DNA from: Utricularia gibba
Taxonomy: Eukaryota > Streptophyta > Magnoliopsida > Lamiales > Lentibulariaceae
Assembly: GCA_002189035.1 (NCBI GenBank)
Contig: CM007989.1
Location: 4,991,001-5,055,000 of the forward strand
DNA length: 64,000 bases
Direction of reading: 5' to 3'
Below the pieces are notes generated by a model that ran no database searches, had not been told where the DNA came from, and worked only from the letters and a program-made list of their open reading frames with translations. A program made the position numbers and the translations under genes. Shown here piece by piece: positions 1 through 64,000 of the stretch. The first letter of the stretch is position 1; every line of letters starts with the position of its first letter.

Positions 1-1062
1 CAAAGATTATAAATATCCAACGAATAATTAGATAGAATAGGGCACAACTTATTCTTAAAAGTCAAAGCCTCATCATATATGAGATCAAAAAATTGCTCCT
101 GCAAATATCCTTCTTTGTCAACAAATCGAATTACCAATGCCATTTGCTCTCACTTTAAAACATCACATGTTTCATCTATAATAATAAAAACTTTGAATCT
201 CCAATCTCTTCACGAATGTGTTTTCGAATAATGCTTGCATATATGCTCAAAATTTGCTTCTGAATGTCAAGTGATATATATTGTATGGAGCTTTATCTAA
301 TATCAGGATTAAACTCTGTCAAAAGTTTAATCATCTCAATAAAATTACCTCAATTTGTTGATGTAGTGTCTCATCATGACCACAAAATGCACATCCTTTA
401 AATGCAAGCCACCGAATTGTTGCCATTGAAACTTTTAACTGTAAACGATTATCTCAATTTCTTTCTTATTATGGTCTCTAATAAATTGTCAATGTGACTA
501 GATTTTTTCAATAAAAATTAACAAGCATCTAAAGCCTTATTGTGCTCAGATAATGGATCACAACCTACATGAGTTAAAAAAGTACAATTCTTGCCATCAC
601 TCACCTTTTTCCAATTGAAGAAACCGGATACTATAAAAACATGAGCTTCTCCTCATTTTTGTACATTCTTGTTGAATAGGAAGCAAGGAAAGCAATAAGC
701 ACGTCCATTATTTTCTGAATATTCTTGTTTAAGACAACAACTAAATTAAGACTCTTGAAAGCGACATTGTTGCCCTGACTTGCCAAAAGATATGTACTTT
801 TTCAATTTTGGCTGCATAGGTCCTAACTTCAAATAGGCTATGCGTATTTCATCTTGTTGATTATTTGAATATTTCCAAACCTGTGGACGTAGTCCAGGAT
901 CTCTTTCCAAAGATTTGATTCCCTGTAAATATTGGTTCCACTCTCTTGTCTTCTTCTTTTTCATATATTTCAAATTCAGTTGAAGAATGAGAAATAATAT
1001 GAGTAGCACTTGAGGATGAATCTATAATAAAATCTTCTTCAATCTCATCTTCGCTTCTTTTT
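1..1062 (-). pseudogene. hAT-type transposase remnant (TTF / DUF4371 type)
   Basis: Read on the minus strand, the stretch carries pieces typical of plant TTF-type zinc-finger hAT transposases (often annotated as zinc finger MYM-type 1-like). They are, in order: a DPGLRPQVWKY block (about 890-905), a block with CFPCFLF (about 690), a GFFNWKKVSDGKN block (about 600-630), and further down an IREEIGDSKF block (about 200). Several in-frame stops and frame changes separate them, so no transposase can be made. The protein would continue past the left edge of the window. The family is recognised by motif order from general knowledge; terminal inverted repeats were not seen. Confidence 0.75.
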
Positions 1063-3371
1063 CATTTGAAAAAAAAAATCAAGAGTATTTCTCTTTTCCA
1101 TGACCTAACATTAACAAAAAAGAAAATTTGATATAAATTTAACAATCAAACACAATTTATACGTAAAAAAAACTATAATTAAAATGTGAAAAAATGAATG
1201 TTATTAATCAGAAAATAAAGAATGTTATGATAATAGGCAATGAATTTGGAAATCAAACTATGTACAATGTCATACTTATAATTATGGGCTTGAAAATTGG
1301 AAAAAAAAAACAATTTGACATAATTGGACTATGAACCCACATACACAATACTTAAATTTTTTACTATAAAATGATGATTATTGCTGCAACAAGATACTTG
1401 AATTCTTGTGATCATGACTCCTGTAAAATTCAAATGAAGTCAATGATGATATTTGTCTTATATCCAAAGTATTTATAAGTTGAGCTGATTTTATTTATAA
1501 ATTGGGCTGAAGTCTGTCTTATTCATTTTTATAGATCTATTCTCGTGAGGCTTGCATAGAAAAATTATCATTGAGTAATCCAATGGGTCAATATCTTTTT
1601 TGGTCTTATAGGCCTATTTTTGTGAGGTCCGCATGGAACAATTAGCATTAAGTCATCCAATGGATTAATACCTTTTTTTATTAACTCATACTTATTAATG
1701 TAAAATTAAGGAGGTACTAAAATTTAATTATTATAATTCTAAATCTTATTAACTTTCAACTTATTCATTTTTTTTATATATATAAAGGGGGGGGGGGGGC
1801 TACAGCCCATGCTTACAACAATGAAGATCCTGCCCTGCTTCTCACTAAAGCATTGGGAAGCTCTCCTTTCGGTAGCCTGATGGGCAAGCTTGATGTTTGC
1901 AACTTACACTCACTCACTTGAGTGGAAGCATTGACAATAATCAATGGAAACGGATGATTTGGATATCATATATTGAAGGATTGACACAATCTTTATGCAT
2001 TACCATGATAAGAAAGGTATTGAAATAGATTGATTTGTAACCTTTTAAAAGGTGAATGTTCTTGATTGAATGAGACATACTTTTATGATCAATAATTCTT
2101 GTTCATTTTATTCTTGATAGTTTAAACTTCATGAATCCTATATGTATTAGACTTACCAATGATATAGTGTAGGCTTTGATGTATATTAGAAGATGATTTT
2201 GGAGCAATATTGATGGTAAGTTAAAAAGTATTCATTTTATTTATTATGTTTTCAATTTTTTAAATGATTATATAGATATTTTTTATATCAAGTACAAATT
2301 TGATAAAAGAAGGATAACAATCTATTCTCGATGATTTTGATATCGAAGATAATGAAAATGAACTGAAACGTTATTTATTACATATTTTTATTGAACTATT
2401 TTGTATGATTCTTGAAAATGGTTAATTGTTCATATTTCTAATTATTTACCTATTGATTTCTTATTTATGCTTATCATCATCAACACTTTATAATGAACGC
2501 TTATTAATTGGTTGAAACTTGAAAGATTATCTTTTTATCGAAGAATGAAATGAAGCTGACTAACTTTCAAATAGAGATGTTTTATTTATTTAGATTTTAA
2601 ATATGATCTCATTCATTTAGATTTTAAAGATTATTTTCAATATTTTTTATTTTCAAATAATAAATTTGGTTTCTTTAAAATGGCAAGATTTCAAATAATA
2701 TATTTATATTATAAACTTTGAAAATTATATGCACTTTCATAAAATACATTATTTTTAAAATTTATTACACAATAAATTGATTAGAATTCGTAAAAAATAG
2801 TTACTAAAAGTTAGAATCCAGATTTCCATTATCTACAATCAGGCCATACAACTTTATATCTGTATAGAAATAATTTATTATCAATTTCAAATTTAAAGGT
2901 TTTTAAACAATTCAAGCTCCATTCCATTTGGGATTATACCCCATTCATGAACACCTCGTAGTGACAGCCTAATACGTTTAGTTGGTAGATTCTGCTTCTT
3001 CACTGATTTCATACCCAAGGAGCTTGACACGATGACAGCAGTTGCATGAATAGAGGTGCAAAATAATTGTCAACTTTGTCCACACTCTTGTATACCTAAT
3101 ATTACCTTGTGCGCACGCAGCTTGCCTCAAGCAGACAGAATGTTGATAATGTTGCAATGTTGCCATCGTACTATTTTATAGAGAAATATGCATAATTTCA
3201 TGTAAAATCCATGTTTCTATTGCTTCAAGAATCTTATATAAAAGACAAAGATCCTTCTACAACAGAAACAAAAGATCTCAGAAAATGTAGAGACAGTGTA
3301 AAGCTTTGATAAAAGTTACTATGGTGCTAAGACGATGAAACAAGGCAATGCTGGTTAGACTTCTTTGTACT
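1063..3371. other. Intergenic DNA, no gene seen
   Basis: AT-rich sequence with short chance reading frames only. It contains a tandem duplication (1526-1678) and a run of 13 G (1787-1799) directly after a TATATATA stretch. The last part, up to 3371, is downstream of the lipid-synthesis gene and probably contains its 3' untranslated region. Confidence 0.6.
1526..1678. repeat. Two-copy tandem repeat, about 76 bp per unit
   Basis: Unit one (about 1526-1601) and unit two (about 1602-1678) align along their length. Both carry a TATAG(A/G)(T/C)CTAT start, a GTGAGG core, a GCAT(A/G)GAA(A/C)AATTA(T/G)CATT block and a (T/G)AATCCAATGG-like end. They differ at roughly one position in five by eye. Confidence 0.7.
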
Positions 3372-6038
3372 TCAGCTTGAGAACAGGCTTAACTGCTTCT
3401 CCATGATCATCTGACCTACTTTGGTGTACAGCGCTTGTAGCTCTTCCAACGTGAGACTTGATAGAATCTACGTGAAGACAAGAACTAGACCAGTGAATTT
3501 GCATATGAGATGGAGTACTTGATGGTTTCTCGAATAGTGAGCTAATATACCTGGTCCATGATAGCCTCGGTCGACAAGGACTGTGGCACGATAAACGACT
3601 GGTGATAAATATAAGCGAAAACAGCCATCACCATCTGCAGATCAGTAGCAGTGTAGCGCTTGAGTGGATAAGCATTGCAGGCAACAGACGATGCAGGGAT
3701 GGTATTTACCTGGCAGTCCATTCTATCAGTCATTCCACCATGTCCAGGAATGCTATCACCAAAATCCTGTGCAAAAATTACATGTGCTATGTAGGATGTA
3801 GGAGCTAATAGTAAAAGGAAAAAATGGTGATGGTGTAAAAACCTTGATCTTGAAAGCTCTTTTAAATCCACTAGCAAAAAATCCTCCAAATGGTGCTATG
3901 ATTGAAGCAAAAAGACCAAGCCAGAGAGCATGCCACTGAACAGGCAAGATGAAGATTTCGCTCCCATGAAACTACAAAATATACTTCAGAATCAGATGTC
4001 AGAAAACATATCAACCGTAAGGAAAAATTTGAGACACTTGCCCACGTAGGGAACCACTCTGGGACTGTGAATGTTTCTGGCTTAAACAATGGGCCAGGAT
4101 CACAATTAAGCCAGGCAGTCGACAAATCCTATAAAGGATTGCATTCCCATCAAATCTTTATGAATAAATATAGAGAGCGCAAAAACTTGGATTAAGAATC
4201 CACTTACACTCCTTGGACAAGTTAGCCACTGAAACTGACCCAAGAAATTGGAAAGCTGTAGAGGAGAAGAAAAAAAGTGAGACAGCAAGGGTTTCCGAGA
4301 AGAAAAATGTGTGACAGAAAGGATGCTCACAGGATGATCACGTTATTAAGAATTTGACAGGTTCCAATGTATCACTCAAGAAATTAATCATACGAATCAA
4401 AGGATGAGCGAACACTTTGAGAACTTACAACATCCTTATCTATGAAATAGCCACATTGTTCCAAGCTCAATGAAGTTGAAAAATTGCTCACCACAAAGGC
4501 AGATATGATTGTAGTGCCAGATGCTCCAATAAAGCCTTCCCATGTTTTCTTTGGTGAGAGCTTGATCAAAGGGGTTTTTCCAAAGAAGAATCCAAAAACA
4601 TATGCCGCAATGTCATTGATGACTATAAGTGATGCAGGAAGAAGGAACCTGTATCATAAGCAAGTCCATATTTGACCATCATGATCAAAGTAGCCTAAGA
4701 AACACGAATACAACTATTCATAAGTACATTGGTAACCAATACCTTAAAGTCATACGAATCAGGATATTCATAAAGATATTCAAACTGAATGATGTTAACA
4801 AGGAACGGCTTCAGAATTAGCTATTCCAATAAACAATCCAAAACATACAAGAAGCAATGCTTACCAAAAAATTCCCTCAAAAATAATTGCCACAGTAAAA
4901 GATGACTGAGCAAAAACCACAATCAGTATCATGTGCGTCCATGCATATTGGCCAAACTGATACTTGTATCTCTTCTTCTTCAATGATAGAATAAACCAAA
5001 TAAAACCTGAATCCACAGTCACAGAATATTTATCCCTTTTCCCAACTTGGCAACAACCTCGCTAGATTACCAAAAGCTTGTTAACGGCCAAGTACATATT
5101 TCCTTGGCCATTTCAAAAACAGATAAAAAGGAAAAGGATAAACAGTTTTATTTTCCATACCTGTGATGTAAAGGAAATAGCAGGCAACCATGTGATACTT
5201 GCTGAAAATGCCAACAAGTTTGTACCAATGATTTTCTGTTGTTACAGTATTCACAAGCTGCTGGTTGAGAATACGCCCATACACAAAAAGCATTGCTGTG
5301 AAGAAAAAGTACCTGAGGAGAAAAACAAGCAAAGAAATAAGGCAACAAAACCAAATCAGAAAAATATTTGACTTTAGAACTTTTAGCCGAATACAAAAAA
5401 AAAACATCAAATATCAGGACATGAACAGCATATTAATATACGCATGCTATGACTGAGAATAAATTGACAAAAACGAGATAAATACTTTCAACCAGGCTAC
5501 AGAGGAGACTAAGTTGCTGACCAATTCAGCAGCCAAAATCCCGGAAGCCTGTTCTCTTCATGTACTTTCCTTCGTAATGTAAATAGTTCCTTAGCCATAA
5601 AAATTTGAACTACAATCACCATTGCCCAGATATAAAGGTGGCCCATGTATATGGTCAAGGCGAACCCTAGAATCATCCAAAATGTTGAATGTGCACGGAC
5701 TAACATCGACTTGTACTTTCCACTGTCATTAGCGAGCAAATGGCCGCCGCTTGTGTCTCCAACTTCAGTAGGCGCCTGAAGGTTAGAGAATTTTCTTTAG
5801 TTTACCCAAACAAGAGTATTTTTTTTTTTTTACTTTGCAATATTCAAATGACTTGTGATCCTCCAATTAAAAAAACAGTATAATTGCCCTTCATTTCAAT
5901 TTACAGTTCGCCACTAGACATGCTTTATAGAGCATCCATGTGAAAATAAACTGATTCAAAGAAGAAAAGAAAAAAACTGACCTCATTTGAGGCTCTACGC
6001 CTGCGTGGTCGAACAGAACCAACCTCCCTTTGCATCAT
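3372..6038 (-). CDS. CDS1: CDP-diacylglycerol synthase (phosphatidate cytidylyltransferase)
   Basis: Makes CDP-diacylglycerol from phosphatidic acid and CTP, the precursor of phosphatidylinositol and phosphatidylglycerol; the eukaryotic enzymes are integral ER membrane proteins. I place eleven coding exons (high to low): 6038-5982, 5775-5522, 5312-5161, 5006-4865, 4648-4492, 4255-4208, 4128-4042, 3971-3843, 3766-3710, 3634-3551, 3467-3372. They join in frame to 1263 nt (420 aa), the usual plant length. The N-terminus is basic ([15 protein letters not shown]), followed by several hydrophobic segments. The family signature spans about residues 333-359 ([10 protein letters not shown], then [10 protein letters not shown]). 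[16 protein letters not shown] is also present. All introns are GT-AG except the one after 4042, which reads as GC-AG. The start is the first of two adjacent ATGs. The CDS1/2/3 subtype is not resolved. Confidence 0.95.
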
Positions 6039-6050
6039 TTCTCTTGAATA

Positions 6051-6238
6051 CTGGAGGAAAGGCTTCTCAATGTATTATGTCAACAACGAAGTATCTCAGA
6101 TACCACAACCAAGCATTGCAACTCACATTAAACTATCCTAACCAATTTCAGAAAAAAGAGCTAGAACCAGAAGTTGATCACAAAGTACAAAACCAAGAAT
6201 AGATGGCATATAATAGATGGCAAAGCAAGCACTCACAT
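6051..6238 (-). other. Probable intron in the 5' UTR of the CDP-diacylglycerol synthase gene
   Basis: On the minus strand a strong donor (GTGAGT, starting at 6238) and an acceptor (CCTCCAG, ending at 6051) bracket 188 nt just 12 nt upstream of the start codon. The upstream exon would run from about 6575 to 6239 and contains a very short upstream reading frame. This is inferred from splice motifs alone. Confidence 0.45.
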
Positions 6239-6603
6239 TTATACCCCTATCTTATCCTAAAATGCGTCATCTCCGGCGGTTCACCTTGCTTTTTCCAACC
6301 CTAGGATTTTCTTCCTATAAGAAATCACATTCAATGTCAAAACACATACGCGTAGAATTCAAAAATTGCATAAAATTGAAGCCGGCGCCATACAGCTACA
6401 ACAGAGAGGCAACCCGTGGACAAAAGAAAGAAACAGGAGTTGTATTCAGAATAGCGTGTTGGTAGCTTTAAAAGATTCCGAAGATAGATTTGGTGGAGGA
6501 GAGAATCCACTTTAGTGAAGGAATGGATGGGCTGTGAAACCAGCAGGAGGCAGGCACCAAAGGAAGAAGCCGTTGATACTATATTTCGTAATTCGTGTGT
6601 TCC

Positions 6604-6710
6604 CATTTATTCTCTCCCCCAGACCGTGAACCGTTAGACCGGCTTCCCACCGGTCGAACCGAGGTGACCATAAGTCACGTGGGCCGGCCCATCACAACAA
6701 ATGGGCTTCT
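6604..6710 (-). promoter_or_regulatory. Promoter of the CDP-diacylglycerol synthase gene: G-box plus site II motifs
   Basis: A perfect G-box CACGTG lies at 6676-6681. It overlaps a ten-base palindrome GGGCCGGCCC (6681-6690), which makes two divergent TGGGCC elements (6680-6685 and 6686-6691 on the other strand). A third TGGGCT lies near 6702. Such site II (TCP-binding) clusters are common in plant housekeeping promoters. A weak TATA-like AATAAAT is near 6604-6611. Positions fit a start of transcription near 6575. Confidence 0.5.
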
Positions 6711-7371
6711 ATCTTTTTGGGGAGTCTCCGAATAGTAAGCTATTTCTTTTTTAAAAAAAATTATTAGTATGACTATTTTGTTATTCGATTAAGACATGAT
6801 ATTTGGTACCCCATCAATTCCCCTTGTCACACCAGTGTTGTCGTTTCTGAGCCGATTAGAAAAGCTGTCGGTCATGAGCTTTTGTGATACACACACACAC
6901 TAATTGATGGAGTTTGTTTGAAGAGGCAGGAGCCCTCCTACCAAAGGCTTATGTCATGTCACATATTTTAATATTATCATGATTTATTTTTTCACAGGGC
7001 ACACCACATTCAATTTCGTATGATTTATTTTATTATATTTTAAAATAATTTGAATTTAATCAAATCGTTATTATGAACGATTCACAATCCAAAAACTAAA
7101 AAAAAAAAACGTAATTCGATTGACCCATCCAATATCATATATGGATTAACTGTTTGGATCTTGGTAAATCATGCTTGTTATAGTTTTGATTTGGTCACAT
7201 TGAAGAGACAAAGAAGACAAGTTGCCCAAATAATTTGTGGGGGTTGTATAAAATTGATTTAAATTAATTATTTAATCAAAAGCCTATTCACATTAATCAG
7301 TAATCACCAAATACACGGTACCAAACCAATCCCAACCGTTTTATCAACTACTATGGCTGCAGTTTTACGAT
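6711..7371. other. Intergenic DNA between two minus-strand genes
   Basis: Holds distal promoter sequence of the lipid gene and the 3' flank of the NAC gene. An (AC)n run is near 6890-6900. No reading frame with recognisable content was seen. Confidence 0.6.
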
Positions 7372-8541
7372 TTACAAAATAACAGAAAAGAGCAGACACT
7401 TACGGTTAGTAATCCAGTGGATGATCATACGGATGTTCTTGGGGAAGGAATGCATAGGCGAACGTCGCCGATAGATCACTTTCCGGGAAGAATTCATAGC
7501 CCCGCCGTGCTGCCTCGCGTAGGCGCCGTAGTTCTCGACCAGCAGATTAAGAAACGACTGGTCTCGCGGGAAAACAGAGTCCCTGTAACTAGAGTTCCCC
7601 TCAAATGGGCTGAGCTCGCCGGTTGTTTCCCTCTCCTCCTGAGAATTGGAGGTGCCGCTAGTCACCTCCGCTACGGCGGCTGCGGAGCCGGAAGGTAACT
7701 CCGTCAACGGCGGCTGGGCGGAGGAGCAAGATGATGGGGATTCATATAAGCCTGAGATGTGTACTTTCTTCCCATTCGAGCTCTTCTTGAACACTCTGTT
7801 AATCACCCATTCACCCTGTCAAATCGGAACACTTTGTCAGTGGATGGTCTGAAAACGTAGAAAAAGAAAAAACGTGGGGAAGAAGAGGAAGAAGAAGAAG
7901 ATTATGGACTACCTTATTAGCGGAGAGGGTGTGCAATGAATCCTTGCTTTCTAATCTGTATTCGTGCATAACCCAATTCGTCTTTTCTCCTCTAGGTGCT
8001 CTTCCTTTGTAGAAAACAAGAGTTTTCTTCATTCCCACCAACGCCTTTCCTCGAAAAATCTCCTTATCTTTTCCAGTGGCTTTCCAGTACCCAGCTTGAG
8101 TTGCTCTGTTCGTTCTCGAACCAGTAGGGTATTTCCTGTCCTTGATGCAGAAGAAGTACCACTCCTTCTCTCCCATTTTCGCCTTCCCTGAAAATTTGCG
8201 ACCACCATTCATTCAGTCCCACCATATCTGCGCACACACACAACACACAACAACAACTTACAGGGCAAGTCCCAAGGCTCCACTCTGTTCAAGTCCACGT
8301 CTCCGATGACTCTGCTACTGAACTTGCTATCAACAGTCTTGGGGCGCAAGTAGTGAGTAATCAGTTCCTCATCCGTCGGATGAAACCTGAACCCCGGCGG
8401 CAAAACCAACTCCCGATCGCCATCGCCTTCCCCAGCCATTTCCGAGCCCCCAACACAACTCAATGGAACTTCGATTATATCGAACATCAAGTGATTACGC
8501 CATCTATCACAGTCAGATTCTACAGCGCCATCTTGCATCAT
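7372..8541 (-). CDS. NAC-domain transcription factor
   Basis: Plant-specific DNA-binding transcription factor acting in the nucleus. Exons: 8541-8262, 8187-7913, 7815-7372, with GT-AG introns of 74 and 97 nt, giving 332 aa. The NAC domain occupies about residues 47-196 with all five subdomains: [18 protein letters not shown] (A), [20 protein letters not shown] with EKEWYFFC (B), [20 protein letters not shown] and [10 protein letters not shown] (C), [20 protein letters not shown] and WVMHEYRL (D), [11 protein letters not shown] (E). It resembles the NAM/CUC/NAC100 group; the exact member is not assigned. The C-terminal half is Ser/Thr-rich, as expected for an activation region. The first ATG (8541) gives about 46 residues before the domain; a later ATG at 8439 gives a more typical 12. 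A possible extra donor (GTAAGT) at 7403 could lead to a further exon not identified here. Confidence 0.93.
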
Positions 8542-8605
8542 ACTTATCCCTAAGAGTAAAAACCCTGTTGACTAAAAGCTTCCCAACTGGAATCCGTGTT
8601 TTCTG

Positions 8606-8611
8606 TTTATA
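8606..8611 (-). promoter_or_regulatory. TATA box of the NAC gene
   Basis: Minus-strand TATAAACAG starts at 8611. A start of transcription about 30 nt downstream (near 8578) would leave a leader of about 37 nt before the first ATG at 8541, which favours that ATG as present in the mRNA. Confidence 0.45.
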
Positions 8612-9521
8612 CAGAGTTGGTTGAGGATCAGTTAAACCGAAGCCATCCACTTCTCCTCCGTCGAAACCGACAAGAAACCATTAACAAATTTGTTCTATCT
8701 CCAAGCCACGCTTTGCAACAACACGACAACCATTTCACATGAGACGCACAACACGCCAAAAACCAGTGGCGTCACGGAACAAGACAACACCGCGGGGGCT
8801 CCCAAATTTCAGAGATCTCACACTACCAAAATTAATATCGATTTTATATTCTCAATTTATTTTCGCAGGCAAAATACAAAACACAGCAGCAGCAGTGCAT
8901 GGTTTGTTTTAACCTCTTCCATGTTCACACCTTGCCATTGTACGGACAATTACCGGGTGAGATCGATTTTAAGAGCACGTGCAAAATAGTTCCGTTGCGT
9001 GCTCAAATACGTGGCATTAACTGCTACACCTATGGGTGGGTTTCAAAAAATAAAATTAAAAATATTTATTGAAAAGTATCCCTTTTAATTAAAAATGACA
9101 CGTGGCTAACAAATGGTAATCCGTAATTAATTATTAGGTGAGCATTGTACTTTATTTACTTTTTATTGCTTTAATTCGAAATTCCTGGATGCGTCGGAGT
9201 CCGTACGCGTGGAAAATATGGCGTCTTCTCTTCACCTACTCTTGGAGTTTTGGTGTAAAATGGCTTACACCTTGGCCTACTTGAAGCCTGAACCTGTTAC
9301 CAAAGGTGTTGGATTAGGATTTCACATGGTAGGCGGCCTCCGGGTGTAATCAGAGCGAGCATTTATCGAGCGGCCCGAAGCTCAGTTCTGTAAAAGCTTG
9401 GCCCCAATTTGATTTACAGGAGCCTAAACTTGAGCTCTATCCAACAATCGGGCTTGATAGCCTAATTGGGCCGCGTCCAATCAATCATGGGCTCAACCCC
9501 AGTAATTAATATATTAAAACA
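8612..9521. other. Upstream and intergenic DNA of the NAC gene
   Basis: Contains the upstream flank of the NAC gene up to about 9.2 kb. An open frame at 8690-8989 (+) has no recognisable motif and is likely chance. Short GGGCC/GGCCC elements occur around 9370-9475. Confidence 0.4.
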
Positions 9522-9827
9522 TAAGATTGTAGTTTGTGTGAACTATTTTGTAACTCATTACTTAAAATAAAATTAAAAATAAGTGTTTTACATAATATCT
9601 CTGTTGTTTCAAAGTTTAATTTCTAATTCTATTTATTATTAATTTATTTCAATTTTAACTAATTTACTTACTTATCACATAAATTGAGAAAATGTAACTT
9701 ATTCAATAAACAAGTTACTTAATTTCAAATAGATTGTTTTTACTTATTTTGCATTTACTTGTACAATAATTTTTACATATGAGTTAAATAGAAGTTATTG
9801 ATTAAGTTGCACAAACTACACCCTAAG
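9522..9827. mobile_element. Candidate MITE of about 300 bp
   Basis: The ends are inverted: GTAGTTTGTGTGAACT near 9529-9544 matches the complement of AGTTGCACAAACTAC near 9805-9819 with few changes. A TAAG is found directly outside each end (left near 9522-9525, right near 9824-9827). The interior is AT-rich and non-coding. Superfamily not assigned. Confidence 0.45.
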
Positions 9828-11756
9828 AAATCTTTAGAAAAAGTTTGAGTTGAAAAAATTAGTTTTGGGATGTCGAGAAGGAATTCTTTCATGTTTCACT
9901 AGATAAACCAATTTATTGCTTTCACTCCATTGATACAATGTAGTTGAGAAGAATTAGATATCAGAACATTGATACAATCCAAGAATTCCTAGCAAGTTTG
10001 GGCATTTTGCTAGGAAGTTTGTAGGCTCATCATGAATTAGGTCGGGATGCAAAGCTCATAGTTATGAAAACAACCAACCTAAAATTTTAGGATATGTCCA
10101 ACCAAAGATTTGATCTACCCAATAGTGATATCTAACAAATAAAGAAAAAAAGATAATGATAATTTATGTCATATTTTTTATTTGATTGCATTGACTACAT
10201 TCTACATAAATTCAATTTCGCATGTACATGTATTTCTTGTTAAGTTCTTAATTTTTTGTTTTTATAAGCATGATTCGAATTTTGATTGTTCCCTAGTCAA
10301 ATGTGTTATTGAATTGTTGAATTTATGGATTACTAAACTCGTTAGAAATTGTTTATAAATTGCTATATTGCTTAAGTTTCTAAATTGTATGTAAAGTTTT
10401 CTGATATGTTAAAAATTATTTGTGGATTTCTACATTACTTTATTATGTATTTTTGTATGCCTTTATTAATTATTATATCAATACTTTCTTTTCTAAGATT
10501 TAGATGAAACAAAATTTAGAATATACAGAGAAATGTGGATTAACAAACCGTGATTTAGAGAAATCATTAAATGATGATGATGAACAAGAAGAAATGCATA
10601 GAGATGATGATGTTATTTCACTTGAGGAAGAAGAGGGCGATGATGACAGATGGAAAATTTTGAAGGTGTTACTAGTTTAAAAGTTTTCATTATCAAAAGA
10701 TATTTATAAATTGAATAAATATTTTGCATCCCATACAAAAAGAAAGCAATACAATAACAATAAGTCCAAGTCGATCCACAAAAATCATACAATTTTCAGC
10801 TGTTAGTCTCATGCATAAATGAGATTTGATAGGGCATTTTATTTTAAAATGAGTTTCTACTCTAACGAAATTAGAAATTCTTTAACTTGCTTCTAAACTA
10901 AAAACAGATAGAAAAATGTGCAAATCAACATTTCCGGTAATTAAAAGTAAATATTTTACTTGATCCAAAAATTAAAAGTAAATACCCTCAAGCTATTATT
11001 CTGATTCACATATGAATATAATAAAGAAAACGATGAAGAAAGCATACTGGGTTGATAAAAACATTAAGAAATGTTAAACATTCAAAATAGGAAATGTAAT
11101 AACTACCAAGTTTGCGAATAAAAATGTAGAAAAAAAAGTTTGAACAAAAAATAAAAAGTTATTGTGTTGCTTTAGTTCAGTTTGCATGCATGCTTCTTCT
11201 TTTTCTCAAGCAGAATATTCTCACGCTTCATTGTTGAAGGTCTATCCCTTTTATGATGTATGGACGTTGGAGGTAGATTTTAGTGACATGCTGAAATTGT
11301 TCCTTCTTAGACGTTCACAAAAAAATCTCTCAAAAACTAGCCAAAAAATGAATTCAATAGTTGAAATCCTCTCTTCTCTCTCTAAGTCTGGCTTGCCCCA
11401 CTAATGTGCATGGGAGGCTCCCCACTCATCATTTCCATTTCTACTTGCTTCATTTATTTTTGATGATCTTTCCAATATCTCACTCTATAGCAGATTTTGC
11501 CTTTGGACTAATAATGACTGCACATACTAATCAAAATACATGGCTCAGCTCCAATGGGCTGGCTGTTCCTAATCTTGGGTGAAAAGTAACATCATCCCAC
11601 CTGAAAAATTAAAGCAAAATAGGACTAGAATAGATTTTTACCCAAAATAAATTTACTAACACTAATTTTAATATTTTTCTATATTCTAACTCACCTAATT
11701 TCTCACTCTAACACTAAAAATATCACAAAAAAAAGATCAAATTTGACACAACATTA
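9828..11756. other. Intergenic DNA
   Basis: AT-rich. A small acidic open frame at 10504-10680 (+) encodes runs of Asp and Glu (DDDEQEE, EEEEGDDD) but matches no family I recognise. Nothing else supportable was seen. Confidence 0.4.
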
Positions 11757-12328
11757 GGTGATGAAGATGATCATTTCAAAGAAAGGAAAAAGAAAAAAAA
11801 AATCTGCAATGAGAAGAAAGTCAAGTTTAATATATCCAAAAGTCAGTCAATCAATTACTCACTTGAAAAGGCATTTGAAAAAACATATTCAGCTAGAGGT
11901 CTCTTTTTTAAGAATCAAAGGAATTTATCTTCAACCAATAAAATCTAAATAGCAATTGGCCATTATTTCGAGTGATACATACGATCATAGAAGACAATGT
12001 AAAACTCTAGCACACTAGATACTTATGCACGAGAAGACCTTTTAATATGGTTGAAGAAGAAGGACTTACATTTATAATAAAACTTCATCGACCCCATTAT
12101 ACAAAGATATCTCGAGAAAGAATTAAAATTAATTGTATAGTTGTGTAAAGAAGGAAAAGAAAAAATTGAAGAAATTTTTGAAGAGAGTAAGAAATATTTC
12201 TCTTACCACTAATATATGGAAGTGCTAAGTACAAAGAATCTCTTATATGTGTGTTATGGATCAGTTTGTGCTTGATTTAAGGCTTAGAAAGAGTTTACTC
12301 AGTTTTATTGATATTCCTCCTCCACATT
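11757..12328 (+). pseudogene. hAT (RICESLEEPER-like) transposase, N-terminal part
   Basis: Translation in changing frames gives the remains of a BED zinc finger (SITHLKRHLKK), then a block with VKKEKKKLKK and ISLTTNIWK, and finally YMC...LLSFIDIPPPH. This order matches the front half of plant RICESLEEPER/DAYSLEEPER-type hAT proteins. Many stops and frame changes show it is dead. It ends abruptly at the start of an R2 repeat at 12329, and its C-terminal part continues at 18417, so it is the host of a nested insertion of about 6 kb. Confidence 0.65.
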
Positions 12329-13454
12329 TGATAACACAAAAATTTTCCTATTTTAGGATAAGAAAATTATGTTTTTGAATCATATTTTAAGTATTTATCT
12401 TATAGTTTTTAGTATTTTACCAAAATTTAGGACATGATGTGATTTTGTATGTTAATGGGCTAAATTCTTTGATTTAGCTCATTGCATGTTATTTATATTT
12501 TTTTCTAGTCCAACAGTAAAATTCTAGAATCAGGGAGAACACAAGAATTTCGTGCAAGTAGAGATTTAGAAGAATAAGTCGCATTAAAAGAGGAGACAAA
12601 ATGCATTATTCTGTCGCCCATAGTCTGTAGGATTAGGCTAGGAATAGGATGGATATCAAGAACAGTAACAAAGAAGTGAAGATATTTTTGGAGAGAGAGG
12701 AAGGAGGAGAACGGGACTAGACCCTAGAAGGGGGAGGGAGAACACGAAAGAAGGAAGTAGAAGACGATTTTCTAGAAGAAGAATCTCAAATGTGAATCAC
12801 AAGTATCGAAACCCAATTCAATGCTACTGTTCCGGGCAATGAACAGTAACAAACATGACTATTGTACTTTGCTTTCGTTTGCTTGCTGAATATTTGTTCA
12901 TGATTGTTTGTTTAGCAATGTTTGAGATGCTTTTTTTAATTTATGTTTATGAAATTATATTATATCTCTTGAACATGAGTGACTAGATCTTAAGAATGCC
13001 TTAAGGTGTAAAATGATGATATGGAGCTAGGGTTCATATGAAAATTGATCGATGTATCTTAGTTTTTATTTCTATTAATCCTCAGGTAGACCTAAGGGAG
13101 GGGGGGGTGGGGGGTGGGGAGGAGAAGAACAAACAGCTTCACAACTTAGATACTTAATTTAGAGGTAGATCAATAAATCAAGGCGAAGATAATAGAAGTT
13201 ATTCCTGAATAGAATCAATAGAATTTGATAGACCTAGTTCTATATTTTTCACATATAAGTAGACCTAAATGTGGGATATGCGATGAAATCAGGGGCTATG
13301 TTAACCAAAAACATGACAAATGAGTTGTGTAAACTTAGGTTATTTAGAATTGTGAGTATAGAAATATTACAAATTAAATTAAGGGCCTTAGTACCATATC
13401 ATCTTGAGGAATCTTAATATTATTTTGTACTTAAAACTTGTATTTGTTACTTAC
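12329..13454 (+). repeat. R2 repeat copy A (LTR-like, 3' truncated)
   Basis: Begins TGATAACACA and aligns along its length with the complete R2 copy at 41702-43071. Shared landmarks include GGGCTAAAT, the ATGAGT(G/A)(A/G)CTA block with CTTAAGGTGTAAA, and (G/A)TAGACCTAA. The alignment stops at GTATTTGTTAC (13450), where an oppositely oriented R2 copy begins. A G-rich patch lies at 13097-13123. Confidence 0.7.
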
Positions 13455-14514
13455 TGATAAATGAAAAATTTGTGCAAGTCCCTATTTGCAAATTTTTCCT
13501 ATCAAATAAAATTTATAAACCTAATTTACATCAAATCATATGAAAAATATGAGCATAGTGGACTAGGGTCGAACACAAGGAGCTAGGTGCTTGCTATGTG
13601 AAGGTCAATGCAAGGAATTAGTGTCACGTTGGTAAAATTGGTCTTAGCTAGGACTAAGGCAGAACTATGATAGAATGTAGTAAAGAAAAGTAACAAGTTT
13701 TGGGACTTGGTAGTTTTTGGAATGAAGTGGGTGATGCCTTGGGACTCCTAGGGAATGTATGTCTATCACTAAACAAGTTCACATAAATCATAAATCATAC
13801 ATCTAACTCACAAGATCTAGGTCTTCCTGGACTCTTGTTTTTCCCCCTAATTTTTAGTCTATCTCTAATTAGGATTGTTAAGTTTTGTTTCACTACTTCC
13901 CCCTCGTGGATCTATTCTGATTTCTTAAGGAAGTGGCGTGACTTATGGTTTATTAAGCCTAAGGATTGATTAGCATATTTCTCCTCTTTTCACCCAAGGC
14001 ACCCCCTAAGTGCTTAGTCACTCATAACAAGGGAAAGGAAAACGTTTTCATAGCACATGCTAAGCAACATTCTGGTTTCAAAGCTAAACAACAACGAGCA
14101 ATACATAGCAGAAGTAGGAAAGACAATTTGTTCACGCAGTAAATCCAAATCTAGTCTTAGATAGGAACAGTAAGCATCAAGAACGAAAATAAATCTTCAA
14201 AGAGAAGCTGTGTTCTTTTGGTTCGTCGTTCCCTTCCTTCTTCTACCCTAGAAAAATCTCCAGAAACATGTCGTGAGTCTCCAATGGGGAGATCTGACTT
14301 CTCTCTCTATCTTTCCCCCTTTTTCCAAAATCTCCCTTTTTCCTCCTTGGATTTTGCGTGTACTACTTTTCAGAATTTTGGACTCATCTTCTGCCACTTC
14401 ACTGTGTATATTCGGCTCATTGGGATTTATGTTGCGACCTGCACTGCATTGCTCGAATAAAACTATTAAAAGGTTGGGACTAAATCATAGATTTAGTCCA
14501 ATCAAAGGGGACAT
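13455..14514 (-). repeat. R2 repeat copy B (inverted relative to A)
   Basis: On the minus strand this copy ends ...TTTATCA at 13455, tail to tail with copy A. It shares with the copy at 19556-20450 the landmarks CCTAGATCTTGTGAGTTA, GGAGTCCCAAGGCAT-like and the TTCGACCCTA block. Its 5' part is cut by copia I at about 14515; near there it shares TTAGTCC(A/C) sequence with the D copy at 50495-51676. Open frames at 14218-14460 fall inside it and are not genes. Confidence 0.65.
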
Positions 14515-14685
14515 CATAAGAAGGTATGTGGAATGTTTAATCCAATCAAGACTAATCAGAACAAGAAGACTACTTCTAGGGATGAAGAATCGCATGCATC
14601 TTTTACTTACTTTGATGGTGAACCATAAATATTTTTTGATGATCCATGTGTGCTCTAATGACAGTAGTCTCAAATCCTAAAGATG

Positions 14686-15887
14686 GGTACTTGGATTCTG
14701 GCACCTCCTATCATGTATGTTGTGATGCAAGATCATTTCTATAGCTTGAGAAGATTGGGAAGGAAGTAAGTACATGTAATGGTGAAAATATTGACATTGT
14801 TGCCAAAGGAAGCATTTTACTCATGCTAAAGGAAGGAATTGTGCAAGTTTATAATATTTATTATGCATCAAATCTCAAACAAAACGTATTGAGTTTTGGT
14901 CAATTAAGCAGACAAGGCTTTGACATTGAATTGATCAAGGATGCTAGTGGTGTAACCACTAAAATTAGAGTTGCTGATCCAAAAATGAATATTGAGTTCC
15001 ATGTTGTGTTGACCACCTACAACCTCTACCAAATCTCGTTTAGTGATCATAAAAGTTGTATTTTCTCACTTCAAGATCAAAGTAGCCTTTGGCACAAACG
15101 TTTTGGGCACTATAGCTTCAACAATCTGAAAATGAGGCAAAAGAATAACAAAGTACTGGAATTGAAAAACATTAAGTTTGCTGATGTCATATGTGAAGTG
15201 TGCCATTAAGGTAAACACTGTAGAAAGCCATTTTATTCCATTGATTCAGTAGTAAAGAAATTAAAACTTGTGCATACAGATATTTGTGAACCATTTAAGG
15301 AATGTTCATTGAGGGGGAGTAGATATTTTGTTACATTCATTGACGATTATTCACATTATTGTTGGGTTTACTTTCTTAAAAGCAAGTCAAAAGCTCCTCA
15401 TATCTTTCAAAAATTCAAAGTGATGATTGAAAATCAGAGTGGATGCTCTTTTTAAAGATGATTAGATCAAAAAATGGATGTGAATTCTATAATAATAGCA
15501 TGAGAATGTTTTGTAAGAATGAGGGAATCATTCATCAATTCACAGTTCCATATTCCCCACAATAGAATGATATGTGAAAGGAGGAACATAAGAATTCTTG
15601 ATATGTCAAGGTGTCTATTGTTTGATAAAGATTTTCCTGTAAATTTCTAGGCTGAAGTGATATCTATGCTTGTATATCTATTGAACTTGCTTCCATCCAA
15701 GGTGATTGGTGGAAAGACCTCTCATAAGAAATTACATGGTTATATTAAAAAAGTTTATTATCTTAGTATCTTTGGTACTTTGTGTGTTACTCATGTACTA
15801 AACCAAAAACAAAGAAAACTTGATAAGAAGTCTATATCCAGTGTGTTTGTTGGTTATAGCAATACTACCAAAGGATATAAAGTTTAG
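14686..15887 (+). pseudogene. Copia I protease, pre-integrase and integrase region
   Basis: The retroviral-type protease motif is readable near 14686 (YLDSGTSYH). The pre-integrase motif follows (LWHKRFGHYSFNN about 15089-15127, ICEVCH to 15209). The integrase core (HTDICEPFKE; FIDDYSHYCWVYF; ending about 15640) is next, then an integrase C-terminal block with KSISSVFVGYSN to 15887. Stop codons interrupt it at 15210, 15455 and elsewhere. The copy keeps the segment that is deleted from copia II. Confidence 0.75.
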
Positions 15888-16560
15888 ATATCTGATCAGA
15901 AGAAGTTTATCTTCAGTCATGATGTTTCTTTTGATGAAGGTGTAAAGTATACTCTAATTGAGGATTTTCTTTCTTTGAATGATGCAAAAGCTCATGAAAA
16001 TCATAGAGAGCATGATGCTCACATGAAAGCTGACCTTTGCACACATATGCCTCAAAACAGCTCTTCCAGCATTCAACGAAACAAGAAATTGAAGATGGTA
16101 TTGAACATATACAGGTGAATGAGAATTCAAAATCAACTTCAGAACTCTTACATGAAGATTCAAATCAGGCCAATGATCAATATTCAGATGGAAATCTCCC
16201 TCTTCCAAAAGAGGAGAAAGCTACAAATGCATATGACTCATCAAATGAGAATTTAGAATCAACCTCTCAACCGTTGAATGAAGCATCATATGAGGCCAAT
16301 GATCAATATTCAGACGGGAGTCTCTCTCTCCCAGAAGAGGAGAAAGCTACAAATGTGGATGACTCATCAATAATGAGTCTGATGGAGAGGAACCTAATAC
16401 TGATGATGAAGAGTATTACCGACTTGATCGTGATTGGCAAGGAGGAAAAAGCAAAAGCATCAGATAGTCAAGAGATAATGAAGATAATTATGTTACTAAC
16501 ATAAGACAAAACAAAAGAAACAAGGCTTCTATAATAAGTTTCTTAGAGTTGAATGATGAT
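15888..16560 (+). pseudogene. Copia I acidic integrase-RT linker with internal repeat
   Basis: Between the integrase and reverse transcriptase remains lies an acidic, Ser/Asn/Glu-rich linker. It contains a unit repeated twice: (D/E)ANDQYSDG(N/S)LxLP followed by EEKATN(A/V)xDSS. The same arrangement is found in copia II. No enzymatic domain was recognised here. Confidence 0.6.
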
Positions 16561-16689
16561 GTTCAAGATGTTGTAGCTGATGTTTTGGTTAGACCATTCA
16601 CAGGAGATCCAGCATCATCTGAAGTAGTTGTACAAATTCTATCCTTGAAAATGAAACCTGGGGTTAGTTGACAAATTCAAGGATAGGGG

Positions 16690-17990
16690 TTTCATACCTA
16701 TTGGCCTCTAGTGGGTGTTCAAAACCAAGATGAATGGTGATGGCTTGGTAAATAAATATAAGGCTAGATTAGTAGCCAAGGGATATAGTTATATCAAAGG
16801 AATAAATTTTCATGAGATTTTTGCACCAAAAGCAAGATTTGACATAATTAACATACTTCTTGCCATTTCATTTGCTCATGGATGAAAAGTGCATCACATG
16901 GATGTAAGACTGCATTTTTGAATGACGTGTTGTAGGAGGTTGTTTTTGTTGAAAAATCAAAGGGCTTTTAAGTGTCAGGTCATGAAAATAAAATACTGAA
17001 ACTAAAAAATCTCTGTAAGGGTTGAAACAAGCCCTTGTAGCATGGAATGAACACATGGATGATTATCTTCAGGGTATTGGTTTCATGAAAATATACAGTG
17101 ATTACTCACTATATGTTAAAGGAAAGAGAGATGATCGTTTATTCGTTAATCTATATGTGGATGACCTTATGATTACCTCATGTGATTAAAGGAAGATTGT
17201 AGAATTCAAAGCGCTACTCAAAAATGGATTTAAGATGATTGATTTTGGAGTGATGTCCTACTATTTACGCATGGAAATTCATCAACTTGTAGGTGTTGGA
17301 ACATTCATATCTCAGAAGAAGTACTATAATGAACTTTTTGAGAAGTTTGGGTTCAAAGATGTACATCCTTCAAAAACTCCTTTGGATTACAAACAGGTGA
17401 TTGGAACAACTAGGGAACAAATGTGGATGCTAACTCACATAGAAGTATGATTCAAAGCCTTATCTATCTCTAGCATACAAGATCCGACCTGAGTTTTTGT
17501 GTATAAAACTCACATGGCAGTTGTGAAAAGAGCTTTCAGGTGTATAAAATCTACTAATAATTTTGGATTGTTCTATCCCTGTGAAGGTAAAAAACCAATC
17601 TTCAAATTTTGAGCCTACTCGAACAATGATTATGGTATGGTTGAAGACAACAATAGTACATGTACTGCACTCTTCTTCTTAAATAAAAGCCTTGTAGTCT
17701 GGTTTTTGAAGAAACAAAAGATGGTGGCATAATCAACAGCTGAAGCTGAATACATCTCAGCAGCACATGGTTCAAGCTATTGCATTTGGTTGAGATAGAT
17801 GTTAAAAGAACTTGGATTCATACAAAAGGAAGCTACAAATATGCTTTTAGATAATAGAGCTGCAATCTCTATGGCCAACGATCCAACCAACTTCAACAAA
17901 GCCAAACATATAAGAGAATCAGGTATCATGTCATAAGAAATTACATCAAAGAGAAGAAGATCAAAGTGTAGTCACAGAATCCGCTTGCTG
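16690..17990 (+). pseudogene. Copia I reverse transcriptase and RNase H remnant
   Basis: Fragments in several frames match copia reverse transcriptase, including the LYVDDLMITS catalytic block (about 17152-17181), DFGVMSYYLRMEIHQL (17241 on) and, further down, RNase H-like text ending in the region before the polypurine tract. Stops at many positions make it inactive. Confidence 0.7.
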
Positions 17991-18105
17991 ATGGGCTTAC
18001 CAAAAATTTGAACAAGGTTCAGTTTGATCTAGCAAGGCAGAACATGAATCTAATGACTATAGAAGACTTTTTCAAGTGGGAGATCTTAGTTTTAGGGGAG
18101 GGGAG

Positions 18106-18411
18106 TATTGGAGATCAGCATCAATCCAAATAAGCTTGAAGGTGATTGGAAGCATTATTCTTGTGTCATGAAGTCATCTTTCACTTCAAAACGTTGGGCT
18201 TGGTTATTAGGTCTTTTATTTTTGTTTTTTCTTGATTGTGACCCATTGTTGTGTAACCTAGACATGGGGTTTATATATACCCCAATAGGAATTCGTGAGG
18301 TTAGGGTTTTTGGCCACTCTTATTTTTAAAGAGTAGGTTTTCATCAAATATGAGTTCATAAGCATTAGCCCACTATTACTTCCTCAAGACTCTATCTTTG
18401 TTGAATCAACA
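18106..18411 (+). repeat. Copia I 3' LTR
   Basis: Begins TATTGGAGATCAGC (first dinucleotide changed from TG) and ends ...GAATCAACA. It aligns with the copia II LTR, including the GGGTTTATATATACCCCA-like promoter stretch (TATA near 18269-18276). Confidence 0.7.
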
Positions 18412-18416
18412 TTCAA

Positions 18417-19102
18417 GTGATTAGACATGGTGTATTGTATATCACCTCATCAAAAGCGAGATTTAAAATGTTTTTTAGAATCATTCATCGGATGAAATTG
18501 TCTACTAGGATATTGATCTATGCTTGTTTGACCCGTTGGAATTCTATATATGAAATGTTGATTGTGACTTCAAAATACAAGCATGTCTTTCCTATTTTTG
18601 TAGTAATGGATCCTGAATTTATTTCTTATCCATCACAACAAGATTAAAATAAAATTGATAAGAATATAAAAATCTTGTAAGCTTTCTATGATGCCACTAA
18701 GATGATATCATGGAATAGACTAAATCATATCTAGGAAAACTTTTGGAGTCATTTGGAGGATTAAAGAGATACTAAATAGCCATGAAGATGCTAATGTAGA
18801 GTACCTATAGAATATGATTGCCAAGATGAAAGACAAGCTTGAAAAATATTGGAATGAATGCAATTTAGTGATGCCCATTGCTGCAATTTTAAATTCTCAA
18901 TTCAAGATGAAGATGGTTGAGTTTGCATTCTTTGCTCTTCACTCAAAAGAAGAATTTTTCCAAAACAGTCTCAAGGTTTGTAACAAATTACAAGATTTAT
19001 TCAATGAGTACAGAGCTATGGAGTACTCAAATAATATGTCAAATTTTAACTTTATTGTGGTTAGAAATCATCATTGCAAAAGAATCCGATTTTAAATTGT
19101 GA
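18417..19102 (+). pseudogene. hAT (RICESLEEPER-like) transposase, C-terminal part
   Basis: Contains CLTRWNSIYEML (about 18521-18560), a classic block of plant hAT transposases, and MKDKLEKYWNECN with ILNSQFKMKMVEF (18826-18930), the DUF4413-like segment that precedes the dimerisation domain. It is interrupted by stops at 18645 and 18810 and lacks the terminal dimerisation block. It follows within a few bases of the copia I LTR and is the other half of the remnant at 11757-12328. Confidence 0.7.
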
Positions 19103-19227
19103 GTTTGGGTGTTGTGTTTGTTTTGCCTATTTGGAATCTATTTTTAGGTAAAGAAAAAAATGGTAAATGAGGTAGAGAATTTTTAATATGCAAATCGTCA
19201 GAACGGAAAAACCATAGAGTTGGAGGG

Positions 19228-20921
19228 TGTTGTGTGTCGTTTCTTCAACAAATTTTAATTAAAAAAATATAAAACACAAATAAAAATAGTATGAATGTCG
19301 ATTTCAGGGAGTTAAGTTTTTTGAAAAGCATTTTGTATTAAACTTTTACAAATTATCACGAGTTTGTAAAAGAGAGTGTTTGAAATACAAAAATAAAAGA
19401 TATAATGTAAGTAATAGACCTTGACTAAGGAAAGTAGTTTCTGAGAATGAGATTTTATTTCCTCCCTTTATCTATCCTTGCCTTGGCTTTCACTGATTCC
19501 TTTTAAATATCTGGTTATAGGAGCAAGAAATAATTTACTCTTCCTTACACACAAAGTCCAAGGAGGTGAAAAAGCAAGATTTTGGACAAAAAGGAAAAAA
19601 GGTGGGAGAGAAGGTAGATCTCCCCTTGGAGACTCACGAACACATTTTTCTGGGGAGAAGGTTTTTTGGGGAGGAAGAAGAAGGAAGACAATCAGGAACG
19701 AAGCTGAAGTTCAAGAATATTTTCTGTCTTCAAAGAATATTACTCTTAGCTAAGAGTAGCTAGTGACGTTTTTCAATTTTTGCTGACACTTCACATTACT
19801 TACTTATTTGCTTTCCGGTATTTGATAGTGAAATGAGCACATTGAGGGTGATGTTTTCTTTTCCACTTTCATTTACCTTAAGCATGAGTGGTTAAGTACT
19901 TAGGGGGTGCCTTGGGGTAATAAGGGGAGAAACATGTTAATCAACCTTTAGATCTAAACAGCTATGAGTCATGCCACTTCCTTAACAAACCAGGATAGAT
20001 CTAGGAGGGGGAAATAGTGAAACTCAACTTAACAACCCTAATTAGAGGTAGACCAAAGATTAGGGGGAAAAACAAGAATCTGGGTAAACCTAGATCTTGT
20101 GAGTTAGTTGTATGATTTGTGGTTTGTATGAGTTTGTTTAGTGATAAGCATACATCCCCTAGGAGTCCCAAGGCATCCCCCATTCCATTCCAGAAACAAC
20201 CGAACTCTAGAACTTATTACTTTTCTTTACTGTATTTTGTTTTAGTTCTGCCTTAGTCCTAACTAAGACCAATTTTACCAACGTCACATTGATTACATGC
20301 ATTAACAATCACATAGCAAGCACCTGCTTTTTGTGTTCGACCCTAATCACTATGCTCATAATTGTTTTATGCTTGAAGGTGTATTAGGTTATAAATTTAT
20401 TTGATAGGAAAAATTGCAATTTAACGACGCTGCTAATTTTTCGTTTATCAGTAAATAACCAAAAGTTGTAGTGCGAAAACAAGTGTAAGAAAAAGTCTAA
20501 TTCAAATTGTTCCAAGTTTCTTTTAAGTCACTTCCCATGTTCTTTTCGTCATTCTTTCTATTTTGCGTGCACAACCAACTTTCCCATTCATGCAAGTAAG
20601 CGTTCAATCATGATTGTAGACTTTGATATGTTGTAAATCAAGGGCCCTAATTAGTCTCAATCTTCGGTACACAATTTGCTCCAAGTCATGTGCAAGTCAC
20701 GAAATGTCAGCATTTGGTCTCCTACAAGTCTTCTAAAACACTCCAAACTTGACTCTAGACAATTGATGAAAACACATGAAAAAGATAACAAAAATATATA
20801 CAATAATTGAATTTTTATAATAAAATAAAATATTTATCAATATAATTCTTAATTTGGATGATTTAATTATAAATTAACACATAATAATACATAATAAAAA
20901 AGTAGAAAATGACACTTAACA
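19228..20921 (+). repeat. R1 repeat copy E (LTR-like), interrupted by an R2 copy
   Basis: The left arm (19228-19555) starts TGTTGTGTGTCGTTTC and carries CAGGGAGTTAAG and GGAGCAAG(A)AAT blocks. The right arm (20451-20921) includes GTTCCAAG, CATGCAAGTAAGCG and GGTCTCCTACAA and ends ...CACTTAACA. Both arms match, in inverted order, the complete R1 copy at 32906-34225. The middle (19556-20450) is an R2 copy. No target duplication flanks it. Confidence 0.65.
19556..20450 (+). repeat. R2 repeat copy inside R1 copy E
   Basis: Aligns in inverted orientation with R2 copy B (13455-14514), from AGATCTCCCC(T/A)TTGGAGAC to the TTTATCA end. Its 5' part is missing. Includes GCATGAGTGGTTAAGTACTT and TGTTCGACCCTAATCAC. 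Confidence 0.65.
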
Positions 20922-22403
20922 AAGTATAAAGAATTTTATTAAAGAGAAGAAAAAGAAGTTTTACAAGGGTTGCATAGAATATAGAATCCTTTTGTCTTCA
21001 ATCTTTCTCCTATTTATAGGGAAACCCGATTGACCGATTTATGAGGGTGTCAATTACTTTTTACATCTGGTGCAAGTGCTCCTACTGACATATAATCATC
21101 GCCTATTCTAGAGCTTTTGCAAGTAGAACACTTTTTAGATTCTGTTAAAACGGCTGACATTGTCATATTCAAACCCCTATCGGCTCTAGCAACTGTTACA
21201 TGTTGTCAAAAGTCATCTCCTTCCCCAGAATGATTTCATCCACTGAGTATCGATTTAATGTCCTATCCTTCAACAGATTTACGTATCCTTCTTATAATCG
21301 TTTGCATATGGTATATACTAATTTCTTATTCCATCAAACTTGATTGTCTACTGATATTGCATGTTCGGATAGTCAAGTATTCATTAGATGGCTGTGTTTA
21401 CTCAATTTTGGATGTTCTAGAAAGCTTGCAATTGAAAAAGTTTAAGTTAGAACTTTACTTGGAAGAAAAACTGTTTTGAGTTAAAAATGAAGAAGAATCC
21501 TTAAAATTTGATATGTTGCATTAATAAGAAGCAAATAAACTGAAATACAAGATATTATCATCTATGTCATGTGACATTTTATCTATTCCTTTTATTATTG
21601 TTGCATCGAAATAAAATTTCAGTATTTAAGAAAGGGTTTTTTATCCATATTATGGTTCTTTGTTGAAAGAGAATGTTGAAGTTCTTTTATGATGTGGTGA
21701 TTGGGTTCGTCATCTTTATGAGATTAGAAAATCCAAATTGGTACGAAAGTTTTGATTTTCATTCAATATCAATAACTATATTTTTAATTCTAATATTGTT
21801 CATCACATTTTATTCAAGTGGAGAAGAATATTTGAAATTTATTTTATTTGATCATAAAACTTAATTGTGAAAGGTTAAAACTTGGAAGAAGAACCTTTGA
21901 TAATTTATGGTTGTTCTTGTTACATAATTTCTGAACTTGTGAGTTATGACTTATGATTTTGTAAGTTGGGACTTTTGACTTTGATTTCATTGGTATTAGA
22001 AACTTCGGTTTAGTTTTTCTAATAACTTGGTTTAGACTTTTCCATAAACCCTATTTGTTATAGTTGGTTTTAGAACTCAACAGATTGGATCGAAAATCAG
22101 TAAATCAAAAGACAGTAAACACTAAAGTCTGAATCTGCTGCGAGACTTGAGTTCTACTCAAGCTTTCGAACCTGTTTGACCCTGAGTCGGGGTTTGAGCC
22201 TATTCAGAGCTCAAGCTCGATCACAGGTTAGCAGGTTTGGTTCGAGTTTGAGCTCCGCTCGAGCTCATTTGAAGGTGGGGGAGTCGAGTTAACCACAGCG
22301 AAAGCTCAGTTCTACTCTGCTCAATTACAATGATTGAGGCCCAGCCCATGAAGTGAGGCATTATTAGGCTCACTTGTCACATTGCTTTTGAGGACGATAT
22401 GGC
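20922..22403. other. Intergenic DNA and upstream flank of the PPR gene
   Basis: No gene recognised. A TATAAATAGG on the minus strand near 21010-21020 looks like a promoter, perhaps of a decayed repeat. CG-richer sequence with GAGCTCGA motifs at 22100-22380 leads into the PPR gene. Confidence 0.4.
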
Positions 22404-24466
22404 ATGGCGGGCTTGTTGAGCTCGCGGGACATAAGAAGGCTGCTGAAAGCTTCATCTCATGCCAGAAGTGTCACACACGGTAAAGCTGTTCATGCCCATC
22501 TCCTTGTATCTAATCGAGTCTCTCGGAGCCGGGTGGTAGAGAGAAATTCTTTGATTAATCTGTATTCGAAATGTGGGGACATGAGGAACGCACGTCTTAT
22601 GTTCGACAAAATGTCGAAGAAGAATATTGTTTCGTGGGGCAGCATGATGGCTGGGTATTTGCATCATGGGCATGCTTTGGAGGTGATACGGCTTTTCAGA
22701 GACATGACGCAAGTATATAAATTGAGCGCTAATAAGTATGTGCTTGCTACCGTTGTTTCCTCCTGCTCTCATATGGGTTTACTGGAAGAAGGTATGCAGT
22801 GCCATGGGTATGCATTGAAGTCTGGGTTGATTTTTCATTTGTATGTAAAGAACGCGCTCCTGCACATGTACTCATCGTGTTTTGATATGAACTTGGCTAT
22901 AGAGATTCTAAATTACACTCCAATGTCAGATCTTTGCACTTTCAACTCGGTGTTGAAAGGGCTGTTGGATCAAGGGGCACTGACAGAAGCATACCCTCTT
23001 TTGCGGAAGATGGTGGTTGAGTGTAAGTATGAAGAGTGGGATATTGTAACTTTTATCAACATTCTAGGCTTTTGTAGTTCAATTAAAGATTTGAAATTTG
23101 GAGGACAGGTGCATAGTCGGGTACTGAAGGCTGGTGTGGACATGAATCTTTTTATAGGTTGTGCTGCAGTGGATATGTACGGGAAATGTGGTGAAATTTC
23201 ATCCTCCAGAAAATATTTTGATGGATTGCTTACTAAAAATGAAGTGACCTGGACGGCAATTTTGAATGCCTTGCTCCAAAATGAAGGTTTTGAAGAAGCT
23301 CTCAAACTATTTCTGGAGATGGAATCACAAAGTGTTGCACCAAATGAGTGCACGATTGCAGTAATTTTTGAAGGTGTGTGCTGGAATCCCAGCCATTGGA
23401 TTCGGAAACTCATTACATGCACGTGCTGAAAAGATGGGATGAAGGGTCATACCATTGTAGGAAACGCTTTAATTTACATGGCTTCAAGATGTGGCCTCGT
23501 TGAGGATGCTATTGAGTTATTCAGCAATATGCTGCATCGAGATGTCATAACGTGGAATTTGATGTTGTCTTGTTACGCATCTCATGGCTTGGCAGGGAAG
23601 CCTTGGACGTGTTTCATCAGATGTTAGCAACACAAGAACAGCCAAGTTCTATTACCCTTCTTGCAGTGCTCTCTGCATGCAGCGTCTCGGGATTAGTAGA
23701 CGAAGGTTTCTACTATTTGAGAAGTATGAAAAGGCAGTTTGGCATTGAACCTGGATTGGAGCACCACACTTGTATTGTGGGACTCCTTTGTAAGGTTGGT
23801 CGGCTTGAAGAGGCAGAGAGTTTCATGAGATCTCACCAGGTAAGCTGGGATGTTGTTGCTTGGAGAACCTTGCTTAGTGCTTGTCATGTTCATCGAAATT
23901 ATGGATTAGGAAAGCGAGCTGCTGATGCTGTAATGCTGATGAACCCTAAGGATGCGGGAACTTGTGTTCTGATGTCAAATATCTATGCAAAAGCAAATAG
24001 GTGGGACAAAGTTGTGGCTCTGCGAAAATGGATGAGAGGACGGAGCGTAAGGAAAGAACCAGGACTCAGCTGGACGGAGATAGGAAATGACACTCATGTG
24101 TTTATTTCAAATGACAAAAGCCATGTGGACTTCGTGCAGATATCTGAAAAGATAAAGAAACTGATCTCTGAAATTAAACTTCTGGGTTATTGCCCAGATT
24201 TTCTCTCCGAGCTTCATGATATTGAAGAGGAGCAAAAAGAAGATCAACTGACTTATCACAGTGAAAAGATGGCATTAGCATATGCCCTTCTTAAAACACC
24301 TCCCGGGTCGCCCATTCGTGTCATGAAGAACCTTCGAATGTGTGATGATTGCCATTCCGCGGCAAAGTTCATTTCCAAGTGCACCAGTAGAACTATAATT
24401 ATTCGGGATATAAACCGTTTTCATAGTTTCAGAGCCGGGAGCTGCTCATGTTCTGACTACTGGTAA
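22404..24466 (+). CDS. PLS/DYW-type pentatricopeptide repeat protein, with frame breaks
   Basis: DYW-type PPR proteins bind specific organellar transcripts and carry a cytidine-deaminase-like domain for C-to-U editing. The region is intronless and encodes about 690 aa. PPR units are clear (for example NSLINLYSKCGDMRNARLMF and NALIYMASRCGLVEDAIELF). E/E+ motifs and a DYW domain follow (about 24180-24463) with HSEK (the HxE zinc/catalytic motif), CDDCH, and a perfect DYW end. Three single-base changes break the frame: an extra base near 23371-23381, a missing base near 23434-23440 (the two compensate), and a missing base near 23588-23594. Between and after them the conserved text continues, so either the gene decayed recently or the sequence has indel errors. 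The start at 22404 is the first ATG in the PPR frame; a six-codon frame starts at 22399. Confidence 0.88.
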
Positions 24467-25063
24467 ATTCACGTAAAGGGAAGGTGAATAATCCCCCACA
24501 CCGTCTTAACCCTCAAGCTTTCACATGGAATTACTTCATCCTTAAGTAAGATTGCTGTGTACATTTCTCCTTTGCTGCAGGCTCTCTCTGTCCAGTTAAG
24601 TACTCTTGGTGATTTTGCAGAATCAAGGATCGGAGAAGCAAAGAATGAGAAGAGAAGCAATAAAAATTTCAGGCGGCTTGTACTTACAATCATATCCTAA
24701 CAAAAACAACTTAGCAACTGAAATACTGCTATTTGCAAGTCATAAACTTCAGCAGGCATTCTCAACCGCGGGACTTTCCAGTTGAAGCTTAAGAATCCTA
24801 CAAAATTGGTTCCCACTCTGTTTATATGTTATCACACATGGTTGTGCAGATTACTCATGTGATAGCGCCTGGTCATGCCTTCGTACTCCTCCCCCAGGTA
24901 TGCTTCTCTTATCAGTGATTATTTATTTTGTTCCACGTTTTTCCATCTATGGGACAAAAAGCCTCTTAGGGAATGGCTTAGCTTAGTTCAGCCGCTCCTC
25001 TTTGCTAGAATTGAGATAGAGTAAAGGAAAAGGAAAGCTTGTTAATACTAGCATGTGGATATG
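24467..25063. other. Convergent intergenic space
   Basis: Lies between the 3' ends of the PPR gene (+) and the EF-hand gene (-) and probably holds both 3' untranslated regions. No coding content was recognised. Confidence 0.5.
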
Positions 25064-25651
25064 TCAATTTTGCTCCATTAACTTTACAAATTCATCGAAA
25101 TCTATCCTTCCGTCATCGTTCTCATCAAACACCCTAATCATTCTCATGCAGTTGACTATCTCAACACCTTCCCGAAATCCCAGGTTGCAGAGAATCTGTT
25201 GCAACTCTTCTGCATCAATGAACCCGTCTCCATTCTTGTCGAAGGTATCAAAAGCTTCTTTGACTTCATCCATACCAGGAATTTCCTCGTCAAATATCTT
25301 ACTCATAGCATCAGCATCCAGTGTCTCAGGAAGCTTTTTCCCGTCTTCTGACCCTCTCAAAAATCCTAAGCTTCTCAAAACAGTCTCTGTATCTGCTCTG
25401 CTCAAGCTCAAGCTCTCATCGGCACTCTTCGATTGATTCGTGGAGGGCTCATCAGTAGAACCATGACGAGATACCACCATCTGCGACTTTCGCAAGTCCC
25501 TTGACCCCCATATAATCCTGCTTATCCTTTCCGTGACCATGAAAAATGGTACTGATAATGATTTTTTCAACTCCAGGATCAGGAAAATGAGCAGGGCTTT
25601 GGGCATGAAGAATCGCTCAATGGGAAGCTCATACGAGTTACATGGCGACAT
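25064..25651 (-). CDS. EF-hand calcium-binding protein (CML-like)
   Basis: A calmodulin-like calcium sensor, intronless, 195 aa. Two canonical EF-hand loops are present: DKNGDGFIDAEE (residues 138-149) and DENDDGRIDFDE (176-187), with Asp/Asn/Glu at the liganding positions and the central Gly intact. Residues 14-38 are hydrophobic (MPKALLIFLILELKKSLSV), suggesting a membrane anchor, as in the CML45/46 group. The middle is Ser-rich (EPSTNQSKSADESLSLS). The open frame extends to 25942, but a TATA box at 25759-25768 places transcription start near 25728, so the ATG at 25651 is preferred. Substrate partners are unknown. Confidence 0.85.
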   Translation of the reverse strand: MSPCNSYELPIERFFMPKALLIFLILELKKSLSVPFFMVTERISRIIWGSRDLRKSQMVVSRHGSTDEPSTNQSKSADESLSLSRADTETVLRSLGFLRGSEDGKKLPETLDADAMSKIFDEEIPGMDEVKEAFDTFDKNGDGFIDAEELQQILCNLGFREGVEIVNCMRMIRVFDENDDGRIDFDEFVKLMEQN

Positions 25652-25758
25652 CTCCGTTGAATCTTCTGCAAAGGTGAGGAACTGGAAAACAGAATGCTGA
25701 AAGGCAGAGTTTCCTTGTGTCCTTTTTTTCTGGAGGAGATTGTGAAGGCATGATGATG

Positions 25759-25768
25759 TATATATAAA
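25759..25768 (-). promoter_or_regulatory. TATA box of the EF-hand gene
   Basis: Minus-strand TTTATATATA, about 108 nt upstream of the chosen start codon. It argues against the longer open frame starting at 25942. Confidence 0.5.
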
Positions 25769-28764
25769 CCCCACAACGGGGAGGAAGTCCGGGTCCAAGA
25801 ATTCAGCCAACGGGAAGCCGCGTGTGGAAAGCATCTGATCATGGGGAAAGTTGAAAGGCAAAAAACAAACAGTTCTCCAACAGTTTCGAGTTTCGTGGAA
25901 GTTTCGAGAATGGACTCCGTCGATCGACCGTTTCTCCTCCATTAATTAGGATTTAATTAGTCCTCATGGCGAAACTTCCGTCCGGCCACTGCACTTTCGT
26001 CGTACCTTCCACCCTGGGTGGGTCCCCCATCCGCCTAAATGCACTCTGCGAACTAATCATTTTTAAATATAAATTTTTTTATCGACATCATTTTTTATTT
26101 ATTTTAATTTCCTATGTTATACACAATATTGATGATTACGTTCTATGCCATGAACGTTGAGATAAGATTTTTTTGTAACTAAGGCACAAATTGGACAAGC
26201 AAGGGGTAATTGTGAAGAATAATTATTTTTCCCTTTTAAATTTAATAAATGATCATCCTCTTAATTTATTTTGATAAATTTTCATCTCACTTAAATATTG
26301 TTAAAATAAATTAAAATCTAAAAATTGGATTATTTCATTAGAGATAAATTTAATATTTTGTATTTTTATCTTAATTTTTAAACTAAACTGAGATAAACTA
26401 TTTTATTCAAAATTATTAACAAAATTCGATAAATCATTAAAAAAAATTATTTCAATTTGTAAAATAAATCACTTTGTATTTTTTGTTATTCTCTTACTCG
26501 ATTTTGAATAATTAATAATATATTATTGTTTTTGTATTTAAAATATATAGTATTAACAAAAATCTTATAGATAAGCAAGTTCTCTTGTTGGATTTGTATG
26601 TATTTTATAATAAAAAAGATTAATACATAGATTAATGATTAAATCATTAACTGGAATAATGATGTAATTAATCATAAAATTAAATAATACATATCATATA
26701 TTTATGTAAATATATAATAATTAATCATAGATTATGCATTAATATAAAGCATAATCTTTTTAATTTAAAAAAATATTAGGTGCTGGTTGTAACCGATGCT
26801 TCAAATTGTAAAATAAACCGGGCATCGTTCGCGTGAATGATTCATTGTTCATGTAGTTCAATCATTGTTTAAACTATAATTGAGTCGGTCGTCTTTTTTA
26901 AAAAAAAATTTATATTTTTTTATAAAAAAATAAAATTCGAATAGTTAGAATAGATGGTAATGTATTTTCTTATATTTTAAAACAGTTTCAATTTAATAAA
27001 CGGTTATTATGAATGATTTCTGTCCAAAACGCTTGAACTATTTTTAAAACATCAATTAATGTATAATATATATTATTTAATTATATCATTTTTTATTATG
27101 TGGGTACGATGAGTGAATTATCATTAATAAATTGATTTAATTTTTAAATTTAGATAAAATCGTTTTTTAAGAATTTGTAATTGATATGACGATTTTTAAA
27201 AAACAATTAAGATGATAGTCATTTCTTAAATTTAAGAAGAAAGAGATGATTATTCTTCAAAATATCAACATCATGTCAAGACTATGTTCAATAATGCACT
27301 TATCTTTAATATTCATGAAAATTCATGTATTTATAGGAATCCTTCACCCGCTTTGAATGTAGGTGTTCCGAAAAGGTTTTTTAGAGCCTTCTCGAAGAGA
27401 CATTCATGTTAAAGAGAGAACTTGAACCTTTCGCACCCATGTTTGGTATTGTTATTCTGTTTCAGTCGCTTGTTATGTTGTTTTATCCAGTTATTGAAAT
27501 TAAACTAATTTACCTACTGTCTTATGCATCTTGGATTTTTTCTTTAGGTTTCAGATTACCAAAGTTTATGTTTTTTGTTTTTGTCATAATCATTACATCA
27601 ATCCTACACACAACTTTTGCTATGATATGTATTATCATGGTTTACCATATTTATAGTTAGTACATATGATAGATAGATTATATAGTAGGTAATATATATG
27701 GCATATTATCATAATATATGTTTTTTCCATAATTATAGTTAAGTTAGATCATGTACATAAACATGCATTGAGATTAATGAGAAACTACCGTCCCCTCTCC
27801 ATTAATCTTGATGAATTCTTCAGACTAATGACTATGCTTAAAATCTGCAACTTGAATGCATATTTGACACTAGAATTAAAAAATAATGTAATTATATATA
27901 TATATATATATTTATTTACATTCATATTGATGTGATCCAATTACGATAATTTGGCATATTTAATAAGTCAAATGATAGTAATTCTATAAATACATAGAAA
28001 TAATCAAAATATTAAATAAATATCATTTCGACAGGAAATTTATTATTGGATTTTCTAAAAAATAATTCAAAATAAACAATAACAAAACGAAATCAAGCAA
28101 TTTTAAAAATAATAGAAATAAATACTTTGGATCAAGGATTTACCATGCTAAAATTGGCCTATATGTGTGTATGCAAATATTGAGAACTTACTTGTTTGAA
28201 CAAGTTTTTGGAATGTTATTCTAAAATAATATTTACTTTATAAGCATTATAGCATCATCTTTCGTTTAATGTAATTATATAATCAACTATACCATCAAAG
28301 TTATGTCACCTTTTATAATAACACATATTTCTCCACACTCGATTTAAACCTTTACACCCTACACTCACATAGATAGATTAGATAGAATGTACTTTATTAA
28401 TAATATTCGATTGAACTCTTCCTCTTAAATGTTTGAGATAAATCCAAAATTTTTATATATTCCCTTACGATTTTATGGTACTTAACAAATTCGTTGGTAA
28501 AGAAAACAATGTGATAAATAAAATCAAACCTCAAATTAGTGATAAGCAATTTTGTGTCATTCTAAAACATGATTTTTTATTATTCTTAAATATTTTTTTT
28601 ACATATCTTAAACTCTACATTCTTATCAAGTTCAATTCATTTTGTATATTTTACATTACTTTGATCTTTTTAAAAAGAAAATGTATTTGTGGATTTTTAA
28701 ATCATTTTTGGATCACTTTGACCAGAAATCAAGAACTAATAATTTATGGGTTTGATGTGCCATA

Positions 28765-28905
28765 AATCCTAATCAAGATTCGGTCAACAATGAAGATTCA
28801 ATCCAAGATTCATGGATAAAATAAAAATTTGAAGATAATATTTAAAGATTCAAATAAAATATTTGGATAAAATATCTTATTCAAATCCATTAAATATGTT
28901 TAATA
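28765..28905 (-). repeat. Dispersed repeat R3, inverted copy
   Basis: Contains TGGATAAAATAAAAATTT, which with its surroundings matches the complement of 29740-29900 (for example ATTTTTATTTTATCCACGAA). The two form an inverted pair about 0.9 kb apart. Confidence 0.45.
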
Positions 28906-29599
28906 CGAAAATTTAAATCTTATCTTCTATGAACACTCTAATCTATCAACCATTATAGATGTCTTTTAACTACTTTTTTTCTTATATTTTTTCCTATTTT
29001 CATATTAGAGTCAAACATGCATGTGTAAACGCTTGTGGGTAAGGATATGCAAAGAAGTTTTGCTTGTGCAAGTCTTGTGTATGTAACTATTTTACTATTT
29101 TATTCAATATTTAATTTGAAATTTGATTCTATTTTTCGTGATTTTTTTTTTTACCAACATGGTTTTTGGTATCATATAACCTCATGTAAGTATGGGAAAA
29201 GTACAATGGGACATCATTGGTGTAAGGTGTATTAATTATATTTGAATGCGAGGAAAACATGAATTATCATAAAGAATAAAATAGCTCTATTGGTATGGTT
29301 GATTCTATAATCTCACTAAACGAGGTATATTGTTATAATGATAGTCAAGTAACTTTATTTTAAAATAATACTCCTATGACTTGAGCAAGTGGGTAAGTGT
29401 TCAAAGTTTATACATACAAGTATAGACGAGTTTTGAGTAAGGTGACACCTAGATTTAAAATCACTTTTTATATTAATTTTAAAATTAAACTTTTATTTTG
29501 TTTTCGTTTTTGTTGGGTCATTATTTTAAAGCAAAATCCAATAATAATTGCATATAGATAAGATCTTATTTTATTATTTTGAAGATTGTTGTGTGATTG

Positions 29600-29960
29600 C
29601 ATAATTATCATCAATTAGCCACAAGCACCTATATTCATATACTTGATTCTAACATGAAAATAAAAATGAAAACATGAAAAAATAAAATGGAACAACGATT
29701 AAAGATCTCTCTAATAACTAAGAAAGTAGATTATTTGTAAGAGAGAAGATTTGAATTTTATGATGACTTGGTCAATGAATTTAGATAAGATGTTCAATCT
29801 AAATTTTTTATCTAAATCTTTCATAATTATTTTTAAATTTTTATTTTATCCACGAATTTTAAATCAAATTTTCATTCTTTGATCTAGTTTTGGCTGAAAT
29901 TCATGTCCTAAGAAACTCATAGATTTTAGGACTTTTATTTCTCATCAAATTAATTTGAAA
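29600..29960 (+). repeat. Dispersed repeat R3, copy 1
   Basis: Aligns as a direct repeat with 52940-53260. Shared landmarks: TGATTCTAA(C/A), AAGAAAGT(A/G)GA, TTTTATCCA or TTATTCACAG followed by ATTTTAAA, and CATTCTTTGATCTA. Diverged, non-coding. Confidence 0.5.
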
Positions 29961-31494
29961 GATACCTTTAAAATCCATAAAATACATTTTCTTTAAAAAC
30001 ATTGATATATAAGCTGTAAAATAATTTGAAAATAGTGAAAAAGTAAAATATAAGATAAATAGAAACAATTATGAATAATAATGAAAAAACACGTTTTAAA
30101 AAATTACACAAAATTACTTACTATCAAGTTCAAATCTATTAATAACATAATAGTAGTATGTGATTAACCATTACACTTTAAATTTGAGACTATTCGATAT
30201 TATTTTAATTTGAATTTTCTGGATCATGAACCCACTAGAGTTTATCCATCTTCGCCTATTTGCATAATTCTTTGTTTTCAGCCGAATCATGGGTATAATA
30301 AATAAAATAATGCGTCGTGGTGTGGTGAATGAATTATTTTATTTATTTGTTTTTGTTTGGTTGTTTTGTGAAATCTAGGCAAGCGAACAAAAGTGCTTTC
30401 ATGACTAGTGACATTGTAGCTGCGGCTACACCCACAGCCTTAGCCTACCACACTGCAGGGCATCTGCATTTGCATCCAGACCTCCAACCAGGATTTGATA
30501 TTTTTTCCTTTTTACAGGGGGTCCCACCGCATTTACATTTTAACTGTCCTAAAATATCAATAAATTGCACATTTATAGGATATTTGATCTTTTATAATAT
30601 GACATTCTTGTAATATCTTTTACGTTTTCTATAAAATTTTATCACATATGATAATAATATATTATAAATGTTGAAATTTTAAATCATTATTTTAAATAAT
30701 TGTTGTAGAATTATATTGTTTATAATTTTGTGTTATTATTCTATTCAAACAGTATAATTTTTTTAAATCATAAAAAATAAGTATAATTTAATATACTTGA
30801 ATTAAACAATATATTTTTATTAATTAATTTATATACAGAATATTAGAATCTCACACAAATTGTTTCATTCAATACTTGCACACCCATTTAAGTTATTCAA
30901 TTTCATTATTTTCAATCTCACCCCAAGTCAAAAATTCATATAAATTGCTCTAAGCTACGAAAGGAGCCCATGAGCCATGAATAAAGTTTAGCAAAATATA
31001 CAACAACGTCCTATATAAACTATAATATTTTATTTTATTTTTTCAATATGATACATACATATATATATATATATATATATTAATAAAAATTCTAACTAGT
31101 TGCTCTACCTAAGGATTTCTTTTTCGATGAGATTTTAAACGTTTGTTTGTTAATGTTTCTAACAAAATAGAAATGGATTCTTTGCAATTTTTGTAAAAAT
31201 GTCTAAGTTTTTACTTTTTTTTGAAGCAAAATTACTTTTAAAAACAAAAGTAGTTTTAAAGAGGATCTAAATCATACTCTTACCACCTTTATAATGTATT
31301 TGATATGATAGATTAATTGGGGCGAGACAATGTCATTGTAGCACACTTAATGTTTTTGCATTGGCTTTACATTAAAAAATGAGATTAACTAATGAGAGAA
31401 GACAAAATGTATCTATCTTTGATTTCATGTTTAATTCAAACCAAAATGGAAAAAAGTGAACCCGAATTACAACATTGAGGGTATTGGTTTGAAC

Positions 31495-31676
31495 ACAAGA
31501 AATTGAAGAAGAAATTACAATAATAATCAAGAGGATAAAATGAGAGTTTAGAGGTCTTGAACAAATTGAGAAAGTGAAGAGCTATTTTATGTTATTTCAC
31601 TTTTTTCCTATTATAATCAAGTTTGAAATCATAATTTACAATATAGGTAATATATTAAACCAAACATACTTCAATA
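31495..31676 (-). repeat. Copia IV 3' LTR
   Basis: Aligns with 43298-43475: shared (A/C)AAGAAATTGAA, AGAGTTTAGAGGT-like, TATTATAATCAAGT and TACTTCAA(T/C)A blocks. The minus-strand start is TATTGAAG, changed from TGTTGAAG. A GAGATGAAG purine stretch just inside is the likely polypurine tract. Confidence 0.7.
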
Positions 31677-31683
31677 CTTCATC

Positions 31684-31878
31684 TCATGATGAGTCTAGAA
31701 CATAAATAAGACTCATCTTATCACATAAAAACATCTGTTTGGTGAAACTTATGCCTTTAGTTAAAGTGTTGGCAAATTGCTCTTTAGAGGGCACATGCAT
31801 CATCGTGAGTTGACCCTTGGTGACAATGGTGATTATTGATTGATAATCACATCTCAAGTTCATAACTTTATCCCTCAA
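31684..31878 (-). pseudogene. Copia IV RNase H / pol C-terminus remnant
   Basis: Encodes an end-of-pol block typical of copia elements: HVPSKEQFANTLTKGIS (Q(L/F)AD-type motif) shortly before the 3' LTR. Truncated at its 5' side by stops. Confidence 0.6.
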
Positions 31879-32439
31879 CAGTTTGAGCTATGTGACCAAT
31901 CTTTGGACCAATACCATCTCATATACATTCAGCACCATAGCATGATATCCAATGATAATTGTTGATCACACCACCACATTTTGTTTCTTGCTTCTCCAAC
32001 TTATGTCATTTCCACCAACAAATGCACAAAAGTCAGAGGTTGAGCGTTGATCATCATGATTATTTGCCTAATTTTCATTATAGTATTCTTCAATCTTAAG
32101 ATGACCCTTAGGTTTGAACTAGATTACTTTTCATAGATTCCATTTAAGACATCTAAGAATTAGTTGCACTACTGTCATGTGTTTATCTCTAGGATCATAC
32201 ATATATCGGCTGACCACACTAACAACATAACATTTTTTTTTGTCAAGTATGATAGATAAATTAATTTCCTGACTAACCTTTGATACAACTCGTTGTTGAC
32301 TAGTGTTCCTCCCTCCATAGTGAACCGTAGGTTCTATTCAACACGTTCATGCTGCCTTACAATACTACATTTTTGTTTCAACAAGAAGTTCCATAACATA
32401 CTTATTCTTAGAGATGATGATACCCTTAGGTGACTTCTT

Positions 32440-32900
32440 CACCTCAATGCCTAAAAAACAGCCAAGGTGTCATACCTCAAACTCCTTAGTTGTTTTTCTT
32501 TTTGTCAATTGGTCAGTCTTATCTTCATTATCACTTGTGATAAGAATCTCATCCACATATATTGCAAGAATAGTAATCTTACTTTGAGAATATCTAAAGA
32601 AAACAATCTAATTAGTCACACTTTGCTTATATTCCATAGAACATATAACTTGTGTGAACCGATCATACCATGCTGAGAGAGATTGTTTCAATCCGTATAA
32701 GGATTTTTTTAGCATAAAAACCTTCCCCTCAATTGGTGATATTACAAATCTGGGTAAGATATCCATATAAATTTCTTTCAGCAAGTTACCATGAGAAATG
32801 CATTTTTTACATCGAGTTGATGCAAGTTCCATCCAATTGCTACACATGAAAATGATATCCGAATAGTATTCATCTTAGCAATCGAAGGAAACTTTTTATT
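32440..32900 (-). pseudogene. Copia IV reverse transcriptase remnant, downstream part
   Basis: Shows SLYGLKQSLSAWYDRF (about 32655-32702), the usual copia RT block, and a catalytic-site block that reads IYVDEILITS; the second catalytic Asp codon is replaced by Glu (codon at 32548-32550). It adjoins the R1 insertion at 32906, across which RT continues at 34231. Confidence 0.7.
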
Positions 32901-32905
32901 ATAGT

Positions 32906-34225
32906 TGTTAAGTACCATTTTCTAACTTATTATAAGGTATTATTAGGTGTTAATCTAGTTTTAAGTCACCCAAATTAGGAGTCTTATTATTAAGTATTTG
33001 ATTTATTAGAAAAATCCTATTTTCTTATTTTATATATATTTTCTGTCTTTTTTTGTGCACTTTAACCGAGATATGTTAGGAGGCAGTCGTGAAATGTTGT
33101 AGGAATATTGTAGGAGGTCAGACTTTGACTTTTCGTGCCTTGTGTGCGACTTAGAACAATTGTGAGCGGAAGACTGATATTGGTTAAGACCCTGACTTAC
33201 GGCATGTCAGAGTTTGCAGAAATGATTGGGCGCTAACTTGCACACAAAGGAAAGTTGGTGGCGTATGCAAGACAGAAGGAATGATGGGAAGGGGATTAGA
33301 AAGAGTTAATGCACGTGGGGAGTGATATAAAAGTCACTTGGAACACTTAGCTTTTGGAACTTTTTTGACATTTTCTTTTTGTACTTAGAACTTTTGAGTT
33401 CTTCCTCTCTCCAAGGATGAAGAACACTTAGCTTTCTTTTCGTTTCTGTTTTCATAGCCCTTTCGTGCTAAAATCCTTTAGTTTGTGGGAGAAGATGAAG
33501 TTTCTTTTCAAGTCTTGAGCACTACACTCGGTCCATCACTGAATTCAATTTGGATTTTGCATACTTCTATGCGTCTTGTTGCAGTCTTTCTATAACGACT
33601 CCTAGTCAAGTTGCATGAGTAGCAGGTCACTCCTCGCGGATTTTGGTGAAGATCAAGGTGAAGAACACCAATTTCAACCCTATCGGTTCGAGGGAAGTAG
33701 CAGATTGTTTGTGGTCTAGGTACCGCAATAGTGGATAGGTTGTGACCTCAGACCTGCTACTGGCTATTGGCAATAGTTGGGCACACGCGCGCAATTCAGT
33801 TTTGAAGGCAATCGAAGGCAATCCTCTTGTCTTCCTAATCGTCCAAGGGGAATTACATGAGGCTATTCCCGTGCCTCTTTGTCAATGAGAGTGTAAGGGA
33901 GAGTAGGCTATTCCTTGCTCTTATAATCAGCAATTGGGAAGAAATCAATGAAAACCAAGACAAGGATAGACAAAGGAAGGAGACGGAATCTCAAAAACCT
34001 CTTTTGCAACTTTTAGCAATTCCCATAGTCAAGACCCATCACTTAGGTTGTAACTTTTATTTCTACGTCTCAAAAACCTCTTTTGCAAAACTGTGACATT
34101 TTGTAAAAGTTTCTTACGAAATAATTTTCACGAAAAAGAACTCCCTGAGATCGATACTTGTACTATGCTCTTTTGTGTTTTAAGTTTTAAATATTTAAAA
34201 TTTGTTGAGGAAACGACACACATCA
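32906..34225 (-). repeat. R1 repeat copy G1, complete, inserted in copia IV
   Basis: 1320 bp, starting TG (TGATGTGTGTCG, minus strand from 34225) and ending CA (CACTTAACA-like, at 32906). Flanked by ATAGT (32901-32905) and ATATT (34226-34230), a 5-bp target duplication with one change. Removing the repeat and one duplication copy rejoins the copia IV reverse transcriptase in frame. TG...CA ends and a 5-bp duplication fit a solo LTR or a short non-autonomous LTR element; no coding capacity. Open frames inside (33627-33821, 33857-34096) are chance. Confidence 0.75.
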
Positions 34226-34230
34226 ATATT

Positions 34231-35238
34231 CAATCCCATATGTTTGGTTATAGCCTTTGGCTACTAATTTAAACTTTCACCTCTCTATATTTATCTTGTA
34301 TTAATCTTTAGATTGTGAAGCATTTGCACCCAACCATTTTCTTACCTTTAGTCAAGGGTACGAACTCATAGGTGTCATTTTTTTCAAGTACACTCATTTC
34401 TTCCTTCATTGATGCTCACTATTTTGGATCTTGTTTTACCTTCAAATTCTTTGAAATACTAGACATAAGTGCAGTATATATGCCCATTCATCAAATATTT
34501 TAAGTGTCATTCCAGCATTCTACCAAGTTGATCTTCTTATTGTTGGTAGTGTAGTTGTTGAAGGTGAGTTGACTTGATAATCTAGCCCAAATAGAGTTAG
34601 TTGATCAGATTCAAAGTTGTTGGAGTAGTGGGAATGTGGTAATTTTCAAGAGTTTCCCTTGTAATAACTGCTATAAGTGTGGAATTATGCAAAGGTTTAA
34701 CCAATAGTATTGGGTTTTCTCTTTCTATTGTTGGACAGAATGTGATATTTTCCTCCAATATGATATCTATGCTTATAAAAAATCTTCTTTCTTGTAGATA
34801 GTAGCATTTATATCCTTTTTGTTCAACTGAATAACCCACAAAAATGCACCTCACTACTTATGGGCCAAGTTTATTCTATTTGGCCTATAATCTCTCAATC
34901 TCTCATAACACAGCTTTGATGGAATTATAAAATTGTTGTTGCCAAGAAAAGTTTCAACTGGAGTTTTTCTTCACAATAACTTGAGATGGCATTCAATTGA
35001 TTAAATAGGTCGTTGTCATGATAGCTTTACACTGCAAAATTTTAGTACATTAATCTCTAGTATAAATAATCTAATTAACTCAAGTAAATGCCAATTTTTG
35101 CTCTCTACTACCTCATTTTGTGCAGATATATATGAGTAAGTCAATTGGTGTAAACTCCCTTCTTTGACTAAGTAAATAGAAAAATCTTAATTTACATATT
35201 CAAAATCATTATCTGTTCGTAAAATCTTAATGTCAGTC
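34231..35238 (-). pseudogene. Copia IV integrase C-terminus and start of reverse transcriptase
   Basis: Carries an integrase C-terminal block RCIFVGYSVEQKGYKCYY (34800-34854) and, near 34231-34300, the LVAKGYNQTYGIEY block of reverse transcriptase. The integrase core is split at 35239 by copia II. Stops are frequent. Confidence 0.65.
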
Positions 35239-35243
35239 TCAAA
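35239..35243. repeat. Target-site duplication of copia II, left
   Basis: TCAAA, identical to 40224-40228 on the other side of copia II. Confidence 0.85.
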
Positions 35244-35563
35244 TGTTGTTGCAAGAAAAATAGAGTCTTGGGAAGTAACGAAAAGGTAGTGCTTATGAGA
35301 TCACCTTGGATGAAAAACGACTCATGAACAATAAGAATGACCGAAAACCTAGTTAACACGCATTCCTAGTAGGGTTTATATATACCCAATACCTAGGTTA
35401 CCCAACAGTGGGCCACAATCATTGAAAACACACAAAAAGCCCAACAACTCGAACCCAACAATTCCATGCTCGAACCCAACTCGTTTTTATCTGAAACATG
35501 ACATTATGACACAAGATTAATGCCAATCACCTTCAACCTTTGGATTGAGGCTGATCTCCAACA
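35244..35563 (-). repeat. Copia II 3' LTR
   Basis: Starts TGTTGGAGATCAG and ends CTTGCAACAACA on the minus strand. Nearly identical to 39899-40223. Confidence 0.88.
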
Positions 35564-35583
35564 CCCCTCCCCCCCCCCCCCCC
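35564..35583 (-). promoter_or_regulatory. Copia II polypurine tract
   Basis: On the minus strand a run of 15 G, one A and four G directly precedes the 3' LTR, the position of the plus-strand primer. The run is unusually G-pure. Confidence 0.75.
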
Positions 35584-35714
35584 AAACCGAGATCTCCCAA
35601 CTTGAGAAAGTCTTCCATAGTCATGAAATTCATGTTCTTCCTTGCTAGCTCAAACTGAACTTTGTTCAAACCTTTGGTGAGCCCATTAGAAGGCTGATTC
35701 CCACTCTCAACATA

Positions 35715-37055
35715 CTACACTTTAATCTTCTTCTCCTTGATGTAATTCCTTATGACATGATACCTGATTCTTATGTGTTTGGCTTTACTGAAGTTCGTCG
35801 GATCCTTGGCAATGGAGATTGCAGCTCGAGTATCCATAAGCTGATGTGTAGCTTCCTTTTGTATGAATCCAAGTTTGTTTAACATCTGCCTCAACCAAAC
35901 ACCATAGTTCGAAGCATGTGCTGCTGAGATGTATTCTGCTTCAGCTGTTGATTGTGCTGCCACCTTTTGTTTCTTCGAAAACCAGACTATAGGGGTCTTA
36001 TTTAAGAAGAAGAGTGCACCAGATGTACTCTTGCTATCTTCAGCCATACCATAATCACTATCTGAATAGGCTCTAAGTTTCAAGACTGATTTTTCGCCTT
36101 CATAGGGATAGAACAATCTGAAATCAGTAGTAGATTTTATGTACTTGAAAGCTCTTTTCACAGTTGCCATGTGAGTTGTTGTTGGTTTATTAAGGAAGCG
36201 AGATAAGACATTTACACAAAAACACAAGTCAGGCCTTGTATGCTGGAGATAAATGAGGCTTCCAATCATACTTCTATAAGTAGTGGCATCCACATTCTTT
36301 CCCTGATTGTTCTCTCCAATCACCTGTTTGTAATCCAAAGGCGTTTTTGAAGGATTGACATCTTTGAACCCAAACCTTTCAAGAAGTTCATTACAGTACT
36401 TTTTCTGAGATATGAATGTTCCAACACCTTCAAGTTGATGAATTTCCATGCCTAGATAATAGGACATCATTCCAAGGTCAGTCATCTTGAATTCATTTTT
36501 GAGTAGAGCTTTGAATTCCTCAATCTTCCTTTCATTACATGAGGTAATCATAAGATCATCCACATATAAGCTAATAAATAACCGATCATCTTCTTTTCCT
36601 TTAACATATAGTGAGTAATCACTATATGTTTTTCTGAAACCAATACCCTGGAGAAAGTTATCCATGCGTTCATTCCATGCTCTAGGAGCTTGCTTCAACC
36701 CATAGAGAGATTTCTTTAGCTTCAATACCTTGTCTTCATGACCTGACACTTCGAAGCCCTTTGGTTGTTTAACAAAAACAACCTCCTCCAGCACACCATT
36801 CAAGAACGCAATCTTGACATCCATGTGATACACTTTCCATCCATGAGCACCTGAAATGGCAATAAGTACTTTAATCGTGTCAAATATTGCTACTGGTGCA
36901 AAAATCTCATGAAAATTTATTCCTTTGATCTGACTATATCCCTTGGCTACTAATCTAGCCTTATATTTGTTGATAGAACCATCTGCATTAATCTTGGTTT
37001 TAAATAACCATTTGAGGCCAATATGTTTGAAACCCCCTATCCTTGGGTTTATCAA
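35715..37055 (-). pseudogene. Copia II reverse transcriptase and RNase H (long open frame)
   Basis: A 446-codon open frame. Reverse transcriptase: [20 protein letters not shown] near the front, VYHMDVKIAFLNG, LKKSLYGLKQAPRAWNERMD, and the intact catalytic LYVDDLMITS. RNase H follows (ARL-type SDSDYG...AEAEYISAA). The frame stops before the polypurine tract. It is the best preserved part of the element, but in an intact element it would be the C-terminal part of one gag-pol polyprotein, so on its own it is only a remnant. Confidence 0.8.
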
Positions 37056-37755
37056 CTAACTCCCATGTTTCATTTTCAAGTATAGAATTCATTTCTTCCT
37101 TCATAGCCTCTCTCCATTTCAAGTGAAACAGAGGGAGGTGAATCAATAGAGAAATTAGAAAAGAAGTTTGAAGTGCTATTGATTTAGCTACGCCAACCGC
37201 ATGCAAAGGAAAAAAAAAATGATTTTGTACAGCCACTTCAAATGATGTTGGATCTCCTGTCAATAATCCAGCCAAAATATCAGCTACAGCATCTTGGACA
37301 TCATCATTCAACTTGGAGAAACTTATTGTAGGAGCCTTGTTTCTTTTGCTTCTTCTAATGTCAGTAACATGACTATCTTCATTATCTATTGAATCTCTGA
37401 TGTTTTTGCGTTTCCTCCTTTGCCAATCACGATCAGATGGGTAATCAGTATCAGGTTCCTCTCCATCAGATTCATCTGTTGATGAGTCTTCTGCATTCGT
37501 GCGTTGCTCCTCTTTTGGGATTTCGAAATTCCCATCTGAATGTAGATCATTAGCTTGATGAGATTGTCCATATAGGGGTTCAGAGTTTGATTCTGAATTC
37601 TCATTGGACGAGTCATCTTGATTTATGACCTTCTCCTCCTCTGAAGCTGGAAAATTCTCATCTGAATGCTGATCATTTACTTGATTTGAATCTTCATGAA
37701 TGAGTTCTGAAGTTTCTTGGTTTCTTGAATTCCTGGAAGAGAAGTTTTGGGGCAT
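37056..37755 (-). pseudogene. Copia II acidic linker with repeated unit and basic patches
   Basis: Between integrase and RT. A unit of about 35 residues appears twice: (Q)VNDQHSDENFPASEEEK... and QANDLHSDGNFEIPKEEQ..., each followed by a DDSS or EDSS end. Basic clusters RRKRKN and RRSKRNKAP further on look like nuclear-localisation signals, by composition only. Copia I has the same repeated unit. Confidence 0.65.
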
Positions 37756-37844
37756 GTGTGTCCAGAGGTCTCCTTACCTATGGGTGGTATGCCTTCCATG
37801 ACTTTTATGAGCTTCTGCATCATTCAGATAAATGCAATCATCAA

Positions 37845-38415
37845 TTAAAGTATATCTTGCACCTTCATCAAAAGTGACATCATGGCTGAAGATAAATTTC
37901 TTCTATTGAGGTAGATAAACTTTATATCCCTTGGTAGTGTTGCTATAACCAACAAATACACTAGATACAGATTTCTTGTCAAGTTTTCCTCGTTTCTGGT
38001 TTGGTACATGAGTAAACACAGACTACCAAAGATTTTGAATGGATCAACCTTTTTAATATAACCATGCCATTTTTCATGCGCGGTTTTTCCACTAATCGCC
38101 CTTGAGGGAAGCAAGTTCAATAGATATACAGATGTAGATACCGCTTCAGCCCAGAAATTCACAAAAAGATCTTTCTCAAACAATAGGCATCTTGACATAT
38201 CAAGGATTGTTCTGTTTCTCCTTTCACATATACCATTCTGTTGTGGAGAATATGGTACGGTGAATTGATGCATGATTCCCTCATTTTCACAGAACATTCT
38301 CATGCTATTATTGTAGAATTCACCTCCATTGTCTGATCTAATCATTTTCAAAGAACATCCACTCTAATTCTCAATCATCACTTTGAATTTTCGAAAGATA
38401 TGAGGAACTTCTGAC
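37845..38415 (-). pseudogene. Copia II integrase, C-terminal two thirds
   Basis: Encodes IRSDNGGEFYNNSM and VPYSPQQNGICERRNRTILD, the D...E part of the integrase core, and VYLLNLLPSRAISGKTAHEK. The zinc-binding front and the first catalytic Asp are missing because of the deletion at about 38415. Confidence 0.75.
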
Positions 38416-38417
38416 TT

Positions 38418-39206
38418 TTACTGTTTCAGGTTTGGTGAATAATAAGCATCATCAACTTGAACAATTCCTTCTTTTAGCAAGAGTAAAATGCTTCCTTTGC
38501 CCACAATTCCAATATTTTCACCAGTGCACGTGCTTACCTCCTTCCCAATCTTTTCAAGCTTGAGAAATGACCTTGTATCACAACATACGTGATAGGAGGC
38601 ACCTGAGTCCAAGTACCAGCATTTAGCATCTGAGGCTACTGTCATTAGAGCACACTCATACTCAACAGGATCTTCAAAAGATATTTCTGGCTCATCTTCA
38701 AAGTAGGTAAATGATGCATGTGATTTCTCTTCCCTGGAAGTAGCCTTCTTGTTATGCTCAACTTTTATTGGATTTGACATTCCACATACCTTGTCAAGAT
38801 GGCCTCTTTGATTGCATTTCGTGCATAAAGCATCAGGCTTCCACCAACAAAACTCACTCCTATGATTCTGTTTGTTGCAATGCTTGCAAGCATTTGTGCT
38901 TAAAGTCCAACAATCTTCACTCTTATGGTTGGATTTGTCACAATGCCTGCACTTCTGATTGCCCATCGTTGATGTTGGGATTGACGTTGGTGATTGATTG
39001 ATGGCTGTTGACTTGACATCCTTGACATTGTTAATTGCACATGAGGTTATATTCATAATCTGCATTTTGGTGAGGAGAGCAGCTTCACCATAAGTTTTAT
39101 CAACTTCATAACCATCTCTTAGCTCCAATCTCTTTTCTGTAGATTGCAACTCAATCATGAACTCTCTAAATGTTGGCTCTGGTATAACAGGATATTCAGG
39201 ATACAA
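38418..39206 (-). pseudogene. Copia II gag C-terminus with three zinc knuckles, and protease
   Basis: Three CX2CX4HX4C zinc knuckles lie in tandem (genomic 38784-38951; residues 86-99, 107-120, 128-141 of this frame): CRHCDKSNHKSEDC, CKHCNKQNHRSEFC, CTKCNQRGHLDKVC. Most copia gag proteins have one. The protease active site follows (WYLDSGASYHVCCD). The frame ends right at the deletion junction. Confidence 0.8.
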
Positions 39207-39402
39207 CTGATGGAGCTTTCCTTCAATAATGTCAAGGATTTTTCTTTTTGTCTCAAGTGCACATAACTTTGGCTAGAATCTTGCAGGTAGGCTTATGATT
39301 GTCTTGCTAATCACCTTTTGATCCTCAAGTTTTTCCCCCAATCCTCGAATCTCTTCACAAGCTTCGCAGTACGTTCATAATAGACTTGTATGGTTTCATT
39401 GT

Positions 39403-39837
39403 CTAACATTTTGTTCCTCTCAAAGTCCTCCAACTTGTTTTTGCATAATATCTCTCTGAGTTTGGCATTGCCTTCTTCTTATAATGGGATTTGAGAGTAT
39501 TCCATATTTCTTTTGCTGATTGACACTCTGCAATATCATCAAATAGATGTTCAGAGATGGCTTGATACAAGGCATCCATTGCTTCATCTTTTCTCTGTTG
39601 AAGATACTCAGCTTCCTCTTGCTGTTCTGATGTGGATTTGCTTGTTATTGTAATAGGCGGAATCTCCCTTTCGACAACATCCCAAATCTTTCTGACCCGA
39701 AGGTAGCTGCGCATCTTTTTGACCCAGCTTGCATACTCTAAACCATCAAATATTAGAGGTCCTCTACCAGATGCCATCATAGCCACCGCTTGACAAGCTT
39801 TGGGTTGATACTTGGTAATCCACCAATTAAAAAACAC
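39403..39837 (-). pseudogene. Copia II gag N-terminal region
   Basis: MASGRGPLIFDGLEYASWVK near the start and YQAISEHLFDDIAEC and AKEIWNTLKSHY further on match the DUF4219/UBN2 gag of copia elements. A frame change separates it from the zinc-knuckle part. Confidence 0.7.
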
Positions 39838-39886
39838 TGAACGGTAAATAAAATACTAAAACGAACACAGGTTTGAGAACCTTACT

Positions 39887-39898
39887 GCTCTGATACCA
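39887..39898 (-). promoter_or_regulatory. Copia II primer-binding site (tRNA-iMet)
   Basis: TGGTATCAGAGC on the minus strand, complementary to the 3' end of initiator methionine tRNA, immediately next to the 5' LTR. Confidence 0.9.
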
Positions 39899-40223
39899 TG
39901 TTGTTGCAAGAAAAATAGAGTCTTGGGAAGTAACGAAAAGGTAGTACTTATGAGATCACTTTGGATGAAAAACGACTCATGAACAATAAGAATGACCAAA
40001 AACCTAGTTAACACGCATTCCTAGTAGGGTTTATATATACCCAATACCTAGGTTACCCAACAGTGGGCCACAATCATTGAAAAAACACACAAAAAGCCCA
40101 ACAACTTGAACCCAACAATTCCATGCTCGAACCCAACTCGTTTTTATCTGAAACATGACATTATGACACAAGATTAGTGTTTCCAATCACCTTCAATCTT
40201 TGGATTGAGGCTGATCTCCAACA
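39899..40223 (-). repeat. Copia II 5' LTR
   Basis: TGTTGGAGATCAG...CTTGCAACAACA on the minus strand, with a TATA-type stretch (GGTATATATAAACCC, near 40028-40042) that marks the promoter. Confidence 0.9.
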
Positions 40224-40660
40224 TCAAATTGAGTTTTCACAAATATTTAAAAGTCTTGATAACATTTTAATACTTCATCCTTGTGTTTCGACATATACAC
40301 TCATGTTATGCAAAAATAATAGTCAATAAAGGTAACAAATTATTTGAATCCATTTATTTAAACAATTGGACATATATACTCCAAACATATGAATGTACAA
40401 GATAAAAAAGTTTCATACTTCATTTCTTAATAGAGAGATAGCTATTTTTTGTACACTTACTAATCTTGTATGTCTCGCAAAATAACCTACTCAGATTAAT
40501 ATGTTTCATCATGTCCAATCCTACAATATTGCAGCATAAGATTTTCAAAAGTAGTACCAGCTAGGTAATAGTTTATGAGTCCATCATCCACACACCATTA
40601 TTCCTCATCCTGAGTTCCAAATAACACTACCATATAAATAACACTCATTTTCATTAAAAG
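40224..40660 (-). pseudogene. Copia IV integrase core remnant, upstream part
   Basis: Resumes the copia IV integrase on the far side of copia II. Blocks such as FVTFID and WVYMSKHKDEV are readable near 40320-40240, with stops. The first five bases are the right TCAAA duplication of copia II. Confidence 0.5.
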
Positions 40661-41024
40661 CTTCAATGCGATTCAGTTCATCTACCATATAACTAACTAT
40701 AACAAATTGATTAGAAACAAAGGAACACAAAGCGTATAACTTCAAAGATAAGAGTCAAATACAATGTAGACATTATTCAAGGAAAGCAATATGTGGAAGG
40801 TAGGAGGGTAAATAAATTCCTCAAGGGAGTAAATTCCAAGTTTGAGAATCGAAGAGCATTGATATGTCACCTCAAGGAATGATACTCATTGGATGAAGTT
40901 GTAGCTACAATGGAATAAGAAGAAATTAAGCAAAAATTCATGATGGACAAAGTGGCTAGGACTATGCTTCCCAAAACCCTTTAGTTTTTAAAATCGACTC
41001 AATCATATTTGCAATAGATAGAGG
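40661..41024. other. Retroelement-derived flank of fragment III
   Basis: A plus-strand stretch (about 40800-40990) gives VNKFLKGVNSKFENRRALIC and SLDEVVATME in one frame with stops. This looks like decayed gag-type text but the family is not certain. Confidence 0.3.
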
Positions 41025-41564
41025 GTGAAACAGAGGCTAGCAATCCTGTTGAGCTTTGGCCAATTGAGCAGGCAAGGTTTTGACATTGAGCTGATGAAGG
41101 ATGCTGGTGGTATAACCACTAAAGTTAAGGTTGCTGATCCAAAAACGAAGATTGAATTCTATGCTGTGTTGGCCACCTACAACCTCTACCAAATCATGGT
41201 CAGCGATCATAAAAGTTGTATTTTCTCACTTCAGGATCAAAGCAGCCTTTGGCACAAACGTTTTGGGCACTATGGTTTCAACAATCTGAAAATATTGCAA
41301 AAGAATAAGGAAGTACTGGAATTGAAAGACATCAAGTTTGCTAATGCCATATGTGAAGTGTGTCATCAAGGTAAACAGTGTACAAAGCCCTTTTATTCCA
41401 GTGATTCAGTAGCAAAGGAGAAATTAGAGCTCGTGCATACAGATGTTTGTGGACCATTTAAGGAATGTTCATTAGGGGGGAGTAGATATTTTGTTACATT
41501 CATTGATGATTATTCACGTTATTGTTGGGTTTACTTTCTTGATTCACAAGTCAAGACCAATTAA
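41025..41564 (+). pseudogene. Fragment III: pre-integrase and integrase front of the copia I/II family
   Basis: Encodes LSFGQLSRQGFDIEL, SLWHKRFGHYGFNNLK, ICEVCHQGKQCTKPFY (the HHCC zinc front of integrase), HTDVCGPFKE and FIDDYSRYCWVYF in one open frame. It starts and stops at almost the same points at which copia II lacks this part (junction near 38415), and it lies in the opposite orientation. It is closer to copia II/I than to copia IV. Confidence 0.8.
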
Positions 41565-41701
41565 GATAATTTTTTTATTTGAAACTTGAACTCCAAAAAT
41601 AGTAACTCAATTTGACCTAGGTTTACCTTACTTTGGATAGCAATAGACTTAGTCGATCTTTGTACCATATCTTCTAATTGCATTTTGAATAACATAGTCA
41701 T

Positions 41702-43071
41702 TGATAGCACACAAAATTTTCTATTTTATAATAATAAAATTATGACTTTTTATTATATTTTAATTCTTTAGTTTATACTTTCAAATATTTTCCCAAAACT
41801 TAGGGAACATATGAATTTTATGTGCAAACGGGCTAAATCGCATCCCATGTGATTAACCCTCTTTTGGGTCTAGCAGCAAGTCACAAAAATCAGGGTAGAC
41901 AATATGGATTTCATGTAAGCATCAAGTCGCAGAGGAGAAAGTAACATGAAGGAAGGAATAATGAGTGCACTATCGTGGTGGCAGTCTGCAAGTCAAAGGC
42001 AAGAACAGCGGTGCTGTCAAAGATAGTACTTGTCTTCGGAAATGAAAGAAGAGAAGATAATTTTGGAGAAGATTTAATCGTAAAGAGCTTCGAGAGCTTC
42101 AGCAACGGCACACAGGAAGCTCCAACACCACGAACACTAAACCAGAAAGAAGACGAAGTTGATTTGTTCAGAAGGATGTAAAAAACAAGAAGAACAAGCT
42201 CAAGAACCCAATGAGTGCTACTATTCCACGTTGTGAAGAGTAGTTGACATAAAATAGAAAATTTTATTTGCTTAGTTTACAGAATATTGTACTTTCGTTA
42301 GCTGTTTGTTTGACAATATTGAGGATATTTTTTTCAGTTTATGACTATGAAATCTTGCTTTATTTTCCATACATGAGTAGCTAATCCTTAGGGATGTCTT
42401 AAGGTGTAAATAGGGTTCATAATATAATTGGTCATTGTTTCTTAGCATTTGTTTCTATCAATCCTCGAGTAAACCTAAGAAGGGAAACAAGTAGCTTCAT
42501 AACTTTAGATACTTGATTTAGAAGTAGATCAAAGAATCAAGGTGAAAGCAATAGGTATTAGTTCAAAGTAGAACCAGTAGAACCGGGTAAACCTAATTCT
42601 ATATATTTTGCATGCGGGTAGACTTAATTATGACGTTGGTGATAATATTGAGGACTCCATTAACTAAAACATGATGAATGAATTCGATAGACTTAGGTTG
42701 TTTGGAGTTGTGAGTATAGAAACTTTCTAGATTAAATTAAGGACCTTAATATTACATCATCTGCATACCATTGAAGTATTTTAGTGTTACTTTGTATTTG
42801 AACAAGTATTTGTTACCTTTCACATTGAGATTTGTTTTTAAACATTGAATTTTACTACCACTATTAGTTTGAGCTTAGATTAAGACCAACGTTTATTTTG
42901 AATTCTGCATCTACTAAAACATTTCGCAAACACCAACTCATTGTGATCGACTCTAAATTTCACTTTACATTTTGTATTTAGTTTGTATTTTGTGAGGATT
43001 AGAAATTATAAATTTATTTGATACAAAGATTTCATTTTTCGCAATGATTTTAAGAAATTTTTCTTTTATCA
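41702..43071 (+). repeat. R2 repeat copy C, complete, inserted in copia IV
   Basis: 1370 bp, starting TGATAGCACACA and ending ...TTTTATCA. Flanks GTCAT (41697-41701) and ATCAT (43072-43076) are a 5-bp target duplication with one change. TG...CA ends and duplication length suggest a solo LTR or short non-autonomous LTR element. Landmarks: ACGGGCTAAAT, CATGAGTAGCTAATCC, AGTAAACCTAAG, GATCGACTCTAAATT near the 3' end. No coding capacity: the frame at 41975-42181 is chance. Confidence 0.75.
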
Positions 43072-43076
43072 ATCAT

Positions 43077-43284
43077 ACCCTCCATAATCCCTTTAAACTG
43101 CTATGTGGTGACTTGAGTATCCATCTTCTTTTTTTACCCAGCTTCCTATAATCCAGCCAAATGCTCTTCAAATCTATTGGAATTTGTACTTTGAGTGATG
43201 AATCATGGAGTTCCCCATCTATAATAGTAAAATTTTGTGTATGTAGAAAACATGATATAGATAGAACAATATCAAGAGCAACTT
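43077..43284 (-). pseudogene. Copia IV leader / gag start remnant
   Basis: Sequence between the R2 insertion and the primer-binding site. Short frames with stops only; assigned by position. Confidence 0.35.
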
Positions 43285-43297
43285 GATTCTGATACCA
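43285..43297 (-). promoter_or_regulatory. Copia IV primer-binding site (tRNA-iMet)
   Basis: TGGTATCAGAATC on the minus strand, next to the 5' LTR end; matches the tRNA-iMet 3' end over its first ten bases. Confidence 0.8.
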
Positions 43298-43475
43298 ATA
43301 AGAAATTGAAAAAGAAATTATAATGCTTCAAGGAATAGATGAGAGCTTAGAGGTTTCAAATAAATTGAGAGATTGAAGAACTATCATTTCTTACTTTACT
43401 TTTCTTCTATTATATTCAAGTCTAACATAACTATTTACAATACAATTAATATATTTAATCAAATACACTTCAACA
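43298..43475 (-). repeat. Copia IV 5' LTR
   Basis: Begins TGTTGAAGTG on the minus strand. It ends ...CAATTTCTTAT against the primer-binding site, so it lacks the usual CA end. Pairs with 31495-31676; TGAAC lies outside both. Confidence 0.75.
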
Positions 43476-43762
43476 TGAACAACTCACGGTTTAGTTGACA
43501 CAAAGTTGATATGCAGTCATTTATAAAAATGACCACTATCAACTTCTAATTGATGCACTAAGATAAAAATTTTATATATAAGTTGTTCATACATCTTGGG
43601 AGATGTATTAAATCAACTCAAAAAATGTTGAGAATTTGTATCCTCATATTATCTCTAATTGCTTCCAAAAATTACATCGAATCTCAAATCAACTCTAACA
43701 TATTCAAACATCTAAATTTTCAATTAGAACATCCATACAATTTAACTTAACTACAAGCGCAT

Positions 43763-43793
43763 CCCCAAACCCTAAACCCTAAACCCAAACCCC
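43763..43793. repeat. Telomere-like CCCTAAA stretch
   Basis: Two adjacent CCCTAAA units with related CCCCAAA on both sides. Short telo-box-like runs are common inside plant chromosomes. Confidence 0.5.
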
Positions 43794-45246
43794 ATGTCCT
43801 CGGGATTCTGCATCTAATTTTAACACCCCTTGATCACGAAAAAAATACATTAATAAATATATTTTTAATATTTCTTTTTATAAAAATATGGGGTAATCAA
43901 GACTTCAAAAAAAAAAAGAAACTAAGAAATAACGATGATTAATTGATCATTCAACATTGTAATAGAGCATGCATCTAAGGTTATTGTCAAGCAACGAAAT
44001 GGGAATTGCTTCACAAATTAGGCTGCCTCAATTTGCTAGCCATCATCCATGTGTTTGATAATAATATTTTTAATTTATGCATGATATGCAAACTTCCTAT
44101 AAAATTATGTCTCCTAAAACTTTTTATCCTATGCAAGTTACCGAGGTTTGATTTTTTTGTATCATGTCTACAGGTTTAATGCATGCATCTGCAAGCAAGA
44201 TAACATAAAAAAACAACAAAAAACAATAAAATGAAGATATAAGCACAGAGACAATCAACAAAGAACTATGGTATCCTATAACAAACAAACAAATATATAA
44301 TATTTCATTACAAAATCTTGACATAAATTAGTATTTGGTAATAATTTATTTGACCACAAATTAGTTTTGTATTGCAATTTATGCCATTTTTTATAGTAAA
44401 TTAATATATTCATGTGACTCTAATTTTAAATTCGTTTAAATACTTATTTTTAATTTCTTATTGAATGTGGACTTTGTCTTATTGTATTTTTTCTTTTTTA
44501 TTTTTAATTGATGCTTTTTATATTGATAACTATTCTTTTATGAAAATTATTTTTTTTTCATTTTTTAAAATATTAACATTTTTTTATATTTTTTTGTTAT
44601 TCTTACATCTAGATGATTTTTCATTATAAATATATATAATATTTAATACAAATTGACTTACATAGCAGTTGAAAATGCATTATATTTTTATATGGATTAT
44701 TTTTTGTTATAACAATATGCAATATTTACTATAAATGAATTTGTACAACTATTGAACTTTATTGTATTTATATAAATTGGTTTTTGAGTTATTTTTCAAT
44801 ATGAATGTTGATTTTCAAAGATATTTGATTTTCCCCATTTTATAAAGGCTTGTGTTCTTTGATATTCACAATTTTCGTGATTTTTTGATGTAATGTCATG
44901 ATTTCCTTTATTTAAATTAAATTTAGTATATAAATTATATATAGAAAATGACATTTTAGATATGATGCGTGTAATACAATCATGGTAATTATTTAGAGTA
45001 AAATTGCAACACTATAATTGGTTTATGGTATACTTTATCTATATTAAAAATGTATGCCGTAAATTACCAAATCTGAAAACAACTATGGTTGATTTTGATG
45101 TTTTCCCTTAAAAAATGGTATAAATTACATAACAAAATTGATATATGGTAAAATTAATTATTAACAAATACATATAGCATAAATTATGAAATTAGGTTTT
45201 GCCGTTTCCCCAAAAATAATCCGTAATGTTTTAGGACTCATCTCCA

Positions 45247-45414
45247 TGGTTTATAGTTAGGCATAAGTAGTTGTTACTATTTTAAAAAAGTATAAAATTG
45301 CTCATCAGTGGTTTATAGCTACTATTTATATAAAATGTTTTATAGTTAGGCATAAATAAACTCTATTTATTTTTAAAATAAACCTTGCATGGTTTATAGT
45401 TAGGCATAAATAAA
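45247..45414 (+). repeat. Three copies of a 23-bp motif
   Basis: GTTTTATAGTTAGGCATAA-type units at about 45247-45269, 45338-45360 and 45389-45414 (core TTTATAGTTAGGCATAA in all three). Confidence 0.65.
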
Positions 45415-46129
45415 GTCTATTGTTTAATCATTAAACTCTCCTATAAAAATTCTCAGCTGTGTTACCAAAATACATATTTAAAAAATATCTATTAGTAAAA
45501 TACCTAATGTGTTATAAGAGTTAGTAAAATACATGTGTTCAATATGTGTCAGTGTTGCAATGGAGAGAAAGGGGAAGAGAGAGGAAGGGGCAAGGGGTGA
45601 ATAGAAGGTAAAAAAGTTGGGATAAATCGAGAATTGAATAAACACTCAAACAATTTAGTAGAATGTAAGGTAATTAGGTGCGGTTTAAGAAAATTATGAT
45701 TTCTTTTGATTAATGATTGTCATAATATCTTTTACATATAAATTTTTTAATGTGTAAATTATTTTTAATATTATTTTTATTAAATAAATAAAACATTTGA
45801 GTATTTATATTCATATTAATGAAAATACACATGTATTTTCTTATTAAAATTAATATATTCATTATATTATTAATGTTCAATATTGATAATTGATATATTA
45901 ATAATATTTAATATACTTTTTTAAAGTTATAATATTTTGTTATTAATTTGGATTTGACCGGTCAAATACGGGTTTTGACCAGACCGGCTCCATTCTGGTC
46001 TAGTTTGAAATAGCGATTTCAAATGGGAAAGATGCTCAATGGGTGAAAATGCATGGAATACAGTCTGTGATTGTGTTGGATTGACGAGTGAGAATGCAAC
46101 GAGTACAGAGTGTGATTGCGTTGGATGGA

Positions 46130-47280
46130 TTTTTTAGCAATATAGCCTGATTTCAAAATTTTATTAATGAAATAGCCCTCTTTCAGAATTATTGGCAAAC
46201 TAGTCCTCCTTTGCAAAATTATTTTTTAAATAACCTTCTTTTTATTAAATACTCTAAATTAATATATTTGATATAATAAGAATAATTAATTGTATATGTT
46301 GTGAGTAAAATCAGTGTCTGATGGGAGTCCGATTTTAGGGTGATTAGTGCAATTGGAAATATCACACTTAGTTGCGTTTTTTGCGGTTGGTTAGATAGAA
46401 ATGAGAGTGAGCGAAGATTTTTACGTGGAAACCGCCGGAAAGTGAAAAAATCACGGAGTTATCGGAGATCGAAAGAGATTTCCACTAGATGGAGTTGGCG
46501 GAGAAGAGAATACAAGTTGAAGAGTTCTTCCAGTCTAACCACCTATTCGTCATAATTCCTTCTACTTATAGCAGAGCTCAGTCTAACTGAATCATGTCGT
46601 CTGTAAATGTCGGTTGCTTTCTACACTTGTTATATGATCTCAATTTTCAGATATCAGCCGCCTGTTATACCGTAGTTCGACCGCTTTTCAGACTGTGTCA
46701 TATGGCCATTTCTGTCAGATTTCTGACAGATATCGATCTGTCGATTGGCATTATCCCTCAAAATCTTTTTTGGCAGCCTTTTAGAAACCGATTACCCTCA
46801 ACCGATTTATCCCCTATCAGTATTCATGCAACGTATATATAAAAATTTAACAATTCAAACAATTGTAATATTAATGCAATTAACTATAATTGCAAATATA
46901 TAAAAATTAACAATGATGCAACGTTATGGATAAAAAGTTTATGCATATATAAAAATTACTAATACATAAAATTGTATTAATAATCCATGCATGTATCTAT
47001 AATCGAATATATTTGCATTAAGAATTATTAATGCAATTTTACATAATCCATGCAATCATAGTTATGATAAGTCACCGTTATACTTTAAAATATAATTTAA
47101 AATATAGTTTTTATCAATTAATAATAATTATATACATTATATTTATAAACTACTCTGCTTATATATTAAATTATATAAATAATGAATAAAATAATTATTT
47201 TAAATAAAACAATACTATTACACAAATAATTACCAAATGGGGCTATTTTACTAAGAATTATGTTGCAGAGGGCTAGATGT
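46130..47280. repeat. Possible element with inverted ends
   Basis: Approximate 45-bp inverted ends (near 46160-46200 and 47235-47275) enclose about 1 kb. Interior GATTTTTACGTGGAAACC resembles sequence common in plant LTRs. Class not assigned. Confidence 0.3.
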
Positions 47281-48151
47281 CCAACTCACCCTGCGTTGAA
47301 TTACACTGATAATCAAACCGTACATGTATTTTATAAAGACTTTAAAAATCATGGGTATTTTGCCAATCATTTTTTAAAATCGTGTATTTTACTAATTTTC
47401 TCAAAAATTCTCCAAGTCTTGGAAATAGGCCATGTTAAAGAATCTACTTTTTTCGGAATAATATTATAGACATATATTAACCTTGGGTCACTAAAAAAGC
47501 ATTAGTGAATATGCACTCCAAGTGTTATAATAAAGAGTACATGTGTTAACCAAGTGTAATTTGTTGTGATAAATATGTTATGGTAATTCCCAAAACAATC
47601 CGTACTTGTTTTCAGCAGACGTAATTAATTGTGTGTCAAGATGCGTAATTTTATCATAATGTTATTGTGAATATGATTCAACAAGCGTGGGTCATAACGA
47701 TAATAAATAAAGGGCGGTTGTGATTCTTAAAGTAGAAAGAGGTACTCAAATCCAACAACTTTATTCTTTTGCTACAAGATGGATAAGAGTGAAATGATAG
47801 ATATGGCCACCCTTTTTTTTCCTCCCATTAAATTAAATTGAATTAAATTACCCCCCCCATTACAATAAATAGAAATAATAATAATAATTAGCAAGGAGAA
47901 GCACATGATGATGATTTTTATTATCTGCAACAGTCATCATTTCTGTTCTCATTATCACCATCATCACCCTCCTCTCCTTGTCGTCTCCCTGTGTCGAGAA
48001 GATTCTTTGATGTCCCCGCTCGCTGAAAACAGCCCTAATTTCTGAGGGACTGTGAGGAATTTTGGGGCGGGAGTATGACAAAGCGTCGATTTTGAGCTGA
48101 GGGGGCCATGGAGATGGGCAATTCAACAGTGAGAGAAGCGCCGGAGGGGAT

Positions 48152-49009
48152 GTGGCAGCTCCCACCACGGCCACGGGGATCCAGTCGCCCTTTGGGAACG
48201 GGGTGTTGAAGATCCACGCGCCTCTGTACCACAACCACAACCCCAACCACCACCCGGTTGTTATCCGATACAGGGAATGTCTCAAGAACCACGCGGCGGC
48301 GCTTGGGGGTCACGCTGTCGACGGCTGCGGCGAGTTCATGCCCTCACCGGAGGCGAATCCCTCCGACCCAACCTCGCTCACATGCGCCGCATGTGGCTGC
48401 CATCGCAACTTCCACCGCCGGGAGAATGACGACCCCCACGCGCCTCCTGCCGCCTTGCCGGCGCTTGAGTACCAGCCGAACCACCGGCACCACCCCCCGC
48501 CACCGCCCCCGCTCCAGATGGTCAGTAGTCCAAATAACTCGCCGTCGCCGCCCCCCATCTCCTCCTCCTATTTCCCATCCGCACCCCACATGCTCATGGC
48601 CCTCAGCCATGGCCTCGACGGTACGCCCCCCCTCTCAGCCGCTGGCTCCGAGGGTCTATTGTCACGGAAACGCTTCCGTACGAAATTCACCCAAAATCAG
48701 AAGGAGAGAATGCTGGAGTTTGCAGAGAAAATAGAATGGAGAATGCAGAAGAGCGAAGCGGACGCCATCAATGAGTTCTGCAGAGACATCGGTGTCGAAA
48801 AATCCGTTTTCAAGGTATGGATGCACAACAACAAGCACTCTTTCGTCAAAAAGGATCCCGCTCTCCTCCTAAATTCATCCTCCGCCACCACCACTCCGCT
48901 CTCCTCCGCCACTCACGGCGGCGCCGGCGACAGCAACGACAACACTCATAATCATCTCGACACGGGGCGATCTCAAACCTTGGGCACAAATGGGTCTTCC
49001 TCTTCCTGA
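48152..49009 (+). CDS. Zinc-finger homeodomain (ZF-HD) transcription factor
   Basis: A plant ZF-HD (ZHD) transcriptional regulator, nuclear. Two domains are complete. The ZF dimerisation domain is at about residues 39-90 of this frame ([39 protein letters not shown]). The homeodomain is at about 172-231 ([30 protein letters not shown], with the family's M in place of Q in recognition helix WxMHNNK). His/Pro-rich and Ser-rich linkers separate and follow them. The gene is intronless, as is usual. The frame is open from just after a TGA at 48098 but has no ATG before the conserved part; position 48152 is a GTG. ATGs at 48108 and 48114 are in another frame that would join this one if one G were missing from the run at 48146-48149. 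The true start is therefore probably 48108 with an indel. Confidence 0.88.
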
Positions 49010-50494
49010 CCATCAAGTTAGCAACTCGTTTTTCCCAAATTCTTCTGCATCTTATCTGTAGCCATTGAACTAATGCTTTAATTTCATCATCTTGAAGAAA
49101 TCCCTCAATTGCTCTGGTTTTTCTTTCTTTCTGGGTGCTGCGCGGCGGTTGTGTTTCATAAATACCTAATTATTGTTGTCATCAAAGTCCAGCTGCCCCA
49201 ACTTTATCTGTACTTGACGACACGCCTCGCCTCGGAGAATCCCATGTTTATTGCTGTATGATTACATCCCAAAACATTCCATTAATAGCAGGTTTCGCTG
49301 ATCTCACGACTAATCAATCCGGTTCCGGCAACCTACTCTATTCCCCTAGGAACGAAGCCGAATTCACGCCCACGCCCGTGTAGAAATTAAACAAAGGGGC
49401 ATTTGATTGGATATAGCGTAGGGGTAGAGTGGGAAAAGGTGGAGGGGAGGGGAGAGTCACATGTTAGGGCCTGAGGGGCCGCCCGCCTTGCCTTCTTGTG
49501 CCTGCCTCCTGCTGGAGGCCCTCAGTTATTAATTATTTCAAAGCCCTCCACTTTTCCTTACTATTATTACTTTCTAGGATATTTTTTGTCCACATACCAA
49601 AAATAAAATTAGGGCAGGCCGTATCCCCTGTCACGACGGGACACGGAAAACACGTTCAAATAAACAGTGTTTTAAAGACGGATAAAGTGTGTTCCACGTG
49701 CGTAAATCAAAGGCCTGAATGATAATACTTTGAGTTCGAAAAATTGCATTTTTTTGCTTCTTTTTCTGTTCCTGAATCCGATCCGAAGCACTTCTGAAGA
49801 GATGAGAAGGAAGGCGATTGGATTACAAGTTCGTGGGCGATGGACTGTACGCCACACCATGGGCTGAGTCGCCCGTTTGTTTTGTTGGCCCTTGTGTTTA
49901 TAAGGATTTTAATTGTTTTTTTGATAAAATCCAGTACTTGGGCATGAATTATGATCTATATTTATGGGAGAAGAGTCTTCAAGCATTTTTTGCAATCTTC
50001 AAGTATCCAACTTCCCAAATGAAATTGTGCGAATGTGATTCAACTTGTTCTAGAGGATTTCCTTGGAAGAAAACAATAAATAAGCTTTGGGATTTGGAAA
50101 ACCAACAACAATAACAAAAAGATGTACATATCTAGAGAGCAAGGTGGGAAACACAATTTCTATTAGATTAAATTTGAAGTAGCAATCTTATCAAATCCTT
50201 TTCCTAAATGACAACTTGAGAAATGAAAGGAAACAAGCATGCAGTTCCCGAATTTGGAATCTGATCTCAACATCTCCGAACTTGATAAATTGGAATTTTC
50301 TAATATCGTTGCAAATAAAAATAGAAAATCCGCATCAAATAAATTTATAGTCCCTAATTTACACAAAATACGAATTTGGAAAACTTGTATAGTGGATATC
50401 GAGGTCGATTACGAAGAGCTTGTGCTTGCTAAGTGTTTTAGTACATGCATAATTTCGGATAGCAATAGATCTTAGTCTAAGATCGGACTAACAG
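49010..50494. other. Intergenic DNA downstream of the ZF-HD gene
   Basis: The first few hundred bases are likely 3' UTR. A GA-rich patch is at 49425-49460. Frames at 49818-50114 and 50239-50475 have no recognisable content. Confidence 0.4.
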
Positions 50495-51676
50495 TGATAA
50501 ACAAGTTCAGTAAACAAGGTCGGTAACCAATATCAGGTTTTTACGCTAAGGTAACAGGTACTAGTTTTGACTCAGATTAATACGAGAACGCCTTAAGGAT
50601 CTGCGGGTGGTGTTATGCTAAGCTTCCTAACTTAATTTATTATCTTCCCACACTTACAACTTCAAATAACCTTAGTCTACACAGGTCATTCATCATATTT
50701 TTGGCTTAAGCTAGTCCCCAATATCATAACCAATATTGCAATTAGGTCTACCTGCATGCAAGGTATATAGAACTAGGTCTACCCGGTTTTATTGGTTCTA
50801 CCCTGGACTAACACCGACTGATACCGTCTTGATTTGTTGGTCTACCTCTAAACCAAGCATTTAAGTTGTGAAACTACTTGCTTCCCTCCTTAGGTCTACC
50901 CATGGTTTGTTGGAAACAAGAGTTAAGGAATACACATAAATTTCATTATCAACCCTAAGCACACACCACCCAATTCACCTTAAGTCATCCCTAAAACTCT
51001 AGCCACTCATGTTTGGGAAATAAAACATGATTTCATTCATATAAGTTGGCCAAAGTGGCAGAAACATTGTAAACAAGTCAAATGCAAAAATTCGAAACGT
51101 TCAGAAAGCTAGAAGGTAAATAAAGATTGTTCTTCTGCCCGTTAGCTACTGTTCACCGCCTGGAATAGTAGTGCTGCATTGGGCTCTGGTGCTATTCTTG
51201 GTGATGAAGGCCTCCCTTCCCCCTTCTGGTTGGTGTTTTTCACGTTGGGGAAGAAGACCCCTTTGCGTCCCCCACTGGTCACTCCCCTTCGCGCTCCCTC
51301 CGTTTTCGAAAGAAACTCTCCTTTTGCTTCACTTCATCGCACTATTTCTGATTGCCAGTACTGTTCCTAGCCTGAACTTGCAGACTGCGGTGGCGGTAGA
51401 ACAGTGCTCTTTGTCCTTCTCTAGATTTTGTGCCCTTTTTCACTTTTTTCACATGCTTTTCAGTATGATTTTTTGGTGATTGTCCTGCTGATCTTACCGA
51501 AACATTAGTAATAAAAGTTGGGGACTAAACCAAAGGATTTAGTCCACTTTTCAACCTAATTATATAAGATTAACATAAACACCACTAAAACATGAAAAAC
51601 CACATTTATCTAACCTAAACCATAATAAAATATAACTATTTTGCATTATGAATTTCAGGAAAAATGTGTGTCATCA
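50495..51676 (-). repeat. R2 repeat copy D
   Basis: On the minus strand it starts TGATGACACACATTTTT (51676) and ends ...TTTATCA (50495). It aligns with copies A and C through the GTAGACCTA, AAGTAGTTTCACAAC-like and CATGAGTGGCTAGAG blocks. No matching target duplication was found. The frames at 51171-51479 are inside it. Confidence 0.7.
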
Positions 51677-51706
51677 GAACTAGAGATTTCGTATTTTGTA
51701 AGCTAA

Positions 51707-51917
51707 GGATCCTTTTGGTATTGCTTCAAAAAATAACTTCAAAGAAGTGATTCTAGAAGCACTTCAGTTTTTTTTGGAGCAGGGGTACCCCAGATTTTAA
51801 GAAAATCGAAGCACTTAATTATTTCAGCTCCATGTGTAGCTGAAACAGTACGTGTTTTGTCTAAGAATCACTTCTAGAAATGCTTTTACTGAAGCAAAAG
51901 CTGTACCAAACAGATTC
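51707..51917. mobile_element. MITE, hAT-like
   Basis: Inverted ends: GGATCCTTTTGGTA (51707-51720) pairs with TACCAAACAGATTC (51904-51917). Inverted similarity goes on inside through AAGTGATTCTAGAAGCACTT and AGAATCACTTCTAGAAATGC. Flanking 8-mers TAAGCTAA and TAAGTGAT agree only in part. About 211 bp, non-coding. Confidence 0.6.
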
Positions 51918-51925
51918 TAAGTGAT

Positions 51926-53816
51926 GAGATTTTAAACTCCTCTAGATAAAAAGGTACATTGTTTTGCTTGATGCTGCAATATTTATAGATTGAAATATTA
52001 AACTAACAGTTGTGTAGTTGTTGATGATTTTCCATTAGTTGTATTGTCCTTGGTTTATGTGACAACATTAGATGATGAGTTTGAATGGTTTTGAGTCTTG
52101 GACTTTCACTTCTTTGCTTTGTATTTTATTTATTCTTAGACTCTTTTCCTTTGCGATCCCTTAGGACTTGATCCAATAGATCTATCTTTCTTTCATCTTC
52201 TTTCTCCTCATTATAGACTTCCAATCTCAATTAAGTAGTTTCAGCTGGTTTCACCAGCTTTGCATGAATCAACTCATCAACTTCTAACAAGAAATACATT
52301 AACCAATGTATTTCAATATCTCTAGTTATTGTTTTACATGTTTTCAAAATCAATTATAAATTTAATATTTTCTTATTTTAACTAGACAATATTCAATAAA
52401 AGTTTTATAAAATAAATACATTATATAGTTCTTACATGTTCTACGATCACAAAAGCGAAACATAGAATCCTTTGGTTAAATGGTTAATCAAAAGAGTATT
52501 GTGAATAATTTTGTGGTTAAACAACATTTATTATATATTAATACAATAAATATATATAGTTATCCCAATTAAAGAATATATGAAAAATAATTTTAAAATA
52601 GCAATAAATTATTATTCCTTTAAAAAATATATTTATGCCATTATTCACGATGAATATGATGATTAAGTGCAAAAATAAATTAGTAGAATAATAAATATAT
52701 CTTCTCTTATTTAATAAGATTATATAATCAATCGTGTCATTAGAGACATTTCATCTCCTATGATAATCAAATATTCTTCTTAAGTATTTGAAGCCAATTC
52801 GAGATAATATTACATTCCTATAGGCTATAGGGTTACTAAATAGCATGTTGACAAAGAAAATCTTGCAAAAAATAAAATAAAGGTTTAAATTAAATATAAA
52901 AAATATAGTAAAACAATTATATATACAGAGAATTATGAAAGTAAACCTTCATCATAAATCCTCAATCGTAATCATCTATGCTCACATGTTTGATTCTAAA
53001 TAACAATAAACAAAAAAATATGAAAAAAATAAAAGAGCAAAGTGGTCAAAAACATCTTTAATTCTTGAGAAAGTGGAATATTTATCACATAAGATATTTG
53101 AATCTTATATTTATCCAAATTTTTTAAAAGTATTTTCAAATTTTAATCTTATTCACAGATTTTAAAATAAATCTTCATTCTTTGATCTATTTTTGAACTT
53201 AGATCAGTGCCCTTTCAAATTCATAAATTGTTGGGTCTTAATTTGTCATTAAATTGACTTCAAAATGCTCTAAAAACCTATGTATTTTAGAACTCTTTAT
53301 GATATAATTTTCTTATTTATGATGAAATTGACGTGAAAATGTCATAAAAACTCATAATCATTTACTATCAAATTTTCTCAAATAATTTAGAAAATTTACA
53401 TGGTGTGACAACTATTTTTGATAGACCTATATGTAAACTTAATAGTCAAATGGAAGTTCTATATGAAAGAAATTTATAAAATTCATTTAGAAGCATTAAA
53501 TTACTTAAATAAATTATAACCTAATCATGTTTTAGGTGTGTAACATTAACAATGAATCAAGTTGAAGGTATGCAAAGATTATTGCATGATGCAAGGCATC
53601 TACCTTTGCACCAGCTAATACATGTTTGAGACTAGATTAATAATAATTAATATGCTTACTAATGTTATTTTATTATTTATATAAATGGGCTACGTTTACA
53701 CAATGTCAAGACTATTTTTCTGAGAGACATCAAAAAGTGCTTAATCAATGTCGATGATAAATTATTTTTGAAAACCAAACTCGCAAGCTATAAGCACATT
53801 GCAATAAACCCAGTAG
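51926..53816. other. AT-rich intergenic DNA
   Basis: No gene seen; includes the R3 copy at 52940-53260. Confidence 0.5.
52940..53260 (+). repeat. Dispersed repeat R3, copy 2
   Basis: Direct-repeat partner of 29600-29960, about 23 kb away; shares TTCATTCTTTGATCTA and surrounding order. Diverged and non-coding. Confidence 0.5.
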
Positions 53817-54903
53817 TATTGCAGGTGGTCAGACTCTGAGTTTTCGTGCTTTGTACGTGACTTGGAACGATTTTGGGCGGAAGACTGACACTGGTCAAGG
53901 CCCCTAACCTACGGCATGTGAGAATTTGCAATAATGATTGGACGCTAACTTGCACGTAAAGGAAAACTGTTGGCGCACACAAGACATAAGGAATGATGAG
54001 AAGGAACCCAAAGGACTTAATGCACGTGAGAAGTGATATAAAAGCCACTTGGAACACTTAGTTTCGGACTTTTCGCATTTTAGCGTAGTACTTAAAACTT
54101 TTGAGTTCTTCCTCCCCTGAAGGAGGAAGAACACTTAGCTTTCATTTTCCTTTCTGTTTTCATGACCCTTGGTGGCTAAAATCTTTTAGTTTATGAGAGA
54201 AGATGAAGTTTACTTCCAAAACTTGAACAATACACTCGGTTCTTTGCCGAATTGATTTTGGATTCTGCATACTTCCACGCATCTTGTTGCAGTCTTTCTG
54301 CAACGACTTCTAGTCAAGATCCATGAGTAGCAGGCCACTCCTCACGGATTATAGTGAAGATCAACATGAAGAGCATCAACTTCAACCCCGCTGGTTCGAG
54401 GGAAGTTTGTGGCCTAGGTACTGCAACAGTGGACAGGTTGTGACCTCGGACTTGCCACTGGCCATTGGAAATAGCTGGGCACACGCATGCAATTCGGTTT
54501 TGAAGGCAATCCTCTTGTCTTCCTAATCATCCAAGGAGGAATCACATGAGGTTATTCTTGTGTCTCCTTGTCAATCAGAGTGTAAGAGAAAGTAGGCTAT
54601 TCCTTGCTCCTATAACCACCTATTCGGAAGAAATCAGTGAAAACCGAGGCAAGGACAGACAAAGGAAGGAGATTGAATCTTATTCCCAAGAACTGCGTCC
54701 CGTAGTTAAGGCCCATCACTTAGGTTGTAACTTTTATTTCTTCATCTTAAAAACCCCTTTTTGAAAAACCGTGTAATTTTATGAAAGTTTCTTACAAACA
54801 CTTTTCATGAAAAACAACTCCCTGAGATTGATACTCGTACTCTGCTTTTTGTGTTTTACGTTTTATAAATATTTAAAATTTGTTGAGGAAACGACACGCA
54901 ACA
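53817..54903 (-). repeat. R1 repeat copy G2 (3' truncated)
   Basis: On the minus strand it starts TGTTGCGTGTCGTTTCC at 54903 and aligns with G1 along its length. Shared landmarks include AGTATC(A/G)ATCTCAGGGAG, GGTCACAACCT, GAAGAACTCAAAAGT and TGACC(A/T)CCTG-like near the end. It lacks the terminal 200 bp present in G1. Frames at 53788-54764 are inside it. Confidence 0.75.
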
Positions 54904-55029
54904 CTATGGGTGACAAAATAATACTTTTTGTCTCCCTCGGATATTGTGCCTCTCTTAACTTAATCCACATATCTTTCAGTTCGATTCGTTGCTAATCCTC
55001 CTACTAGACTTAATTAAACATCAATAACA

Positions 55030-55183
55030 CAAGGTAGGCTAAATCAAAGGACTTATCACTTTCTAACATAAACATGAAAAAAGCTAAACAATATATAAAA
55101 TATGAAAAGCCACACAAACATAATCTAAATCGCAAAACATGACAATTTTCAATTATAAAATGTTAAGAAAATGAGTATCATCA
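55030..55183 (-). repeat. R2 repeat fragment H
   Basis: 5' end of an R2 copy (starts TGATGATACTCATTTTC at 55183 on the minus strand) matching the first 150 bp of copy D (for example TTTTCATGTTT(T/A) and AAAT(C/G)C(A/T)). Cut close to R1 copy G2. Confidence 0.5.
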
Positions 55184-56486
55184 AGAAAGTACTCTTTTTT
55201 CCAAATATGCACCTCACTCGATATGTATGGATGTTCACTAATATTGGTTCCTAAATGAAGCTTCACAACCATTGAATGGGCAGCTTGATTGATACCCACC
55301 TTTGAATCAGTTTTTGATCTTCTACCCATCTTTCACAATCTACTTCAAAGTGAATGAGATCCTTCTCTCATTGTGCTTCCAAGTTCTCTTGATTTTTTTA
55401 CAATAGTCTTCAAATGGGTTTGGTATTTCTACAAGGACGAAACAGAGAGAAAAAGGAAGAGAGAGTAGGAAAGAGGTTGTGAAATCAGAGTAATATATTG
55501 GTGGGTGAAAATTGCGAATTGAGGAAAAAGTGAATTTTTTATATAGAGAAAGGTATATTCGTCACTTTATGCATAAATTCATCAAATATCCATTTTTTTT
55601 ATCCTCATGCAAAATGCATGCTGATAGACCCTCAACCCAAATAAATTATATTCACTAACCAAATAAGAATTATCTATTAAACCTATACTAAACCCCTAAC
55701 TACATATCAAACGCACCCAAAGAGAATTTCAATTTACCAAAATCAATTTTGAGAGTCAACCAAATAAAAATAATATTTGTAGATTGAAGTGAAAAGTTTT
55801 TTCTCAACTATAGTAAAGATGGATGATCAAGATCTTATTGTAACATAACTCAAATGACATTTACTTCACTTCAAATTCATAGTAAATCCCTTGGAAGACT
55901 ATTGAAAGGAAAAAAAAAAGTAATTGTAATATATGACTTCGGTTCTCGTGACCCATTAGGATTCAATGATTTGATGAAATTTTGAAGAATGTTTTCTTCT
56001 TTTTATGCAAAAAAAGAAAATTCAATCATTGTGGGGTTTTTTAATTACTATATTAATTCTATTTTTTAAACATAATAGAGCTAGGGTCATCCTGGTCCAT
56101 GTGGGATGCCATTATTACTAAAACCATATGTTTGCTGCTTTGAAGTGGGGAAGTATATATTACATTCCAGTGAAAAATGGACAAAAAAAAAATAGTGAGT
56201 GAAATCTCTCCATGTGCAACAACAAAGAAACAAAAGATCTCTTTAAAAAATATATAAAAGGTTGTGTTTGACAACAAATGATATATATTTTTTAAATATT
56301 ATTTTTATTCAGATGTATCGTAAACAAGCTATGAACAAGCAGCAAGGATACCCATATAGATGAAGGCCATGGATGAAGAAATTTTGAATGGAGAGAATTG
56401 GCTAATCTTCCTCCAAAGCGTGAAACATTGGTGTTAAGTGGATTTTCAAGATAAATAAAATAGTTGGAGGTTGAGAGATATAGGGG
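55184..56486. other. Intergenic DNA
   Basis: No gene recognised; AT-rich with short chance frames. Confidence 0.45.
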
Positions 56487-56990
56487 AAGATTGATCACTA
56501 AAAATAAAAACACAAATAAGCGTAGTATGATTGAGTTTTTTGAAAAGAACGTTTAAAGTATTTAAATACAACATGAGCAGTAAATAATGGACCATGATTA
56601 AGTAAAGGATTTTCTAGAAAAGAGAATCCTCTCTCTTCGTTGTCTCTCATCATCTCAACTTTCATTGATTTCTTTCGAATAATCGTTTATAAGAACAAGG
56701 AATAGTCTCTTCTTTCTTGCATTTTTTTACGAGGCATGAGAATAACCTCATATGATAACTCCCTAGACGAATGAGAGGTTAAGAGGATTGTCATCAATTA
56801 TTTGTAAAACCAAATTTTGCATATGTGTTTAGCTGTTGCCAATGACCAATGGCTTGGGTACGAGATCACTACTCATTCATTAATAAAGTATCTTGACCAC
56901 AGACAATTCGTTATCTTCCTCAAATCAATAGAGTTGGAGATGATACCTTCATCTTACTCTACTTATGAACCATACTTAATATATATTACA
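56487..56990 (+). repeat. R1 repeat fragment F
   Basis: Matches the 5' half of R1 (order CACAAATAAGCGTAGTATGA, TTTCATTGATTTCTTTC, ATAAGAACAAGGAATAG, GCCAATGACCAATGGC, GACCACAGACAAT), parallel to copy E. The TG start itself is missing. Confidence 0.6.
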
Positions 56991-57736
56991 AAAAGATTGT
57001 AAAATTATATGTGAAAATATGCAAAATCCTTAAGAAATTTAATGAATAAATGAGAGTTTTGCTCAATACATTGAAGTAAACATCATCAATTCCCAAACGC
57101 TAAGGAGCGTTTAACTGTAAATGTTCATGACAAACAAAAACTGAAATAAAAACATGTAATAGCAGTTTGTATTAAAAAAATATGAAACTAAGATGACTTC
57201 TTTATTTAAGTACTTGATGAGATGTTATCCTGGGCAGGTAAAAGGAGCCCTCAAGCAGTGGCTATCAAGAGACTGCCCATCAGTATAATTGTTCATCACT
57301 GCAGCCACTCGTTCATGTCATTTTCGCCTTGCAAACAAGACAAATTCAACAAGTTCGAATTTCCGTATTTACCCTTTCTTCAACCCACTCTTTATGGTAA
57401 ATTGTCAAAAATCAAAATGATATCACTTTCCCAAAATAACCAAACCCCCTTTCGGACAAGGAAAATGCAACAGTCACCCCAAACTTTACCGCAATAATAA
57501 TTCTCATTATATTTCCATATATAAAAGCTTCTTTTTTTTTTTTTTTTACAGGTAAAGCATATGTAATGTACTGCAGTGCATGCATCGCGGTCGCTGGCAA
57601 GTAACCATTTCCCATGATTCTTGCTTTTGAATTCATCTTCCTCCATCAGATTTTTCTCCCAGAAAATTAAAAAGAGAAGAAATTGTACTACTGAACTGCC
57701 TTATCCCGGAGAAAGTGGAGATCACCGTTTGAATCT
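56991..57736. other. Intergenic DNA upstream of the DUF1666 gene
   Basis: Probable promoter and leader of the next gene in its final part; a poly-T run is at about 57531-57548. No other gene seen. Confidence 0.45.
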
Positions 57737-59904
57737 ATGGTTGTTACTTTCTTCCTCAACATGTTTTCCTCTATTTGGCCATTGATCAGAAAATGGCTAC
57801 TGTTTCATGAGATTCCCCTTCCCCATTTCTGGTGTCTGTTGAATGCATCCATGAACAGAATCCAGATGATTGCTCCCGAAAGAGAAGAAGAAAAAGAAGA
57901 AGAAGAAGAAGAAGAAGAGTTTGAAGATGTTGAGGAAGAGAAACAGTTCACGTTCAGGTTCAAATCTTTTCAAGAATTCAGTGCAGCTGCATACCAGGGA
58001 GCTGAATCATTGCAGGAGGAAAAGGAGGAAGATAGTTCGATGTTGTGTGAAGGGGATTTTGGAGAAGGATTGTTGATGGAGAAACTGGGACCAGAAATTG
58101 GGGACTCACAGCTGGAGAGGGTAAGACAAGAGCCCACCTCACAAAATCCAAACGAACACAACTCAGGCTTCCTATCTGAACAAGACTTCGATGATAAGCC
58201 AGACACAGGCCAAGGTCCCATTACAGAGCCAGACCAGCACATCAGTCTTGGGGAATCATCCCGGCCGAAACTGGAGTCTATGCCGGAGCACCAGCAGCTG
58301 ATTGATCAGCTCACATTGGAGCTGAGAAAGATCCGGCCCACGAGCTTGCCCACCATTCTGGAGGAACCGGAGTCTCCATTCAATGTCCAAACTCCGAAAA
58401 AAAAGCTCAAAATTGACGGTGGTACCGGAGACATTCACCAGTTCTACAATAGGTACACCGAAGCCATGCGCCAGCTTGACATACTGAATTACCAAAAGAT
58501 GTATGCCATGGGTTAGTTTTCTTGGTTCTTGCCTCGCGCTTCTGTCTCTGTTCATCTAATATCAAAAAGGGGGAAATAGTCATTAAGGAAGATAGCCAGC
58601 ATTCGTGACTACATCCAGAAAGCTTAGCAGATCTGTGTTGGTTAGGTGCATCTGTCTGTCACCGTTGCATTTACATTATCTATGTAAGTAGTCTGTGGGT
58701 TGGAGGGAGCGTTCTCTCTGCTGGTTTGCAATGAAACAGGATTCATTGCAAGCTGAAACATCATTTTTGAAATGCAGGTTTTCTCCAGCTCAAGGACCAT
58801 TTTGAATCCGCACCAAACCGAAAGGCGTCTGCTCCCGCATTAAAATCCATAGTCTCCCACAGTCTCTGGTTGTTCAAACACAGAAGCCATGGAAGTAAAC
58901 CTCTGAGTAAACTCATCAATGAACTGCAGGGTGATCTCGAGGTTGTATATGTTGGCCAGACATGTAACACATGGGAGTTTCTGCATTGGCAGTACATGAA
59001 AGCTCTGAACTTATGGAGCACAGACCCCCAGGGAATCCACCACTACAATCAGGTATTACAGCTCAAACATATTTTATTTCGTCCCTTCTAGAATGTGCAA
59101 AAAACCATTAAAGCTACTGCAGGTAGCAGGGGAATTTCAACAGTTTCGAGTACTCATCCAAAGGTTCATCGAGGAGGAGCCATTTCAAGGCCCCAGAGTT
59201 GAATGCTATGTGAAAAACAGATGCGTTCACCGCAGCCTTCTTCAGGTTCCAGTTATTCGAGGTAGGAAACTCCCAATGCAATCAACACTAAAACTAGCAA
59301 ACACTAGTGCACTAACTCGAAACAATCCATGCTTCCTGACAGAGGATCACGTGAATGAAAGAAACCGATCCAAACATGACAAAGACGAGAATGGAATCAC
59401 TGCCAGAACCCTGGTGGAGGTCATCGAGGAATGCATAAGAACCTTTTGGCGTTTTGTTCAGTGCGAAAAAGAAGCCAACAAACAAGTAGCGAATCTTCAC
59501 GACCCCCAAGACCTCAAACTCTTCATTGAAATCAGAAAAAATCTCTACAAGGTGAGAAGGTGCAATCTTTTAAACGCGAAACAAATATCAAACGTTGAAG
59601 TTGGATGTTTTATCTATCTCCCCCTCTCGGGAGTGCAGAAGGAGAGAAGAGCACGAACTGGAAAATGCACGATAATGAGGAAGCTGGAGCGAGCAGGGGA
59701 AGGGATTGGGATGAAGCAGTTCGGTTTCTGTGGCAAGTAGATCTGAAATTGGTGGGCAGGGCCCTGAGAATGGCGAGGATAACAAGGGAGCAGCTTGTTT
59801 GGTGCAGGAACAAGGTGAGCAGAATTGGGTCCTTGGGCAGCAGGAGTAGGAGTGGCGATGCTTTGTTCCTTGAGCCTTGTTTGTTGCTCTTCCCATCCAA
59901 TTAG
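57737..59904 (+). CDS. DUF1666 family protein (annotated in plants as L34Ae-like)
   Basis: Function unknown in detail; a plant-wide family often labelled ribosomal protein L34Ae-like without firm proof. Five exons: 57737-58511, 58778-59052, 59123-59261, 59343-59551, about 59639-59904, all introns GT-AG. The N-terminus is hydrophobic, followed by a Glu-run (coded by repeated GAAGAA, 57885-57916) and an acidic linker. The DUF1666 part starts at about residue 245 (RQLDILNYQKMYAMG, then LEVVYVGQTCNTWEFLHWQY, AGEFQQFRVLIQRFIEEEPF, NRCVHRSLLQVPVIR, IRTFWRFVQCEKEAN, and finally VDLKLVGRALRMARIT with LVWCRNK and the FLEPCLLLFP end). In the last exon the first part (KERRARTGKCTIMRKL) and the second (RDWDEAVRFLWQ) lie in different frames, a one-base shift near 59693-59710. 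A different acceptor could hide it, but conserved text in both frames favours an indel. Confidence 0.85.
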
Positions 59905-60268
59905 TTTCGCGTCTGTGCTGGTGAACAATCAACAAGCCATGTGGAAAGAAACGCCGCGGTTTGGGTGGTTATTATTAGTTAATATAAGTAAAGAATATTT
60001 CTTAAAAATAGTATTTAATTAACACTAAATATATAGCTTTAAACAAAAATATCTCTCTTTTACCTTTATTAAAAATCATTTTTTATTTAAAATAAAGATG
60101 ACTTTATATACAATCTTTTATCAAGCAATATTTATTAAAACTAAGACCTTATCAAAATCATCGCTCATTCGTTGTCGTAGATATGATGACATTGAATTGG
60201 GAAAAAAACACAAAATATATCTACAAAATAAATTGTGGAAAAATCTGGGATGAGACAACCAAAATTTG
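59905..60268. other. Intergenic DNA
   Basis: 3' flank of the DUF1666 gene and AT-rich spacer before the tRNA gene. Nothing else seen. Confidence 0.5.
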
Positions 60269-60276
60269 TGTCAAGA

Positions 60277-60308
<32 letters not shown>

Positions 60309-60348
60309 TACCTGAAACTGGCGCCTTAGACCGCTCGGCCATCTTGAC
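60269..60348 (-). tRNA. tRNA-Leu (anticodon CAG)
   Basis: Folds as a class II tRNA of 80 nt: acceptor stem GTCAAGA / TCTTGAC with discriminator A, D-arm with GGCCGAGCGGTC, anticodon arm CCAGT-TTCAGGT-ACTGG (anticodon CAG), long variable arm, and T-arm with GGTTCAAATCC. No intron. A TTTT terminator lies five bases downstream and a CAA-rich stretch is just upstream, as is usual for plant tRNA genes. It decodes CUG. Confidence 0.95.
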
Positions 60349-63300
60349 CTTTTGGCGAGTCTTGTATTTTGTTTTTTAATTTACTTTGAAAAAAAAGAAT
60401 ATAAAAAGGAATAGTTCTTTGGGCGGAATGCCTTCGGCAAAAAGTGCATTTGCCAAAAAACCTTTTTCTAAGAGTGTTCACTGAATAACCCGTATTTCAA
60501 TTTGTAATTACTTTTATTATACATGTATGAAATAATTGCATATATTTCGCTATACATCGATAATAAGATATTTTCACAATAATGAATATTATTAATTAAA
60601 TTATATTCAAAACATAAAAATATCCAATAACAAAAATTTTGTATGATCACTTATTATGCATATTTTAATAAAATTAAAATGACACGATTTTATAAAAAAA
60701 ATACTTTTTCATATTTTTATAAAATTAAATTAATAAATTTTCATTATAAATATTCATTAAAGTTTTTTTAAAAAAATCGAATATAAGATAACTATGTATC
60801 CGCATACAATGTTGACACATTCACGTTCATTTTTGTTTGAGGAAAAAAATTTTCCTCTCTAGTAAAATAAGAACTCCCACATTGAGTCTCCTTATAGTTC
60901 TATGATTACTAGTTGAGCTTATCAAACAATCAAGGAAACCAAACAAGTACAAGAGTGTAGGAGTAGCCCATTATGAAAATTTAATTTACTGGCATTAAGT
61001 TTTAGAGAAATTTTAGATTTGTAAAAAATTCATTTTTTACACAATGTTCTAGATTCCAGATTCTTATTGTTCCTATTTCTTTTGAATGTTACTATGGATT
61101 TAAAAAAAAAATTCTTGGATTTGATATTTAAAATCTGTAAAGAAAAAAAATATTATAAAGATACTTCTAAAATTAATAAACATTATATATTATTTTAACA
61201 ATATGCAAATAAAGGAAAAAGTATTTTGAATCAAGTTATTCAAAATATACTTTTATAATTGTACTAAAAAAAGTAATTTGAAAATAGAAAATATTAAATG
61301 AAGATATTATTTTAAAAACTATGCATATAGTCATATTTGATATCATATGTTAACTTATTTTAATTTATCAAATGTATATTTATTTTTTATTAATTTATCT
61401 CATCAAAACATGGATATTTAGCAAATATATAAATGAAAATGAGGTATTCATCAAAAAGTATTAAAGGTAGTGATATTTATAGAACCCTTTTTTTCAAAGA
61501 GTTTATTTGCAAAATATTTATTTCTTTACTTCATATTTTGAATGCTACATTTAATAACAAACAGGGCCTAACATTTTTCAGATGCCAATTAGAATAACAA
61601 GTAGCGCTCAACATATTCTATGCGCTACATCGAACAAGAAGTCATGCTCAAGACAGTTGTTTCGAAATTTTTTTTTATCTTTGCATTTATATCAATACTT
61701 ATATTTACTGTTTTAAAAAAATTTTAAAAAATAATGATAAACATCAAATTATTTGTATTTATCACAATAGATGTCTGATGATTATTCTAATATAATATCA
61801 TAGTAAATCAATACCAAAAAAATACAGAAATGTTTATTGAAAATCAATATACAAATACATAGATAAAATAATATATGAAATATATATTTTTCCCAATGTA
61901 TACATATATTCATAGTTATTGTTTTATTAACATTTTAAGAATCAATGATAATAATATAATATCAAATTTTATTACATTGAATACTTATACATATATTCAT
62001 ATTTATTTTTTTATTAGTAATTTCAAAAACAATGATAAATATCATATTATTTATATTTAAATTATATAATATTAAAAAAATTATAATAAATGAGATATAT
62101 TATATTATGTAATTTAAATATATAAAATAAATATCGACATAATTATTTGATAATTATTTTATATATACTTTCATAATAAATCAATACAAAAAATGCATAA
62201 ATATTTATTCAAAATCATTATATCAAATGATTTCAACTCATATTTCTTGAATCAAAAATATTTTTCATGGATCTTTTTAGAATAACAATTAGTATCCAAC
62301 ATATTCTAAACGCTACTTCTTGTTTGAAACAATGCTGACACAAGGTGTTACTAGTAAATACATATTGTATAACTTTTCAAAAATATGTCTAATCCAATAA
62401 AGTGATAGAGTGTCTATTTATAATGAAAAGAATGACAATTGGAGTGTTATTTCAGAAAATATTTCCATAGTGAATATATTTTTAAATAGAGTGTATTTTA
62501 ATATTTTCAATTTCCATTAATGAAAGAAAATCCAACATGTTGATATGATTTTACTAATGAGTACATATTGTATGACTACTAAAAAGTCTACAATAAAAGC
62601 AAGTATTATAGGATTGATTCTATAGTGGAGACATCATCAACAAGTTTCTTCTAGACAAATTTCCTCTATAAATATATTTTATTTTATATTGCTTATTAGA
62701 ATTTTTCATTTGGATCATTGGATAGATTTTTCTAATAATTGAAATAGAAAGCCCTTTAATATAATAATCTAGTACAATAATATTACATATATTTATATTT
62801 TAAAGATTCATAAAACTCCCAATGCTCATGTTCTTCTGCATTTTCATGTAGCTACGTACATCATCTCCTTCATATAATCTTTCCAAAATTAATCAAATGT
62901 ATCCATCAATATGTAGTGCATTGTCCCTTTGCAAAATAGTGTAAGTAAAGGGAAACATTGCATTGTTTACTTGTTGAAAACAATTAAAAAAGTTAGCACA
63001 AATGGATTCCACAGTAGTTATACAAGGATAAGTAGGTTACCGGATTTACAAGTGACTTTTCTGGTGAATCATTGAGCAACATTGTATTACTAGTACTATT
63101 ACATTAGTTGAAGGTTATCTTATTATCCCTAATACGTTGCAAATCCTTAAGTTAATAGTACTGAAACTTCCATCAATGCATATTCTTATTTCAATGCACT
63201 TACTTATATCCCAATAAAACCCTAGATCTCTATGATGGGACCTGTAAGGATGAAGTCAACTATTTTACATATAAGTCTACTACAAATAAAAAATAGCTAT

Positions 63301-63453
63301 TAATACTTAAAACATATTAATAAATTATTATTCTCTAAACTTACTCTTTTTGTGAGAACCAAATGGCCACATCAACCATTTCAATGCCCCAAGCTATAAA
63401 TTCGCCACAACTTGACCATAATCAAAAAACGAATCTCGTTAGTGAACAAGTAG
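60349..63453. other. AT-rich intergenic DNA
   Basis: No gene seen. Contains degenerate repeats at 61560-62340 (listed separately) and many poly-A/T runs. Confidence 0.5.
61560..62340. repeat. Degenerate AT-rich tandem repeats, unit up to about 370 bp
   Basis: Matching pairs: AGTAAATCAATACCAAAAAA with its continuation (61797-61852) versus AATAAATCAATACAAAAAAT (62169-62221), and CAACATATTCTATGCGCTAC (about 61609-61628) versus CAACATATTCTAAACGCTAC (about 62298-62317). A TATATTCATA(G/T)TTATT unit recurs between. Confidence 0.5.
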
Positions 63454-63990
63454 TTAAGGTGACAAAATTGTACTACTTGCTCTCTGTTCGATGATGCAAT
63501 TATGCTTTCCTACTACATGTCCTTTGTTCATATACACAATATCTATTAGTAGACCATTAATATCTAAAATAATTAATTTACTAAGAGTTAAAGCATCAAC
63601 TTCCTGAAAATTGAACATTGGATATTTTGCTTCGTATTGATAGGTGGTTTTCCTCAGTTGGTCGACTTTCTTTTTGGCCTCCTTAAGCTCTAAACACAAT
63701 TGCACAACATCGTTATCTTTCATTTGTTGTAGTGTAGATGAATCGATAATCTTCTCCTTGTATATTTCATGATCTGTATGTTGTCCTTCTACCTATTCTT
63801 CTTCTAGATGATTTTGCACTGTTCTTATCAAGGAGTGTCATATGAAATGTATATTGCACTTCTAACATTCCAAATTGGTAGTTCAATATTTCTCTATTTC
63901 ATGTCTTTAGCAATGCTCCAAGATATCGTTTGTCTTCTTTATCCAATAGTTGGATACTTTAGAATATAAAAAACTATTAGTTGAAAACAT
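63454..63990 (-). pseudogene. Fragment resembling a HAD / FCP1-like phosphatase
   Basis: One open frame (63454-63723) has a coiled-coil-like front (LELKEAKKKVDQLRK) followed by KLIILDINGLLIDIV, which resembles the DxDx(T/V)-type phosphatase start of plant HAD/FCP1-like proteins, with Asn at the second Asp, as in some members. The upstream part to the window edge is interrupted by stops, and nothing of the remaining domain follows. Partial or broken; weakly supported. Confidence 0.35.
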
Positions 63991-64000
63991 AACAAATGTT

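Follow-up and report, generated by a model that had tools for sequence, protein, structure and literature searches.

Within a 64,000-nucleotide stretch of the Utricularia gibba genome (C1:4991001-5055000, CM007989.1; hereafter the window, inside a 100 Mb assembly), a Ty1/copia retrotransposon, copia II, and the older element beside it carry parts of each other. A 0.5 kb internal segment missing from copia II lies inverted in the neighbour, while about half of the stretch that it displaced there lies, also inverted, inside copia II, joined to 42 bp of filler from a distant locus. The last two features go beyond the original prediction, which concerned the 0.5 kb segment. The best explanation, to which we assign a probability of about 0.7, is a single episode of clustered double-strand breaks in the two elements, repaired together.

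A segment missing from copia II lies inverted beside it

Copia II extends from LTR to LTR over 35244-40223 (minus strand), between copies of the target site duplication TCAAA at 35239-35243 and 40224-40228. The LTRs, the 5-bp duplication and, in a profile search, gag_pre-integrs followed by rve identify copia II and its displaced segment as a Ty1/copia LTR retrotransposon. The two LTRs differ at 6 of 321 sites, which corresponds to about 0.7-1.4 million years with the substitution rates usually applied to plants, an age that is an upper bound only for the date of the rearrangement.

A loss of about 0.5 kb had been predicted near 38415, and comparison with intact copies confirmed it: 504 bp are replaced by TAA (sense) at 38418-38420 (minus strand). 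At the 12 loci read at the junctions, intact copies present, with small variants, the order A-side ...AAACAG / AA / X (496 bp) / AAAAGC / AAGTCAG... B-side; copia II reads ...TGAAACAG / TAA / AAGTCAG.... A search with positions 38150-38700 matched the two halves separately in other copies, with the segment of the predicted inverted fragment (fragment III) between them; on C213, for example, the A-side runs up to 3482585, X occupies 3482588-3483083 and the B-side starts at 3483090. In the 100 Mb, the word spanning the junction is found exactly only in copia II itself; allowing one mismatch adds no site, and two mismatches add three. A deletion common to other copies of copia II had been named as an argument against a local origin; none was found by the exact junction search of the 100 Mb, and the flanking pairs in the copies listed enclose the segment, leaving copia II as the only copy found without it.

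Fragment III was expected to hold the missing segment on the opposite strand about 0.8 kb outside copia II, at 41025-41564. The segment is indeed there, starting 821 bp beyond the LTR, but its copia part is limited to 41045-41540 (plus strand), referred to here as X, while 20 bases at the start of the predicted interval and 24 at its end are native flank. X encodes gag_pre-integrs along with the beginning of the integrase core (rve), and since only this beginning is present, the rve score is under the Pfam cut-off. It corresponds to 496 of the 504 deleted bp. Given the matching segment and the junction layouts, what copia II lacks (504 bp) and what fragment III contains (496 bp) are one segment to within 2 and 6 bp at the ends. 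A random sub-segment of the element would have both ends within 6 bp of the deletion ends with a probability of about 7e-6, proximity uncounted.

A genome search with fragment III returned at least 40 places, with 94-98% identity across almost the same 496 bases. Among the 34 copies possessing X and both copia II flanks (A and B), private changes amount to 6/496 in X and 8/548 in the flanks (Fisher p 0.79). A greater closeness of fragment III to another family copy, the second argument named against a local origin, was not observed: none of these 34 copies is distinctly closer to X, and the nearest, L010, differs at 8 of 479 positions and also has minority variants of the copia II flanks. The divergence of X appears to be that expected for copia II's own segment, although, in a family that resolves few branches, it argues only weakly for this origin; the weight for common origin rests on the coinciding ends. 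Together, the matching ends, the unique junction and the equal divergence support what the original prediction had set against a separate copy, namely a piece that was excised and put back inverted, or one that was captured as filler while a break was repaired.

The landing site and the patch inside copia II

X is framed by two shoulders of a decayed older copia-type element, F5 (40972-41044, minus strand) and T (41541-41677, minus strand), homologous to C375:903817-903884 up to the breakpoint and to C375:904001-904134 from the breakpoint on, respectively. The match ends at window position 41043 on the F5 side and resumes at 41542 on the T side. The search for an empty site suggested with the original prediction was successful: where the window has X, relatives of the flank on C375 and C142 have about 115 bp. 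These relatives are paralogous copies of the flank, not alleles. The C142 relative (L048) aligns with C375 uninterrupted over 902750-904067, F5, the intervening stretch and T are continuous in both, and the window's F5, insert and T align along both. The sequence to the left of fragment III occurs in few copies.

Minus-strand open frames of the C142 relative gave hits to Retrotrans_gag (E 0.0014) and Pol_BBD (E 1.8e-4), both under the Pfam cut-offs, and look like decayed copia gag-pol. On this basis, X sits within the gag portion of the older element beside copia II, where it replaces about 115 bp; for the same reason, we abandoned the reading of C375 and C142 as whole-genome-duplicate partners of the flank. 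With an identity of 64-81%, relatives of the older element leave some doubt about the letters that stood at the landing site before the event. Further out, a 204-bp piece of this element, z (40755-40958, plus strand), lies in the opposite orientation to C375:903451-903654, and next to it about 578 bp are lost on one side and 162 bp on the other. The C142 relative has the same order as C375 around z, and the two missing stretches were not found elsewhere in the window. The inversion of z may come from the same episode or from older decay.

Within the window, the only significant match to the stretch displaced by X lies at 37119-37178, in the reverse orientation and with 85% identity over 61 positions, and a genome search with the native C375 form of the stretch revealed no match besides this one. 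The match belongs to a 100-bp insert in copia II, 37121-37220, present in none of the approximately 40 family copies listed, whose two sides lie 0-3 bp apart. Searched alone, the insert splits in two, bases 4-58 matching C375 (86%) and bases 59-100 matching C142 (98%). The first part, y (37121-37178, plus strand, 58 bp), is 86% identical to C375:903908-903963 (minus), the gag stretch where X now sits. With y, 58 of the approximately 115 bp are recovered, whereas the flanks of about 33 and 24 bp, one on each side, are not. The second part (37179-37220, plus strand) is identical at 41 of 42 positions, 39 of them in a row, to C142:1223305-1223346, a locus with no other similarity to the window. 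Its 27-base core occurs at only two sites in the genome (27/27 match), with none more at up to three mismatches. This piece looks like a copy templated by a distant donor, which was itself retained. Its template thus remains elsewhere; that of y at the landing site is gone, and no second copy of X or y was found at their sources.

Short inverted words mark the breakpoints. The original prediction had pointed to GAAACAG next to both, and the motif is present near each; as a sign of transferred copia sequence it was rejected, since at fragment III the motif (41027-41033) is part of the native flank, which in the C375 relative reads TGAAATAG. It is part of the word TGAAACAG, found in native flank at 41026-41033 (plus strand), in y at 37124-37131 (plus) and at the copia II junction at 38421-38428 (minus); the first two extend to TGAAACAG(AGG) at 41026-41036 and 37124-37134. 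Inverted words are common to F5 and y (GTGAAACAGAGG, 12 bp), to F5 and the copia II junction (TGAAACAG, 8 bp) and to the B-side and T (AAGTCA, 6 bp). Random pairs of 20-base window segments share words of at least 11, 8 and 6 bases at frequencies of 0.0006, 0.007 and 0.08, to be read with the post hoc choice of our sites in mind. The corresponding letters are TGAAATAG and TGAAACAT in C375 and TCAAACAG in the copia family, so the words are more alike within the window than in relatives. This is a hint of template switching over plain end joining. Template switching is known to homogenise imperfect inverted repeats (PMC8604942), and could possibly have done so here.

A probable single cluster of breaks and its alternatives

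According to the preferred reading, the breaks would have fallen within about 4 kb, after the insertion of copia II. Two of them would have released X, the gag_pre-integrase/integrase segment, from copia II, a third would have cut copia II 1.2 kb away at 37120/37221, and one or two further breaks would have opened the older element between F5 and T. In the repair, the copia II gap would have been closed almost blunt with TAA, X would have been ligated in inverted orientation between F5 and T in place of about 115 bp, and the third break would have been patched with y, the inverted landing-site stretch, and 42 bp copied from the C142 donor. Either y moved, or it was copied and then lost at its origin. 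Judging from the form of the junctions, the nearly loss-free X joins would point to classical NHEJ and the composite patch to polymerase-theta-type templated filler. The fit of X to the deletion, its inversion, the relatives' empty site and the sources of the two patch pieces are observed; the pathways and the simultaneity of the breaks are inferred from one haplotype.

The joins observed within these 4-5 kb use each other's material, X and y are both inverted, and the F5-X-T joins contain no clear filler. The region has the clustered breaks and several joins of a chromothripsis-like event with no copy gain of the shuffled pieces, the 42-bp C142 copy being a small gain. Sorting the region by inversions alone takes four steps for X and y and five with z, which makes a jointly repaired break cluster the economical reading. 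A simple fold-back double crossover exchanging X and y was rejected as it stands, because y lies 1.2 kb from the X deletion.

The same reversal distance of four, or five with z, permits a series of successive inversions, or X may have moved once and the patch at 37121-37220 may reflect an earlier or later repair that copied y from the neighbour, since in plants filler is commonly copied from nearby sequence (PMC7156093, PMC10923293). We consider such a stepwise history unlikely: it leaves to be explained why X landed exactly on the stretch copied into copia II, and it is less economical to have the same few bases broken repeatedly. Replication-based template switching (MMBIR/FoSTeS), in which the chromosome was copied with opposite-strand jumps at y and X, agrees with the inversion of both pieces, with the words GTGAAACAGAGG (F5, y), TGAAACAG (copia II, F5) and AAGTCA (B-side, T) at the breakpoints, and with a patch of which one piece is certainly a copy. 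Such copying, however, normally keeps its source, whereas X and y are single here, and at the X junctions there is hardly any loss or microhomology, making this mechanism improbable. Even less probable is an assembly error: the structure is known from one assembled haplotype, but an error would need to have produced small inverted exchanges together with a 3-nt junction and a templated patch, in a window that contains no N. Finally, fragment III as an unrelated truncated copy, with an independent copia II deletion, draws on a family of at least 40 close copies, some of them broken, but was rejected as very unlikely, because the junction is unique in the 100 Mb and X and copia II have similar private divergence, with ends coinciding (chance about 7e-6) only 0.8 kb apart and landing-site sequence present inside copia II.

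Known break-repair products and neighbouring repeats

A joint repair of clustered breaks would be an event of a known kind, chromothripsis-like end joining with plant filler DNA, here unusually well resolved. Plant filler DNA at breaks has been attributed to polymerase theta (PMC10923293, PMC7156093). Like such filler, the 100-bp patch joins two templates, one at another local break and one distant, and was inserted at a break with 1-2 bp lost; unlike filler, which is copied, often from templates right beside the break, the 496-bp X is absent from its source and is not a copy. Plant chromoanagenesis junctions combine microhomology, perfect and inserted joins on a far larger scale (PMC9911071, PMC8423247). 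As in the events described in Populus (PMC8423247) and Arabidopsis asy1 (PMC9911071), breaks are clustered, pieces lie in both orientations with some loss, and clean joins are mixed with small-insertion joins; those events, however, are of megabase scale in treated or mutant lines, whereas pieces of 58-496 bp within 4-5 kb of a genome assembly are concerned here. The near-identical inverted words at the breakpoints, more alike than in relatives, recall yeast template switching between imperfect inverted repeats (PMC8604942), which, unlike the relocation of 0.5 kb seen here, homogenises short arms and inverts short spacers.

The components of the rearrangement are known, and what is notable is its resolution at base level and the near-reciprocal exchange. 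High-copy retrotransposons supply a near-exact 'before' sequence, against which an old break-repair event can be followed base by base. In this case the event is a conservative relocation, whereas filler DNA in plants is usually interpreted as copied. This suggests screening for internal-only retrotransposon fragments with ends that coincide with a deletion in an adjacent element. It is conceivable, though we hold it to be rather doubtful, that sub-5-kb shattering with conservative fragment exchange, in which short inverted words fold the broken sites back onto each other, regularly scrambles nested retrotransposons, and that many lone internal fragments next to elements are excised pieces and not truncated copies of independent origin.

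In the stretches compared, copia II otherwise matches the family copies, except that it has lost 12 bp at one point, gained 5 bp at another and carries a 71-bp stretch lacking from some copies only. The latter (37555-37625), absent in L037, L043, L003 and L008 and present in L002 and L038, is a family length polymorphism and was discarded as part of the event. A related, more diverged copia element occupies 14499-18412, mostly at 78-81% identity to copia II, and is probably the copia I of the original prediction. To the left of copia II, 33600-34228 is part of a very abundant repeat (85-87% over about 626 bp for the best 40 of 643 candidates). On the other side, a dispersed repeat at 41702-42500 starts about 160 bp beyond fragment III and is 67-87% identical to approximately 40 places among the matches listed.
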